Assembly (NCBI RefSeq): GCF_000613785.1
Contig: NZ_BAJQ01000001.1
Location: forward strand, 62,001-126,000
DNA length: 64,000 bases
Source: Segatella oulorum JCM 14966
Lineage (GTDB): Bacteria; Bacteroidota; Bacteroidia; Bacteroidales; Bacteroidaceae
Reading direction: 5' to 3'
This document shows positions 1-64,000 of this stretch, piece by piece. Both the position numbers and the translations under genes were made by a program. The notes beneath the pieces are model-generated. The model made no database searches, had not been told where the DNA came from, and was given only the letters and a program-made list of their open reading frames with translations. The stretch's first letter is position 1. Each line of letters begins with the position of its first letter.

Positions 1-69
1 TGAGCCAACAAGATGACAATTACTGATGGGTCATGATTTATACTATAAATACTTTTATTGATAAAATCA

Positions 70-101
70 TTTGGCTTGCAATTCGTTTTTGTCTATCTTT
101 G
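70..101 (+). promoter_or_regulatory. Promoter of dps
   Basis: TTTG at 70-73 and TATCTTTG at 94-101 are separated by 20 bases. This matches the Bacteroidetes primary sigma-factor consensus (TTTG, 19-21 bases, TAnnTTTG). Transcription should begin near 106, about 50 bases before the dps start codon. No known operator is recognised; OxyR control of dps is known in related species but no site is claimed here. Confidence 0.75.
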
Positions 102-158
102 CCACAACAGAGAACGAAATAGAAAGATAAACATTGTATTTTTTAAAAATATAGAGAT

Positions 159-632
159 ATGAAAAATTTAGATTACACAGGCTTAGATGCTAAGAAAGTA
201 GAGAAAGTTGTAAAAGAGTTAAGTCAACTGTTGGCTGATTTCCAAGTTTATTATGCTAATCTTCGTGGTTTCCATTGGAACGTTAAGGGTGATAAATTCT
301 ATCAACTCCATGAGTATTATGAAGGTCAGTATAATGATGCAGCTGCAAAAGTGGATGAGGTTGCAGAACGTTTGCTGCAATTGGATGCTCGTCCTGAGAA
401 CCGTTTCAGCGAATATTTGAAGCAGAGTCAGTTGAAAGAGGCTGGTTTTGAGCCCGAGAAGATGGAAGGTTTGAAATACATCTTGGACACGTTGAAGGTG
501 ATTATTGCACAGGAACGTCGTGTATTGGCTGCTGCACAAGAAGCCGAGGACGAAGTAACCGTTGCCTTAATGGATGACTATTTGACCGGTCAAGAGAAGA
601 ATGTTTGGATGTTAGTTGCTACATTGAGCTAA
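159..632 (+). CDS. dps: Dps family ferritin-like DNA-protection protein
   Basis: Predicted Dps (157 residues), a dodecameric mini-ferritin that oxidises Fe(II), usually with hydrogen peroxide, stores the iron and protects DNA in stressed cells. The ferroxidase ligands are visible as His39, His51, Asp66 and Glu70; their spacing (12, 15, 4) equals that of Listeria Dps (His31, His43, Asp58, Glu62). The motif FHWNVKG around residue 38 is typical. The start is the first ATG after a consensus promoter. The gene stands alone, closed by a strong terminator, and faces dcp tail to tail. Length is normal and the frame is intact. DNA binding cannot be judged from sequence alone; the N terminus is only moderately lysine-rich. 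Confidence 0.95.
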   Translation: MKNLDYTGLDAKKVEKVVKELSQLLADFQVYYANLRGFHWNVKGDKFYQLHEYYEGQYNDAAAKVDEVAERLLQLDARPENRFSEYLKQSQLKEAGFEPEKMEGLKYILDTLKVIIAQERRVLAAAQEAEDEVTVALMDDYLTGQEKNVWMLVATLS

Positions 633-650
633 GCATCTGTAACAAATGAA

Positions 651-693
651 AGAAAGGCTTTTGCATGTTCGCCATGCAAAAGCCTTTTCTTTT
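651..693. terminator. Bidirectional terminator between dps and dcp
   Basis: The arms 651-667 and 673-690 are complementary over about 16 pairs with a 5-base loop. The hairpin is followed by T's on the plus strand and preceded by A's, so it can stop both dps (plus) and the dcp operon (minus), whose stop codon lies at 693. Confidence 0.85.
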
Positions 694-2835
694 TATAAGC
701 CGCGCGCCTTTAATAAGGCCGAAGTATCGGGTGATTTCAACCCCGTGAAGCGGGTAAAGGTTTGCATTAAGTCCTCGGTGTTGCCCTTGCTCAGCACTTG
801 TTGGCGGAACGCCTGCCCCACTTCGCGTTTCAAAGCGCCACGCTTGGCAAAGCAATCGGCAATGTTATCGGCCAAAACCTCGGTCCAAAGATAGCTGTAA
901 TAGCCTGCAGCATAGCCGCCACCCCACACATGATTGAAATAAGAAGTGCTGTAACGGGGTGGAATTTGCGCATCCAATAAGCCCACTTTAGCCAGTGCCT
1001 GCCGTTCAAAATCATCTGCTTTATCGGCCGAAGGTACTTCGTTTTCGGGCAAAGTAGTCCATGCCATGTCGACAGAAGAGGCGGCAAGGTTTTCGCCTAA
1101 AGCATAAGCTGAATGGTAATTCATCGCAGACATGATTTTATTGCGCAACGTATCGGGCATGGATTCACCCGTTTTTACATGCTTGGCAAAGTGATTAAAC
1201 ACCTCGGGAATGGTGGCAAACGACTCGTTAAATTGCGAAGGCATCTCCACAAAGTCGCGCGCTACGGCCGTTCCACTCAACGTGTTGTATTTGCAATCGG
1301 ACAGCATACCGTGCAAAGCATGACCGAATTCATGGAACATCGTCGTCACTTCATCCCACGTAAGCAGGGTGGGTTGCCCCTCGGGAGCTTTGGCATAGTT
1401 GCACACATTATATATAATAGGCTGTTGATGGCGCGCTTTACTCTGTTTGACAAAGCTGCTCATCCACGCTCCTCCACGCTTCGTTGGCCGGCGAAAATAG
1501 TCACAATACCACAAAGCCAAGGGCTTCCCGTCGTAATCAATGACCTCAAAAACACGCATGTCGGATGATAAGTGGGCAAATCTTTACGTTCTTTGAAGGT
1601 CAATCCATAAACCCTGTTGGCCGCATAGAACACGCCATTCACCAAAACGCTGTCGATATTGAAATAGGGTTTCACGTCGTCTTCGGAGAAATGAAACTTC
1701 TCTTGCTTCATCTTTGCCGAATAAAACATGCGGTCGTAGGGCTGTAATTGGAAATCGTTGCCCATGGTTTGGCGCGCATAGGCTTCAATCTCGCGTGTCT
1801 CTTGCTGTGCCTTGGGTTGATAAGCCGTGGTGAGTTGCTGCAAAAAGGTCTGCACATTTTGCGGCGTTTTGGCCATCGTTTTCTCCAAAGAATAGGCAGC
1901 ATAGTTGGGATAGCCCATGAGTTTTGCCATCTCGGCGCCCAGTTTAGCCAACTCAACCACAAGCGGATAAGTGTTGAAAGCGTTTGTTCCGTCGGCACGA
2001 TGACGCGAAGCCTCGTAGACTTTGCGGCGCAATCCGCGATTTTCCAAGTTGGTTAAGATGGGTTGTTGCGTGGTATTGACGATAACAATGCAATAAGGAG
2101 CCTTGCCACCGCGACTTTCTGCATCTTTTTACATTGCGCAATGTCGGCCTCACTCAAGCCTTTCAGCTCGTCTTTACTGTTCACCCACACCACAGCAGCA
2201 TTGGTAGCAGCAGGCAAAACATTGCTCCATTGCTGTTGAAGGTCTGAAATTCGCTTGTAGACTTGCCCCATCCGCACCTTCTTTTCGGGCGAGAGCAGTG
2301 CACCATTGCGAACAAAATTTTTATAGATTTCGTCTAACAAGCGCAGATCTTCGCCCTTTAACTGTTGGCGTTGATGGTCATAAACATATTTAATGCGCTG
2401 GAATAGCTTCACATTAAACGTGATTTCGTTTTGCAAATCGGTGAGTAACGGCGTGATTTCCTGCTGCGTTTGCGCGATTACGGGCGTCTTGTGTGCGCCC
2501 ACCAGTGCATAGAAAATGCTCGAAACACGGTCTAAGGTCTGCCCACATTGCTCGTAAGCCAGCACCGTATTGGCAAAAGTTGGCCGTTGTTTGTTGTTCA
2601 CAATGCGCTGAATTTCTTCGCGTTGTTGCCGAATGCCCTCTTTCAAAGCCGGCAGATAGTCGCCCTCTTGAATGCGATTGAAGTCGGGTGCACCAAATGT
2701 CAGTTTGCTTTTTTGGAGCAGTGGGTTGTTCATTGCGGTGGCAGGAGTAGTTTGTGCGGCCGCAACGAGTGCCATTGTCGAAGCCAGCCCCGTTGTCATC
2801 AGGGTGCGCTTCATCATTGTTTGTAGTCGTTTCAT
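693..2835 (-). CDS. dcp: Peptidyl-dipeptidase Dcp, M3 family (two frameshifts)
   Basis: Zinc peptidase of family M3 that removes C-terminal dipeptides from peptides. Three consecutive pieces in three frames join into one protein of about 714 residues, the normal length for Dcp. The N-terminal piece (2053-2835) starts with a signal-like segment rich in Ala and Thr, suggesting export; the C-terminal piece carries the zinc site FHEFGHAL and downstream DFVEMPSQF. The breaks lie near 2108 (GGG read as GG) and 1562 (GG read as G); restoring one base at each rejoins the M3 sequence without a gap. The gene follows the MalY-type lyase by 40 bases and is probably in the same transcript. Two breaks at homopolymers point to sequencing error rather than a real pseudogene. 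Confidence 0.88.
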
Positions 2836-2875
2836 TTTTTCTTTCTGTTGGATTTGAATATTCTTTTCTGTTCAA

Positions 2876-4054
2876 TCACACGTGGTGTTGCACGGCATCG
2901 CGCAGCTGTCGCAACGCTTGTTCCACTAATTGCCGTGGACACCCCACATTTAATCGCATGTAACCTTCGCCGCCTGGCCCGAACATCTCACCGTCGTTGA
3001 GGGCCAAATGGGCCTCATCGATGAAGAGATGCAGCAGTTCCTCGTGCGACAAATGCAGTGCACGACAGTCTAACCAAATGAGGAATGACGCCTGAGGGCG
3101 CAGGGGTTTGATGGCCGGCATGTGCTGTTGGCAGAACGCTTCAACAAACAAAATGTTGCGTTCTACATAGTGAATCATCTGTTTGCGCCATGCTTCGCCC
3201 TCACGAAAGGCCGCTATCGTGGCAATAGGAGCGAAGATATGCGGCTCGTCCAACTCGTTGACTGCAAGCCAATCGTAGAACACTTTTCGAATGTTTTCAT
3301 TGGGAACGATGGCATAAGCCGATACGATGCCCGCAATATTAAAGGTCTTTGTGGGCGCTTGAAACGTGATACTGATGGCCGCAGCCTTATCGCTTACCGA
3401 GGCAAACGGCGTGTGTTGGTGGCCAAAGAGGGGCATATCGGCATGGATTTCGTCGCTCACCACCAACAAATGGTGGTCGAAACAGAAGTCGGCCAAGCGT
3501 TGAAGTGTTGCCTTTTTCCACACCAAACCACCGGGATTATGGGGATTACAGAGCAAGAGCACGCGGCATTTGTCGTCGCATACCTGCACCAAGTTGTCGA
3601 AATCGATATCATAATAGCCATCACTGCGCTTGCGAAGAGGGTTCCAAACCACCTCACGATGGTTGCCTTGTGGCGTTAAATGGAATGGATGATAGACGGG
3701 GGGCATGACAATTACCTTCTCATCGGGCTTCACAAACAGGTTGCAAATGATGCCGATGCCCTTCACAATGCCGGGAATGAAGCGCACCCATTCGCGCTGA
3801 ATAGCCCAACCATGATGGGCTAACACCCAGTCGTGAATGGCCGGAAAATAGTCCTTTGGCTCGACGGTGTAACCCAAAATGGGATGATCTAAGCGCGCTT
3901 TCAGTGCCTGAATGATAGCCGGACAGACGGGAAAGTTCATGTCTGCCACCCACATGGGCAGCAAATCGTCGCGCTTCCAACGCGGGAGCAGTGCCTCGTG
4001 CATGAGGTCTCCGCTGCCTTTTCGCGAAATTAAGGTGTCGAAATCGTAGATCAT
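2876..4054 (-). CDS. MalY/PatB-type aminotransferase, probable cystathionine beta-lyase
   Basis: Fold-type I PLP enzyme of 392 residues. MalY/PatB proteins cleave the C-S bond of cystathionine or cysteine to thiol, pyruvate and ammonia. The N terminus (YDFDTLISRKGSGD) and the motif LPMWVADMNF are typical of the subfamily. NPHNPGG and SDEIHADM are present, and the PLP lysine lies in APTKTFNIAG. The start codon overlaps the stop of the upstream PLP enzyme by 4 bases (ATGA), so the pair is translationally coupled. The pairing suggests consecutive steps of transsulfuration toward homocysteine or cysteine. Substrate preference cannot be read from the sequence. Confidence 0.88.
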   Translation of the reverse strand: MIYDFDTLISRKGSGDLMHEALLPRWKRDDLLPMWVADMNFPVCPAIIQALKARLDHPILGYTVEPKDYFPAIHDWVLAHHGWAIQREWVRFIPGIVKGIGIICNLFVKPDEKVIVMPPVYHPFHLTPQGNHREVVWNPLRKRSDGYYDIDFDNLVQVCDDKCRVLLLCNPHNPGGLVWKKATLQRLADFCFDHHLLVVSDEIHADMPLFGHQHTPFASVSDKAAAISITFQAPTKTFNIAGIVSAYAIVPNENIRKVFYDWLAVNELDEPHIFAPIATIAAFREGEAWRKQMIHYVERNILFVEAFCQQHMPAIKPLRPQASFLIWLDCRALHLSHEELLHLFIDEAHLALNDGEMFGPGGEGYMRLNVGCPRQLVEQALRQLRDAVQHHV

Positions 4055-5280
4055 GCGAGGGCTTGTTGAATGTCGTTAAACAAATCATCCACATCTTCCA
4101 GCCCAATACTGAGGCGCACTGTGGTGTCGAGCACGTCCATTTTCGCCTTTTGTTCGGGCGTGAAAGCCACGAAGATGGTGCTATAGGGATGAATGGCCAG
4201 CGTGCGATTGTCAAACAAATTGGTGGCGCGATGAATGAGTTTCAAGCGATTGATGAAACGGAAGCAAGCTTCCTGGCTCGCCAATTCAATGCAAACCATG
4301 GCGCCAGATGTCGCACCAAACTGGCGTTTTGTAAGCTGATGGTAGGGATTTTGGGGCAGTCCGGCATAATTCACATAGCGAATGGCGGGTAAATGCTGCA
4401 ACCGAGTGGCCAATTCCAAGGCGTTTGCGGCCTGAACCCGATAGCGTGCATCGAGCGTTTCGAGCCCAAGCGTTTGCAGATAGGCCACTTGTGGCGTCAT
4501 GTAGGCACCGAAATTATAAAGCTGTTCGATGCGGATTTTGTAGTCAAAACCCTTCACCGTGCCATAATCAATAATGAGTCCGCCCAAAGACGTTGCGCCA
4601 CCACTGATATATTTGGTCGACGAAACCAACTCAACATCCACACCTAAGGCGTGGGCAGAGAAGCAAGTGAAAGGAATCATCGTCGTGTCGGCCACCAAAG
4701 GCACATGCTTTTCGTGGGCCACACGCGCCAAAGCGGCGATGTCAACAATCTCCATTTGGGGATTGGTCATGATTTCAAAGAACACACATGCCGTGTTTTC
4801 ATCGATTAATCGTGACGTCTCTTCTATGTTAGAGAGGTCGGCTAAGCGCGTTTCTATGCCAAAACGAACGAGCGATTCGGTGAGCAATGAGTAGGTGTTT
4901 CCAAAGAGATGCTTCGACGTTACGATGTTCTTTCCTTGCGAGGTCAACGCCAAGAAAGCATTGCTTATGGCAGCCATGCCACTGTTGAATGCCGTCACAC
5001 TATGCGCATCGGTGAGTGCTTTCACGCGGTTTTCAAAATAGGTCACCGTGGGATTGCCCGTGCGCGAATAGTCAGGAGCGCCCGAACGGCCGGCAAAAGC
5101 CTCGGTCATGGCTGCGGCATTGTCAAACTCATAGGCCACAGCATGGTATACAGGCATGCTCAAAGCATCATAAACATCGCGGCGAGGATAGGCCAAATGC
5201 AACGCCTGGGTCGCCTTTCCCTGCACCTTTCCCTCTTTCTTTTCGCCCTTAGATTCCTCTTTTTCTGACATTTCGTTCAT
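4051..5280 (-). CDS. Cys/Met-metabolism PLP enzyme (O-acetylhomoserine sulfhydrylase or gamma-synthase type)
   Basis: PLP enzyme of 409 residues in the cystathionine gamma-synthase / O-acetylhomoserine sulfhydrylase / methionine gamma-lyase family. The PLP lysine is in SSTKYISGGAT; YSRTGNPTV near residue 70 is the phosphate and dimer-contact motif. The first 20 residues are charged (MNEMSEKEESKGEKKEGK) and unlike the core, so a later start is possible, though no strong alternative stands out. It is first in the operon with the MalY-type lyase and dcp. Upstream lie a promoter-like element and a foldable GC-rich leader (5322-5390), which may control it. Sulfhydrylase, gamma-synthase and gamma-lyase activities cannot be separated by eye. 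Confidence 0.88.
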   Translation of the reverse strand: MNEMSEKEESKGEKKEGKVQGKATQALHLAYPRRDVYDALSMPVYHAVAYEFDNAAAMTEAFAGRSGAPDYSRTGNPTVTYFENRVKALTDAHSVTAFNSGMAAISNAFLALTSQGKNIVTSKHLFGNTYSLLTESLVRFGIETRLADLSNIEETSRLIDENTACVFFEIMTNPQMEIVDIAALARVAHEKHVPLVADTTMIPFTCFSAHALGVDVELVSSTKYISGGATSLGGLIIDYGTVKGFDYKIRIEQLYNFGAYMTPQVAYLQTLGLETLDARYRVQAANALELATRLQHLPAIRYVNYAGLPQNPYHQLTKRQFGATSGAMVCIELASQEACFRFINRLKLIHRATNLFDNRTLAIHPYSTIFVAFTPEQKAKMDVLDTTVRLSIGLEDVDDLFNDIQQALA

Positions 5281-5321
5281 GTTTTATTATTGTTTATCGT
5301 TATGATTTTCCTTGCTTTGGT

Positions 5322-5390
5322 CTGCACCTTGCGCCGGCATGGTTTCCTCTGTGGCAGACGATGCCACGCTTCACGTGCGCCTGTTTGCAG
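5322..5390 (-). promoter_or_regulatory. Structured mRNA leader of the sulfur amino-acid operon
   Basis: Three nested complementary pairs occur in the transcript: 5386-5390 with 5322-5326, 5377-5380 with 5331-5334, and 5364-5369 with 5337-5342, plus a local GTGGCA/TGCCAC hairpin (5353-5369). The GC-rich block starts where transcription would begin and ends about 40 bases before the start codon. It may be a cis-regulatory RNA. Fragments recall S-box and B12-box motifs, but no complete known riboswitch is recognisable. Confidence 0.35.
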
Positions 5391-5400
5391 CAGCCTTTGG

Positions 5401-5431
5401 CAAAAGTAGTAACTTTTAATGAGTTGTGCAA
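5401..5431 (-). promoter_or_regulatory. Promoter of the sulfur amino-acid operon
   Basis: On the minus strand TACTTTTG (5408-5401) fits TAnnTTTG. TTGC (5431-5428) lies 19 bases upstream as a partial -33 match. Transcription should start near 5392-5396, at the edge of the foldable leader. Confidence 0.55.
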
Positions 5432-5462
5432 CAATCTTTTCATTGTATTTCGCGCATTATAA

Positions 5463-5593
5463 CCCACCTATAAAATAATGTTTCAAAAACACATCGCACT
5501 ACAAGAAAAAGGTTTTTAAGGCTGCTTAAAAGAGGATTATCAAGCACATCTGTCGCCATAATCATCGCTGAACATTGCTTTTTTATAGGTGGG
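5463..5593. repeat. 13-bp perfect inverted repeat around 105 bp
   Basis: The arms 5463-5475 and 5581-5593 are exact reverse complements (CCCACCTATAAAA). They flank 105 bases in the gap between the minus-strand sulfur operon and the plus-strand susC. The arms could be paired regulator sites or recombination sites. No promoter consensus is seen inside, and no recombinase gene lies nearby. The rest of the 593-base gap (5281-5873) shows no further gene. Confidence 0.6.
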
Positions 5594-5873
5594 AACAAAC
5601 TTTTTCCGCATTTTTTAGTCTGCTTTTAAAAAAAAGTTTGTACATTTACACCGCATAACTGAGACAAATCAAATCGCGTAAGTGAATGAATAAAACTATC
5701 CTACTATTGCACTTTACCGCATCTTCCATACGACAAAGCGTGGAAGAACAAGTTCCTTTATCCGATATACTCCCAAGCAAACCGCGCGGAGGTCCTAAGT
5801 AAAGTGGTGCAGATTAGGTTGCAATTTATGCTGTTTTCTACTAAAATATCATCTATTTTAATACATAATATAT

Positions 5874-8800
5874 ATGACTTTACACAAGAAACCTATCAGT
5901 TTTGCGCTATGGTTAGGCGCATCGCTCGTGACTCCTGCCGTGGGATGGGCAACGCAAGTGCCTGCTCCACAGCACACGCAACAAAGCAATCAGTGCACAG
6001 GAACCATTACCGACGAGCAAGGAGAGCCCGTTATTGGGGCAACTGTTCAAGTAAAAGGCACGAACAATCGGGTGATAACCGACTTCGATGGCCATTTCAC
6101 TTTGCAGAATGTCAACCGTGGTAGTGTGCTCATCTTGAGTTACATCGGCATGGATTCGCAAGAAGTGAAATGGAACGGACAACCGATTAAGGTGCACATG
6201 AGAGAGCAATCGCATGCCCTGAACGAAGTGGTTGTGACGGGTTATGGCGGACAACAGAAGCGTGCCACGCTGACAACGGCCATCTCGAAGATGGATAATA
6301 AGGTGTTGGATGCGGCTGCTTTCGCCAATGCGGGTAGCGCTTTGCAAGGCAGTGTGACGGGCTTGCAGGTGTTTAACGGTTCGGGACAGCCGGGAACAGC
6401 ACCTTCCATCACGCTTCGTGGTGGCGCTTCGATCACCGGTAATGCACCTGCTTTGATCATTGTTGATGGTGTGGAGCGCACGCTTTCAGAGGTAAACCCA
6501 TCGGATATTGAGTCGATGGAGGTGCTGAAAGATGCGGCTTCGACCGCCATTTATGGTGCAAGAGCCAACGGAGGTGTTATTTTGATTACCACAAAGCAGG
6601 CAAAACGTGGCACATCGAGCATCAATTACCGCATGAAAGTGGGTGTGAACTTCCGTCGGGATGACTACGATTTCATGAACGCACGCGATTATATCTATTA
6701 TAATCGTTTAGGGATGAAGCGTTATGCAACGTCAATGGCCGGGCACGGAACGCCTGCAAATGTAGATGCTCAGAATGGTTATTCGGGCTATGGTTACAGC
6801 CATTACACCCCACGCACCGATGTGTTATACTATGATGCGACCAATCCCGACCACAAACGCATGTTGGAACAAGAGGATGGCAGCTGATGGACGACCCTTA
6901 TTACAACACTGGGCCCGGCAAAAAACTGATGTTTAAAGACTATAGCGGCCTGTTGGAAGATGCTATTTTCCACAATCAGACCACCACACAAGACCATTAC
7001 ATGAGCTTTTCGGGTGGCAACAACTTGGGATCGTTTGTGGCTTCGTTGGGCTATTACCACGAGGATGGTGTCGTTCGCAACACCTCTTACAAGCGTTTCA
7101 CGGGTAGTGTGAAGGGCGATTACCAAATTAAACCCTGGCTAAAGGTGCGTGCCGGTGCACAATACACCTGGTACACGCAGCCCAATAGCTATTATGGCTC
7201 GTGGTCTTCACTCTTCTATCGCACGCGTTCTCAGCGTCCAACGTGGAATCCTTACTTGGAAGATGGTAGCCCAGCACCAGGTTGGAGCTCCTCAGATGGT
7301 AACTATTTGTATTGGAATGACAAGCTCACTACGAGCAATGGTAACCGCGCAGAGACTTACAATTTGGGCTTTGATTTAACGATTATCCCGAAACATCTCA
7401 CGCTGACAACCAATGCTTCGGTCTATCATACGTTAGATCAACAGGAGACATTCAATAAGGCTTACTACACACAAAGCAATCCCGGCAAGATGAATACCAC
7501 GCGTCGCGCGTATGGTTATTTGATGAAAGACACGCAAACGCAGCTCAATGCTTTCTTGAACTATCGCAATACGTTTGCCGAGAAACATAATGTTGACGTG
7601 ATGTTGGGTGGCGAATACTTCGATTACAACTACTATCAGTTGTATGCTTCAACGAAAAATTCGCCCACAGACGATATTCCTACGCTCAATGCTGGTGCTG
7701 ATAAAGACGACAATCCCAGCTCATATAAATCGCGCAATCGCATAGAATCGCTCTTTGGTCGCCTCAATTACGACTACATGCAAAAGTATTTGCTCTCGTT
7801 TACTTTCCGTTATGACGGCAATTCTAAGCTCAAAGATCATCGCTGGGGCTTCTTCCCTGGTGTGTCATTGGGCTGGAATGTGATGGAAGAAGACTTCTGG
7901 AAAGATTCTAAACTCGCAAAAGTGGTGAGCAATATCAAACCGCGTATCAGTTATGGTAGCAACGGAAACGTGAGCGGTATCGGCGACTTCTACATCTATG
8001 GTGTGTATGGTCAGCAGACAAACTACAACGGAAACACGGCCTTCTACGACCGTTCGCTCGTTAACACCGCACTGAAATGGGAGCAAAGTCACACGTTTGA
8101 AGGTGGTCTTGACTTTGGTTTCTTCAAAAATCGCTTGGCACTTATCCTCGATTACTACGTGCGCAACACCAGCAACCTGCTGCAAAGTGTCAATCTTCCT
8201 TCGTATATGGGTTTCCAATCTATCCAAACCAACTTAGGAAAGTTGCGCAACCAAGGTTTCGAAATGGAGGTGCGTGCCACACCAGTGCACCTGAAAAACG
8301 GCTTCCGTTGGGACCTTTCGTTCAACCTTTCAACAGTTAAGAACACCATTATCAAGCTGCCTAAGAGCGATCGTCCATTCAATCAGCTCAACGGAGTGGA
8401 AGTAGCTGCCGGGCCGGTTGATGCAAATGGCAAGACACCTACAAAGTGGATTGGTGGCTATCGCGAAGGAGGAAAGCTCGGAGACCTTTATGGTTATCAG
8501 CAAGATCACATCTTCCGCGACTGGGATGACGTGCGCACGCATGCCAATAAGCGCATCGATAACGTGGCAAAACTTTACGGACCGGGCCTCGCTGACGAGA
8601 TAAATCCGCAAACGGGCGTGCTCTATAAGAACTCAACCGGTTGGAAACCCATCGAACCCGGTGATGTTTGCTGGGAAGATATCAATGGCGATGGCATCAT
8701 CAACACGCTCGATCGCAAGGTAGTCGGCAACGAACGACCCAGCGTAACAGGCGGATGGTCGACCACACTCACTTATAAAAACCTGTCTTTGTATGCACGT

Positions 8801-9226
8801 TGCGACTATGCTTTGGGCCACACCATCTACAATGACCTCAAGTCTCGCTCTATGGGACAGTTTCAAGGGCAGTTTAATCTCATCACGAAAGTGAAAGAAA
8901 TGTGGAGCGAAGACAACCCCAACAGCAAGTATCCGGTCTTCACTTACGCCGACCAACTGAACAAACATAACATCTGGCGCGGCAATTCTATCTTCTATGA
9001 GAAGGCCAGTTACATGGCTTTGCGCGAGATAACCCTCAGCTATAGCCTGCCCAAACAATGGATTAAGGCGCTCCAAATGAGCAATGCCAACGTGTATATC
9101 ACGGGACAAAACCTCTTTTATCTCACCAGTTACGATGGTGCTTCGCCCGAACCTACCAACGGAGTTGACTATGGTCGCTACCCGGCACCACGCACTTTAC
9201 TCTTTGGGCTCAACATCACTTTCTAA
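5874..9226 (+). CDS. SusC/RagA family TonB-dependent outer-membrane transporter (one frameshift)
   Basis: Outer-membrane TonB-linked importer for glycans or peptides, about 1117 residues after repair, normal for SusC. Order: signal peptide (about 1-27), carboxypeptidase-like domain (about 40-110, ITDEQGEPVIGATVQVKG), TonB box NEVVVTGYG, plug domain (LRGGASITGNAPALIIVDG, SDIESMEVLKDAAST, ANGGVILITTK), then the beta-barrel ending in GLNITF. The break is near 6880: one lost base changes EDG-x-QLMDDPYY into a premature stop, and the second piece begins directly at MDDPYYN. Its SusD partner follows after 19 bases. The substrate is unknown: no glycosidase, sulfatase or protease gene accompanies the pair. 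No clear promoter was found upstream. Confidence 0.93.
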
Positions 9227-9245
9227 CAAAACAAAGTAATTTACA

Positions 9246-10835
9246 ATGAAAAAGCTATTTTCTTATATCGCAGCCACCGTGGTAAGCCTGTCGCTTACGG
9301 GCTGTTTGGACTTAGAACCCACTAGTAGTATCACCGATGCCAACTTCTGGAAGAACGCCGACCAGGTGCAATCTTTCAACCAAGGTCTCCACTCTTTTGT
9401 GAGAGACTATGGCTATGAATACATCATTTGGGGCGAGATGCGCAGCAACATCTACAGCGGAACGCCCTTCAGTGGTGAGGCTTCGCAAGGCTATGAGCGC
9501 TTATGGAACAACACACTTGAAAAGAGTAGTCCTGTAATCAGCAAGTATGGCGGCCTTTACACGGGCATCAATCAAATCAACCTGATGATTGATAAGATTC
9601 ACGAGGCAACGTTTTTGAGCAACGAACAGAAAAACAAATACCTCGCCAGCAGCCATGGTTTGCGCGCATTTCTCTATTTCCAGCTGCTGCGTAGCTATGG
9701 CGATGTCATTCTTTACCTGCAACACACCGAAGGCAACACCGTTGATTTGGACAAAGTAGCCCGCAAACAAGATGCGGCAGCCGACGTGATGACGCAGATA
9801 AAAGCCGACATCCAGGCCTCTGAAAACGCCTACAACAACAACTATTCCTTTGCCGACGGGCGCATGTATTGGTCGCTCGCAGCCACCAAAATGCTCAAAG
9901 GAGAGGTTTATTTGTGGAGCGGAAAGCAGATGGGAGGCGGCACAAGCGACTACCAAACGGCGCTGCAAGCCTATCAAGATGTGAAAAACAATGCCGATGT
10001 TGCATTGCTCAACAACTACAATGACGTGTTTGCCTACGACAAGAAAGGCAACAAAGAGGTGATTTTTGCCTTGCACAACCGTGAAAACGAAACCTCGTTG
10101 TGGAATGGGCTCTACACCTCTTTGGTGATGAACAAGCAGAATGTGAGTGGCTATCGCCTGCACGATGCCGGCGGAAATGCCATCCAATTCAGCCAATCAC
10201 AGTATTTAAACCTCAGCCTTGGCAGCGGAGTGATGCGCTTTCCGCTTGACAAACAGCTGTGGACCAAGCTCTATTTCAACGGCAACGACACCCGCAGAGC
10301 CGGCTCTTTAGCCGATGTTTATGAAAGCGATGGCACCACCTACGTGGGCAACATCTGCAATAAGTTCCACGGAACACTGCTTGCCGGCGGATCGGCTACC
10401 TCGTGGTTCGACGACCAACCCATCTATCGCTATGCCGAATGTCTGCTGGGAATGGCCGAGGCGAAGGTGCTTTTGGGACAAAGTCCGGCGACAGAAATCA
10501 ATCAAATTCGCAGTCGGGCTTATGGCGTTACCTACTTCACTGCTCACCCCGAGGTGCAATATCCCAATGAAAAGAGCACCGGTGGCTCGCCCGCTTTGAC
10601 GGCATTCTACACCAATAATCCCTTTGTTGGTGGCGACGAAACGCCCGAAGAGGCCGTGTTAAAGGAGCGTATGCGCGAGTTTTTGTTCGAAGGAAAGCGC
10701 TGGCACGACATTCGTTTGTTCAACAAAGCCACGCAATATTCCACGGCTAACAGCACGCGTTTGCTCTGGCCTATTGACGAAACAACGCTCTCTACCAACA
10801 ACCTGTTGACACAAACACCGGGCTATGGCGATTAA
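9246..10835 (+). CDS. SusD/RagB family substrate-binding outer-membrane lipoprotein
   Basis: Surface lipoprotein of 529 residues that caps the SusC channel and binds substrate. The N terminus is a lipoprotein signal with lipobox SLTGC (Cys about residue 20), then LDLEPTSSITDANFW, which is typical of SusD. Helical repeat-like segments fill the middle, and the C-terminal part has the family hallmark ERMREFLFEGKRWHDIRLF. It starts 19 bases after susC 1 and is surely co-transcribed. A hairpin at 11006-11039 probably ends the transcript. The frame is intact. The ligand cannot be inferred from the window. Confidence 0.93.
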   Translation: MKKLFSYIAATVVSLSLTGCLDLEPTSSITDANFWKNADQVQSFNQGLHSFVRDYGYEYIIWGEMRSNIYSGTPFSGEASQGYERLWNNTLEKSSPVISKYGGLYTGINQINLMIDKIHEATFLSNEQKNKYLASSHGLRAFLYFQLLRSYGDVILYLQHTEGNTVDLDKVARKQDAAADVMTQIKADIQASENAYNNNYSFADGRMYWSLAATKMLKGEVYLWSGKQMGGGTSDYQTALQAYQDVKNNADVALLNNYNDVFAYDKKGNKEVIFALHNRENETSLWNGLYTSLVMNKQNVSGYRLHDAGGNAIQFSQSQYLNLSLGSGVMRFPLDKQLWTKLYFNGNDTRRAGSLADVYESDGTTYVGNICNKFHGTLLAGGSATSWFDDQPIYRYAECLLGMAEAKVLLGQSPATEINQIRSRAYGVTYFTAHPEVQYPNEKSTGGSPALTAFYTNNPFVGGDETPEEAVLKERMREFLFEGKRWHDIRLFNKATQYSTANSTRLLWPIDETTLSTNNLLTQTPGYGD

Positions 10836-11005
10836 AAAGCATGCAAATTGTGTCGTAAAACAATAGAGATTGCATGGCAAACCGATAGAGATTGCGCGCT
10901 AAAATGATAGCTTTTACCCCACAAAGGAATTGCAAGTGCGAAACCAATCGGTAGCCATCGGGTGGAAAACCCATTAAAATAGGGCCATAAGCTCCACAAA
11001 ACAAG

Positions 11006-11046
11006 GTGCCTGATTTGCCGACATGAGCAAATCAGGCACTGTTCTT
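11006..11046 (+). terminator. Terminator-like hairpin after susCD 1
   Basis: A perfect 13-base stem (11006-11018 with 11027-11039) with an 8-base loop is followed by TGTTCTTTT. It lies 170 bases after the SusD stop and just before the tandem-repeat block, so it may end the susCD transcript. The T-tract is broken, so efficiency is uncertain. Confidence 0.6.
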
Positions 11047-11055
11047 TTGCCCTCC

Positions 11056-11143
11056 AAACGCTGCATCTTTCACTCTCCAAACACTGCATCTTTCACCGCC
11101 AAACGCTGTATCTTTCACCTTTCAAACGCTGCATCTTTTACTG
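11056..11143. repeat. 22/23-bp tandem repeat, four copies
   Basis: Four diverged copies of a unit reading roughly CCAAACGCTGCATCTTTCAC begin their AAAC(G/A)CTG core at 11056, 11079, 11101 and 11124 (steps 23, 22, 23). The reading frame is not kept, so this is non-coding. It is the first of three unrelated tandem repeats between susD and rnhB. Confidence 0.85.
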
Positions 11144-11237
11144 CCTTTGTTAGCAAACAAGGCACCTTCGACCGGCAAAAATGGCACAACAAGATGCTCT
11201 TTTGTCCTCATGATAGCGCATATTTCGACGAAATATT

Positions 11238-11383
11238 AACCCAATTAAAAGTAGGTTAACATTGTTCTTGCGCAAAAACAACCTAATTAAAAGTGGGTTA
11301 ACATTGTTCTTTCCCAAAAGTAACCCAATTAAAAGTGGGTTAATATTTCTCTTGCTCGACAATAACCCAATTAAAAGTGGGTT
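11238..11383. repeat. 42-bp tandem repeat with a palindromic core, four copies
   Basis: The 20-base core AACCCAATTAAAAGTGGGTT recurs at 11238, 11280, 11322 and 11364, exactly 42 bases apart. Its ends AACCCA and TGGGTT are inverted repeats around ATTAAAAG, so each core can form a small hairpin. The 22-base segments between cores are related to one another, not unique. Because 42 is a multiple of three, both strands stay open as 14-residue repeats, but nothing else suggests a gene. Confidence 0.9.
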
Positions 11384-11464
11384 AATATTCCTTCCTATGC
11401 ACGCCAAAAACAAACAGATTGGACGAAAAAGTGGGCTGCTTTAGGAGGCAAATCGGGTGCTTTC

Positions 11465-11829
11465 GAGACAGATTGTGGGTGTGGAAGGACTGAATTAAGG
11501 ATGGATTTGAAACACATTGCGGGTGAGAAAGGATTGAATGAAGGCTGATTTCGAGACAAATTGCGGGTGAGGGTGGGTGGAATTAGAGTTGGTTTTGAAA
11601 CAAATTGTGGGTGCAGGTGGGTTGAATGAAGGTTGATTTCGAGACAAATTGTGGGTGAGGGTGGGGGGAATTAGGGCTGGTTTTGAGACAAATTGCGGAT
11701 GAGGGTGGGTGGAATTAGGGCTGGCCTTGAAACAAATTGTGGGTGTGGAAGGGTGGAATTAAGGCTGGTTTTGGAACAAATTGTGGGTGCAGGTGGGCTG
11801 AATTAAGGCTGATTTTGAAACAAATCGGG
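11465..11829. repeat. 44-bp tandem repeat, eight copies plus a partial ninth
   Basis: Units beginning GA(G/A)ACAAATTG start at 11465, 11509, 11553, 11597, 11641, 11685, 11729, 11773 and 11817, a constant 44-base step. The consensus continues with TGGGTG, GGTGGG, GGAATTA and GGCTGGTTTT. Copies differ at several positions, so the array is not freshly amplified. The last copies overlap the 3' end of rnhB, which takes its final residues and stop codon from the repeat. Confidence 0.92.
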
Positions 11830-12438
11830 CTCGGCAATGAGCTGAAAACTCTTGCGATGCAAGGGCGAAATGCCGTGCGTGAGGATGCCCATGCGGTGCT
11901 TCTTCGTGGGATAACCCACGTTGTGTTCCCAGTCATAATAAGGGTATTGCGCCGCCATCTCGCGCATATAATCGTCGCGAAAGGTCTTGGCAAGGATGCT
12001 GGCAGCGGCAATCGTCTGATATTTCCCGTCGCCTTTCACCACGCAAGTGTGGGGCAATGTGGTGCCTTCGCCGGGCAATCCCTTGCCAACCACGTAGGCA
12101 TCGAAACGGTTTCCATCCACCAAAATGGCCTCGGGACGCACGCTTAACTGGTCGAGGGCGCGGTGCATGGCCAGGAAACTGGCATGGAGAATGTTGATTT
12201 TGTCAATTTCCTGGGGCGTCACAATGCCCACAGCCCAGGCCAAAGCATCCTGCATGATTTGATCACGCAGCGCATAACGCTTGGCTTGCGTGAGCTTTTT
12301 GCTGTCGTTTAGATGGGGGTTGTCATAATTTTGCGGCAGAATAACAGCGGCCGCATAGACGCTTCCGGCCAAGCAACCGCGTCCCACTTCGTCGCAGCCA
12401 GCCTCGATTTTGTCGGTGTAATAGTGTGGAAGGAGCAT
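11803..12438 (-). CDS. rnhB: Ribonuclease HII
   Basis: RNase HII (211 residues) removes ribonucleotides misincorporated in DNA and cuts RNA-DNA hybrids. The acidic catalytic residues are seen as Asp16 and Glu17 in DEVGRG and Asp108 in ILVDGN; KGDGKYQTIAAASILAK and the HNVGYPTKKH block are family hallmarks. It starts 34 bases after sufS and probably lies at the end of the nusA/infB/suf transcript. Oddity: the C-terminal tail (DLFQNQP) and the TAA stop come from the 44-bp tandem repeat downstream, so the end of this gene may vary in length between strains. Confidence 0.95.
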   Translation of the reverse strand: MLLPHYYTDKIEAGCDEVGRGCLAGSVYAAAVILPQNYDNPHLNDSKKLTQAKRYALRDQIMQDALAWAVGIVTPQEIDKINILHASFLAMHRALDQLSVRPEAILVDGNRFDAYVVGKGLPGEGTTLPHTCVVKGDGKYQTIAAASILAKTFRDDYMREMAAQYPYYDWEHNVGYPTKKHRMGILTHGISPLHRKSFQLIAEPDLFQNQP

Positions 12439-12472
12439 CGTTGTCGGTCATTTCGGGCACCATCGGGCGCCA

Positions 12473-13713
12473 TTAAAACATGGTTGCAATGCGCTTAATG
12501 GCGGCCACTAATGCATCAACCTCTTCAAATGTGTTGTAGAATGCGAAGCTCGCGCGTGCGGTTCCGAGCACACCTAAGCGCTGCATGAGGGGCTGTGCAC
12601 AGTGATGTCCGGTGCGAATGGCAATGCCCAAATGGTCTAACAGCGTGCCCATGTCCATGTGATGAATGTCTTTCACTTGGAAACTCAACACGGCATCGTG
12701 CTGCAAAGTGTCGAGGTCGGCATCTTGAGGAATGCCATAAAGGTGCATGCCTTCGATGGTTTGCAGCTGTCGGATGGCATATTTTGTGAGCGCTTCTTCG
12801 TGGGCTTGAATGACATCCATGCCGATAGCCGACACATAATCAAGCGCCTTGGCCAGCCCGTTGGTGGCGATATAGTCGGGTGTTCCGGCCTCAAACTTCA
12901 ACGGGGGCTGCTCAAATGTGGAGCCTTCAAAACTGACATGGGCAATCATCTCGCCGCCACCTTGATAAGGAGGCAGCTGCTCTAACCATGCTTCTTTGCC
13001 ATAGAGCACGCCAATGCCTGTTGGTCCATAGATTTTATGACCGCTGAACACAAAGAAGTCGCAATCCATCTGCTGCATGTCGACCTTGAAATGGGGTGTG
13101 CTTTGCGCCCCATCAACTACCACGGGAATGGCATATTCGTGGGCCATGCGGATGACTTCGGCTACAGGATTGATGGTGCCCAGCACATTGCTTACCTGTG
13201 AAATGCTGATGATTTTGGTGCGCTCGTTGATCATGTTGCGTAGCGCTTGCACGTCCATTCGCCCGTAATCGTCCATCGGTATCACGCGCAACACGATGCC
13301 TTTTCGTGTGGCTTGCAGCTGCCAAGGCACGATGTTCGAATGGTGTTCTACGGTAGAAATAATCACCTCGTCGCCCGCTTTCATCATCGATTCGGCAAAG
13401 CTCGACGCAATAAGGTTGAGCCCTTCAGTGGTTCCGCGCGTGAAAACAATCTCGTTTGTGCTGCGGGCGTTGATGAAACGGCGCACCGTTTCGCGTGCCT
13501 GTTCGTGCAAATCGGTGGCTTGTTGGCTCAACCAATGCACGCCACGATGCACGTTTGCGTTGACATTGAGGTATTCTTCGCGCATCGCATCAAGCACAAC
13601 TAAGGCTTTTGCGTGGTGGCTGCATTGTCGAAATATACCAAAGGACGGTCGTAAATGGTGCGCGCGAGGATGGGAAAATCGGCACGTATCTGCTTTATAT
13701 CAAGCTTATCCAT
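12473..13713 (-). CDS. sufS: Cysteine desulfurase SufS (one frameshift)
   Basis: PLP enzyme that takes sulfur from L-cysteine as a persulfide for Fe-S cluster assembly. Repaired length is about 413 residues, as expected. The start is the ATG at 13713 ([16 protein letters not shown]); the frame breaks near 13602 inside [15 protein letters not shown], where one T of a TTT run is missing. The PLP lysine is in [11 protein letters not shown] and the catalytic cysteine in RTGHHCAQP near the C terminus. It follows sufD by 24 bases. SufE or SufU, its usual sulfur acceptor, is not in the window. Confidence 0.93.
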
Positions 13714-13737
13714 CATTATCTTATTTCAAAAGGCCAC

Positions 13738-15081
13738 CTATTTGCATAGCTGGCAGCCCTCACATTTATTCAGTTCGCCTCGGAAACGCTTCTCCACTAA
13801 GTGGTGAAGTCGGTCACGAAGCGGCACTAACTCCATCTTATCGATGACTTCATTGACGAAAGCAAACTGCAACAACAGCTTTCCTTCGCGCTTGCTGATG
13901 CCGCGTTGCTGCATATAGAACAAGGCATCGTTGTTCAGTTGCCCCACGGTCGAGCCATGAGCACACTTCACATCGTCGGCATAAATCTCCAACATGGGTT
14001 GCGTAAACATGTGTGCTGTCTTCGTAGCGCACAGGTTTTGATTGGTTTCCTGGCTCACAGTCTGCTGCGCTTCCTGCCTCACTAACACGCGACCGGCAAA
14101 GGCTCCCACGGCATTGTCGTCGAGTACATATTTGTAAAGCTCATTGCTTGTGCAATGAGGCACGCGATGATCGATGAGCGTATTGTTGTCTACGTGCTGG
14201 CTTTTGTCGGCAATCACGCAGCCATTGCAATGGCATTCGGCCCCTTCGCCTTTGAAAACAAGATCTAAACGATTGCGCGTGATGCCGTTATGCAGCGTGA
14301 TGACGTTGTGATTGACACGGCTATTGGCCTGTTGATCGATGTAAACATTGCTCACACGCGTATTCTTTAGGTGTGTTTCCTCCAAGCAATTCAACTCTAA
14401 TTGCGCACCCTCGCCCACATAAGCCTCGATGACTTGCGTGGTGAGGAACCGGCGATTGTCGGCCGCATGATCGCAAAAAAGCAACTTCAGTTCGGCACCT
14501 TCCTCCAAAACCAACAACACACGGCGGTTCACCATCAGCTCAACATCGGCACGAAGAATGTTAATCACCTGGATAGTGCGGTCGACTTTCACCTGCTTAG
14601 GCACATAGATGAAGAGCCCATCTTGCGCCAACATGGTGTTCAACGCCGTGATAGCATCGTCTTTTGTCTGTGCCAACCCCGCATAATAAGGTGCCACTAA
14701 ATCGGGACGTTCGGCTGCAATGCGATTTAAAGAGTCGATGATGACGCCTTCAGGCAGCTTGTTTTGTGGCAAAGCTTGCGTGTAAAAGCCGTCATTTACC
14801 ACGAAATAAACCGACGTACTAAGATTGGGAACATCGCATGTAAACGTCTCGTATGGATCAACAGGGATAGGCAATCGCTTGAGATTTAACCCGTAATCGG
14901 GTGCAAAAAGCGCCGCCATATCGGTGTATTTATAACGCTCTACCTTCTTTGTGGGGAAGCCTTGCGCCTTGAAATCAGCAAAAGCCTCATCGCGAACCGC
15001 ATTCAACACATCGGCAGAATGGGTTTTAATCAGCTGCGAGGCCTGCTGATAAAGGTCTATATATTGTTGTTCACTCTTCAT
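13738..15081 (-). CDS. sufD: Fe-S assembly scaffold protein SufD
   Basis: SufD (447 residues) forms the SufBC2D scaffold on which Fe-S clusters are built. The beta-helical core typical of SufB/SufD is seen (QTVSQETNQNLC, KCAHGSTVGQLN, FYMQQRGI). It sits between sufC and sufS with short gaps (14 and 24 bases). Oddity: the protein ends in a cysteine-rich tail, KCEGCQLCK, with spacing C-x2-C-x2-C, absent from E. coli SufD as far as I know. It could bind metal or act as a docking tail; whether it is conserved across Bacteroidales needs an alignment. Confidence 0.94.
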   Translation of the reverse strand: MKSEQQYIDLYQQASQLIKTHSADVLNAVRDEAFADFKAQGFPTKKVERYKYTDMAALFAPDYGLNLKRLPIPVDPYETFTCDVPNLSTSVYFVVNDGFYTQALPQNKLPEGVIIDSLNRIAAERPDLVAPYYAGLAQTKDDAITALNTMLAQDGLFIYVPKQVKVDRTIQVINILRADVELMVNRRVLLVLEEGAELKLLFCDHAADNRRFLTTQVIEAYVGEGAQLELNCLEETHLKNTRVSNVYIDQQANSRVNHNVITLHNGITRNRLDLVFKGEGAECHCNGCVIADKSQHVDNNTLIDHRVPHCTSNELYKYVLDDNAVGAFAGRVLVRQEAQQTVSQETNQNLCATKTAHMFTQPMLEIYADDVKCAHGSTVGQLNNDALFYMQQRGISKREGKLLLQFAFVNEVIDKMELVPLRDRLHHLVEKRFRGELNKCEGCQLCK

Positions 15082-15095
15082 GATGTGCCTCCTTT

Positions 15096-15859
15096 TTATT
15101 CGCCAAAGCGTGCATCGGCTTCTTCTTTTATCCAGTCGTAGCCGTGTTGTTCAATCTCTCTTGCCAGCTCGGGACCTGCCGTTTTCACGATTCTTCCTTT
15201 GTAGAGCACGTGCACTTGCGTGGGTTTAATCATGTCGAGCAGGCGCTCATAGTGCGTAATCACGATGGCCGAAGTCTGCGGTGTATGCATTTTATTCACC
15301 CCATCTGCCACGATACGCATGGCATCGACATCCAAACCCGAGTCGGTTTCGTCGAGAATGCTGAGCGTAGGTTCAAGCATTGCCATCTGAAAGATTTCGT
15401 TTCGCTTCTTCTCTCCGCCCGAGAATCCCTCGTTAACCGAACGATTTGAGAGCTTACTATCAAGGTCAACTAACTTGCGTTTCTCACGCATCAGCTTCAG
15501 AAAGTCGGCCGCATTGAGCGGCGCTTTACCCTGATATTCGCGCTTAGCATTAATGGCTGCCCGCATGAAATTGGTCATTGAGACCCCCGGAATCTCTACA
15601 GGATACTGGAAAGAGAGAAACAATCCCGCATGAGAACGGTCTTCAGGACTCATCTCTAACAGATTTTTTCCGTTGAAAAGCGCTTCGCCTTCGGTGACGG
15701 TGTAGAGCGGATTGCCTGTCAGCACGGCACTCAATGTTGATTTACCCGAGCCATTTGGCCCCATGATGCGTGGATTTCGCCATCCTTCACTGTGAGGTTT
15801 ATACCCTTTAATATCTCTTTGTCCGCAATCGTTGCGTGTAAATTTTTAACTTCTAACAT
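15096..15859 (-). CDS. sufC: Fe-S assembly ATPase SufC (one frameshift)
   Basis: ABC-type ATPase of the SufBCD scaffold, about 254 residues after repair. The start is ATG at 15859 (MLEVKNLHATIADKEILKG). One base is lost near 15767, just before the Walker A motif MGPNGSGKST, giving GEIHA-MGPNG in place of GEIHAIMGPNG. The signature FSGGEKKRNE and Walker B LSILDETDSGLD are intact. Since sufC is usually essential where Suf is the only Fe-S system, and the loss is at an AA pair, this is read as a sequencing error. Confidence 0.93.
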
Positions 15860-15892
15860 GGTTGTTTCTTCAAAAATAATGATTAATGATGA

Positions 15893-17338
15893 TTATCCTA
15901 CCGTGCCTTCGAGCGTAACACTCAATAGCTTTTGCGCCTCAACCGCAAATTCCATCGGCAGTTTATTGAGCACTTCCTTGGCATAACCATTCACGATTAA
16001 GCCCACAGCTTGCTCGGTTGGGATGCCACGTTGGTTGCAATAGAAGAGCTGATCTTCTGAGATTTTCGATGTAGTTGCCTCATGTTCAACGATAGCCGAG
16101 TCGTTATGCACGTCCATATAGGGGAAAGTATGGGCGCCACACGTGCTACCTAACAACAGAGAATCGCACGAACTATAGTTGCGTGCATTGTCAGCATGGG
16201 GCGTAACGCGCACCAAACCGCGATAGGAATTTTGGCTCTTCCCGGCCGAGATGCCTTTAGAAATGATGGTCGACTTGGTGTTTTTGCCCATGTGAATCAT
16301 CTTTGTTCCCGTGTCGGCTTCTTGATAATTGTTGGTAACGGCTACGCTATAGAACTCGGCAACGGAGTTATCGCCGCGCAAAATGCACGAAGGATATTTC
16401 CATGTGATGGCCGAACCCGTCTCCACTTGCGTCCAACTGAGCTTGGCATTCACCCCTCTTAGGTCGCCTCTTTTGGTCACAAGATTCAACACTCCGCCCC
16501 TGCCTTGCTCGTCACCCGGATACCAATTCTGCACAGTTGAGTACTTTACTTCGGCATTATCCTTCACAACAATCTCTACAATGGCAGCATGTAGCTGGTT
16601 TTCATCGCGCATAGGTGCCGTGCATCCCTCAAGATAGCTGACATAAGCTCCATCTTCTGCCACGATGAGTGTGCGTTCAAACTGCCCCGTATTGGCTGCG
16701 TTGATGCGGAAATAGCTGCTCAACTCCATCGGACAGCGCACGCCCTTGGGGATGTAAACAAACGAGCCATCGCTGAAAACGGCACTGTTCAATGCTGCAA
16801 AATAGTTGTCACGATAGGGCACCACCGAACCTAAATATTCGCGAACCAAATCAGAATGCTCGCGAACGGCCTCGCTGATGCTGCAAAAGATGATGCCTTT
16901 CTCGCGCAGTTTCTCCTTAAAAGTGGTTTTCACCGAAACCGAATCCATGATGGCATCCACGGCTGTTCCGCTCAAAGCCAAACGCTCTTCCAACGGAATG
17001 CCCAACTTATCGAACGTTTTTTCCAACTCAGGATCAATCTCTTTGTTTTTGGGTTTGCTGGCCAAAGGGTCGGCATAATAGGAAATGTCCTGGTAATTTA
17101 TCTTGGGAAGATGCAGATGTCCCCACGTAGGTTGTTGCTGTTCTTTCCAATATTGATAGGCCATCAGGCGGAAATCCAACAGCCATTGAGGCTCATTCTT
17201 CTTCTTCGAAATCAAGCGAATGATGTCTTCGTTGAGTCCTTTTTCTATGATTTCGGTTTGCACATCGGTGGTAAAGCCAAACGCATATTTGCGCTCTGCC
17301 ACCTGCTTGACAAACCCATTCTTCTCTTTTTCTGCCAT
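15893..17338 (-). CDS. sufB: Fe-S assembly scaffold protein SufB
   Basis: SufB is the main scaffold subunit on which Fe-S clusters form. The chosen start is ATG at 17338 ([18 protein letters not shown]), giving 481 residues, the usual length; the open frame reaches upstream to 17395 but the extension has no family similarity. The block with [18 protein letters not shown] and [18 protein letters not shown] holds the cysteine and glutamate used for cluster building in E. coli SufB. It is the first suf gene, separated from infB by 249 bases containing a terminator-like hairpin, so it may have its own promoter, though none is clear. Confidence 0.95.
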
Positions 17339-17422
17339 GTTTACTGAATACTTCTTTTGCTCTGCTACCTGCAACAAACTGCATACCACAAACAAAAGTG
17401 GTCACATTTGTTACAAAACACA

Positions 17423-17459
17423 ATAGTGACACCCTTCCATGGATAGAGAGTGCCACTAT
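17423..17459 (-). terminator. Possible terminator after infB
   Basis: The arms 17423-17432 and 17450-17459 pair at 9 of 10 positions. On the minus strand they are followed by TGTGTTTTG. The hairpin lies about 130 bases after the infB stop and could separate the nusA-infB and suf transcripts. The T-tract is weak. The rest of 17339-17587 holds no gene. Confidence 0.35.
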
Positions 17460-17587
17460 GTTTAAGGTAGAATCGCTACACAATCACTACCAAATTGCTG
17501 CACAATATAGGCCACTTTAGCAGCTAATATCGCATGTTTTGCGTGGCAATCCATGCCACTTTACTCGGCAGCTGTTGTGTGCTGATA

Positions 17588-20394
17588 TTATAACTTCTGT
17601 TCTACTTCTATTTCAGTAAAGGTTTCTATCACGTCACCTTCCTGTATATCGTTATAGTTGACGAGGCTAATTCCACACTCCATGCCCATTGGAACCTCCT
17701 TCACATCGTCCTTATAGCGCTTCAATGCGTTGATGTCGGCCGTGCGAATCACAATGCCATCGCGCACCACACGGGCTTTATCCTTGGCGTGAACCTTACC
17801 CTCGGTGACCAAACCACCGGCAATAGTACCCACTTTTGATATCTTAAACACTTGTTGTACCTCTACTTGTCCGGTGATAACCTCTTTCTTTACCTTGTCA
17901 AGCATGCCCACCATGACACTCTTGATGTCGTCAATAGCATCGTAGATGATGGAGTAAGTGTTGATTTCCACACCTTCGCGGTCGGCCAATTTGCGTGCCT
18001 CTGACGACGGACGAACCTGGAAACCCACGATAACGGCATCGGAAGCACTGGCCAACATCACATCGTTTTCGCTAATCTGACCCACGGCTTTACCAATCAC
18101 ATTCACTTGAACTTTCTCGGTAGAGAGCTTGATAAACGAGTCACTCAAGGCTTCAATAGAGCCGTCAGTGTCACCCTTCACAATGACATTCAGCTCATGG
18201 AACTCGCCTTTCGCAATGCGATGGGAGATGTCTCCCAGCGTGATACGCTTCTGAGTGCGCAGACCTTGCTCGCGTTGTAATTGCTCACGCTTGTTCGAAA
18301 TCTCGCGTGCTTCTTGCTCAGTTTCAAGCACATGGAACTGATCTCCTGCGGTTGGGGCACCATTTAAACCCAAGATAATAGCGGGTTCTGCGGGACCTGC
18401 CTGCTCAATGCGCTGGTTACGCTCGTTGAACATGGCCTTGATGCGTCCCCAACTTGTGCCGGCAATCACCACATCGCCTATCTTAAGCGTGCCGTTACTT
18501 ACTAAAACGGTGCTCACATAGCCACGTCCTTTGTCGAGCGAAGACTCGATAATCGTGCCTGTTGCCTTGCGGTTGGGGTTGGCTTTGAGGTCTAACATTT
18601 CGGCTTCGAGCAGCACTTTGTCTAACAGTTCCTCGACACCTAAGCCCTTCTTTGCACTGATTTCTTGGCATTGATACTTGCTCCCCACTCTTCAACCAAT
18701 AGGTTCATGTTGGATAAATCCTCACGAATCTTATCGGGATTAGCACCGGGTTTATCGATTTTATTGATGGCGAATACCATCGGAACACCTGCTGCTTGGG
18801 CGTGAGCGATGGCCTCTTTGGTGGTCGGCATCACCGAGTCGTCGGCGGCAATGATGATGATTGCGATATCAGTTACTTGTGCACCACGGGCACGCATGGC
18901 TGTAAATGCTTCATGACCTGGCGTGTCTAAGAACGTCACCTTTTGCCCATTCTTCAGCGTTACACTATAAGCGCCGATATGTTGGGTTATCCCTCCGGCC
19001 TCACCTGCAATCACATTGGTGTTGCGAATGTGGTCGAGTAAAGAGGTTTTACCATGGTCTACGTGTCCCATCACAGTCACAATAGGCGCACGAGAGACTA
19101 AATCATTCTCGTCATCTTCCTCTTCACTCACAGCTTCTTGCACCTCAGCGCTCACATATTCGGTCTTAAATCCGAACTCATCCGCCACCATATTGATGGT
19201 TTCTGCATCCAAACGCTGATTGATAGACACCATGATTCCAACACTCATCAACGTGGAGATGACCTGCGTTACGGTGATGTCCATCATCGTAGCCAGCTCA
19301 CTTACCGTCACAAACTCGGTGAGTTTAAGCACCTTTGACTCGCGCTTTTCGGCCTTAGCTTCTTGCTGAAGCTTCTCTTGAACGGCCTCTCTTTTCTCCT
19401 TTCTATATTTAGCTCCCTTCTTATTCTGGGTCTTATTGGTGAGTCGGGCAAGCGTTTCTTTCACCTGACGTGCAACAGCTTCGTCGTCAACCTCCAATGG
19501 TTTCTGATTGCGTTTGTTGCGGTTCTTTTTATTTTTGTTGCGCCCTGCATTGTTATTATTGCCGTTTTTGCCTTGTGAAGCATTGTTGTTCTGCTTGGCT
19601 TCGGCATTAATATCCACGCGTTCTTTATTGATACGCACCCGCTTTTTGCGCTCACCGCCCTGCTGAGCTGTCTTGTCTTCGCGCTCTTTTCGCTTCTCTT
19701 CTTTCGACTTTTTCTTAGGGCGCGTGTTCTGATTCAGCGCATCCAAATCCATTTTTCCTAACACTTTCACGCCAGGGGCATTCTGGATATTCTGCTCACT
19801 CTTCAGTGTATACAGCTCCGTTTCAGCAACATTGTCCTCCTTTTTCATCTCTTCGACAGGAGTTTCAACGGCTTTTTCTGTAGGCTTTTCGGTGGGTTTC
19901 TCCTCCACTTTCTCATCCTTTACAGGAGCTTCGGTAACCTTTTCTATAGGTTTTTCTTCAACTTTAGGAGCCACTTCCTCTTTCTTGGGTTCAGGTTTCA
20001 CGGCAGCAACCTCAACCTTTTCTTCTTCTTTCTCTTCAGGAGCAACAGCTTTCTTAGCCGCAGGTTTCTTTCCTACGCTATCCAGATCAATCTTTCCTTT
20101 TGGCGTATACACCTGCTTTGGCGTCGCTTTCAGCAAGTCTTCTGCACGTGTTTCCTTCGTTTCAGCCGTTCGTTTCTTCTCCTTTGGTTTCTTTTGGAAA
20201 AGCTTTTCGGCTTCAGTACGCACGGCTGCATCTTGCTTAAAAGCCTCAACAAGCGCCTGGTATTGCTGGTCATTGAGTTTAAAACTCAAATCAGACTTCA
20301 CCTCACCCAGTTCACTTTTCTTCTCAAGGAATTCAACTGCCGTTTGAAGTCCTATGTTTAATTCGCGTAATGCTTTATTTAATCTGATGCTCAT
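17588..20394 (-). CDS. infB: Translation initiation factor IF-2 (one frameshift)
   Basis: GTPase that brings initiator tRNA to the ribosome. Repaired length is about 935 residues. Order: IF2 N-terminal domain ([15 protein letters not shown]), a long Lys/Glu/Pro/Val-rich linker (about 85-330) typical of large Bacteroidetes IF-2, a second N domain (about 360-410), then the G domain with [17 protein letters not shown] and NKID, and the C-terminal barrels ending at EVEQKL. The frame breaks at the CCCC run 18683-18686 ([19 protein letters not shown] when one base is restored). As an essential gene with a homopolymer break it is taken as intact in the organism. It follows nusA by 70 bases. Confidence 0.95.
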
Positions 20395-20464
20395 GTACTT
20401 CTTTTCTTCTTAATCTTTTTGCCTATTTATGATATCATGTGTTTCGAAATAGCGTTTGTTACTA

Positions 20465-21729
20465 TTATTGTTCAAACTCTGCACGCAACACATTGAGAAC
20501 CTGATCCACGGTTTCTTCCTCAAGATCGGCCTTCTCTACCAACATCTCACGTGGCGCATTGAGCACCGCTTTCGCCGTGTCTAAGCCAATACTCTTGATG
20601 GCATCAATCACCCATTGGTCGATTTCGTCAGAGAATTCATCCAAATAAATATCTTCATCCACTTGATCTTCGGGCACCTCACGGAACACATCAATGGTAT
20701 ATTCAGTGAGCATTGAAGCCAATTTAATATTCATTCCGCCTCGACCTATCGCCAAACTTACCTCCTCAGGATGCAGATAAACCTCAGCTTTATGCTCTTC
20801 TTCGTTAACATTAATGCTGCTGATGCGCGCAGGACTCAGTGCACGTTGAATAAAGAGTTGCACGTTAGTGGTGTAGTTTACCACGTCGATATTCTCATTA
20901 CAAAGCTCGTGAACAATGCCATGAACACGATTACCTTTCACGCCAACACATGCTCCTACGGGGTCAATGCGGTCGTCAAAGCTTTCAACAGCAATCTTAG
21001 CTCGCTCACCAGGAAGGCGTGCAATGCGACGAATGGCAATCAGTCCGTCGCCGATTTCGGGCACCTCCATCTCCAAAAGGCGTTCCAAGAACATGGGACT
21101 TGTGCGCGAAAGGATAATCTTTGGATTATTATTTTCGTTGTCAACACGCAAAATCACTGCGCGCATCGTTTCGCCCTTGCGATAAATATCGGCAGGGATC
21201 TGCTCGCTCTTCGGAAGAATAAGCTCATTGTTTTCATCGTCTATCATCAGCACTTCGCGCTTCCACACCTGATAAACCTCTGCAACAACAACCTGACCGA
21301 CGCGGTCTTTATACTTATTATATAAGGTGTCGTGCTCCAATTCCAATACCTTTGAGGCCAATGTCTGGCGCAAATTTAAGATGGCACGACGCCCAAACTT
21401 AGCGAAATTAACAGGCTCTGACACCTCTTCTCCACTTCATAATCGGGCTCAATGGCTAAAGCATCTTTCAAAGCTATCTGCTTATTCTCGTCGGCTACCT
21501 CACCATCGGCAACAACAATGCGATTGCGATAAATCTCAAAGTCGCCCTTATCGGGGTTGACAATCACATCGAAATTCTCATCGCTGCCAAACAATTTGGC
21601 TAAAACATTGCGAAAACTCTCCTCTAACACACTCACTAACGTGGTGCGATCGATGTTTTTCGTGTCTTTAAACTCACGAAAGGTATCTATCAAGCTGATT
21701 TGCTCACTATCACTTTTTCTTGCTGCCAT
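20465..21729 (-). CDS. nusA: Transcription termination/antitermination factor NusA (one frameshift)
   Basis: RNA-polymerase-binding factor that modulates pausing, termination and antitermination. Repaired length is about 421 residues, the short Bacteroidetes form without C-terminal acidic repeats. Order: N-terminal polymerase-binding domain, S1 domain (RVGQVVVAEVYQVW), then two KH domains (GACVGVKGNRV and LAIGRGGMNIKLA). The frame breaks near 21432 where GGG reads as GG (DYEVGEEVSEPVNF on repair). It starts 4 bases before the rimP stop region, in the conserved order rimP-nusA-infB. Confidence 0.95.
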
Positions 21730-21733
21730 AGCT

Positions 21734-22200
21734 CTATTTAAAACTGATTAAATATTTAGTATATTTTACATTATCCATTTGGAACGTATGATCGACATCC
21801 ATTTTTTGCGGACGTTTCTTCCCTTCTACGGTCACTTTTTCGTTCACGGTCACCACAAAATCGTTCCCATCAACATGCTTTAGAATGCCTTGATATTTCT
21901 TTCCATCGGCAGCAAGCACCTCAACGGGCTTGCCAACAAAGTTAAGATATTGCTGAAGCACTTTGAAAGGCTGACCCAATCCGGCCGACCCCACCTCTAA
22001 TTCGTAATCTTCTTCATCACGACTGAGATGGTCTTCGATGTATTTACTCAATGCAACACAATCGTCAATCCAAACGCCATCGGCATGATCAATCTCTACA
22101 ACAATCTTGTCATCAGGCTTATTTCGACATCAACGAGAAAATATTCCTTGTCTTCAAGCCATGTTTCAACTAATTTTCTTACGACATTTTTGTCAATCAT
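21734..22200 (-). CDS. rimP: Ribosome maturation factor RimP (one frameshift)
   Basis: RimP helps assemble the 30S subunit. The start is ATG at 22200 (MIDKNVVRKLVETWLEDKEYFLVDVEI); one base is missing at the GG pair 22116-22117, after which the frame continues VVEIDHADGVWIDDCVALSKYIEDHL. Repaired length is about 155 residues, normal. The block ELEVGSAGLGQPFK matches the RimP N-domain end (usually EVSSPGLDRPL). It is the first gene of the operon and lies behind a consensus promoter. Confidence 0.92.
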
Positions 22201-22261
22201 ACATGTTATATTAAAATAAAATGAGGAACTCTTAAGGAGCCCCCCATTCCACTGAACGCTG

Positions 22262-22293
22262 CAAAATTACGAAAAAAACGAATAGGCTGCAAA
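22262..22293 (-). promoter_or_regulatory. Promoter of rimP-nusA-infB
   Basis: On the minus strand TTTG (22293-22290) and TAATTTTG (22269-22262) are separated by exactly 20 bases, a full Bacteroidetes consensus. Transcription should begin near 22257, about 57 bases before the rimP start. Confidence 0.8.
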
Positions 22294-22440
22294 CTTTTTG
22301 GCACTTTTATTTTAGCGCACTAAAGAATAGTTGCACATAAATTTTAACAAAATAGAAAGGATGTCAATCGCCCATATCCTGCACATGCACCGACAAGACA
22401 TAGGCTTTTAGCCTGTAATATCACCCATATTACAACGCAA

Positions 22441-22477
22441 AATGCAGCATATTGTCATACAATATGCTGCATTTTAT
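22441..22477 (-). terminator. Terminator of the S41 protease gene
   Basis: A perfect 15-base stem (22441-22455 with 22459-22473) has a 3-base loop, with an A-tract on one side and T's on the other. It lies 40 bases after the protease stop codon. The neighbouring 22201-22440 holds the rimP promoter and no gene. Confidence 0.85.
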
Positions 22478-22512
22478 AAAACGCTATTTATTAGTTTGTT
22501 GTAAGATGATTT

Positions 22513-24177
22513 TTATTTCTTTGCCGGGTGCAACATCTTTTGGTAAGCCTCTTCATTGTTTAACAAAGCTTCTGCCGCTTTGATTTGCTTATCATGCTTT
22601 AGCGAATATTCAACACCCCCGCGCTGATAATAATACATCGTTACAATATCGCCGGCCAAAGCCTGCATGATTCGTTCACGATTATAGTCTAAATCTTTCG
22701 CCATATTGTGCTTCAACTTCTGCTCAAGTGCGGCAAAATCTGCCTTTGCACCATCGTAATAGCCTTCGAATACGGCTGTTTTCTTGAGCTCGGCCAATAT
22801 CTTTTCGCTCACGCCATCATATTTGAAACCACTTGACAGCACATGCTTTTTAAAAGCTTCATAATCAGCATCCGACAATTCAAACACCGAAGGTTCTGCT
22901 ATTTTGTCGTGGGTAGCCCGATAGTGGGTGACATAGTCTAACACCGTTTCTGTGGAATCGACCACCGTCATGAGATAACTCTGTATGTTAGAGGCTGTAT
23001 CGGGCTTCACCTCTACGTCGGGTTGAATGCCTCCACCGTCGCGCACTTCACGGCCATTTCGCGTGTGAAAAACGCGCAATAGCGAATCGGGTGTCTGCAC
23101 ATCTCCCCCCATTCGTCTGCGATTATAGTTGATAGCCTGGATACAACGCCCACTGGGAATATAATATTTTTGTGAGGTTAGCTTCAAATTACCATGATAA
23201 GGCAAATCGACTGTCATTTGAACGAGTCCTTTACCAAAGGTTTTTGTGCCCATAACCACAGCACGATCTAAATCTTGAAGCGCACCACTCGTGATTTCAC
23301 TTGAGCTGGCTGTGTTGCCATTCACCAACACAACAATCGGCATAAGAGTGTCGAGCGGTTCATTCTTTGTTTGGTAAGCGTGATTCAATCGCTTTAATTT
23401 TCCACGATTAGAAACCACTGTTACCCCCTTGGGAACAAAGAGATTAACGATGTCTACGGCCTCGTTTTCCAAGCCTCCGCCATTGTTTCGCAGGTCAATA
23501 ACCAATTTCTTGGCCCCCTGTTGCTTCAAATCAATAAAAGCATTGCGAAAATCTTGTGCGCAATTTTCAGTGAATTGATTCAGGTTGATATAACCAATGC
23601 CATTGTTTTGCAGCCCATAATAGGGGATGGAAGGCAGCTTGATGGCACGGCGAGTGAGCCGCAATTTCAACACTTTTCCCGTGGAAGGGCGGCGCACTGT
23701 GATGATAAATGAGGTGCCGGCATCGCCGCGAAGTTTATCACTTACATACGCTGTTTGTTTGCCTTCCATCGATTCTTTGTCGATAGCCAGCACCAAATCG
23801 CCCTTGCGCAACCCTGCTTCTGCCGCAGGCATGTGCTCATAAGGCTCTTCAATAAACACGTTCTTGTATTTTGGACTATAGCGAATCAAGGCTCCGACAC
23901 CAGCATATTTGCCCGTGACCATCATCTTTAAATCCTTCGATTGTGTGTCAGAATAATACTCAGTGTAGGGGTCAAGCGAGCCCAACATCGCTTCAATAGC
24001 CGTCCCAACAACGGTGTCTGCCGAGAGCTGATCCACATACATTAAGTCCAAATTCTTATAAATAGCATTCAACACCTCAAGGTTTTTCGCCACTTCAAAA
24101 TTATGATCCTTGCTGTTTTGCGCTGCCATAGGCAAACAAAACACCGTCAACATATAAAGCAATACTCGTTTCTTCAT
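22513..24177 (-). CDS. S41 family carboxy-terminal processing protease
   Basis: Tail-specific serine protease of the Ctp family, 554 residues, exported (signal peptide MKKRVLLYMLTVFCLPMAAQ). Order: N-terminal helical segment with GSLDPYTEYYS, PDZ domain (about 85-165), then the S41 core. The Ser/Lys dyad is visible in NTASSSEITSG and TKTFGKGLVQ. A helical C-terminal extension follows, as in Bacteroidetes Ctp. Role: degrading or trimming periplasmic proteins. It stands alone behind tRNA-Asn on the opposite strand. A TACTTTTG element (24190-24183) lies only 5 bases before the start codon, so the transcript may be leaderless if that element is used. Confidence 0.93.
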   Translation of the reverse strand: MKKRVLLYMLTVFCLPMAAQNSKDHNFEVAKNLEVLNAIYKNLDLMYVDQLSADTVVGTAIEAMLGSLDPYTEYYSDTQSKDLKMMVTGKYAGVGALIRYSPKYKNVFIEEPYEHMPAAEAGLRKGDLVLAIDKESMEGKQTAYVSDKLRGDAGTSFIITVRRPSTGKVLKLRLTRRAIKLPSIPYYGLQNNGIGYINLNQFTENCAQDFRNAFIDLKQQGAKKLVIDLRNNGGGLENEAVDIVNLFVPKGVTVVSNRGKLKRLNHAYQTKNEPLDTLMPIVVLVNGNTASSSEITSGALQDLDRAVVMGTKTFGKGLVQMTVDLPYHGNLKLTSQKYYIPSGRCIQAINYNRRRMGGDVQTPDSLLRVFHTRNGREVRDGGGIQPDVEVKPDTASNIQSYLMTVVDSTETVLDYVTHYRATHDKIAEPSVFELSDADYEAFKKHVLSSGFKYDGVSEKILAELKKTAVFEGYYDGAKADFAALEQKLKHNMAKDLDYNRERIMQALAGDIVTMYYYQRGGVEYSLKHDKQIKAAEALLNNEEAYQKMLHPAKK

Positions 24178-24271
24178 GTCAACAAAAGTAATACATTAAT
24201 GTGTAAAAGCTTACAACACAAGCCGTGTTTTACATAAAAATCACATCTGATTTGTTTTTTTCTGCAAATAA

Positions 24272-24303
24272 TTTGGTAGTTCAGAAAAAAGCATTTACCT
24301 TTG
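24272..24303 (+). promoter_or_regulatory. Promoter of tRNA-Asn
   Basis: TTTG (24272-24275), 20 bases, then TACCTTTG (24296-24303): a complete consensus. It lies 32 bases before the first base of the tRNA. Confidence 0.8.
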
Positions 24304-24335
24304 CAAACGCAATTTAGGGTAACTCCTTTGCACAG

Positions 24336-24409
24336 GCTTCAATAGCTCAGTTGGTTAGAGCACCTGACTGTTAATCAGGGGGTCGTTGGTTCAAGCCCAT
24401 CTTGAAGCG
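24336..24409 (+). tRNA. tRNA-Asn (anticodon GTT)
   Basis: A 74-base cloverleaf: acceptor stem GCTTCAA (24336-24342) pairs with TTGAAGC (24402-24408), D-arm GCTC/GAGC, anticodon stem CCTGA/TCAGG with loop CTGTTAA (anticodon GTT), variable loop GGGTC, T-loop TTCAAGC. G73 follows; the 3' CCA is not encoded. The T-stem GTTGG/CCATC has one T-T mismatch, either real or a base error. It has its own promoter and is followed by a terminator-like hairpin. Confidence 0.93.
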
Positions 24410-24413
24410 CATA

Positions 24414-24450
24414 GAGTGAGAATTCTTATCAAGGGTTCTCACTCATTTTT
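24414..24450 (+). terminator. Terminator after tRNA-Asn
   Basis: GAGTGAGAA (24414-24422) pairs with TTCTCACTC (24436-24444), followed by ATTTTTG. It lies 5 bases after the tRNA. Confidence 0.75.
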
Positions 24451-24561
24451 GTTTATGATAATCCTCCAATGGTGCGGAGATGCTCTTATCAAAGAGCTGC
24501 GAAAGGGGCTTAAAATGGACTAAATTGTGTCTCGAGTCACGTTGATATGAGAAAAATTGCG

Positions 24562-24569
24562 TAAGTTTG
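24562..24569 (+). promoter_or_regulatory. Possible -7 element of ribF
   Basis: TAAGTTTG fits TAnnTTTG. No TTTG is present 19-21 bases upstream, so it is a weak call. If used, transcription begins near 24575 and the in-frame ATG at 24557 cannot be the start; the ATG at 24581 would then follow a leader of only a few bases. Confidence 0.4.
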
Positions 24570-24580
24570 CAAGCGTAAAA

Positions 24581-25540
24581 ATGAATATGGATTGCATTCT
24601 ATGGAATAAACATAGGGGCGCGAGTGCCCCTTGTGTTGCTACAATAGGCTTCTTTGATGGTGTGCATTTGGGACATCGTTTCTTGCTCAGGCAGTTGGTT
24701 CTTGCTGCGCAGAAGCGCCAATTAAAGGCAGTAGCCATCACGTTTGACCAACATCCGCGCCGTGTTTTGCAACGCAATTACATCCCCGAACTGCTGACAA
24801 CGCTTGATGAAAAGCTGCAATTATTGGCTGAAACGGGAATTGATGGCGTGGCCGTTTTGTCATTTAATGCCACAATGGCGCAACTTTCAGCTCACGATTT
24901 CATGCAACAAGTGCTGCAGAAACAATTACAGGTCAAGGCTCTTCTCATGGGCTATGACAACCATTTTGGCCGGAAAAACAACGAGTGTTTTGACGACTAT
25001 GCACGTTATGGGCAAGATTTAGGAATTGAAGTGTTGCCCACCCAACCCTATATATATAAAGGTATCAAGATTAGTTCATCGGTCATTCGCAGCTTTTTGC
25101 ACGAAGGAGAAGCAGCGCTTGCCAATGAATGCTTAGGTTATCCTTACACCCTTACCGGGAAAGTGGGGCATGGTTTCCAGCAAGGTCGCGCCATAGGTTA
25201 TCCTACTGCCAACCTTATTCCGGCGAGTATAGAGCAGCTTCTGCCAGCTAATGGCGTTTATGCTGTGCGCGTGAAATGCCCCGATTCAACTACTTGGCAT
25301 GACGGAATGATGAATATCGGCTATCGTCCCACGTTTGATGGCACAGCAAAGAGCATTGAGGTCAACATCTTTAACTATGCAAATAACCTGTATGACAAGC
25401 CGTTAAGCGTGGCTTTTTATGAGCGTATCCGCACCGAAAAAAAGTTCAGAAATGCGCCAGAATTGGCGAAACAGCTCACAAAAGATCGTGAAATGATTAT
25501 CAATTTCTTTGCAAATCAATCCCAATATGAATCCATATAA
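24581..25540 (+). CDS. ribF: Bifunctional riboflavin kinase / FAD synthetase
   Basis: Makes FMN from riboflavin and FAD from FMN. The N-terminal half is the nucleotidyltransferase with ATIGFFDGVHLGH and TFDQHPRRVL; ISSSVIRSFL lies near its end. The C-terminal half is the flavokinase with GRAIGYPTANL and NIGYRPTFDG. With the start at 24581 the protein has 319 residues, normal for RibF. The open frame begins at 24557, but those residues overlap a promoter-like element and have no family match. It overlaps the next gene's N-terminal codons by 14 bases, so the two are probably coupled. Confidence 0.94.
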   Translation: MNMDCILWNKHRGASAPCVATIGFFDGVHLGHRFLLRQLVLAAQKRQLKAVAITFDQHPRRVLQRNYIPELLTTLDEKLQLLAETGIDGVAVLSFNATMAQLSAHDFMQQVLQKQLQVKALLMGYDNHFGRKNNECFDDYARYGQDLGIEVLPTQPYIYKGIKISSSVIRSFLHEGEAALANECLGYPYTLTGKVGHGFQQGRAIGYPTANLIPASIEQLLPANGVYAVRVKCPDSTTWHDGMMNIGYRPTFDGTAKSIEVNIFNYANNLYDKPLSVAFYERIRTEKKFRNAPELAKQLTKDREMIINFFANQSQYESI

Positions 25541-26360
25541 GAAATTAGTGCTCGACATTGCACTCTACATCGTGTTGTTTGTCGCGATTCAGCTTGTTAT
25601 AACTATCGTCCTTGCCATTGGCTTTTTACTCTACAAAGGGCTTCCTTTCACACAAATACAAACACTCATGGCGACGGATCTCACGCTCACCATAGCAGCA
25701 AACATCGTGGGTAGCGCCCTGCTTGCCGTGCTGTTTTGTTGGCGAAAGTGGACACCTGTCTCCCGACATTATGTGCAATCACGTCCTTGGGGCGTGTTGT
25801 TCTGGGTGCTATGCATTGCCCTTGGCGCGATTATTCCTGCCATGGCTTTCGAAAATTTGCTGCCGTTCGAGTTGCCAATTTCACTACAAGTGATGCTTAC
25901 ACGCATGATGCATCATCCTTTAGGCTATGTAGCCATCGGCATCTTTGCTCCACTTGCAGAAGAAATTGTATTCAGAGGTGCCATTCTTCGCCGCCTCTTA
26001 GCGGTAGGTTCTGCTGCCAATCCTTGGATAGCAATCACCATTTCGGCCTTGCTTTTTGGTCTCATTCATCTGAATTTTGCACAAGGCGTGCATGCTTTTC
26101 TCATGGGGTTACTCTTAGGTTGGCTGTATGTGCGCACGCGAAGCATCATTCCCGGCATTGCATTTCATTGGGTAAACAATTCGGTTGTCTACCTATTAGC
26201 TCATCTTATGCCGGGGTATGAGAATGCTTCACTGCGTGAATTGGCCAACGGAAGCACCACAACCATGCTGCTCTACATCTTCTTTTCGCTTTGCATTCTC
26301 ATTCCTTCGCTGCTGCAAGTGTATAACAGAACGAGGCAAAAGCCACGACCTGCTCGATGA
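25527..26360 (+). CDS. CPBP family intramembrane metalloprotease
   Basis: Membrane protein of 277 residues in the CPBP (Abi) family, which includes CAAX prenyl proteases and bacteriocin-immunity proteins. About seven hydrophobic segments are visible. The family motifs are EEIVFRGAILRR (EExxxR), GLIHLNFAQGVHAF, and FHWVNN near the C terminus. The start chosen is MNPYKKLV (25527), overlapping the end of ribF by 14 bases; six in-frame residues upstream are possible. The substrate is unknown. The tight link to ribF suggests co-transcription only. Confidence 0.88.
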   Translation: MNPYKKLVLDIALYIVLFVAIQLVITIVLAIGFLLYKGLPFTQIQTLMATDLTLTIAANIVGSALLAVLFCWRKWTPVSRHYVQSRPWGVLFWVLCIALGAIIPAMAFENLLPFELPISLQVMLTRMMHHPLGYVAIGIFAPLAEEIVFRGAILRRLLAVGSAANPWIAITISALLFGLIHLNFAQGVHAFLMGLLLGWLYVRTRSIIPGIAFHWVNNSVVYLLAHLMPGYENASLRELANGSTTTMLLYIFFSLCILIPSLLQVYNRTRQKPRPAR

Positions 26361-26487
26361 TAACCCACGCCAGCAGGCACAAAGAACCGTTTCATTGCAC
26401 CGAGACCACCATGCGTTTCAGTGTAATGAAAATGCGTTTTCACTCCCTTTCCCACATGAAGACACACGAAAAAGATGAGGAATTGAA

Positions 26488-26652
26488 CTATAAATCGGGA
26501 TGTAAATAAAGGTAAAGGCACACGATGCACACACAAAGGCATAGGATAAAAGCTATCCAAAACAAAATATTGGCTAACTTCTTTCTACGCTTACGATTCT
26601 TCATTTCCACTCGAAACAAATGTCGTGCATCGTTAGAGGAACGTCTACTCAT
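26488..26652 (-). CDS. Possible small single-span membrane protein
   Basis: A 54-residue frame (from MSRRSSNDARH) has a basic N-terminal half rich in Arg/Lys and one hydrophobic span near the C terminus (ILFWIAFILCLCVCIVCLYL). An ATG at 26691 would add 13 residues. No family is recognised. It resembles in layout the 49-residue protein at 63623-63772. It is an isolated frame in a 668-base gap (26361-27028) that otherwise holds only the promoter of the next gene and no other convincing frame; it could be spurious. Confidence 0.35.
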   Translation of the reverse strand: MSRRSSNDARHLFRVEMKNRKRRKKLANILFWIAFILCLCVCIVCLYLYLHPDL

Positions 26653-27012
26653 TCTATATGATCTTGTGCTATCGCACTTTTTATGTGCCATTTAGGTCTG
26701 CTCCACGTCATGTTGCAATGAGAATTTCCTAAAAAAGCAGTAAAACAATGGGGCTCTCAGCCAGCTGTTGCACGCATGTTTTTGCTGTTTTAAATAAGAG
26801 AAGCCTCGTTGCAAAGGTAGAAATTCCACCTGAGATGGCAAAGAAAACAAGGGCTATTTTGAGGTTATCGGGTGATAAACAGGAGAAAAAGCCATCGAAA
26901 AGGCCATATTTTTGTTGCTTTATTTTGTGCCAAAGGCACTTGACATGCAGGCTAATGGCATCGAAAAGCATAGGTTTTTAATGTTTTTTTTCCTTATATA
27001 GTCGATTTCATT

Positions 27013-27020
27013 TATCTTTG
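27013..27020 (+). promoter_or_regulatory. -7 element of the SpmA/SpmB-like gene
   Basis: TATCTTTG fits TAnnTTTG; TTTC lies 20 bases upstream as a partial -33 match. The start codon at 27029 is only 8 bases downstream, so the 5' leader would be a few bases at most. Confidence 0.6.
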
Positions 27021-27028
27021 CAGACGAT

Positions 27029-28253
27029 ATGGTTTTAAATTATATTTGGGTAGCTTTTTTCGTGATTGCGTTCATTTTTGCAATCATCGGGTTATGTATG
27101 GGCGATGCAACGCTCTTTCAAAAGATTGTAGAAGCTACCTTTGATTCATCCAAAAACGCATTTGAAATTTCGTTAGGTCTCACGGGAATTCTATCCTTGT
27201 GGTTGGGAATTATGCGCATTGGCGAACGGGCTGGCGCGGTAAATGTGCTGGCTCGCATGCTTAGTCCAGTGTTTTCAAAGCTCTTTCCCGGCATTCCTAA
27301 GAACCATCCCGCCATGGGAAGCATCTTCATGAATATTGCTTCGAACATGCTTGGGCTTGACAATGCCGCCACACCAACGGGTCTTCAGGCCATGAAGCAG
27401 ATGCAAACGCTCAACGAAAAGAAAGATACTGCGACCAATGCCATGATTATGTTCTTGGTATTGAACACCAGTGGACTCACCATCATCCCCACAACTATCT
27501 TAGGATTTCGCGCCGCATACGGGGCACATAATCCCACAGACGTGTTTGTTCCCATCCTTTTGGCGACGACAATCGCCACACTTGCAGGCATCATCATCAC
27601 GGCAATATGGCAGAAAATCAACCTCCTTCAACCGTGTTATTGGCGTTCTTAGGGGCAATGGTTGCCTTTGTGGGCTTCGTTATCTGGGGTTTTAGCCACA
27701 TGGATCAGCAGATGATGGAGATAGTTGCCAATGTCGGAGGCAGCATCATCTTGCTAACCATCATCCTTATCTTTATTCTTGCAGGCGTAGTGAAACGTGT
27801 AAATGTCTACGATAGCTTTATCGAAGGCGCGAAAGAAGGGTTCACTACAGCCGTTAAAATCATTCCTTATTTGGTAGCTATTCTTGTGGCTATTGGCGTA
27901 TTTCGCGCTTCGGGTGCCATGGATATGCTGCTCTCGGGCTTGGCATGGTGCATCCATTCCTGCGGACTGCCCACCGATTTTGTCAACGCTTTGCCCACCG
28001 CTTTCATGAAACCCCTTAGCGGAAGCGGCGCAAGAGGCTGATGTTGGAAGCCATGAAGACCTATGGAGCTGACAGTTTTGTGGGGCGTTTGAGTTGCATT
28101 TTCCAAGGATCAACCGACACCACCTTCTATATTCTCGCCGTTTATTTCGGTAGTATCAACATCAAATACACCCGACATGCGGTGGCTTGCGGCTTGTTGG
28201 CCGACTTGGTTGGTGTGCTTGCTGCGATAAGCATTGCCTACATGATGTTTTGA
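27029..28253 (+). CDS. SpmA/SpmB-like nucleoside-recognition-domain membrane protein (two frameshifts)
   Basis: Polytopic membrane protein, about 408 residues after repair. It has two Gate/nucleoside-recognition halves: the first (27029-27640) resembles SpmA with NHPAMGSIFMNIASNMLGLDNAATP, the second resembles SpmB with GAKEGFTTAVKIIPYLVAI and QGSTDTTFYILAVYFG. Such fusions are widespread in non-sporulating Bacteroidetes and their role is unknown; transport is presumed. Frames break near 27624 (CCC read as CC) and 28036 (GGG read as GG). It lies 39 bases before the flippase on the same strand. Confidence 0.88.
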
Positions 28254-28292
28254 AACGGCCTAATTCTTCCTTCGATTAATTGAGATTTACGC

Positions 28293-29790
28293 ATGGCAAA
28301 TTTAAAATCATTAGCAAAAGACACCGCCATTTATGGTTTGAGCAGCATTGCTGCCCGCTTCATAGGCTATTTATTGGTGCCCATAGAAACGGTAAAGTTT
28401 AACGCAGCCGGCGGACAATATGGCATCATCACCAACATTTATGCCTACGTGGCCTTGCTCATCATCCTCCTTACCTATGGTATGGAGACCACTTTCTTCC
28501 GTTTTATGAACCGCCAAGGCGAAGATGCCGAGAAGGTTTATGCCACCACCTTGCGATTAGTGGCCACCACTTCGGTGCTCTTTATCGCACTCGTGGCGCT
28601 GTTTTTGCATCCTATTGCCGACGGCATTGGCTATCCCGACCACCCCGAATTCATTATGATTATGGGCGCATGTGTGGCGATTGATGCCTTTATCAACATC
28701 CCTTTGGCCTATTTGCGCTATGCACATCGTCCTGTGAAGTTTGTGAGTATCCGCCTCATCAGCATCGTGGTGAACATCGTAGGTGTGCTGCTTTATTTGG
28801 TTGTCTTTCCCTATTTCAAAATCAATTTCCTCGGGCTTTATGACGAGAATTTCAGCCTTCATGTGGTCTATGTGTTTTGGATTGAGCTGGCAGGCAGCGT
28901 CATCACCCTGTTTTTCTTGGGCAAAGAGCTGAAAGGTTTCCGCTTTCCTTTCGACAAAGCCACCTGCAAACGCATGCTCAACTACACCTGGCCGCTGCTC
29001 ATTATGGGCTTAGCCGGGCAGCTGAATCAAACGGCTTCGCAGATCATCTTCCCATGGATGTACAACGGCAATGCGCAGGAAGCACGCATGGAATTGGGCA
29101 TTTATGGCGCCTGTATCAAATTAGCCATGATTATGGTCATCATCACTCAGGCCTTTAGATATGCTTATGAACCCTTTGTTTTCGGTAAAACCAAAGACAA
29201 AGACAACAAGGAGACCTATGCCAAAGCGATGAAATTCTACATCATTTTCACCCTGCTGGCCTTCCTTTCTGTGATGGCTACATGGACATTCTGCGCTACA
29301 TTGTGGGCAAAAGCTATTGGGAAGGTCTGCAGATTGTGCCGATTGTGATGGCCGCCGAGATTATGTTTGGCATTTTTTTCAACCTCAGTTTTTGGTATAA
29401 GCTCATCGACCGAACCATTTGGGGGGCCTATTTCTCGGGCATCGGTGCTGTGATTCTCATCGGAGTCGACCTGTTGCTCATCCTTATTTCAGCTATTGGG
29501 CTTGCGCTTGGGCGGGATTTGCGTCGTATGGTATGAGCATGTTGCTGAGCTACGCATTCGGACAAAAGTACTATCCCATTCGCTATCCGCTCAAAGACAT
29601 TGCTTTCTATACGCTCATCGCCATGGTTTTGTTTGCACTCATCAGCCTGAGCAACGCCCGTTTGCCGATGCTCGGCGCCTTGACTGTCAACACTTTGCTC
29701 GTTGGTTGCTTTGTGGTGATTATCGTGAAGCGCAACTTTTCGTCTGAAAGTTTCGTCAAAATTAAAAATAAATTCAAATCCAAGGTCTGA
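28293..29790 (+). CDS. Polysaccharide flippase-like protein, Wzx/MATE superfamily (two frameshifts)
   Basis: Repaired length about 499 residues with roughly 12-14 hydrophobic segments. The N terminus (LAKDTAIYGLSSIAARFIGYLLVP) is characteristic of Bacteroidetes oligosaccharide flippases of the MVF superfamily, which move lipid-linked sugars across the inner membrane. Breaks lie near 29278 (GCC read as GC before YMDILRYIVGKSYWEG) and 29511 (before WAGFASYGMSMLLSYAFG). The C terminus is basic. No glycosyltransferase genes are adjacent, so the substrate cannot be guessed. It follows the SpmA/SpmB-like gene by 39 bases. Confidence 0.88.
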
Positions 29791-29891
29791 AAATATAGCC
29801 CATATTGTGCCGTAATATCGCATAGATTGTGGCACAATATCGTGCAAATTATTCAGCAATATCGTACAAATCATTTAATAAAATCATAGAT

Positions 29892-31976
29892 ATGAAGAAA
29901 AAAAGATGGTGGCACTTGCTACCCGCATTGCTGCTTTTAGCAGCTCCTTTGCATGCCGACGAAGGCATGTGGACGCTCTATAATCTTCCACAGGCTGTGT
30001 ATCAACAGATGCAAGCCGAGGGCTTTCAACTGCCCTACGGCGACCTCTATGCAAACAAAGACGCCATTAAGAACAGCGTTGTCGATTTCTCGGGGCATTG
30101 TTCGGGCGTGGTTGTGAGCCCCGACGGTCTCGTTTTCACCAACCATCACTGTGGCTTTGAGGCCATTCGCTCGCATTCTACCGTTGAACACGACTACCTG
30201 TTGAATGGCTTTGTGGCCAAGAGTTTCGCCGAAGAGCTGCCCAACGAGCGCACCTTTGTGAACTTCATGGTGAGTCAAAAGGACATCACAGCTGAGGTGA
30301 TGAAAACAGGTTTTGCCACGATGAGCAAGCTATCACAGGCACGTGTGCTCGACTCGTTGGAGAATGCCTACACAAAAGCGGCACGAAAGCAAGACTCTAC
30401 ACTCTATGTAAACGTTGATGCGTTCTACGAAGCAACCAATATTATGCCACCACCTATCGCAATTTCCCCGACGTGCGCTTGGTGTTCACCATCCCAAAGT
30501 CGATGGGAAAGTTTGGCGGAGAGACCGATAACTGGATGTGGCCGCGTCAAACTTGCGACTTCAGTGTGTTCAGAATCTACGCCAATAAGGACAATAAACC
30601 GGCGCCTTACAGCAAGGACAACGTGCCCTATCATCCGAACACTGGGCGCAGGTGAGCTTAGAAGGCTACAAAGAGGGTAGCTTTGCCATGACCATGGGCT
30701 ATCCCGGCAGCACCAGTCGCTACCTTTCAAGCTATGGCATTCGCGAAAGAAGAGATGCCATTAACGCCCCAAGAGCGCAGGTAAGAGGTGTGAAACAGGA
30801 GGTGATGACACGCTACATGCGTGCCGATGAGGCCGTGCGTATCAAATATGACAGCAAGTTTGCGCAGAGTGCTAACTATTGGAAAAACTCCATTGGCATG
30901 AACAAATGTATTGATTCTATCGGCATCATCGACCAAAAAGCACGCTATGAAGCGACATTACAGCGTTGGCAAGACTCGACAAAATACCTGCAAGGGAAGC
31001 TCGATTTCAATGCCTTGAAAGCGCTTTATGCCAAGCGTTTCAATGCACGTCGCGCGGCAACGCTCTTCAACGAAACCTTTATGCGCACCAATGAACTGAG
31101 TGACCGTGCGCTGAAGGCATTCAAAAAGGAGAAGCAAGGCACGGCCAAAGCGCCTATGTGACCTTTGATGACAACAGTAACACGTGGGATGCGGCTCTCG
31201 ATCGCGAAGTGCAAGCCACGTTGTTGAAGAACTATCGCGCGCAAATCGCTGCCGAATATCTGCCCGCTTTCTACAAAACCATCGACCAAAAATTTGGTGG
31301 TAACTACCAAAAATATGTCGATTATTTGTGGAATACCTCGGCCCTGATGAAGAAGGGGGCTAAGGTTTACCTCACAAAAGCCAATATTGCCAAGGATGCA
31401 GGTTTGCAATATGGTCAAGAACTCAACGCCTTGCGCAACCGTATCAACCGCGAATTGGCTGCACCAACCGACAGCATCGAGCTGCAAGAACAGTATCTTT
31501 GTGCAGCCAAACTGCGCATGGAAGAGGATCAACCTCATTACAGCGATGCCAACTTTACCATGCGTTTATCCTACGGACAAGTGGGTGGTTATGACCTCGG
31601 TGGGCATATTTCCAACTACTATACCACGGCAGAAAGCCTTGTAGAGAAGATGAAACGCGGTGACAAAGGCGTGTTCGATTATAAGGCAGAACCCATCATG
31701 CAGCAACTGTTGAGTGCTCAATCGTTTGGTCCTTATCAAGACAAAACCACTGGGAAGCTGCAACTTTGCTTCCTTACCAACAACGATATTACGGGCGGAA
31801 ACTCGGGTTCTCCCATCTTTAATGGCAAGGGACAACTCATGGGTTTGGCCTTCGATGGCAACTGGGATAGCCTCAGTAGCGACATCAACTTCGACCACCG
31901 CTTAGCGCGTTGCATAGGTGTTGATATCCGCTATATGCTTTTTATGATGGATAAATGGGGGCATGCGACCGCTTAA
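29892..31976 (+). CDS. dpp7: Dipeptidyl-peptidase 7, S46 family (three frameshifts)
   Basis: Periplasmic serine peptidase that removes N-terminal dipeptides, important in peptide-feeding Bacteroidales. Repaired length about 695 residues (P. gingivalis DPP7 has 712). The start at 29892 gives a clear signal peptide ([22 protein letters not shown]). The catalytic His is in [11 protein letters not shown] and the Ser in [12 protein letters not shown]. The residue 18 after that Ser is Gly (LAFDGNWDS), matching Gly673 of DPP7 rather than Arg673 of the Asp/Glu-specific DPP11, so hydrophobic specificity is expected. Breaks lie near 30433, 30638 (AAA read as AA each) and 31148. The 5' gap contains an AT-rich degenerate repeat (29803-29875). 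Confidence 0.92.
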
Positions 31977-32177
31977 TCAAAGAGATTAACGCGAAATAAA
32001 CAGGCCGTTACCTCCCATCTTGCCAACAACAATCATCTTGTAGATTGGTAATTAGGGATAACGGCGCGTGGGAAAATCAACGCAGTCAGGCTTGTTCTCC
32101 CAACAGGTTGCAGCGAATGGGCTACGCTCAAACGTGCATGTCTTGAGAGAGCTGTTGTAACCGACTTTTCTTTCGGT

Positions 32178-32242
32178 GCGTTGTCAAACAAAATTGTACG
32201 ACTGAACCTCAAATGAGGTTTTAGCGTCTTTGTTTGACAACG
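32178..32242. repeat. Nested inverted repeat
   Basis: CGTTGTCAAACAAA (32178-32191) is the exact reverse complement of 32229-32242. Inside lies a second small hairpin, AACCTC/GAGGTT (32204-32219). It sits in an 840-base gap (31977-32816) with no convincing gene, and could be a remnant of a mobile-element end or a structured RNA. A TATCTTTG element near 32438-32446 also lies in this gap but precedes no open frame. Confidence 0.6.
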
Positions 32243-32703
32243 TACTGTTTTTGTGGAATAGATTGGCTTCATGCGGAGAAAAATCCTATGCAAACCAATG
32301 GCTTAGCCATGTTGAATGTTGGGTATAATACCATAGAACAGCCTTGACTAAAATAGTTTGTTTACACAGATTGATGAGGTAAAGAGAACCTTAAGCAGGT
32401 AGTGTCTAAAAAAAAGTGTAAGCTCAACATAATTATTATCTTTGCATTAAGTAATAAAAAAACACACTTTTGTCATATAAGCCCAATTTTGTGTTGCCCA
32501 TGTCAAACGGCAGATATTAAACAGCGTTTCACATAAAGACAAACCCATAGTTAATCAAGAACTCAATGAAGTATTCACCTTGGAGAACAAAGAGCACAAA
32601 TCTTTGCAAGGTTATTTCTTATTATCCTTTCTCCAAGTTTTTCTTGTTGTAGGCTAAGTCGTTAGGAATAAAGGGTTGCAGCAAGAGGCGTTTGTATCAT
32701 TCA

Positions 32704-32735
32704 CAAAGGGGGCACACGACCGTGTGTCCCCTTTG
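32704..32735 (-). terminator. Terminator of the 21.5-kb lipid/polyene operon
   Basis: A 14-base stem (32704-32717 with 32722-32735, one G·T pair) with a 4-base loop lies about 80 bases after the last gene of the operon. GC-rich inner pairs and CAAAG/CTTTG ends are present; the T-tract on the minus strand is poor. Confidence 0.55.
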
Positions 32736-32816
32736 TTGGATGGTGCACAGTCATGACAGGGAGGCTGTGCGCCATTTGTTTATCTATCGCCCTTGCATCA
32801 GCACCATGCACTGCAA

Positions 32817-35800
32817 CTATTCAATCACTACCACGTTGCGCCCTTCAAACCTTGCACGCTCTTCGACTGATGGGTTCAGTAAAAAGATGACGGCATCGGC
32901 CATGTCATTTGCTGAAAGCGTTTCTACAGCTTTCCATTTCAGCGATAATCCGTCGGCCACATAGCGTGCTAATTGCGTTTTGTCGGCATCGGCTTCTACC
33001 GCAATCACTTCTATGTGGCGATGGGTCAGTGCGAAGAGCAACGCAAACTCACCCCAGCCACTATTCAACACCGCTACGCGCTGCGCCGTGCAAGGTGTGT
33101 CGACCCATGCAGCATAATTGTCAAACTTTCTCAGATTGCGCTTCACTTCGCGCATGACGTCGACGCCCTTAAAACGATACTTGTCCAAGGTCAGACGTCG
33201 GTAATAGTCCGCCGTTTCAATCTGCTCGGCCACCTCGCGATACCAGTCTACATAATATTGGTGCACTCGCTTGGTGCGCACGACATAGTCTTCGCCCCAT
33301 GTCGTATCGGCGGCCAGAATGCGTTGCCCCATGCCAACCGTTATCTTCCCGGCAAAGACACACCAGCTGTTGCGCGGTAGCACTTCGTTCACACCGTGCA
33401 ATAACAACGGCACCACGTCGACCTGCAACGTCTCGGCCACATGGAAGGCGCCCTTATGGAAACGCAATATCGACGAGTGGGCATTACGCTCGCCCTCGGG
33501 GAAGAGCACAATGCTATAGCCCTCGGCAAGGGCTTGCTGAAGGAGTTGCACGTTCAGCGCTTGGCTGCCGACCAACCGAATGTGGCCAAACCAATCGAAC
33601 ACCTTACGGATAACGGGGTTGAGACTGGCACGCTCGTTGGCCACGATGAGCAATCGGGGTGATAGCGCCATCACAATGGCAGCATCTAACATAGATTGAT
33701 GATTGCACACCACCACAGCGGGTTCTTCGAGCGCTTTTGCAATGGCTGCATCCTCATGCCATGCCACCGTTGGAATGTGTTGCAAGTCATAACGGAAGAG
33801 CCGATGCACCCGTGCCTGAAAACGTTTTCGTTTGCGCAGGTTCGGTTTCGTCAGCACAAAGAGTCGGAACCCCAACGCATAGATGTAAGCCAACTGTGCG
33901 AAGAAGACCGTGGCCGAGAGTGCCATCACAAGGAACGGTTTCAAGGAATAGGGGCGTCGCCGATAATGGTTCTTCGTGCCCACCAACCCGCTATATAAGA
34001 GCGGAGGCAAAATATAGGCCATCAGCACCACGGCAAACATTCCTACGATCGTCACTTCGGCTAAAGAATGCAGTGCCGGATGTTTGGCCAAGATGAGCGA
34101 ACCTATACCGATGAACATGATCAACGCCGAAATGATGATGGATTGCTTATAGGCGGCCAGAAGTTTGCGCCGATAGGCATATTCGTAGCTCACGCCCTCG
34201 GTGATGAAAATGGTATAGTCGTCGCCCTGTCCAAAGATGAAGGTGGCGAGAATGACATTGACAATATTAAACTGAATGTTGAGCAGTGACATAATGCCTA
34301 AGATCCACACCCAGCTGACGGCCATCGGGAGAAACGATAGTAACGCCAGCTCAATGTTGCCAAAGGAGAACCACAGAAAAAAGAACACGATGAGTGCACA
34401 CGCCCATCCAATGTAATTAAAGTTATCGGACAGGTTGTTGGCCAAAGCGGAGTTCATAGACTTCACATCAAAGCTGTAGCACGTGTCACCAGTGAACTGT
34501 TGCTCAATCTTTGCTACTGCCTGAGGGGCAACATCCAACACATTGACCACACTGAAGGTGCCCGCAATGCTGTCGTGACTCAAATTGCTCTGAAAGGCTG
34601 TTGAGGTTAAAGGCGCAAAGGAGGCGGGAGAAAGGGGCATGAACTTGCCGTTGAACATCACTTCGAAGTCGTGGAATGAATCGGGCGCAAAGCCTGCCTT
34701 CATGCCCTCATGGCGCAAGACATCCGGCAAATTCTTATGCCGCTGGCGAAAGGCGGCCCACTGTTTCAGCCGGCGCACTTGCTCCGCGTTGGAGGCAAGG
34801 AAGGGTGCACAGGTGGACAGGGTGGAACCTTTCACGTGGTGTTGCACCCGCTCCAAAGCCGGTTGCAACAGTTGGTTGTGTTGCAAGGCCTCATCCATGG
34901 TCGCACCGTGTGCTACGACGTAGACCTTTTCGGTGGTGGTGTCGCGTTGCAATAAGGTTTGGAAATAGCGCATATCGGCCTTTTGCTCTTCCGTCATGTA
35001 GTTGATGTGGCTCATGTCGGCATCGAACTTTGTCTGCAAGCTAAAATAGCCCAACACCCCCGTAAGCAGCACAATCGCCCATACTACGCCTCGCTTGCGC
35101 TCCAACGAAATGTCGGTGAAACGGGCAAAGCGATTCCACGGCTTTGCCTTGACGGGTTTCACCACGTGGGGAAGATAGATGAGCACCAAGAGGATGGTGC
35201 CCACCAAGAGGAACGAACTGAAGAGCCCCAAGTCGCGCAGTGCTACCGATTGCAACGGAACCAACGCCAAAAAGGCGCCCACAGTGGTCACGTTGCCGAC
35301 GAGCAAAGGCGCGGTAATTTCCTTAAGTGCACTGCGAATGGTGGAGGTATGGGACAGGTGGGAGATGAAATGCAAGGGATAGTTGATGGCAATGCCCAGG
35401 ATGACCGACGAGATGCCAATGACAATCACCGAAACGTGATCGTGGACCAACGCCAAGCCCCCCATGGCAAACAACCATCCCCAAGCCACAGCCAAGACAA
35501 TGAGGAGCAGGTTTTTAAGTCGCCGGAAGGTGAGGAAAAGCAACACGGTGATGAGGAGGATGGCCAACGTCACCGACAAGAGGCTATCGGTCTTGATTTG
35601 TGTAGCGTTTCCAACGGCAATCACCGGTCCGCCTGTCAAGTGCACTTCGAGCGCGGGTTGGCTCTGCTTTACCTTGGCCGCTTGCGCTTTGAGCAAGGCG
35701 ATGAGCTGTGTATTGTGCTCCGTTTCGCTCGAGCCAAAGGGCGACTCAACCATCACAATGGCCCGTTTCATATCGGGTGAGAAGATGTAGCCGTCATAAA

Positions 35801-36413
35801 GTTCGTAGTTGAGCGAGAGATGGCGCTGTTGCAGTTTGGCCACGACGGGGGTAAAGAGCCCCAAGGGGTCGCGCCGGATGTTGCTGGTGAGCATGTTGCC
35901 TGTGGGGAACATCAACATACGCTTATCCTCTTGCAGTTGACGCGCTGCGAACCCCGGCTCACGCAAGAGACTGTCCATGCGCTGATAGTCGTGAGAGGTG
36001 AGGAACAGCGGCATGTAGCGGTAGACAAAGTCCACCACCTGTTGCATTTTCTCGATGTCGACTTGTGCCGTCAGCTGTCGGGCTATGCCTGCCGTATCGG
36101 CGGCCTGTAGGTTGGTTGTGAAGCGTTCGATCGCCGAAACCATCGCATCGGCATCAGTCCTCTGCCCTTCTTTCGCCTGAAAGATGACAAAGATTTTATT
36201 GGCTCCCGAAATATCTTGATAAACCTTTAACCCGCTTTGGTGGGTTGAACTGAGCGGAAGAAAATCCGAGATGTCTTCTTTATATTGCAACGTCAGTATC
36301 AATGCCACCAAGAGTGCAGTTGTTACAAGGAAAGAAAATAGGCGCATGAAACGGTGCATGCGCAGGAAATCATAAACTTTTAGTACTATTGAAACCATAC
36401 CATTAAAATTCAA
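32817..36413 (-). CDS. Trifunctional MMPL exporter / acyltransferase / methyltransferase-like protein
   Basis: A 1198-residue fusion. Residues about 1-830 are an MMPL/RND-type exporter with two sets of six membrane spans and large periplasmic loops (KEDISDFLPLSS after the first span; ATFIFGQGDDYTIF in the second half). Residues about 860-1060 are a PlsC-type acyltransferase with VVCNHQSMLDAA and VLFPEGERNAHSS. The C-terminal 130 residues resemble a class I methyltransferase fold (VAVLNSGWGEFALLF, VIAVEADADK), although a full catalytic site is not evident. MMPL proteins in aryl-polyene clusters are thought to export the polyene lipid. This is the last gene of the operon, 51 bases after the preceding acyltransferase. 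The architecture is a known Bacteroidetes arrangement. Confidence 0.9.
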   Translation of the reverse strand: MNFNGMVSIVLKVYDFLRMHRFMRLFSFLVTTALLVALILTLQYKEDISDFLPLSSTHQSGLKVYQDISGANKIFVIFQAKEGQRTDADAMVSAIERFTTNLQAADTAGIARQLTAQVDIEKMQQVVDFVYRYMPLFLTSHDYQRMDSLLREPGFAARQLQEDKRMLMFPTGNMLTSNIRRDPLGLFTPVVAKLQQRHLSLNYELYDGYIFSPDMKRAIVMVESPFGSSETEHNTQLIALLKAQAAKVKQSQPALEVHLTGGPVIAVGNATQIKTDSLLSVTLAILLITVLLFLTFRRLKNLLLIVLAVAWGWLFAMGGLALVHDHVSVIVIGISSVILGIAINYPLHFISHLSHTSTIRSALKEITAPLLVGNVTTVGAFLALVPLQSVALRDLGLFSSFLLVGTILLVLIYLPHVVKPVKAKPWNRFARFTDISLERKRGVVWAIVLLTGVLGYFSLQTKFDADMSHINYMTEEQKADMRYFQTLLQRDTTTEKVYVVAHGATMDEALQHNQLLQPALERVQHHVKGSTLSTCAPFLASNAEQVRRLKQWAAFRQRHKNLPDVLRHEGMKAGFAPDSFHDFEVMFNGKFMPLSPASFAPLTSTAFQSNLSHDSIAGTFSVVNVLDVAPQAVAKIEQQFTGDTCYSFDVKSMNSALANNLSDNFNYIGWACALIVFFFLWFSFGNIELALLSFLPMAVSWVWILGIMSLLNIQFNIVNVILATFIFGQGDDYTIFITEGVSYEYAYRRKLLAAYKQSIIISALIMFIGIGSLILAKHPALHSLAEVTIVGMFAVVLMAYILPPLLYSGLVGTKNHYRRRPYSLKPFLVMALSATVFFAQLAYIYALGFRLFVLTKPNLRKRKRFQARVHRLFRYDLQHIPTVAWHEDAAIAKALEEPAVVVCNHQSMLDAAIVMALSPRLLIVANERASLNPVIRKVFDWFGHIRLVGSQALNVQLLQQALAEGYSIVLFPEGERNAHSSILRFHKGAFHVAETLQVDVVPLLLHGVNEVLPRNSWCVFAGKITVGMGQRILAADTTWGEDYVVRTKRVHQYYVDWYREVAEQIETADYYRRLTLDKYRFKGVDVMREVKRNLRKFDNYAAWVDTPCTAQRVAVLNSGWGEFALLFALTHRHIEVIAVEADADKTQLARYVADGLSLKWKAVETLSANDMADAVIFLLNPSVEERARFEGRNVVVIE

Positions 36414-36464
36414 TTAGCAGTGGGACACTCGTCCCGAGTGGCCTTCATGGTCATGCTATGCTGT

Positions 36465-37622
36465 TCACAGCATCGACGTCTCAACGGGATTGGCGTAAAT
36501 GCCCAAGAAGATATCTTTCAATTGGTCGAGATTGCACGTGTCGTATTGGTCTAAAGCGGCCAAGTGCTGTTGGAACAACGCCTGTTCTTCGGGCGTGTAT
36601 AACGCAGCGAAACGCTGGCTGCCATACCGCAAATCGTGTGCTATATAGTTGTTGGGATATAAGCGATAGGCCTTGTGGATGCGCTGATCGATGAGCTTGG
36701 CGACAGCCTTATGGTACTCATTATTGGTTAAAGCCTCCAGTCTTGTGAGTTCGGCGACGGTAATCGGTTTGCAAATCTCGATATGTACGCGTCCCTTTGG
36801 CGCGATGATTCCCGTGAGGATGCTGTTAAGATCTTCACCGGGCTTCTTGGTGTAGCGCATGCTCTGCGATTCGTAAAGTTCCAAGGCTTTAAGCACGTCA
36901 CAAGGCTCCCATTCATACGATATGGCAATCGGGACGATGTGCAAATCGGCCAAGGCTTTGATTTTATCGCTACTCTCACTCATGCAAAACATCTTGATGA
37001 TGCCTTGGTCTGTGGCGTCATAACCATCTTTCGTGCGCCCATTGCGCTGTGCTATCCACACACTCTGTTGCTTCTCTGCGATGGTGTAGCGGATATATTC
37101 TGAGAGGTGAAGCGAACTGCGGTAAAAATCCTTCACACTTCCACCGGGACGCTCCACTCTAAACATCTTGTTGCATTTGCCAATGTCGACGATCAGCTGA
37201 CTCATCATCAAGTTGGCACCGAACGTGATCTCGGTAGTGTCAAAGTCTTGCGTGACCAGGAAATATTGCAGTAGACTCGAATCCAACATGATGTCGCGAT
37301 GATTGGACACATAGAGGTAGGATTGCGTGGGGCTCAACTGTTGCAAGCCATCACACGAGAACGCTGTGATACTGTTGGCGATAACCTGCTCGTTGACCTT
37401 GCGCATGGTCTCCGTTTGAAAGTCTTTCACTGTGCGATAGTTGGCTATTCGCTTCCGCACGTCTTCTAACGACTCATCGGGGTAAACGTAAGATGCCAAT
37501 AGGGGCAGGGAGCTGCTCTCGGCGATGCGCGCCATCGCAGCGGGAATCTCGTCCTCATAATACGGACGGATGTCATCAAACTTGGGGTTCTTTTGCATAT
37601 CTTTTCGTAAAAGGATGTTCAT
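36465..37622 (-). CDS. Glycerolipid-type acyltransferase
   Basis: A 385-residue PlsC/PlsB-like acyltransferase (start MNILLRKDMQKNPKFDD at 37622; the open frame runs up to 37778 but would overlap the upstream hydrolase by more than 130 bases). The HxxxxD motif is VSNHRDIMLD, with FGANLMMSQ and a substrate motif region FRVERPGGS further on. It should transfer an acyl group to a glycerolipid or related acceptor. Together with the other acyltransferases here it suggests that the operon's product ends up esterified to a lipid. It starts 19 bases after the hydrolase stop codon. Confidence 0.85.
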   Translation of the reverse strand: MNILLRKDMQKNPKFDDIRPYYEDEIPAAMARIAESSSLPLLASYVYPDESLEDVRKRIANYRTVKDFQTETMRKVNEQVIANSITAFSCDGLQQLSPTQSYLYVSNHRDIMLDSSLLQYFLVTQDFDTTEITFGANLMMSQLIVDIGKCNKMFRVERPGGSVKDFYRSSLHLSEYIRYTIAEKQQSVWIAQRNGRTKDGYDATDQGIIKMFCMSESSDKIKALADLHIVPIAISYEWEPCDVLKALELYESQSMRYTKKPGEDLNSILTGIIAPKGRVHIEICKPITVAELTRLEALTNNEYHKAVAKLIDQRIHKAYRLYPNNYIAHDLRYGSQRFAALYTPEEQALFQQHLAALDQYDTCNLDQLKDIFLGIYANPVETSML

Positions 37623-37641
37623 TGGGTTGTCGTTTTGCAGG

Positions 37642-38493
37642 TCATTTGGCTTTCCATAATTGCAAAAACCAAGCCAGAAACGATTGTTTCCATGTGCGAC
37701 ACTCGGCGCTGCCCTTTGTTTCGGAAGCACCAAAGCCATGACCACCCGTGCGGTATTGATAGTACACGTGGGGTACATGCTGCGCCGTTAGGGCAGAGTC
37801 AAGCAATATGGCGTTGCGGTAGTCCACAATGGGATCATCGATGCAGTTTGCCAGAAATACGGGTGGACACACACTCGTCACTTGCTTCTCTAAAGAGAGT
37901 GCATCGCGAAGGGCGTGGTTGCGCATCCTGCTTTCGCCCATGAGTGCCCGTCGCGAACGTTTGTGCACACACGGTGCCGACATTGTGACCACGGGATAGA
38001 GTGATGCAATGAAGGCCGGACGGTCGTGCTCGGCAAAGAACAAACCGCCCGACACCACCAAATGGCCGCCCGCCGAGAAGCCCATCGCTCCAATCTTTGT
38101 CGTGTCGACGTTCCATCGCTCGGCATGTTGTTTGACATAGCGAATGGCTTGTCGAAGGTCGTCTTGCGGGTCGGGGTAACGGTTGCCCCGCCATATCCAA
38201 CGATAATGGGTGACAAAGGCCGGCACATAAGCGGTGCGATAGCGCAACACAAAAGCAGTGATGCCATTGCGCTGTAACCACGCTCCTACATCTTTACCCT
38301 CTGCCTTCATGTCGTGCCAAAAGTAGCTCCCGCCCGGACACACGATGATCGCAGGGCGCTTTTGACCTTGTGCGAGATAGGGGGTGAGCCAAACCTTCGC
38401 CTTGCAGGCTGTGTGCTGCCAGATGTTCTCTTGCCCCTTAGCCGAGACGAGCGTCATCGCGAGGCACAGAAAGAGTACTATTCGCTGTTTCAT
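37642..38493 (-). CDS. Alpha/beta hydrolase, acetyl-esterase-like, secreted
   Basis: Serine hydrolase of 283 residues with a signal peptide (MKQRIVLFLCLAMTLVSAKG). The oxyanion-hole region is CPGGSYFW, the nucleophile is in MGFSAGGH, the acid in NCIDDPIVD and the histidine in TGGHGFG. The fold matches Bacteroidetes acetyl-xylan-esterase-like hydrolases. In this operon it might cut or tailor an ester of the lipid product; a sugar-esterase role is also possible. It appears to overlap the preceding flavoprotein by 56 bases, but restoring one base near 38495 would reduce this to the usual 4-base ATGA overlap. Confidence 0.85.
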   Translation of the reverse strand: MKQRIVLFLCLAMTLVSAKGQENIWQHTACKAKVWLTPYLAQGQKRPAIIVCPGGSYFWHDMKAEGKDVGAWLQRNGITAFVLRYRTAYVPAFVTHYRWIWRGNRYPDPQDDLRQAIRYVKQHAERWNVDTTKIGAMGFSAGGHLVVSGGLFFAEHDRPAFIASLYPVVTMSAPCVHKRSRRALMGESRMRNHALRDALSLEKQVTSVCPPVFLANCIDDPIVDYRNAILLDSALTAQHVPHVYYQYRTGGHGFGASETKGSAECRTWKQSFLAWFLQLWKAK

Positions 38494-39982
38494 GATTGAG
38501 TTGATTCAAAACATAGTTGCGCCCTAAGATGGCTTCACAAGTTTGGATGGCTGTTAAGGGCACACCGCAAAACCCATGCAGGTTGTTGTTTTGCCCTGTA
38601 AGGAATAAGTTGCTCACTTTTGTCACTACGGGCAGCTGTGACAAAGCCAAATTGTTACAATCTTTGCTGTATCCACAGATGCCTCCCTCCTTTGCGCCAT
38701 AGAAATCGCGAATGGTCAGGGGTGAAGCCGTGTTAACCGCCTCAATGCAAGTTGAAAAGCCAGGGTGGAGCACTTCGACCATGGCCAAGAGTTGGTTGCA
38801 TTGCTGCTCTTTCCACTGCCGATAGTCCGCCGTGCGATGTCCTATCGTTGTCTGCTCCCATGCTTCCACCTGCGAGAATGCCATGGGTGCTGTCACTAAC
38901 ACTTTCGAAGCGAAGGCACCTTGCCCTTCATTCGGCGGGGTCATGAAGAGAAAGCCCAAGGGCCACGGCTTGTCATCGCGTCCGAACTGCCAAATGTCTG
39001 CATAGCGCGTCATGAAATACTCCGAATGATTGATGTAAGGGAAGCTGTTTGGCTTTAGTTTCACGTAAAGCGAGAAAGCAGAGTAAGAGTTTGGAATGGT
39101 TTCCAAACGGGTGCGATAGGCCTTGGTAAAGGCATCGCTGTCGATCACCTTGAGCAATGCGCAAGGGTGGATGGCCGAGATGTAATATTCGGCTTCGAAA
39201 TGCTGTCCGTCTGCCGTTTCCACACAGGTCACCTGCCTATCTGTTACGCCAATGTGCGTCACTTCGGTTGCTCCCAGCACCTTTCCTCCATGCCGTTGTA
39301 TGGTTTCGGCTAAGAGATGGGCAAAGCGTAGACTACCGCCCACAAAACGACTTGGCCCATTGATGTAGAGCACCGAAATGATGGCATGGACGTAAGCGGG
39401 TGTCTGTTGCGCACGTCCACCATATAAAGGGTTCATATAAGCCAAGACACTGCGCAGTTTCTTATCGTTGATATATTGTGCGATGAAGGCCTCGGCCGAC
39501 ATGTTAAACTGCGCCGAGTGCATGGGTATCAAGTCTTTCGAAGGGCGAAGATAGAACAGGTCTACCTCTTCGGAAAGGCGAAACAAAGCCTCGACGTAGG
39601 CCTTTAGCCCGTCATGCTCATGCGGGAACTGCCGCGAAAGGGTCTCCACGAACGTGTTTTTCCCCTCGGCAATGGTATAATAGCGCTGGTCTTCGGCAAA
39701 GTAAAGCCGATCCGTGCAGTCATGGTCCACATCTCTCACGCATACTTGATCAATGATTCCCAAATAGGAGCACAGCCGATAGATGTTGCCACCGGGACGC
39801 ATGCCTCCTATGATATGCATGCCTGTGTCAAAGTCTTCACCCCACATGCGGAAGGACTGTAATCCACCTCCTATGATCTTGTTCTTTTCCAAAACGGTCA
39901 CTTCAAGCCCTTCCTTCGCCAAGATGGCACCCGAAAACAGGCCACCTAAGCCACCGCCTATAATCAACACACGTTGTTTCAT
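38438..39982 (-). CDS. CrtI-like FAD-dependent oxidoreductase 1 (phytoene-desaturase family)
   Basis: Flavoprotein of 514 residues as read. The N-terminal dinucleotide fold is RVLIIGGGLGGLFSGAILAK, followed by an FAD-contact region (IIGGGLQSFRMWG), and the C-terminal FAD motif region is NLFLTGQNNNLHGFCGVPL. The family includes phytoene desaturases and retinol saturases, which add, remove or isomerise double bases-pair-like C=C bonds in polyenes. The start overlaps the end of the second such protein by 4 bases (ATGA). The last 17 residues look unrelated to the family; one lost base near 38495 would give a stop at 38490 and a 497-residue protein, close to its neighbour's 501. No isoprenoid genes are present, so a polyene acyl chain is the likelier substrate. 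Confidence 0.85.
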   Translation of the reverse strand: MKQRVLIIGGGLGGLFSGAILAKEGLEVTVLEKNKIIGGGLQSFRMWGEDFDTGMHIIGGMRPGGNIYRLCSYLGIIDQVCVRDVDHDCTDRLYFAEDQRYYTIAEGKNTFVETLSRQFPHEHDGLKAYVEALFRLSEEVDLFYLRPSKDLIPMHSAQFNMSAEAFIAQYINDKKLRSVLAYMNPLYGGRAQQTPAYVHAIISVLYINGPSRFVGGSLRFAHLLAETIQRHGGKVLGATEVTHIGVTDRQVTCVETADGQHFEAEYYISAIHPCALLKVIDSDAFTKAYRTRLETIPNSYSAFSLYVKLKPNSFPYINHSEYFMTRYADIWQFGRDDKPWPLGFLFMTPPNEGQGAFASKVLVTAPMAFSQVEAWEQTTIGHRTADYRQWKEQQCNQLLAMVEVLHPGFSTCIEAVNTASPLTIRDFYGAKEGGICGYSKDCNNLALSQLPVVTKVSNLFLTGQNNNLHGFCGVPLTAIQTCEAILGRNYVLNQLNHETANSTLSVPRDDARLG

Positions 39983-41483
39983 TCGCCTTGGTTGCTTTGA
40001 ATAATCTGGTCGTAAATGGTCTTTGCGGTTAGAAACTCACTGCACGTCACGATCGAGCCCACCAAGACGCCCAGCATGCCGTGCGAATTGATGTTCTGTC
40101 CCGTCAAGAAAAGGTTGGGCACCTTCGTGCGTTGGGGCACGCGTCCCGCTGCACCGAGATGAATATCTTTCGCGATGCCATACATCGAACCGCCCTCTGT
40201 TCCCGTGTAATCATAATAGGTCAGAGGCGTCGCAGTGCTATAACGCACAAGATTTTGACGGATGTCGGGAAACTGTTTGCCCAAAGCATCGAGCAACTGC
40301 TCGGCCTTTCGCCGCTTGAAAGCCTCATAATCGTCACCGCGTCGACCCACTTTCGTCCCCCACCAGGGTTGCAAATCCTCCATCTGCATGTAGGAAAGGA
40401 TGACACCTGTATGGGCGAACTTCGGCGCGCGCTCGTGACAAAAGTGCATATAAAGGTAGCCCTTGGGCCAGGTCTCTTCCGTATAGTGCTCACAGTTCCA
40501 CGGTGTGTCGCCGGCATAACCATAAAAGTTGTGATTCATATACGGCACCACGCCAGGCTTAAACTCCAAGTAAACCGAAAAGCCTCCTACGGTTTGCGGC
40601 ATGGCATGAATGCGCCTACGAAAGGCGGGTCGAATGAGTTTCGTGTCTAAAAGTTCCAATGTGCGCATGGGATGAATGGCCGACACAACCGCATCGGCAG
40701 CCATAAAGCAGTCATCATTCATCACCACACCCGTCGCTTTCACCTCATCACACACAATCTTCGTTACCTTTTGCTGCGTCTTCACCGTGCCGCCATAGCG
40801 CAAAATGGTGTTCTTCAGTGAGGTTGCTATGCTGTCACTGCCTCCCACCACGCGCGCAGCACTTTGGTTATAGAAGTCCATGATGAACGCATGCGTAGAG
40901 AAAGGCGTCTTATCTTGTTCGGCTGCGTAGAGCGGAAGATTGCCCACCAACACCCGTTTCAGCAGTTCGTCGTCGAAAAGCTCATCCAAAACGTCGTCGA
41001 TAGCGCGCAGTTGAAACTCGGTATTGATGGCTGCATCCGACTCGGCGTATTTCAATGAGTGGAGCGAAGAGCTCCCGCCACCCGACTTACTAAATCGAAA
41101 TAGCGCGCCAATGTGTCGCGTTGCCGTGGGAAATAGGAGCTCATCGTTTCAATAAATGGCTCGCGCCCATTTGCAAAGCGGAACTGTTCGCCTTGTAACG
41201 CCACGACATCATAACCGCTTTGATCCAAGAAAGACAAAGGCACATCGGCGGTCAATTCCAAATAGTTCATCAGTTTTCTCAGCGTCTGTCCCGGCACGAC
41301 ACTTCCGATAAAATGCATCCCTGTTTCATACTTTGCGCCATAACGCGAAAAGCATTGCAGACACCCACCTATCTGTTGGCCTTGTTCCAACACCGTCACC
41401 TGATAGCCATTCTTTGCCAGGATGACGCCCGTCGAGAGACCACCTAACCCGCTTCCTATAACCACTACTTTCTTTTGTTGCAT
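39979..41483 (-). CDS. CrtI-like FAD-dependent oxidoreductase 2 (one frameshift)
   Basis: Paralogue of the adjacent CrtI-like protein, about 501 residues after repair. N-terminal FAD fold KKVVVIGSGLGGLSTGVILAK, then IGGCLQCFSRYGAKYETGMH, and C-terminal NLFLTGQNINSHGMLGVLVG. The frame breaks at the CCC run 41073-41075 (VAGGSSSLHSLKYAESD on repair). The two paralogues share layout and end motifs but differ clearly, so they may carry out distinct oxidation or reduction steps, or act as a pair. It starts 3 bases after the stop of the glycosyltransferase/acyltransferase fusion. Confidence 0.87.
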
Positions 41484-41486
41484 GTC

Positions 41487-43001
41487 TTAACTGTTCTTTT
41501 CAAACTCATCGCAGAGTGTGTTATACTTCTCCACATAGTGTCTGCGCATCCATTTTGCCTGTTCCATTGGCGAACCAATGGCTTGCAGCTGCGCTTGCGT
41601 CATGGTTTCATCCACTTCTAAATAGATGGGGCTCCGATGAAGGGAGTACTTCTTCTTGGGTAAGCGCCGTCCCGTGCCATATAAGAACATGGGCGTAATG
41701 CCCAAATGCAGTTGCTCGGCAATGTAAAAAGCACCACGATGGAAACGCGATATGCGACAGTCAACCGAACGTGTTCCCTCGGGATAGAGCGCTATGCTAT
41801 AGCCTCGGTCGACCAACGAGCGCAACTTCGGTAACAAAGCATCAATCCCCTCGGTCACCGTCTGGTACTCTGCATGACGAATAACATAGCCATAAAAAGG
41901 ATTTCTCCACACCCATTGATTGGTTAAAAAGACCACCTTTGGCGTTAATGTGAGCTGACAGATCAAGTCTAAGTGCGACTGGTGGTTACAAATCAGCACC
42001 GAGGGCTTGCTAAAGTCCACCTGTTTGGCAATGTGACAACTAAACTTTCCGCCAGGAATGCCATGTTTCAACACTATGATTCGCGCAATACTATAAATCA
42101 TTCGATGTAGACTGCGTCGTTTTGCCTCCGTCATCTTTCCCCATTTCAGGTAGAGATAAGCCAACGGTGTCACAACGAAAAACGAGAAGAAGGAGAAGAT
42201 AAAGAGCGAATACACCGTGCGAACCATGCGCACAAGTCCACGAGCCAACCGGCAGGGCAGTCCGTAAACGACGGCCAAGAAGCACAGCACCGTGTTGAGA
42301 ACGGTAATCCGTAGAAAGTCTTGATAGGGCCGGAAATGGCTCACTCGCTCCTCCTTGGGCGGATAATAGACATCGACAGGTATCGAAACGAGCGGCACAC
42401 CATGCCACGAAGCCAACACCATCAACGCTAACTCCGCCTCGTAACGGGCAGGCATCACACGCAGATAGCGCAGCTTCTTGATGGGATAAAGGCGATAACC
42501 CGTCTGCGTATCGGCCAACCGTTTGCCCGTTTGCACAAAGAACCAGAAGTTGGAAAAGCGATTGGCAAAGCTGCTACCACTCGAGCGTTCCACACCATTT
42601 AAGTCGCGTTCGCCCACGATGAGTGCACCGGGATGCGCAATATTCGCTTGCAGAAACGAAGGAATGTCTTTCGCATAATGCTGTCCATCGGCATCAAGGG
42701 TAATGGCATAAGCAAACGATAGCGCCTTCGCCCTCTCAAAACCTTGTCGCAACGCATAGCCTTTCCCGCGGTTATGCTCGTACGAAACCAACGTGATACC
42801 CGAAATCTCTGACAAGATTTGAGCCGTACAGTCTGTGCTTCCGTCATTCACAACAATCACATCGGCACAATATTCCTGGGCACTTTCGACCACTTGCCGC
42901 ACCGTCTGCTCATTGTTGTACGTGGGGATGATGACGCAAATTCCCCGAGCCCGCAGGCGTTCCTTCAACATTTCCCGTTCTATTCCCTGCATGGTTGGCA
43001 T
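41487..43001 (-). CDS. Glycosyltransferase family 2 - acyltransferase fusion protein
   Basis: A 504-residue bifunctional protein. Residues about 20-230 form a GT2 domain (VIIPTYNN, VVNDGST, TLDADGQHY), as in dolichol-phosphate mannosyltransferase-type enzymes. A membrane hairpin (about 240-285) follows, then a PlsC-type acyltransferase with LICNHQSHLDL and ALYPEGTRSV. GT2-acyltransferase fusions occur in aryl-polyene/flexirubin-type clusters, where they are thought to attach sugar and acyl groups to the product's lipid anchor. The first ATG (43001) overlaps the dehydratase gene by 22 bases; ATGs at 42992 and 42971 are alternatives. Confidence 0.9.
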   Translation of the reverse strand: MPTMQGIEREMLKERLRARGICVIIPTYNNEQTVRQVVESAQEYCADVIVVNDGSTDCTAQILSEISGITLVSYEHNRGKGYALRQGFERAKALSFAYAITLDADGQHYAKDIPSFLQANIAHPGALIVGERDLNGVERSSGSSFANRFSNFWFFVQTGKRLADTQTGYRLYPIKKLRYLRVMPARYEAELALMVLASWHGVPLVSIPVDVYYPPKEERVSHFRPYQDFLRITVLNTVLCFLAVVYGLPCRLARGLVRMVRTVYSLFIFSFFSFFVVTPLAYLYLKWGKMTEAKRRSLHRMIYSIARIIVLKHGIPGGKFSCHIAKQVDFSKPSVLICNHQSHLDLICQLTLTPKVVFLTNQWVWRNPFYGYVIRHAEYQTVTEGIDALLPKLRSLVDRGYSIALYPEGTRSVDCRISRFHRGAFYIAEQLHLGITPMFLYGTGRRLPKKKYSLHRSPIYLEVDETMTQAQLQAIGSPMEQAKWMRRHYVEKYNTLCDEFEKNS

Positions 43002-43360
43002 GTAAAAGACAACTTCGCATAGCCCGTTGTGCCCGAGACAACATTCACTTTGGCCTTCACTGTTCCATCGGGCTGCTCCTCTATACCTGAGAACTGATAC
43101 ACGATGTTTTCCGTTTCAGTAGGTGTTAATACCGAAAGGAATTTCACATTCTTCACACCACACAATGCCAACGGCCGATGAAGTGCCTCGCCCAACAGCT
43201 CGCAAGCCATCTGAAGAATACACACACCCGGTGTAATCGGTTCGCCGGGAAAGTGGGCCTGATAGATGAAATGCTGCGCATTGAGCGCAATTTCATAAGT
43301 CGCCCGGGGCAAATCAACGCTGGCCTGTGCGATGTGATAAAAGTCATTCTTCAAGATCAT
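42980..43360 (-). CDS. Hot-dog dehydratase, FabZ/ApeI-like
   Basis: Predicted beta-hydroxyacyl-ACP dehydratase-like protein (126 residues, single hot-dog fold). The segment AHFPGEPITPGVCILQMACELL matches the FabZ/FabA central helix (HFPGxPxxPGV). It would remove water from 3-hydroxyacyl chains to leave trans double bonds. A second, different hot-dog dehydratase is at 48981-49444, so dehydration may be split between chain positions or between two proteins as in ApeI/ApeP. It overlaps the genes on both sides by 17 and 22 bases, showing tight coupling. Confidence 0.8.
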   Translation of the reverse strand: MILKNDFYHIAQASVDLPRATYEIALNAQHFIYQAHFPGEPITPGVCILQMACELLGEALHRPLALCGVKNVKFLSVLTPTETENIVYQFSGIEEQPDGTVKAKVNVVSGTTGYAKLSFTCQPCRE

Positions 43361-43790
43361 CGGCTGCCTCCTTCTTCAATTCTTCACGCATCGGGGTGAA
43401 CACGTAGGTCAATTTATACTTTTTGTCTTCATAAAGTGTGTCGCCTTTTGCCAACGACTGCAATAGCATACGCAAATCATTGCGCAACACTTTGCGAATA
43501 TACCATTTATCCATTAATGCCATGGCATGCACAATCTCCACCTTGTCTTTTCGCTCATGATAGCGGAAATCGAGTGCCGAAAAGCCAAACTCATTGAACA
43601 GGCTCCCCACAATCCCCGTCGAATCGCGCACCATCATGCATACGCCACTCACATATCCCTTCGGCATCGTAATCATGGCTTGATAGCTTTTGCGTGCACC
43701 AAGGCTGTCGGGCAATAGGTTTTGAGCGGCCATACCACATGAAAGGCCACTCAACAAGACGATACTAATGAATCGAAAACACTTGTGCAT
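43344..43790 (-). CDS. Exported protein of unknown function
   Basis: Protein of 148 residues from ATG 43790 (MHKCFRFISIVLLSGLSCGMAAQ is a signal peptide; Cys at about 17 lies in LSGLSC and could be a lipobox). The mature part is mixed alpha/beta with a charged C-terminal tail (EELKKEAADDLEE). Its place between the LolA-like gene and a dehydratase parallels the small DUF3261-type lipoprotein of aryl-polyene clusters, but I see no sequence match. It overlaps lolA-like by 26 bases. Likely periplasmic or outer-membrane helper of lipid export; function unproven. Confidence 0.75.
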   Translation of the reverse strand: MHKCFRFISIVLLSGLSCGMAAQNLLPDSLGARKSYQAMITMPKGYVSGVCMMVRDSTGIVGSLFNEFGFSALDFRYHERKDKVEIVHAMALMDKWYIRKVLRNDLRMLLQSLAKGDTLYEDKKYKLTYVFTPMREELKKEAADDLEE

Positions 43791-44388
43791 TGAGCGGCGC
43801 ATTGGTCTTAATGTTCTTCAACTGAATGGTGGTTTGGTCGCCATTCTTTTCAAATAGTTTCACCATCGACACCATCATCTGGGCCTGGTGAAAACTAATC
43901 TGTATCTTTTGAAACAGCTGTTTCATGTTCGAACGCAAAGGAACGAGCGTGGCCACCCACTCCCCTTTGCCTTGTTGCATCGTCACTTTAAAATCTTTTT
44001 CATCGGTGAGACACTTGCCTAAAACGCTATTCATCATGATACGCGCAATCTCTTTAAACATTTTGTTCTGCTGCACGTCGATCACATCACTCCGTTTCTC
44101 GTTGCGAAGCATCACCTTTGCGCCATTCAACACAAAGGTATAACTGTAAGGACTCACATATTGCCAACACAGTTTGTCACTCTTTTGGTAATACATCTTC
44201 CCCTTCGACACCATCTTTTGGTTCAACAACTTCAGCGATTTGGTTTGCACAAAGTCGCATTGCATGCTTTGCAGCTGTGCCGCAACCTGGTTTACCTTGG
44301 CCTTTACCTCACTTTCGGTCATCGTTTGCGCATGCAGTGGCAAAAACATCAACCACAACAAGCTCCATAAAAACAGGCTTTTCTTCAT
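43765..44388 (-). CDS. LolA-like outer-membrane lipid/lipoprotein carrier
   Basis: Periplasmic carrier of 207 residues (start MKKSLFLWSLLWLMFLPLHA at 44388, a clear signal peptide; the open frame extends to 44439 without one). The LolA signature is SMQCDFVQTKSLKLLNQKMVSKG and CWQYVSPYSYTFVLNG. Aryl-polyene and flexirubin clusters carry such LolA-like genes, presumed to ferry the polyene lipid to the outer membrane together with MMPL. It lies between the small transporter and the exported unknown. A separate housekeeping LolA is expected elsewhere in the genome. Confidence 0.87.
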   Translation of the reverse strand: MKKSLFLWSLLWLMFLPLHAQTMTESEVKAKVNQVAAQLQSMQCDFVQTKSLKLLNQKMVSKGKMYYQKSDKLCWQYVSPYSYTFVLNGAKVMLRNEKRSDVIDVQQNKMFKEIARIMMNSVLGKCLTDEKDFKVTMQQGKGEWVATLVPLRSNMKQLFQKIQISFHQAQMMVSMVKLFEKNGDQTTIQLKNIKTNAPLNAQVFSIH

Positions 44389-44428
44389 TTGTCTCTTTTC
44401 CTTTCTCTGTTTAAATAAGGGCGCCTCT

Positions 44429-44782
44429 TCATCGGGCAATGAAAAAACAACCCAACATGATCAACGCCACTCCCATCCATTTCATACCATTTACCGACTC
44501 ATGGAAAAACACCATGGCCGACAAAAGCGCAAAAACATAGCTCAAACTAATCATCGGATAAGCCATGCTCAAAGGGTAACGCTTCACAATATACATCCAC
44601 AACACCGTGCTGCCACCAAAAAGTAGGCCGCTCAAAGCAAACTGCCAGTTGGGCAAAAGCGACCACAAAAACGCACGATTAAACCCAAACGGTGCCAACT
44701 TCGATAGTCCAAACTTCAAAAACACCTGCCCGCCCGCGAGCAAAGCACTCTGAACAACAGACAAGATAATCAGTCTCCACAT
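44429..44782 (-). CDS. Small EamA/SMR-type membrane transporter
   Basis: A 117-residue protein with four hydrophobic spans, matching half-size EamA / small multidrug resistance-like proteins (LKFGLSKLAPF, YPLSMAYPMISLSYVFALL, GMKWMGVALIMLGCF). Relatives such as ArnE/ArnF flip undecaprenyl-phosphate sugars. Here it might flip a lipid-linked intermediate made by the GT2-acyltransferase. Its start overlaps the end of the upstream ketosynthase by 13 bases. It would function as a dimer, so no partner gene is needed. Confidence 0.82.
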   Translation of the reverse strand: MWRLIILSVVQSALLAGGQVFLKFGLSKLAPFGFNRAFLWSLLPNWQFALSGLLFGGSTVLWMYIVKRYPLSMAYPMISLSYVFALLSAMVFFHESVNGMKWMGVALIMLGCFFIAR

Positions 44783-46550
44783 GTCAACACCATTGCTATG
44801 GCCGAATATTCGGCCGATTCTTGCTTGCCCAAACGCGCCAACAACTGACGATAAAGGGCGGTGGTTTCATCGTGATAGCCCACCAACACGCTGCGACATG
44901 CACCCGATTGCAACAGCAACTCGGCATCTTTCAGCGCCCACTCCAACGACTTTTCACCCTGTGTGTAGGTTGCATTATATCCATGACAGCCCAATTTAAT
45001 GGCAATGGTGCTGCCGATCGTGTTATGGGTGCTCTGCATAAAGAGCGTAGGGCTCACACTGTCTTCGCCCTGTTGCACCATGTCGAGCAGCATCTTCTCA
45101 GAGTTTTCTAAACAACCCAAGCTCGTTGCAGTGATAATAGCATCAGGAACAGCAATTCCTGCCTCCTCTAAAGCCAACATAGAAGTGAGCACTGCACGGC
45201 GCATCAAACCGCTCATGCGACGCAGTTCCATGGGCTTCACAAAACGTTTGATTTCTGACGGGTCGGCAATGTCCGCCATATTGACACGCGATTTGGTGCA
45301 AATGGTACGACAATTCGCGATAGATTGCTCACCAATATGCTGCACTTTACTCGGCAAAGAGAATAGCAGCGAGGTGTCGTTACCGCCAAATCCAAACGAA
45401 TTGCACAACACATGCTGCAACGAGCAGGCTTTATTCGCCGCCAAAGGCACAATGCCATCGGGCATTTCTGTGTGCCATCCGATGTTCATCGGTGCCAATT
45501 CGTGCTGCATAGCCAGCAGACAAATCACGGTTTCTATGCTCCCCGATGCACTCGTCGTGTGCCCTGTGAATCCCTTTGTGCTTGAAATCAAAGGCTGATG
45601 GGCGCCAAACACCCGCCGAATGGCCTGGCTCTCACTGGCATCATTGTTGGGTGTTCCCGTGCCATGTGCATTGATATAATCAACTTCTTCTGGCGCAACA
45701 CCAGCCATCTTCAACGCCGCTTCCATGGCAAGATAAGCTCCTTGCCCGTCATCCGACGACGCTGTTTGGTGAAAAGCATCACAAGCATTGCCGTAACCCG
45801 TGAGACAGGCCCGCACGGTCGCATGGCGTTGGGCCACCGACGAGGCCGACTCCAACACCACATAGGCGGCACCTTCGCCCAAATTTAAACCCGCACGATG
45901 GGCATCAAAGGCTTACAAGGGGCTTGATCGAGTATCATCAGCGAATGGAAACCTGCAAAATGAAAACGCGAAAGCGCCTCTGTTCCGCCCGCAACCACGA
46001 TGTCGGCCTCACCATGTGCAATCAATCGTGCCCCCAACATCAAGGCATTGGCAGCTGAAGAGCATGCCGTGGAGAGTGTTGTGCACGCGGTAAAGCAGCC
46101 AAAATGGTCGGCTATCAGCTGTGTTGTGCTACCCCCATCATGCGTTTTGATGCAGTCTGCATCGCCTTTCCCGGCTGATAGGTCGGCAATGTGTTGCTCG
46201 GTGATGTCCATTCCGCCCACCGTTGTACCCGAGATGAGCACCACGCGCCGACTTTTCAAATGCGGTTCTGACGAAAGTAGCCCTGCATCGGCGAGCGATT
46301 CGCGCACAGCCAACATGCCCAACAGCACCGTTCGGCTCACTTCCTCTGACGCATCAATGCCCAATGCCACCTTCATCTCGTCATTAGACATGGACACTTC
46401 ACCCACAGGAAGCTCGCGATGGGTTGACGAAAGATATTTCATCGGCCCAATGCCCCGCCGTTGCTGCACAATCGATTGCCACACTTCGGCCTGATTACAG
46501 CCGATAGATGAAACAATTCCTGCGCCTGTTATAGCTACTCCTCGCGTCAT
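44770..46550 (-). CDS. Ketosynthase fused to a chain-length-factor-like domain (one frameshift)
   Basis: About 593 residues after repair (start MTRGVAITGAGIVSSIG at 46550). Residues 1-400 are a complete beta-ketoacyl-ACP synthase with Cys in LSTACSSAAN, His in INAHGTGTPNND and His in STKGFTGHTTSASGS, ending NSFGFGGNDTSLLF. It continues in frame into about 190 residues of truncated ketosynthase type (KRFVKPMELRRMSG, SLGCLENSEKML, MQSTHNTIGSTIAI) lacking the catalytic triad, which in many Bacteroidetes is a separate gene annotated as a chain-length-factor-like protein. The frame breaks at 45907-45909 (TTTT read as TTT; KPFDAHRAGLNLGEG on repair). It would elongate the polyene chain, with the partner domain setting length. 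Confidence 0.87.
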
Positions 46551-46571
46551 AATGGTGAACAAAAAACGGTA

Positions 46572-46832
46572 TTACCGGGTACGATGTTGCTGCACATAAG
46601 CGGCAATCGTTGCCACACTCTTGAAGATTTCCTTGCCCGCAGCAGGGTTTTCTAACTTGATGCCGTAGTTCTTTTCTAACAAAACAATCAGTTCTAATGC
46701 ATCTATTGAGTCTAATCCCAACCCTTCATCGCCAAACAAAGGTGCGTCTGCGTCGATGTCTTCGGGCGTCATCTCTTCTAAATTCAAAGCCTTAATGATG
46801 GCTTTCTTCAATTCTAAGACTAATTCTTCCAT
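46572..46832 (-). CDS. Acyl carrier protein (fused domain or separate gene)
   Basis: An 86-residue ACP reading from an internal ATG at 46832 (MEELVLELKKAIIKALN). The phosphopantetheine site is Ser42 in GLGLDSIDALELIV. It is in frame with the upstream ketosynthase parts, joined by QRTPKEHSND, a segment that looks like linker or former intergenic sequence. It may be translated both as part of the fusion and on its own. It differs from the second ACP of the operon (50336-50578), so the two may serve different chain segments or steps. Confidence 0.75.
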   Translation of the reverse strand: MEELVLELKKAIIKALNLEEMTPEDIDADAPLFGDEGLGLDSIDALELIVLLEKNYGIKLENPAAGKEIFKSVATIAAYVQQHRTR

Positions 46833-48565
46833 ATCGTTTGAATGTTCTTTTGGTGTTCGTTGTATAATAAATAGGTGGGCTTCATAGCGGTCTTCTGACC
46901 AATAGTCAAGCCAACCCGTAAGCAAACTATCAAGATTGGTGCCTGCAAAAGTCGCCGCAACAACCTCATTGAAGAGCTTCTCACTGCGCTTCTCCCAACA
47001 ATAAAAGGAGGTTTCGCCATGGCATTGCCAATGGATAGCCACCTCACCTGTCACAATGTTGGGCAACGTATAGACGAAATGAGCAGGACTGGGATAGTAG
47101 TTTTCGGCATCAGCAATCGTAGCATAATAACACTTATCGGTGCTGATAGACGACGATTGATTGAAAAACACAATGCCACGTCGACTACCTGCAAACGCAT
47201 CCTCATGGGCTTCGGCCTGCAAAAGCAACGCTGAAGCCACAAAACCCAATTTGCTTAGCCCATCCATCTTATAGAACTTGGGATAGCTTTCAAGATGGGT
47301 TTTATAGAGAGCTGTGAGCGGTTCGTCCTCATTCGCGCCGAAAGCAATGGCTTTTCCATCGCATATACACCTTTGAGGAGACAGTATCAATTCGTGCATC
47401 ACACGTACATCAGGTCGCAACACCGTCGCAACTGCATCATGCTTCGGCTGCAAACGTTCCATCCTTAAAGCGGCATTACAGCCCCCAAAGCCCGAAAGCA
47501 TCTTCACAAAAGCTTGCTTTTGCGTAGAAATAGTGTCCGCCTGCACATGGATTTTACCCGAAACGCCCAACGCATGAAAGCCTCTTGTGCCTAAAAGGGT
47601 ATGCTGTTCTAACGCAAAGGCCGTGAGTACTGTTTCTAAAACACCTGCACATCCAAGGGTATGGCCATAGGTTCCTTTCAACGCATTGACGGGAACTTGC
47701 GACAAACCTGCACGCATGATGGCCATCGACTCCATCTGATCGTTGAAGAATGTGGCGGTACCATGGGCGTTAATCACGGCTAAAGCATCGGCTTCTTGCC
47801 CTGCAACAACATCGCATAGAGCCAAATAAGCACCTTCACCTTGCTTGGATGGTGCACTGATATGATAGGCATCGTTGTGAATACTACCAGCATGAGTGCC
47901 CAAAGGGGCTGCTTAGAAGACACGATACCACCATGTTGCAACACCATCGTGGCGGCACCTTCGCCCAAATTCAACCCCAACCGCTCGGCATCAAAGGGGC
48001 GACAAGGTTGCAAAGAGAGGGCATGGAAAGCGTGGAAACCCGACAAAATGAAGGGCGATTGCACGTCAACACCACAGACAACAGCGGTGTCATAGGCGTT
48101 CGTTTGCAACAAACGCTGTGCTAAAATCAAAGCCGAAGCGCCCGAGATACAGGCATTACACACCACAATAGGCTCGGTCTTGAAACCGAAATAATGGGCG
48201 ATATGTGCCGCAGCAAGGCCTGGTTCAATGCGCTTTTGCTCATCTTCGCTGCACGAAAGCAATTCAATATTGCCCTTGGTCGTACTTAAAATGAAAACAA
48301 TTCGGGGGGAATGGAGGTCGATAGGCACCTGTTTTAAGGCACGTTGGATCGACTGAATGGCCAACGATTCGAAACGGGTCATGCCTTCAAGCATCAGCAT
48401 TTGCCATTGCTCCTCGCTGAAAAGTGAGGCACAACAAGCATCATGCATACGCGTTCCGGGCGCATAAGGTCGTAACATGGATTGGCCTTTCAACACCGAA
48501 ACATAGTTCTCTTCGGTTGAAAAGCCTAACGGTGAGACGATATTATGAGCAACTTGATAGACCAT
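46572..48565 (-). CDS. Ketosynthase - truncated ketosynthase - ACP fusion (one frameshift)
   Basis: A single frame of about 664 residues once one base near 47903 is restored (TTTT or GGG run; QPL-GTHAGSIHND). Residues 1-390: complete ketosynthase, Cys in VVCNACISGAS, His in VINAHGTATFFND, His in GTYGHTLGCAG, ending SGFGGCNAALRM. Residues about 400-575: N-terminal half of a ketosynthase (MDGLSKLGFVASALLL, TLPNIVTGEVAIHWQ, GETSFYCWE) without catalytic cysteine. Last 86 residues: acyl carrier protein. The parts are usually separate genes in Bacteroidetes; here no stop separates them. It starts on a TAATG overlap with the thioesterase gene. Undetected indels at both junctions are possible but would need two coincidences. 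Confidence 0.83.
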
Positions 48566-48984
48566 TATAGCTGATTCCACTTTTTTTTCCACTCGAGATA
48601 GAACGGAGGATTATCCCAAACAAGTTGATAATTCGTATCCATAAACACCTGAACACTGTGGCCTGTAGCCAGCAAACGCTCATCCTCTGAGTCGCGAATT
48701 TCGTAATCAAACACCACTTTTGCAGCCTCTGTAGGACGATAAATAATGTCGATTCGCGGGTGCATTCCATAGCGAATGGGCTGCTTGTATTGGAAATTAA
48801 GTTCCACTAACGGTGCAAAATAACCATGATTGAAATAGTTTGGATAGTCTAAACCATAGTCTTCGCCAAACTTTTCGCGCGCATCTTCAAAATAAAGTGG
48901 GTAGGAGCCATGCCAAACCACATTCATAGAATCGACTTCACTGAAGCGAATGTCTAAGACTTTTGATGACTTTAGTTCTTTCAT
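48565..48984 (-). CDS. Hot-dog thioesterase (4-hydroxybenzoyl-CoA thioesterase type)
   Basis: A 139-residue single hot-dog protein. The active-site helix reads RFSEVDSMNVVWHGSYPLYF, equivalent to the (T/S)DxMGVVYHxNYxxxFE motif of YbgC/4HBT thioesterases, with the catalytic Asp at about residue 17. It should release acyl chains from ACP or CoA, or edit stalled intermediates; thioesterase-like genes are common in aryl-polyene clusters. Its start overlaps the dehydratase stop by 4 bases (ATGA) and its stop overlaps the ketosynthase start (TAATG). Confidence 0.85.
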   Translation of the reverse strand: MKELKSSKVLDIRFSEVDSMNVVWHGSYPLYFEDAREKFGEDYGLDYPNYFNHGYFAPLVELNFQYKQPIRYGMHPRIDIIYRPTEAAKVVFDYEIRDSEDERLLATGHSVQVFMDTNYQLVWDNPPFYLEWKKKWNQL

Positions 48985-49444
48985 TTACGCTCCTCCTCCT
49001 TTACAGCTATCTTCATTTCGGCGGTAACGAGCACTTCTTCATCACACACTACCTGCGCTTTGGCTAACGTCATACCAAATACTTCTTCCATCACCTCAAC
49101 GATAGTTGTAATCCGTTCACCCACTTTCGGCAGCCGATAGATGTCCAAATTGCGGATAGCGCCAATGAAACCAATCTGTATTCCACGCTGCAACACATAC
49201 TGATTTACATAGCCTATGCGCGCAGCACATGTCTGAGCGATGTTCTCTATGAGCCACTTGCAGAGAATGTACCTGCATTTGTGAAGATATTCTCAGCCGA
49301 AATGAGGGTCTCTGTGATGGTCTTTCGTGCATCAAAGAACGTCAGTTTCCCCACCATCACAAACGGAGGCTGTTGCGGTAACAGCGTTTTGATATCGATA
49401 GTGCGTAGAAATTTCTCCTGAGGATGTAAGTAATCGATGGTCAT
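48981..49444 (-). CDS. FabZ/ApeP-like dehydratase with altered active site (one frameshift)
   Basis: Repaired length about 154 residues from ATG 49444, which overlaps the acyltransferase stop by 4 bases. It has the layout of 3-hydroxyacyl-ACP dehydratases: DIKTLLPQQPPFVMVGK near residue 20 and SGLIENIAQTCAARIGY near 65. Where FabZ has the catalytic His (LPHRxPF), Gln is present; the helix glutamate is kept (LIEN). The frame breaks near 49254 (GGG read as GG). The His-to-Gln change means either a different mechanism, a non-catalytic partner role, or a clade-specific variant. A canonical HFPG-type dehydratase is at 42980-43360. Confidence 0.82.
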
Positions 49445-50322
49445 TGTGCCCAAAAATCAAAGTAATTATACCATTGCAAGGGATAGCGTTCCACAGTCTT
49501 TTCCAAGCAATCAACATAAGCCTGCGCCAGTTCTTCTACCTGTTGGCGACGCGATGCGGCCTTATCATAAGCCAATGGATGCACAAAGATGGTGTAACCT
49601 CGCCAAGATGTCTTCATCACTTGTATGGAAACAACATCCAATCCCCCAATAACGGCGACGCTAAAAGGCCCCAATGGCAAGCGAATGGGAGCAGATAGGA
49701 AGGTAGCGGCTATCGTTTTAGAGGATCCCCAACGCCGATCGGCCACCAAACTAACGATTTCTCCCCGCTTAAATGCCTGATCAATGGCAAACAGATGATC
49801 CATATTTGTTCCCACAGGAATCATGCAAATGTTGCTGTTGCCCAGCATTTCGTTGCGCCGTTCCATTAAAGATGCCTTCTCACCTGCATAAACTAAGGCG
49901 TTGATGCGCTTCTCTTTGGCCTGCAAAGTGTAGCCCGCAAGCTCATAATTCCCCACATGTGCACTCAATTGCACAAAGCCTTCGGGGCGCTTTAACAATG
50001 CTTCGTAATGCGCATAGCCTTCAATATGCACTTGAAAATGCTTGCCGGCATACATCGCAAACTTATCAATCACCGCCTCAGCAAACAGACAATGGTTGAC
50101 ATACGTGCCCCAAATGGCACGCCATCGACCATACTTCATGCGACGACGAAGATAAGAATAGATGATTTTTCGGCTTGGACGAACGAGTAAACAAACGGGA
50201 ATGACGAAACAATAGGCAAAGACATAGAGCACCCTTACATCGATAAAACGCAACATCTTGATGAGATAACGGTGCATTTTCTCGCTGCCAAAAGTCTGCC
50301 CTTGCCATTGCTTTTCCGCCAT
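49441..50322 (-). CDS. LpxL/HtrB-like acyltransferase
   Basis: A 293-residue protein of the lipid A late acyltransferase family, which uses acyl-ACP as donor. An N-terminal membrane anchor (about 25-50) is followed by the motif SAHVGNYELAG (HxxxxE) and VADRRWGSS. It lies directly after an ACP gene (13 bases), so it may take the finished chain from that ACP. In aryl-polyene clusters an LpxL-like enzyme is thought to join the polyene to a lipid. A role in ordinary lipid A synthesis is less likely given its place in the operon. Confidence 0.87.
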   Translation of the reverse strand: MAEKQWQGQTFGSEKMHRYLIKMLRFIDVRVLYVFAYCFVIPVCLLVRPSRKIIYSYLRRRMKYGRWRAIWGTYVNHCLFAEAVIDKFAMYAGKHFQVHIEGYAHYEALLKRPEGFVQLSAHVGNYELAGYTLQAKEKRINALVYAGEKASLMERRNEMLGNSNICMIPVGTNMDHLFAIDQAFKRGEIVSLVADRRWGSSKTIAATFLSAPIRLPLGPFSVAVIGGLDVVSIQVMKTSWRGYTIFVHPLAYDKAASRRQQVEELAQAYVDCLEKTVERYPLQWYNYFDFWAQ

Positions 50323-50335
50323 AAGCGCTTTCTTT

Positions 50336-50578
50336 CTACCCTACTTTGCTTTCAATGTAATCACAAAATTGGCTTAATGTGGTCACACCTGCCATCTCTT
50401 CGGGTTTGATTTTGAAGCCAAAATTCTTCTCAACAATCACAACAATGTCGACAAAGTCGAGGCTATCAATACCCAAATCGTCTTTCAATTTTGCTTCAGG
50501 AGCAATCTTTTCTTCATCAATCTCAAGGTCATCAATCAAGAAGGCCTTTACTTTCTCTTCAATTTCTGTTCTGTTCAT
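50336..50578 (-). CDS. Acyl carrier protein
   Basis: An 80-residue ACP. The phosphopantetheine-attachment serine is Ser39 in DDLGIDSLDFVDIVV. It is acidic with the usual four-helix layout. The gap to the methyltransferase gene upstream is 47 bases and to the LpxL-like gene downstream 13 bases. It should carry the growing or finished chain of the operon's product. The housekeeping fatty-acid ACP is usually next to fabF, so this one is probably dedicated. Confidence 0.93.
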   Translation of the reverse strand: MNRTEIEEKVKAFLIDDLEIDEEKIAPEAKLKDDLGIDSLDFVDIVVIVEKNFGFKIKPEEMAGVTTLSQFCDYIESKVG

Positions 50579-50625
50579 ACCTATATTTAGTTATTTTAAA
50601 TCATCTTGTTCGCACCATTTTCACT

Positions 50626-51726
50626 TCACACCGCAGCCAACTTACACACCAAAATGCTGTGTCCCTGGCCCAAATGGTCGTGAATCTGTTCAATTTCTAA
50701 GCCTGCTTCGTGAATACAAGTCTCCATATCTTCGGTGTTATACATCTTACTATTGCCATTCGCTATGGCTGTAAAATAGAGACTTGTCATCGTTAAGCAG
50801 AACGCAGCGGGTTCAAATCGCTGCCGATCCCACAACGTTTCCATGATGAAAAGCCGTGAATTGGCATTCATTGCACGACGTGATCGCCGCAAAATACCCA
50901 CGATTTCGTCCATACTAAAGCAGTCTAAGAACTGACTCATCCAGATGGCATCGGCCGGCTTTTCGGGGAATAATTGCGCATCATCCAACAGGTTAATGCC
51001 ATAACCTTGTATGCGGTCACATCCTTTTTTACCTGCAATCTGCGCTTGCATCATCTTGATTTGCTGGGGAAGGTCCAAGATAGTCACCTGCACATCGGCA
51101 TCATAGTCCACACAACGCAAGGCCCATCGCCCCGTGTTGCCGCCCACATCATAGAGCGTTTTGGGATGATAGGTGCCAAAAACAATCGCTAAAGCCTCAT
51201 CAAAAGAGTGGTCGGAATAGAAATGATCAAAGCCAAACCAGCTCTTTTTCACATGATCCGGCAGCTCAGAGAGCGCTTCATAAACCGTCGGCCAATCGCC
51301 AAAATGCTTCAAACCGGCAGGCTTTCCCGTGGTTAAAGCCTCTTCTAAATGAAACCAACCCTCATAATTCACATCGTGATTGAAATCAAGATTGACGCGT
51401 GTCGCAGGGTCATTGAGCAGAAACCAACCCGTTTTCGACAACGAATAGCGGTCGGTTTCAGGGTCGATAAGCACGGTCCCAATACACAAAGAAGCCTCCA
51501 ACAGACATTTAACTGCATAGTCTGACAGTTTTGTTTCACGGCAGATGTCAGCACGTGTAAGCCCCTTTTCGCTCTCACGAAGCAGACTTAAGATGCCAAA
51601 CTTCACCATTAAGCGCGACGCTTGAAACACGATCGGTCCCCAAGCGATAAACTCTGCCAAGCGTTGTGCCTCTTTTGCCGAGCGTGTTTCTTCTGTATAG
51701 GGCTTTAAAGCAGGTGACAATTTCAT
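50626..51726 (-). CDS. SAM-dependent O-methyltransferase-like protein
   Basis: A 366-residue class I methyltransferase of the O-methyltransferase type (plant-like Methyltransf_2 layout). An N-terminal winged-helix/dimerisation domain (about 25-115, with GLTRADICRETKLSDYAVK) precedes the SAM-binding fold: motif I TLYDVGGNTGRWALR, then VTILDLPQQIKMMQAQ and PADAIWMSQFLDCF. The usual catalytic His of plant O-methyltransferases is not obvious. In polyene clusters such enzymes methylate a phenolic head group. No head-group-supplying enzyme is encoded here, so the acceptor is uncertain. Confidence 0.87.
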   Translation of the reverse strand: MKLSPALKPYTEETRSAKEAQRLAEFIAWGPIVFQASRLMVKFGILSLLRESEKGLTRADICRETKLSDYAVKCLLEASLCIGTVLIDPETDRYSLSKTGWFLLNDPATRVNLDFNHDVNYEGWFHLEEALTTGKPAGLKHFGDWPTVYEALSELPDHVKKSWFGFDHFYSDHSFDEALAIVFGTYHPKTLYDVGGNTGRWALRCVDYDADVQVTILDLPQQIKMMQAQIAGKKGCDRIQGYGINLLDDAQLFPEKPADAIWMSQFLDCFSMDEIVGILRRSRRAMNANSRLFIMETLWDRQRFEPAAFCLTMTSLYFTAIANGNSKMYNTEDMETCIHEAGLEIEQIHDHLGQGHSILVCKLAAV

Positions 51727-51736
51727 GCGCTTGCCC

Positions 51737-52303
51737 TTATTTCTTAGCTTTCTTAATGAGCTTTACAATCTGTTCGGCCAATTCTCTGTAGGTTTCTACA
51801 CGACGCTTTTCGTTGCCATAGCCTGCACCTGCCACACCATCAACGTCGATAACGGCAAACGGTTGCTTGTCATTCGCTGCATAAACCTTCACCAATCCGC
51901 TCATGTGTGCATCGCCAGCGCCCATGCCAAACACAACAGATACGCCCGTACTACCATAGTGGAAGTCTTTCACTTCGACTACAAATCTATATTTTGCATC
52001 ACGCTTTTCAGTCGTAATCTTTGCGTCTTTGCTCTTGTCATTGAAGCGTTCTGCAAAGTTTTCTTCAGCCGTTTGCAACTCTTTTTGATAATCACGTTGC
52101 CATTCAGCACCCTTCTCTTTTAAGAAAGCCTGCACTTCTTTTCCTTCTAAAGTGGCGTGACTGTAATCCCAAACCACATAGATTTTTTCTTTCACACCTT
52201 TGAGTTCTGCCAACGAACCACTCTTCACGGTGACATCAGCTTTTGCAAACACACCTGCAACGCTGCACATCAAACCTGCCAATACCAATAAAATCTTTTT
52301 CAT
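51737..52303 (-). CDS. Exported protein of unknown function in the polyene-like operon
   Basis: A 188-residue protein with a good signal peptide (MKKILLVLAGLMCSVAGVFA). The mature part has beta-rich segments (EKIYVVWDYSHATL, YRFVVEVKDFHYG), a glycine-rich stretch (GVSVVFGMGAGD) and a basic C-terminal helix (LAEQIVKLIKKAKK). I recognise no family. It lies third in the operon, between a ketosynthase (46 bases) and the methyltransferase (10 bases), so a periplasmic role in making or moving the product is likely but unproven. Confidence 0.85.
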   Translation of the reverse strand: MKKILLVLAGLMCSVAGVFAKADVTVKSGSLAELKGVKEKIYVVWDYSHATLEGKEVQAFLKEKGAEWQRDYQKELQTAEENFAERFNDKSKDAKITTEKRDAKYRFVVEVKDFHYGSTGVSVVFGMGAGDAHMSGLVKVYAANDKQPFAVIDVDGVAGAGYGNEKRRVETYRELAEQIVKLIKKAKK

Positions 52304-52349
52304 AACCTATTTTATTTAAACGTTATACTTATATGGATTACGCTTCGAT

Positions 52350-53588
52350 TCAACCGTTCTCATCACTCACTTTCTTAATGACCAAAGCCGAGTTTGTACC
52401 CCCAAAGCCAAAAGAATTGCTCAAAACGGTGTTCACTTCCATGTCAATGGTCTTCGCGGTGAGATTAATTTTCTCGGAATATTCATCCCGATGCTCCAAA
52501 TTAATATTAGGTGCCACAAAATGATGTTGCATCATCAAGATGGAATAAACAATCTCACTGGCACCCGCCATCCAACATTCATGCCCCGTCATCGACTTGG
52601 TTGAGCTGATGAACGCACGTTCATCGTGGAACAGTTTAGCCAAAGCAATGGCCTCATACATATCGCCTTGATGGGTAGAAGTGGCATGCGCATTGATATA
52701 ATCAATATCGCTCGGCGCCACCTTTGCATCCTTCATGGCACGCGTCATGGCAATTACACTGCCTTTATCGCTGGGTTCTGAGATGCCACCGCCATTGCTT
52801 GAGAAGCCATAGCCCACCACTTCGGCCAAAATGGTGGCTCCACGTGCCACAGCATGTTCATAGTCTTCGAGCACCAAAGCAGCTGCACCGCCACTCGGAA
52901 TAAGCCCATCGCGGTCGCGATCAAACGGGCGACTGGCCTTAGTTGGCTCGTCCATGTGCACCGAAAAAGCGCCCAGTGCATCGAAAGAGGCCATGGAATA
53001 GTAATTCGTTTCTTGTGCACCACCACACAACACCAAGTCTTGCAAGCCCTGTTTAATCATCATATAGCCCAAACCTATGGAGTGACTGCCGCTCGCACAA
53101 GCCGAACTGATGGTGAAGTTAACGCCTCTTAAATGAAAGATGGTGCTGAGATTCATGTTCACAGTGGAGTTCATCGACTGGAAAATGAGCCCATAACCCA
53201 ACATCGCCGAGTCGTGTTTCTCGTCCATAATCTTAGCGGCTTCAATCACAGGTTTTGCCGAAGAGTCGTTGCCAAAGATGCAACCCACCTCGTTTTGCAG
53301 CAGATAGTCGTCGTTAATCTGTGCTTGCTCGAAAGCCTGCAAGCTCGCCATGTAGGCATATTGTGCCTCTTCCGACATGCCCGCCCGCGTGTGACGATCG
53401 AGCATTTGCTTGGTAATGACCGGTGTTTCAACGATGCCTGTCAGCCCCGATCGGTAGCCATAGGTGAGCCGTTCGGGCTGAAGTCCGATGCCCGACGTAC
53501 CATTATATAATGCATTTTTTACTGTTTCGAGATTTGTTCCTAAGCACGACCAAATGCCCATGCCCGTTATTACCACGCGTCTTTCCAT
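52350..53588 (-). CDS. Beta-ketoacyl-ACP synthase (stand-alone)
   Basis: A complete 412-residue FabF-like ketosynthase. The triad is Cys in ISSACASGSHS, His in INAHATSTHQGD and His in TKSMTGHECWMAG; the end NSFGFGGTNSALV is typical. Unlike the two other ketosynthases of the operon it carries no fused partner domain. It may start or extend the chain; in aryl-polyene clusters such a third ketosynthase (ApeR-like) is thought to help in early elongation. It follows the ketoreductase by 11 bases. Confidence 0.92.
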   Translation of the reverse strand: MERRVVITGMGIWSCLGTNLETVKNALYNGTSGIGLQPERLTYGYRSGLTGIVETPVITKQMLDRHTRAGMSEEAQYAYMASLQAFEQAQINDDYLLQNEVGCIFGNDSSAKPVIEAAKIMDEKHDSAMLGYGLIFQSMNSTVNMNLSTIFHLRGVNFTISSACASGSHSIGLGYMMIKQGLQDLVLCGGAQETNYYSMASFDALGAFSVHMDEPTKASRPFDRDRDGLIPSGGAAALVLEDYEHAVARGATILAEVVGYGFSSNGGGISEPSDKGSVIAMTRAMKDAKVAPSDIDYINAHATSTHQGDMYEAIALAKLFHDERAFISSTKSMTGHECWMAGASEIVYSILMMQHHFVAPNINLEHRDEYSEKINLTAKTIDMEVNTVLSNSFGFGGTNSALVIKKVSDENG

Positions 53589-53599
53589 TTACTTTTCGT

Positions 53600-54331
53600 T
53601 TATGTATATAATCCTCCGTTAATGTTAATCACCTCACCCGTGATATAGGCCGCCTCATCCGATACCAAGAATGCTACCGCTGCGGCCACCTCTTCGGCTG
53701 TTCCAAACCGTCCAACCGGCACCAGCTTCTTCAGTTCTTCTTGCGGAAGGTCTTTCGTCATGTCGGTTTCTATGAACCCGGGAGCCACGGCATTGACCGT
53801 GATTTGACGCGGAGCCACCTCCTGTGCCAAGGCTTTCGTGGCACCAATGAGTGCAGCTTTGGCAGCGCTGTAATTGCTCTGACCGGCCAATCCTTTCACT
53901 CCCGAGAGCGAAGCCATGTTGACTATGCGCCCACCACGGCGTCGAGGCATCATGTGTTTGAGCAACCTTCGGGTCAAATAAAAATAACCATTGAGCGTCG
54001 TGTCGAGCACTTCGTGCCATTCTTCGTCGCTCATCATAAAGAGGACATTATCTTTTCGGATGCCGGCATTATTCACCAACACGGCTATATAGTCATCAGG
54101 ATGTGCCGATTCCCACGCATCTAAAGCCGCTTCGATAGCTTTTCCGTCGGCCGCATTGAACGGCATTAACTCGGCTTGTCCGCCATTTGCAATGATGGTT
54201 GCCACCACCTCTTCGGCCGCTTCTTTATTCTTTAAATAGTTGATGAGCACTGGATAGCCCATTTTTGCTAATCGAATGGCAATGGCTTTGCCTATTCCAC
54301 GCGACGAACCTGTTACTAACGCATATTTCAT
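53600..54331 (-). CDS. 3-oxoacyl-ACP reductase (FabG/ApeQ-like)
   Basis: A 243-residue short-chain dehydrogenase that reduces 3-ketoacyl-ACP to 3-hydroxyacyl-ACP with NADPH. The cofactor motif is VTGSSRGIGKAIA (residues 6-18), NNAG follows near 88, and the catalytic Ser-Tyr-Lys is in MASLSG and SNYSAAKAA. The C terminus ITGEVININGGLYT is typical of FabG. It is the first gene of the 21.5-kb operon, just behind a consensus promoter, so it is probably dedicated to the operon product rather than to general fatty-acid synthesis. Confidence 0.92.
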   Translation of the reverse strand: MKYALVTGSSRGIGKAIAIRLAKMGYPVLINYLKNKEAAEEVVATIIANGGQAELMPFNAADGKAIEAALDAWESAHPDDYIAVLVNNAGIRKDNVLFMMSDEEWHEVLDTTLNGYFYLTRRLLKHMMPRRRGGRIVNMASLSGVKGLAGQSNYSAAKAALIGATKALAQEVAPRQITVNAVAPGFIETDMTKDLPQEELKKLVPVGRFGTAEEVAAAVAFLVSDEAAYITGEVININGGLYT

Positions 54332-54390
54332 TTATTCACTTCGGTATTAACTATCCAACGATATTGTTTACTGAAAGTTAAATATTTCTG

Positions 54391-54420
54391 CAAAGATAAG
54401 AAAAAGAATGCAATTACAAA
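54391..54420 (-). promoter_or_regulatory. Promoter of the 21.5-kb operon
   Basis: On the minus strand TTTG (54420-54417) and TATCTTTG (54398-54391) are 18 bases apart, one short of the usual spacing. The predicted start is near 54386, about 55 bases before fabG. No internal promoter was found in the operon, whose genes overlap or lie within 52 bases of each other. The rest of 54421-54881 holds no convincing gene. Confidence 0.7.
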
Positions 54421-54881
54421 GTAGTTTACTTAAAATATTTTGTACATGTTTTTCATTTCAACATTAGCATTAGTTCTAAGCTTTTGCATCCGCTTTCCGC
54501 TCTTCGGGCAGTCTCATTCCAACCCAAATGGATGCTTAGAACCCGTACAGATTTTGTTTGATGACGGGGCAGATGGGCTGCCATATCCCTGGAGAGAGGA
54601 CTAACAAAGTGCCGACCAGCAAATGAAATCTGTGCAAGAAGCCATGAGGTTTCATCAAATGATTGGAGAAACGGTTTAATGAACGATTTGGATTGCTCGC
54701 CGACACATGGCTATCAGAAGCACAATCCGCACCGAGTTGCTGCCCAATTTTTCCCTTATAGCCTACCACTCGGACGGTATCATAAAACAACATGATGGAG
54801 ATTGCCACACAAAATAGCCCAGTTTACCACACAATAGCATCCATTTTGGGTGCTAATCTGCACGATATTACAAGGCAATAG

Positions 54882-55346
54882 CTATGCTTTTACTTGCATG
54901 TTGCGTACATCGTCAACCACGACATGAATGTCTTGTGTATTAAAATTACCTTTAATTTGCATGAACTTGCAGCCCCGTTTTCCGATCATGAAGGCCGCAA
55001 TCTCACTGATTTTCTCTGCATCGCCTTCTACAATCATGAGAACATCTTCGTCGGAAGATTTCATTTTTGCAAACACTTGGTAGCCATTTTGCGTGAGTTG
55101 TTCCACCTTTTCACGAGACTTTTTGCACTTCCTATTCCGACAACAATCTAATAACAGGATGCGGAGATCATTGATATTGCGGGCCATCTGAGCTGCTTTC
55201 GAAGCTTTCATCTGTGCAATGCCGGCCCATATCAACAGTCGTGGCAAATGAATGTACTCCACCTCTTTGTCCTGAGAATATTGTTCGATGATTTCATCAA
55301 CATTCTTTTGCGGGAGTGAAGCAAGGGCGATGTCCACAAAAAGCAT
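54882..55346 (-). CDS. DUF4252-like protein with unclear N terminus
   Basis: A 154-residue frame (from ATG 55346) resembling DUF4252 proteins of Bacteroidetes: NINDLRILLLDCC, SDEDVLMIVEGDAEKISEIAAFMIG and MQIKGNFNTQDI fit the family pattern. DUF4252 proteins are usually exported; here only a stub of a signal peptide (MLFVDIALASLPQ) remains. An in-frame ATGAAAAGA four codons upstream is followed directly by TGA, so the true start may have been lost through a base error. Function unknown; in relatives it lies near ECF sigma factors, none of which is seen here. Confidence 0.65.
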   Translation of the reverse strand: MLFVDIALASLPQKNVDEIIEQYSQDKEVEYIHLPRLLIWAGIAQMKASKAAQMARNINDLRILLLDCCRNRKCKKSREKVEQLTQNGYQVFAKMKSSDEDVLMIVEGDAEKISEIAAFMIGKRGCKFMQIKGNFNTQDIHVVVDDVRNMQVKA

Positions 55347-55379
55347 CAAGGTAATTCATCTTTTCATGCTTTTTGGGGT

Positions 55380-56273
55380 TTAAAACTCAACGTATGGGCG
55401 CAACCGTTCGATGGCTTCCGGGGGGAACGTTTCTAACAATCTCAAATCATTTAATTGCTTCAACTTTCCCTTTAAACGCCGATATTCCACGATGTCGCGC
55501 GCTTGATAGAAGTTGATGTAGGGGTGACGGCGCAACTGATAGAGTGACAATTTGTTTACATTCAGCTTTGATGGCACGACGTTTCCGAGTGAGAAATATT
55601 TTAAAGCGCTTTCGGGAAAATCATTGATTTCGGTTAACTGTTCCACTTTTACATAGCCTCCTAAACGCATGCGGTAGTTAACAATCTGCCGAGCATAGTA
55701 GGGACCGATGCCCGGAATGTGCTGAAATTGTGTGGTGTCGCCCGTGTTTAAATCAATGGTTTGCCCGGGTTTGAGTTTATAGGGATGGGTGGTTACAAGG
55801 CTATCGCCATGCGTTTTTGTGCGTATGGCTTCGGCAAGATGGGCTGCCGGCTGATAGTCTGCGCCAATTTGTATGTAGGGTTTGAGCGAAAGATATTCTT
55901 TTTGGGTGAGTCCATAAAGGCGTGCAAAGTCTGAAGGTGTGCGATAAATGCCCCCTTTTGCACGGTATTTGTAGATGTTTCTCACCTGCCAGGGTTGCAA
56001 ACCTAAGCGCAAAAAGGCTGTGGAGTCGGCGGTGTTGGGGTCGAAAACAAAACGCTCAATACGTCGTTGCGGCACATTGTAATAGGTGGTTTCTTTTGCA
56101 TGTCGACCTTTATAGCCATAGTTTTGCGACGAAGGGGCATAGCTTGCCTCGGTCGTCGTTTGTTCGGTGTCGAGCAGGAAGACGGCGACAAGCGCCACAA
56201 CGGCGATGAATAGCAAGGCAAAGATGGCGCGCCTATCGGCCTTGTTGTAGTAGAAAAAGTCTTTTATAGGCAT
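55380..56273 (-). CDS. Membrane-anchored helix-hairpin-helix (ComEA-like) protein
   Basis: A 297-residue protein from ATG 56273 (MPIKDFFYYNKADRRAI); the frame extends upstream to 56405 but that part overlaps the symporter gene and has no family match. One membrane span (about 15-35) is followed by three helix-hairpin-helix repeats: FDPNTADSTAFLRLGL, IDLNTGDTTQFQHIPGIGPYYARQIV and LNVNKLSLYQLRRHPYI. Such HhH repeats bind DNA in ComEA-type uptake proteins; in Bacteroidetes the role of these long forms is unproven. The gap to the symporter gene is 76 bases. Confidence 0.87.
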   Translation of the reverse strand: MPIKDFFYYNKADRRAIFALLFIAVVALVAVFLLDTEQTTTEASYAPSSQNYGYKGRHAKETTYYNVPQRRIERFVFDPNTADSTAFLRLGLQPWQVRNIYKYRAKGGIYRTPSDFARLYGLTQKEYLSLKPYIQIGADYQPAAHLAEAIRTKTHGDSLVTTHPYKLKPGQTIDLNTGDTTQFQHIPGIGPYYARQIVNYRMRLGGYVKVEQLTEINDFPESALKYFSLGNVVPSKLNVNKLSLYQLRRHPYINFYQARDIVEYRRLKGKLKQLNDLRLLETFPPEAIERLRPYVEF

Positions 56274-56349
56274 AAGGGTGGGTGTGGAATGTGGGGTTCT
56301 GCTTGCTGTTCTATGGTGGAAAACCTTGAAAAAGGAGGGATAGGGTTGT

Positions 56350-57708
56350 TTAAATGAGGTTGAATTGGTGGAGCATGATGGCGAGTATGCCCAGCGGACA
56401 GACATAGCGCATGGAGAAAACGAAGGCTGAATAGCAATGATAGCGCAGGGTTCCCCAGTTGGTTAGCTCGTCTTTCACAATCTGTTGGGGCACCACCCAG
56501 CCCACAAACACGCACATTAGCATGCCGCCTATGGGCAGCATCAGCTGCCCGGTGACGAAATCGAATAAATCAAAAAGGTCTTTTCCAAACAAGGAAAGGG
56601 TGTCTTTTTGACCGATGGAAAGCGAACAAACAGCACCAATAACGGCACAAGAGAGGGTGACAATCCATGCTCCTGCTTTGCGCGAGATGTGCAACTCCTC
56701 ATAAAAGAAGGCGGTGTTGACCTCGTGAAGCGATATTAATGATGTTAAAGCCGCTAATGAAAGTAGCGCATAGAACAGCAGAGCGATGATCCAACCCAAC
56801 ACAGGTGCTCCCGAAAAAGCTTGATTAAACACGTTGGGGAGCGTGATAAAAATGAGCGATGGACCGCTATCAGGGCTTATTCCGACAGAAAAAGCGGCTG
56901 GAAAAATCATCAATCCCGCCAGAATAGCTACGAAAAGGTCGATGAAACCAATCTGTATGGCCGAGGTGGTGAGGTTGGTTTTGCGGTTGAAATAGCTGGC
57001 ATAGGTGCACAAACAGCCCATGGCAATGCTCATAGAATAGAAACATTGCCCCAAAGCATTGAGGAAAACGTCGCCCGTTACCTTTGAAAAGTCGGGCTTT
57101 AACAAGAACGTTATGCCTGCAGAAGCGCCTGGAAGCAAGCACGCTGCAACAACAATGATGAGCAAAAGGATGAAAAGGGTGGGCATCATGAGTTTGGAAG
57201 CTTTCTCGATTCCGTTGCGCACGCCATGCACAATGATATAATGTGTGATGAGAAAGATGACCACTGTCCAAAATATAGGGCGTATAGGGTCAGTGGAAAA
57301 AGCAACGAAATAGTCTTTAACGTAGTTGGGATCGCCCTTTAGTTCGCCCATGATGGACGCATAAACATAGTTCAAACACCATCCCGAAACCACGGCATAA
57401 TAGCCCGTAATGAGGAAACCTGTGAGCACTTCTAAGTAGCCAATCCACTTCCATTTGCTGCCGTTTGCCAAACGTGTGTAGGCTCTTGCGGTGTTGGAAG
57501 CGCCGTGACGGCCAATTAAGAACTCGGCAATCATGCAGGGAATTCCTAACACAATGACACACGCTATATAGATAAAAATGTAAGCAGCGCCACCATTTTC
57601 GCCGGTCATATAGGGGAAACGCCAAACGTTTCCAAGCCCGACGGCTGACCCGGCGGTAGCTAAAATAACACCTATTTTGCTTCCAAACTTTGCTCTTTCT
57701 TCTGCCAT
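56350..57708 (-). CDS. Neurotransmitter:sodium symporter family (NSS) transporter
   Basis: A 452-residue inner-membrane protein with about 11-12 spans. The NSS signature is at the N terminus: ATAGSAVGLGNVWRFPY followed by GENGGAAY, which line the sodium and substrate sites (as in LeuT). Unwound helix-6-type segment NALGQCFYSMSIAMG is also present. Expected substrates are amino acids, possibly tryptophan or branched-chain ones, imported with sodium. The frame is intact and the length normal. It lies apart from other transport genes. Confidence 0.93.
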   Translation of the reverse strand: MAEERAKFGSKIGVILATAGSAVGLGNVWRFPYMTGENGGAAYIFIYIACVIVLGIPCMIAEFLIGRHGASNTARAYTRLANGSKWKWIGYLEVLTGFLITGYYAVVSGWCLNYVYASIMGELKGDPNYVKDYFVAFSTDPIRPIFWTVVIFLITHYIIVHGVRNGIEKASKLMMPTLFILLLIIVVAACLLPGASAGITFLLKPDFSKVTGDVFLNALGQCFYSMSIAMGCLCTYASYFNRKTNLTTSAIQIGFIDLFVAILAGLMIFPAAFSVGISPDSGPSLIFITLPNVFNQAFSGAPVLGWIIALLFYALLSLAALTSLISLHEVNTAFFYEELHISRKAGAWIVTLSCAVIGAVCSLSIGQKDTLSLFGKDLFDLFDFVTGQLMLPIGGMLMCVFVGWVVPQQIVKDELTNWGTLRYHCYSAFVFSMRYVCPLGILAIMLHQFNLI

Positions 57709-57924
57709 TTTATTACAATTTACACTAATTGAATTGCAAAGTTATAGAAAATAATCCATATTTTCTATTAAAATAAAAGTTTTTAGTGCAATTAGGTTTG
57801 ATTCAATAAATAACGAATAGCATTTCCTTTCATGATGATATTTATCTATTTCTGCCATGAAAAGTATTGTAAATGATGCTAACTGCGCCTTTTTCTACCG
57901 TATGGTTATGGCGCTTAAACAAAA

Positions 57925-57962
57925 GATGCTTTGCATAAGTCGGGTGACTTACGCAAAGCATC
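57925..57962 (-). terminator. Terminator of susCD pair 2
   Basis: A 16-base stem with one mismatch (57925-57940 with 57947-57962), 6-base loop, followed on the minus strand by TTTTGTTT. It lies 17 bases after the SusD stop codon. Confidence 0.85.
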
Positions 57963-57978
57963 GAAGATAAATAGGGGA

Positions 57979-59604
57979 TTAATGGCTGTTGGTATCCCAC
58001 CAAACGCGCACGTTCATGCCATCTCCTTTGCCACCATTGAGGGTGCTTGCTGTGGCATGTGGGTTGTCACGTCGTTCTGCATCGGGATAGCGGAGCTTCT
58101 TAACAAACTCACCATTGGCAGGATTAATGTCGGGATTATCGCTCTTATGAACAGGCATTAAGTTGGGATAGCCCGTTCTACGGAACTCAGCCCAGGCCTC
58201 AATACCATCGGGATAGAGCGCAATCCATTTCTGAGTGATGATTTGTTTGAGCTTGGTTGCAGTCGGAGCAGCGTTGTTCCATGCTACATTGCCTGTGGTA
58301 ATATAGGTGTTGTCATTGGCTGTTGAGTATAAAGCATCATCAACACCTGCACGTGACTCTGCAAACGATGCACGAATTCCTTTTTCATAATTGGTTTGTG
58401 CATTACCGGCTCCAGCCCAACCACGCACGGCTGCTTCGGCTTTTAAGAAGCAAACTTCAGAATAGCCCATGATTTTGAGGGGTAAAGTGAGGACGGTATT
58501 GTCGATATCTTTGCCTGAAGTGTTCCACTGTGGAAAGGCTTGAAGTCCCCAAGGAAAGGAGTTATTCTCGAAACCATATTGCGCATAGCCCGACGCATCC
58601 TTAGCCAACAACATTTGATCGGTAACACCATTGGGCACACCTTGGAACTGTTCGCCGGGGAATGTAGCCAACGTTCCGGCCTTTGCAGCGTTGAGATAGC
58701 CTTGCGTTTGGCCAAACCACATCGGCATACGAGGGTCAACAACGGTGCTTTCATGCTTGAAAATATTCTCCATTGTCTTGCTCATTACGAAACCATTCCA
58801 CGCGCAAATCATGTACAAAGGATGGCCCCATCCGGCCGTAGCAAAGATTTTTTCCATGGCACTTTCGTCTTCATCGCTCATCACACCGGCTGCAAGTGCG
58901 GCTTCACCTTCGGCTTTTGCTTTCGCAGGATCGATGTTTGTAAGACGCAGTGCATAGCGTAATCGTAGCGAGTTTGCAAACTTTCTCCACTTTTGTATGT
59001 TGCCTGCATAGATTAAATCTTGCTGATCGGTGCAGGTTTCTTGCCCGGTAAGGTTCTGATTGAGCGCATCACTGGCCTCGGTAAGCTCTTTAAAAATGTC
59101 ATAATAGATATCTTTCTGTGCATCGTAAGCAGGGCCATCATTACCTAATGCAGCTGCAGAATAGGGAATATCACCATAGATGTCGGTCATGGCTGCTGTG
59201 CGTTCGGCCACGATGATGCGCATCATTTGGTAGATATTGCTATAAGATGGGTGGGTAGCTACTTCGTTCTTGAGCATCTTTAGATGCTTAAGTGCCGTGA
59301 AATAAGGGTTCCAAAATCCAGCCATTGCCCACCCATCATTGTAGCCATAGCGGTCTGAATTCCAACCATTCTGCGTGTTTGTGAAATACTGTGCATAGAA
59401 CTGTGTATATAGATTCTCACCAACCTGATAGGCAAAACAATCGACATTCGTAGCCCATTCAATGACCGAAGGCAGCGTATAAGCCGGACTAACATCCAAA
59501 GCTGCTGCGGGATTGGTGTTCATACTGTCAAAGCTATCTGTGCAAGCTGTCATCAATGGAATGGCAAGTGCACAATAACCGATAAATTTATTGAACTGTT
59601 TCAT
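57979..59604 (-). CDS. SusD/RagB-like outer-membrane lipoprotein (SusD-like_2 type)
   Basis: A 541-residue lipoprotein with lipobox LMTAC (Cys about 21). It belongs to the SusD-like_2 group: DSFDSMNTNPAAALDVSPAY at the mature N terminus, AERTAAMTDIYGDIPYSAA, and the C-terminal RRTGYPNLMP. It differs from the SusD of pair 1, which has the classical ERMREFLFEGKRW hallmark. It follows its SusC by 15 bases and is closed by a terminator. It should bind substrate over the SusC channel; no enzyme genes accompany the pair, so the substrate is unknown (in this group peptides as well as glycans are possible). Confidence 0.92.
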   Translation of the reverse strand: MKQFNKFIGYCALAIPLMTACTDSFDSMNTNPAAALDVSPAYTLPSVIEWATNVDCFAYQVGENLYTQFYAQYFTNTQNGWNSDRYGYNDGWAMAGFWNPYFTALKHLKMLKNEVATHPSYSNIYQMMRIIVAERTAAMTDIYGDIPYSAAALGNDGPAYDAQKDIYYDIFKELTEASDALNQNLTGQETCTDQQDLIYAGNIQKWRKFANSLRLRYALRLTNIDPAKAKAEGEAALAAGVMSDEDESAMEKIFATAGWGHPLYMICAWNGFVMSKTMENIFKHESTVVDPRMPMWFGQTQGYLNAAKAGTLATFPGEQFQGVPNGVTDQMLLAKDASGYAQYGFENNSFPWGLQAFPQWNTSGKDIDNTVLTLPLKIMGYSEVCFLKAEAAVRGWAGAGNAQTNYEKGIRASFAESRAGVDDALYSTANDNTYITTGNVAWNNAAPTATKLKQIITQKWIALYPDGIEAWAEFRRTGYPNLMPVHKSDNPDINPANGEFVKKLRYPDAERRDNPHATASTLNGGKGDGMNVRVWWDTNSH

Positions 59605-59619
59605 AGTCGTCTTGTAGTT

Positions 59620-62600
59620 TTAAAATTTGACATTAAGTGAGAAACCGATGGCCCGTGTAGGTGGAAGTGAAGCATATTCAAAGGCTTGTGCGTAGTCTTC
59701 TCGTGAGAAAGACGACTCTGCACTGACGGGAGCTTTCTTATAGAAGTAGAAGAGATTACGGGCTACAAGTGAAAGCTTTACAGCCTTTAATGGTGTTTGT
59801 GAGAGCCATTTCTTAGGCAAAGTCCAACCGAGTGCCAACTCACCCATCTTGATATATGTACGCTTATACATAAATTCTTCTGCTACTGCAGATGAGCCAC
59901 CAATAGAGTTATAGAAAGCTTCTGCTTTAACACTGGTTGTATTCTTTTGGCCAGTACTCTCGACAATACCATCGAAAACCATTCCATCACGACCACTAAG
60001 GCTACGTTTTGAGTTTCCTGCAGTCGTAGCATAAGCATCGGTCATGGAGATAAAGTCACCACCATAGAGCACATCTACTAAGGCTGTGAGCGAGAAATCG
60101 CGCCAAGTTACGGTGTTACCAATAGAGCCTGTCCACTTAGGCATCATGTTACCAATGACCTTATCGGTCTCTTTTAATGGTAAACCATCCGTTCCTACGA
60201 GTACATTACCATTGGCATCGCGCTTATAAGCATTAGCAGCTACGATGTCACCAAATTGACTTCCTTCATTCACAACTACTGAAGCGACGCGCGTTGAACC
60301 GAGTGTATAGCGCTTGATTTGCTTGGTAAGCGCGTTACATTTTGTACGGTTCATGCCCCAGTTGAGATTGATATCCCAGCGCAAGTCTTTGGTTTGCACG
60401 GGCGTTCCATTTAACATCAGCTCCACACCATGGCTCGTAATCTCACCGGCATTAAACATTCTTGCCTCATAACCGGATGAAGAAGCGGTGCCAATAGAAA
60501 GTATTTGGTTGCGCGTTATCGTATTATAATAGGTGAAATCAAGCCCCAAACGATTCTTAAACATACGGTATTCCAAACCGATTTCCCAAGAATTGGTCTT
60601 CTCAGGCTTAAGATCTAACAACGGATAGGTAGTGGGAAGTTGCATTTCGAGCAATGAATTGACGTTGCTGGAGCGCGTTGCGTAGGTATAAGCAATCTGA
60701 TATGGGTTTGTATCATTGCCCACTTGCGCCCATGATCCGCGTACTTTCAAGTAATCAATCGCTTCCGGAAGTTTCACCATTTGAGAGATAATGCCCGAGA
60801 GACTGACTGAAGGATAAAAGTAGGAACGATTGCTTTTTGGCAAAGTTGACGACCAATCGTTGCGCCCTGTGACATCAAGATAGAGCATACTCTTATAACC
60901 AAGGCTTCCACTGAAGAAGACACTCTGAATCTCTTTCTTAGAATAATATTCAGAAGCCTCGCGCTTTGTGCCGTTACCCATGTAGATAAAAAGCGGTATT
61001 TGGAATAAGCCTGCGTTGCCAGACAACGTCTCATGAGTGATATTATAAACGGAAGTACCTAAGTTTACATTGACATCAAAGAGGCCAAACCCTTTATTAA
61101 ATGCCAAGATGAGGTCTGAATTGAATTCCTTAGTGCTCGTACGACTATGCGTATATTGCGTAGCATCGTTCGAACCATCACCCAAATACTTCGTATAATT
61201 CCGATATTTGTCATTGTACATATCGATACTTGTGCGACCGGTGAGCTTAAGATAATTGGTGAAAGTAATGGTAGCGCTCACTTGTCCCATGAGCCTGTCG
61301 CGTACATTTTCATTGCCGTTATCAGGCATTATCAAGCCATAAGGGTTCGTATTCGAATTGGAAGGCCCCGTCCAATTGATGGTATGCCTATTCCGAATGA
61401 AATCATTTGCCAAATCTTGCAGACGAATACTCCGCGGCATTTGGACAAAACGTTGCATAATTCCGTATTCACCCATACCCGGTGCATTGCGTGTTACCTC
61501 GTGCATATAGGTACCTTTAACCCCAAGGCTAATCCAATCGTTATTGAGTTCGGTATTCACACCATAGTATTGACGATTGAGTTTATGATTAGGGGTTATG
61601 CCATTGTTACGCGAATCTGTGAAAGAGAAACGTGTACGCACATTTTTACTACCCGAAGAAGCAACGATAGAGTTGTTCATTTGGCTTCCGGTATTATAAA
61701 ACTCTTTGAGGAAATCCTTTTGGGGAAGCATTGGATAAGAGCGATTCTCAGTGTCATAACCATAAATATTGCGCCAACTCTTTATGGTTTGTCCCTCCAT
61801 CTTCGGTCCCCAACTGCCTGAAGCTCCCGAGTTAAACTTACCATCTGACCCTTGACCATACACATCTTGGTACTTATAGGGGCTGTAGATATTGGTAAAT
61901 TCCACATTACCGTTGTATTCAAAGGTTAGAGGTTGCCCATAAGCACCGCTCTTAGTCGTGATGACAATAGCACCATTCTGCGCCCGACTACCATAGAGTG
62001 CGGCTGCATTAGCGCCTTTTAGCACGGAAATCGTTGCAATATCCTCTGGGTTAATCTGCGAAGCCGACCCATAACTATCAGTTCCTCCCCATTGACTAGC
62101 GGTCTGAGCGGATTCATCATTGATGGGAATTCCATCGACAACCCAAAGCGGTTGGTTGTTACCTCCAAGTGAATTAAGTCCGCGCATCACGATACGTGTC
62201 GAGCCACCTAAGCCAGTTCCTGATTGAGTAATCTGCACACCGGCCACCTTTCCTTGCAGCATGTTGGCTACAGAGGTTGATTTATTTTCGGTCAACCCTG
62301 CTGTATTTACTTCTTGCAGCGCATAACCGAGGGCTTTTTTCTCACGTTTAATCCCCAGTGCAGTAACCACAACTTCATTGAGTTCGGTGTCTTCTGCGCT
62401 CATAGAAATCTTTAAATGGGTCTTACCTTCTACGGCGATCATCTTATCTCCATAGCCGATGTAGCTTACAGTGAGCGTAGCATTAGGTTTCACACGCAGT
62501 GAAAAATTACCGTCTGCATCGGTAATTGTTCCATTTCGTGTACCTTCTTCAAAGACACTGGCGCCCACAATGGGTTCGCCTTTTTCATCAACAATAGTAC

Positions 62601-62742
62601 CAGTAATGGTCTTTTGTTGTTGCACAACTGCCGACGGAGCCGGCATTCTCCCTGCCGCAAAGCCTGTTTGCGGCACTGATAGCATCATAACACTAATGAG
62701 TAGTGTCGACGCTGTACCAATTTTTTTACCTTGACTTGTCAT
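59620..62742 (-). CDS. SusC/RagA family TonB-dependent outer-membrane transporter
   Basis: An intact 1040-residue SusC. Order: signal peptide (about 1-30), carboxypeptidase-like domain (GTIVDEKGEPIVGASVF), TonB box-like ELNEVVVTALGIKREKK, plug domain (QITQSGTGLGGSTRIVMRG, NNQPLWVVDGIPI, INPEDIATISVLKG, NGAIVITTKSG), then the beta-barrel with terminal GFSLNVKF. It is first in a two-gene operon with SusD 2, behind a full consensus promoter. No sigma/anti-sigma genes are adjacent. Unlike susC 1 its frame is unbroken. Confidence 0.95.
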   Translation of the reverse strand: MTSQGKKIGTASTLLISVMMLSVPQTGFAAGRMPAPSAVVQQQKTITGTIVDEKGEPIVGASVFEEGTRNGTITDADGNFSLRVKPNATLTVSYIGYGDKMIAVEGKTHLKISMSAEDTELNEVVVTALGIKREKKALGYALQEVNTAGLTENKSTSVANMLQGKVAGVQITQSGTGLGGSTRIVMRGLNSLGGNNQPLWVVDGIPINDESAQTASQWGGTDSYGSASQINPEDIATISVLKGANAAALYGSRAQNGAIVITTKSGAYGQPLTFEYNGNVEFTNIYSPYKYQDVYGQGSDGKFNSGASGSWGPKMEGQTIKSWRNIYGYDTENRSYPMLPQKDFLKEFYNTGSQMNNSIVASSGSKNVRTRFSFTDSRNNGITPNHKLNRQYYGVNTELNNDWISLGVKGTYMHEVTRNAPGMGEYGIMQRFVQMPRSIRLQDLANDFIRNRHTINWTGPSNSNTNPYGLIMPDNGNENVRDRLMGQVSATITFTNYLKLTGRTSIDMYNDKYRNYTKYLGDGSNDATQYTHSRTSTKEFNSDLILAFNKGFGLFDVNVNLGTSVYNITHETLSGNAGLFQIPLFIYMGNGTKREASEYYSKKEIQSVFFSGSLGYKSMLYLDVTGRNDWSSTLPKSNRSYFYPSVSLSGIISQMVKLPEAIDYLKVRGSWAQVGNDTNPYQIAYTYATRSSNVNSLLEMQLPTTYPLLDLKPEKTNSWEIGLEYRMFKNRLGLDFTYYNTITRNQILSIGTASSSGYEARMFNAGEITSHGVELMLNGTPVQTKDLRWDINLNWGMNRTKCNALTKQIKRYTLGSTRVASVVVNEGSQFGDIVAANAYKRDANGNVLVGTDGLPLKETDKVIGNMMPKWTGSIGNTVTWRDFSLTALVDVLYGGDFISMTDAYATTAGNSKRSLSGRDGMVFDGIVESTGQKNTTSVKAEAFYNSIGGSSAVAEEFMYKRTYIKMGELALGWTLPKKWLSQTPLKAVKLSLVARNLFYFYKKAPVSAESSFSREDYAQAFEYASLPPTRAIGFSLNVKF

Positions 62743-62792
62743 AGTTAAAGGTCTTAGTTTAATAATACTTATTTTTTTTAGCTATATGTTTG

Positions 62793-62824
62793 CAAATATA
62801 AGCGGATTTCTTCTTACTGCCAAA
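62793..62824 (-). promoter_or_regulatory. Promoter of susCD pair 2
   Basis: On the minus strand TTTG (62824-62821), 20 bases, TATATTTG (62800-62793): a full consensus. The predicted start is near 62788, about 45 bases before the susC start. The remainder of 62825-63125 holds no gene. Confidence 0.8.
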
Positions 62825-63125
62825 TAATTTAAAAAGAAATATGAATAAATTGAAATAAAAAAATAAATTTAATTATATTCCAATAGTAAGAATAGGTCAA
62901 GAGACAGCCTTTTAGCTTGTTTTTGAGATGAATTTCTTAGCCTTTAAAAATAAATTGCAATGTGAGATTCCGGTAATTTGAGCCAAAGGCACAAGCATCA
63001 TTTGCCACAATGCGGAAAGATGGCCCCCGCTTTCGCACATCAATCCTCGGTAATGTTATGATAAAAGCTTCGCACAAACAAGGCGCATGCCCTCAATATA
63101 CCTTCGCTCATAATCTTTATCCCCT

Positions 63126-63626
63126 CTAAAGATAGCCCTCAGGCAATGTGTCTCGCCACTGTTTAAAGGGATAATGCAGCAGCGATGAGTTATAAAAGCG
63201 GTGGTCACCCGTGACTTCTTTGCCGATAAATTCAGGTTTCATAAAAGCTTCATCTTTCTGCGAAAGCTCTACCTCTGCCATCACAAGTCCTTCGTTTTCT
63301 CCTAAGAACTCATCCACTTCAAAGGTATATTTGCCGCTCTTTACCAAATAACGCCACTTGTCTATGCAACCACCTTTACATAATTTCATCAAGTTGTTTG
63401 CCTCATCTAAGGTAATTTCTTTTTCGAATTCGTAGCGCGAAAGCCCCCCATCCGTTGAGCGAGATTTTATGGTTAAGTAGGCCTTTTCATCGCGGATGCG
63501 CACCCGAACAGTAGCCCCTTCAGCAGGGATATAGCCCTGTTGAATGTGGCTTTTGGCATAGGAGGCGTTGCGATAGGCGCCTCCTTTCTTCACCAAGAAT
63601 TTGCGTTCGATTTCTAATCCGCTCAT
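63126..63626 (-). CDS. CYTH domain protein (triphosphate-tunnel enzyme)
   Basis: A 166-residue CYTH/TTM protein from ATG 63626 (MSGLEIERKFLVKKG). The hallmark ExExK motif is EIERK at residues 5-9; further tunnel residues lie in VRVRIRDEKAYLTIKS, YEFEKEI, WRYLV, FEVDEF and MAEVEL. Such bacterial proteins are often inorganic triphosphatases; adenylate cyclase activity is rarer. The open frame continues upstream to 63683 but the extension overlaps the small membrane protein. Its start overlaps that gene's stop by 4 bases (ATGA). Confidence 0.92.
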   Translation of the reverse strand: MSGLEIERKFLVKKGGAYRNASYAKSHIQQGYIPAEGATVRVRIRDEKAYLTIKSRSTDGGLSRYEFEKEITLDEANNLMKLCKGGCIDKWRYLVKSGKYTFEVDEFLGENEGLVMAEVELSQKDEAFMKPEFIGKEVTGDHRFYNSSLLHYPFKQWRDTLPEGYL

Positions 63627-63772
63627 TGCATGACGGCAATCACGGTCAGATAGACAAGTGCTAACACGATTAACACGATGCAAATGATGCGAACAATGCC
63701 TTTACCTTGTTCTTCATTTTTCTTTAAATGAGCGGCCTTCTTAGCCTTTCTCAATACTTTGTTGTTGCTCAT
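63623..63772 (-). CDS. Small single-span membrane protein
   Basis: A 49-residue protein: a basic N-terminal half (MSNNKVLRKAKKAAHLKKNE) followed by one hydrophobic span (IVRIICIVLIVLALVYLTVI) and a short end. The basic-then-hydrophobic order predicts N-in topology. It is tightly placed between prfB (32 bases upstream) and the CYTH gene (ATGA overlap), which strongly supports translation. No family is recognised. Confidence 0.75.
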   Translation of the reverse strand: MSNNKVLRKAKKAAHLKKNEEQGKGIVRIICIVLIVLALVYLTVIAVMQ

Positions 63773-63804
63773 CGTTATAAAATTTTTATGGTTGAAGTTG
63801 TTCT

Positions 63805-64000
63805 TTATGCTTCTTTTGCTGCCGAATCGGCTGCCGCAAACTCCATTAAATAGGCTTTAATAAAGTCATCTAACTTACCATCCATCACGGCATCGACATC
63901 CGAAGTCTGATAATTGGTGCGATGATCTTTCACGCGCCGGTCGTCGAAAACATAGCTGCGGATTTGACTTCCCCACTCTATTTTCTTCTTCCCGGCTTCA
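63805..64000 (-). CDS. prfB: Peptide chain release factor 2, C-terminal part
   Basis: The window edge cuts this gene; only the last 64 codons are present. The translation includes [20 protein letters not shown] and [20 protein letters not shown], which match the C-terminal end of RF-2 (release at UAA and UGA). The end [19 protein letters not shown] is a short species-specific tail. The GGQ and SPF motifs and the programmed-frameshift site, if any, lie outside the window. Confidence 0.9.

Follow-up and report, generated by a model that had tools for sequence, protein, structure and literature searches.

A 44-bp minisatellite at the 3' end of rnhB carries the stop codon of RNase HII

In the 64-kb stretch of DNA that we analyzed (the window), rnhB, the gene for RNase HII, ends inside an array of 44-bp tandem units. 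The array is a real bacterial minisatellite, a fairly ordinary variable repeat with an instructive geometry. We consider it likely that this locus-specific minisatellite multiplied the 3' end of rnhB, and that the length of the enzyme has been kept since the unit includes the stop codon. Our comparison is with Prevotella sp. HJM029, the nearest relative found and the one informative relative in the collections searched; both it and the window genome are draft assemblies, representing two species-level genomes with one genome per species. The locus offers a natural case in which a tandem repeat enters a gene and leaves the protein alone, because the repeated segment brings its own stop, and it shows that variable protein length should not be inferred simply from a repeat that overlaps the end of a gene.

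A tandem array of divergent 44-bp units in the SusD/rnhB spacer

A spacer of 967 bases separates rnhB from a SusD-family gene, the two being convergent, tail to tail (Table 1). TRF detected four arrays in the whole window, with periods of 22, 23, 42 and 44, and all of them lie in this spacer. The 44-bp array comprises eight full units (W1-W8) and 13 bases of a ninth. TRF, register, lag identity and shuffles confirm the original prediction of a 44-bp minisatellite at an exact step; the coordinates given with it, 11465-11829, found the array itself and missed its ends by four bases, the array in register occupying 11461-11825. TRF reports it at period 44 with 7.6 copies (11492-11825, score 360) and at period 88 over the full extent (score 420), and the best score among 300 dinucleotide-preserving shuffles of 11461-11825 was 61. 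Lag identity is 0.785 at 44, 0.798 at 88 and 0.785 at 132, against a mean of 0.28 (sd 0.05, maximum 0.38) at lags away from multiples of 22.

Table 1. Annotated features of the SusD/rnhB spacer and its flanking genes (window positions)
Feature	Position	Strand	Evidence and remarks
SusD family gene (NCBIfam NanU), convergent neighbor	9246..10835	+	ORF, Pfam/NCBIfam
22-bp array, 2.5 copies	10856..10910	.	TRF; related to other genomic 22-bp arrays; present in HJM029
Terminator-like two-way hairpin, 14 pairs	11005..11040	.	Consensus scan; between SusD-type gene and arrays; kept in HJM029
23-bp array, 4 copies	11052..11142	.	TRF; about three units shorter in HJM029 (alignment)
42-bp array, 3.6 copies, TTAACCCA...TGGGTTAA hairpins	11237..11389	.	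TRF; fold z -3.85; about one unit shorter in HJM029 (alignment)
W1-W8, eight full 44-bp units	11461..11812	.	Register, lag identity, TRF
Incomplete unit nine (13 bp) at the gene-proximal edge; also rnhB coding	11813..11825	.	
Array/rnhB overlap: end of codon 205, residues 206-211 (LFQNQP), stop	11803..11825	-	
rnhB, RNase HII, 211 aa + stop	11803..12438	-	ORF, Pfam/NCBIfam, solved homologues

The eight units differ from each other without any indel. No two are identical; pairs have 30 to 40 of 44 bases in common (mean 77.8%), a divergence of about 20%. After the multiples of 44, the highest lag identities occur at 110 (0.447), 22 (0.434) and 66 (0.428), and a 22-base shift of the consensus unit was matched by 201 of 5,000 shuffles, or by 557 when any shift was allowed. 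The sequence suggests that the 44-bp unit consists of two diverged 22-bp halves and hence had a 22-bp ancestor, in which case the array may have been founded from repeat DNA of greater age. As in a VNTR, the units follow one another directly, each exceeds about 10 bp, and their number at this site differs between related genomes (two drafts). A CRISPR array, with identical repeats and unique spacers, is a poor description of units that are contiguous and homologous over their whole length.

A structured RNA was also considered and rejected: the plus strand of the array folds no better than its shuffles (z 0.33), and the minus strand folds worse. One G3+ G-quadruplex motif with loops of 1-7 was found in the array, at 11653 on the plus strand. 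A promoter scan returned 2 candidates where 1.3 were expected, and Rfam identified only a tRNA in the window.

The rnhB gene end and the RNase HII tail

The identity of RNase HII is given by Pfam PF01351 (E 2.7e-39, residues 13-199) and by NCBIfam NF000595, above its cut-off. As had been proposed, the array runs into the gene and writes its last residues and its stop. The TAA, at 11803-11805 in the minus-strand frame, lies inside unit 8, and bases 11806-11825, the end of unit 8 plus the partial ninth, encode the tail from part of codon 205 through residues 206-211. These residues fall outside the Pfam domain and are predicted to be disordered; an AlphaFold2 model built with 24 sequences has a mean pLDDT of 91.8 and values under 50 at residues 208-211.

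In the rnhB reading direction, unit junctions resemble copies of the gene end, most taking the form (N/D)LFQxQP-stop. The gene itself ends in DLFQNQP-stop, and NLFQNQP-stop is found at W7/W8, NLFQGQP-stop at W6/W7, NLSQNQP-stop at W5/W6, NLFQNQL-stop at W3/W4 and NVFQIHP-stop at W1/W2; at W2/W3 and W4/W5 the reading is NLSRNQPS, with no stop in frame. Counting the gene end, six of the eight window junctions have a stop in the matching place and seven have N or D followed by L. The inner junction of HJM029 reads NLF-stop-DQT-stop, with an extra stop, and its gene end DLFQSQP-stop. Two of the 10 junctions in both genomes, W2/W3 and W4/W5, are thus without an in-frame stop.

We propose that the unit corresponds to the last seven codons of rnhB with their stop, followed by about 20 bases of spacer, and that slippage or unequal recombination would add and remove units. 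With a stop in the repeated segment, the gene-adjacent copy would always end the frame first; extra copies lie beyond it and become 3' UTR, so that tail length is unaffected by copy number, as seen with eight and two units. Copies beyond the stop would probably be close to neutral; as a side effect they would make the 3' UTR long and weakly folded, rich in C and poor in G. The founding event could also have run in the other direction, an older stop being lost so that read-through into repeat DNA created QNQP; this is conceivable because the enzymes of most relatives stop at, or close to, the F of a QLxL(x)F motif.

The original prediction further held that changes in array length could alter the protein tail, and this part finds no support here: with a six-unit difference, RNase HII has 211 residues in both genomes, and LFQNQP in the window versus LFQSQP in HJM029 is the sole tail difference. 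A related proposal is that the array tunes the C terminus, changes in the terminal unit switching the enzyme between its short tail and an extension of 44-48 residues. When each of the eight units was set beside rnhB in silico, six gave a protein of 211 aa, and W2 and W4, the units with GAATGAAGG, removed the stop and extended the frame to 259 and 255 aa; the array-written L206-F207 also align with the clamp-motif-like tail of relatives. However, neither array-bearing genome has an extended tail, the tail lies outside the catalytic domain and is predicted to be disordered, and eight versus two units coincide with equal length and one substitution. We find such tuning quite unlikely. Judging from the sequence, the tail could change by way of the single gene-proximal unit, rather than through array length as such.

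Array length and history in two related genomes

The RNase HII of HJM029 is 98% identical to that of the window, the next relatives found being at about 74% or lower, and 582 of 613 rnhB DNA positions agree. In HJM029 this spacer contains two full 44-bp units together with the same partial unit of 13 bases, and its array is 264 bp shorter than that of the window. Copy number is therefore not constant and varies as predicted, with eight units here and two in the one relative compared. The spacer measures 967 bases in the window versus 594 in HJM029, and the difference of 373 bp is the sum of 264 (six 44-bp units), about 67 (about three 23-bp units) and 42 (one 42-bp unit). Sibling arrays of the same spacer likewise differ in length, which supports the minisatellite reading. 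In HJM029, TRF caught only the 22-bp array, two 44-bp units being too few for it.

The array is confined to this pair among the genomes covered. A genus-wide search with the array matched two of 398 genomes, the window genome and HJM029, and in each of them a single place. Among 28 rnhB 3' ends, those of the pair included, a tandem repeat with a period of at least 18 within 800 bases of the stop was found only in these two genomes. The literature matches listed contained nothing on such arrays in Prevotella.

Neither HJM029 unit (H1, H2) is a copy of a window unit. Their best matches are the outer units of the window array, W1 for H1 (37/44) and W8 for H2 (39/44), and H1 and H2 share 29/44 with each other. 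Pairs within the window average 34/44, below the H1-W1 and H2-W8 values, so several unit types predate the split. HJM029 has probably lost inner units, and the window lineage seems to have copied units later, to judge from its two groups at 40/44, W3/W5/W6 and W4/W8; we infer this history of gain and loss from short 44-base units in two drafts.

Tandem arrays also occur elsewhere in the window genome. In a sample of 760,438 bases, TRF found 65, of which 27 have a period of 40-44 (exactly 41 in 20) and 13 a period of 22. A significant hairpin in the unit (p 0.05 or less) is present in 10 of 29 arrays with periods of 38-48 or 80-90, the 44-bp array not being among the 10. Sequences in the 40-44 class differ between loci (for example, L117 13947-14209, L131 17883-18152, L140 18789-19012 and L141 8342-8591), and some of these arrays are related between loci; for the 41-bp array of L140 (5.5 copies), match coordinates imply four fewer units in HJM029. 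A dispersed 22-bp tandem family with a GCAATCTCTACC-like core occurs at window 10856-10910, L140 11593-11776, L136 7051-7157 and L134 8-58, and some of its members are related by sequence. A further genome, G016 (400,000 bases), has 37 arrays, of which 5 have a period of 41 and 8 one of 22, and HJM029 (335,753 bases, mostly one contig) has 15, with 1 of 41, 1 of 42 and 7 of 22. The sharp 41- and 22-bp periods of this Prevotella genome are a general, testable observation. Eight of 25 sampled contig starts (C132, C80, C100, C129, C128, C127, C126 and C124) have a 41-43-bp array within 10 bases, indicating that arrays probably break the assembly.

Another reading makes the rnhB array a member of a dispersed mobile repeat class, either the genome's 41-bp hairpin arrays or a minisatellite MITE resembling BrickBuilt. 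The period counts given above and the hairpin of the adjoining 42-bp array speak for such a class. However, the 44-bp unit occurs at one place in the genome, its array has no sequence link to other sampled arrays apart from its own flank, and the unit has no hairpin (longest perfect stem 4 bp, p 0.36); on reading the flanks, we noticed no terminal inverted repeats. We judge membership very unlikely. An assembly artefact in one draft is less credible still, and we regard it as extremely improbable: both genomes are drafts, in which repeats could be miscounted, and contigs of the window genome do begin in tandem arrays, but units that differ by about 20% should not collapse, and the distinct sequences of the HJM029 units also argue against an artefact.

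Transcription, clamp binding and known repeat systems

Locus-specific multiplication of the gene end leaves room for an effect on transcription, since the resulting 3' UTR could conceivably help Rho to end rnhB transcription before the convergent gene. In a stronger form, the repeats act: transcribed from rnhB, they would serve as tandem Rho-utilization modules whose number sets termination. On the rnhB strand, C makes up 38% of the array and G makes up 7%; the plus strand contains 140 G and 27 C. Its skew of 0.68 is exceeded by none of 14,921 365-nt windows in the 760-kb sample, in which the next independent place reaches 0.62 (L138, about 19600), and the 150 nt past the rnhB stop have the highest C minus G among 260 gene ends. 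All 100 shuffles of the minus strand fold better than the strand itself (z +2.48), a Rho gene is found in the genome (605.7 bits, cut-off 509), and the rnhB strand has no other terminator-like site before 11039, the hairpin there being the only one within 10750-11900. By our own simplified 78-nt rut criterion, which is not RhoTermPredict, the sequence from the rnhB stop on qualifies in both genomes, with a C/G of up to 11 (3.71 in HJM029), and only 0.6% of 58,308 sampled windows reach a C/G of 3. The second strongly G-skewed stretch (L138, about 19601-19965; 114 G, 27 C) lies beside minus-strand genes and is not a TRF array.

Several observations temper this proposal. Other gene ends (88 convergent and 172 co-directional) show no average excess of C over G (0.004 and -0.002), which argues against a genome-wide rule; the skew may merely reflect the composition of one founder unit that was copied; and in HJM029 only a quarter of the array is present. 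By the account in PMC6407284, the rut definition is also permissive, giving 23,930 predictions in E. coli K-12. We hold the active role of the repeats as a tentative possibility. The RNA of about 80 nt after the stop, unstructured and with more C than G, has the sequence features of a candidate Rho-dependent terminator, and resembles the rut sites described in PMC6407284 in being C-rich and G-poor after a stop codon; it differs from them in arising as repeats.

A last reading concerns the function of the tail. We compared 110 Bacteroidota loci (L001-L030, L032-L111), which gave 98 distinct tails after HRx(S/T)(F/Y/W/H). A motif of the type Q(LIMV)x(LIMVF)(x)(FLI), or QLxL(x)F, is present in 69 of the 98, a count somewhat flattered because the pattern was chosen after viewing the tails, and stands at the very end in 39; over 500 rounds of shuffling, the tails yielded 3.3 such motifs on average and never more than 9. 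The motif resembles the clamp-binding consensus QL(S/D)LF as quoted in PMC3716654, and its occurrence in most sampled Bacteroidota RNase HII tails is a general, testable observation. The window and HJM029 enzymes have EPDLF in its place (window 11803-11840), and relatives mostly end in the QLxL(x)F type where the window enzyme ends in EPDLFQNQP, so the tail is not one shared with relatives that lack the repeat. We speculate that in Bacteroidota this C-terminal motif anchors RNase HII to the sliding clamp and that in this pair the minisatellite grew from the DNA coding for the peptide, the motif being replaced by EPDLFQ(N/S)QP, with LF now written by the repeat. If true, the end by which a repair enzyme docks would now belong to a repeat whose units can change, with the stop-bearing first unit limiting the damage. 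The proposal is unlikely as a whole. The motif is also missing from 29 of the 98 tails. According to PMC11253446, the RNase HII of E. coli does not interact with the clamp, and the literature matches listed named no clamp motif in bacterial RNase HII. Two other genomes of the genus, at L003 and L214, have lengthened RNase HII tails (NTHPSPPEGRE.. and NTHPSPPKGRE..), that of L003 coded by a CCCTCCCGAAGGGAGGG palindrome inside the rnhB gene end.

Among repeat systems, the archaeal Borg tandem repeats, as characterized in PMC9879509, consist of perfect copies, unlike the rnhB units. BrickBuilt of Porphyromonas gingivalis is described in PMC4596501 as a 23-nt minisatellite in a MITE, found at 19 places in ATCC 33277 and equipped with a leader, a tail and terminal inverted repeats. 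It shares with the rnhB array a Bacteroidota host, an intergenic position and variable copy number, between strains in BrickBuilt and between two related genomes here; in contrast to its multiple genomic copies, the rnhB array occupies one locus in the window genome and in HJM029, has a 44-bp unit and overlaps a gene end. The closest likeness is to the bacterial minisatellites or VNTRs outlined in PMC2884548, with head-to-tail units of over 20 bp, intergenic placement and copy numbers that differ between related genomes. From that class, the rnhB array stands apart in that its units are old and divergent (78% identity), come from one founder, lie at one place and include a gene end with its stop.
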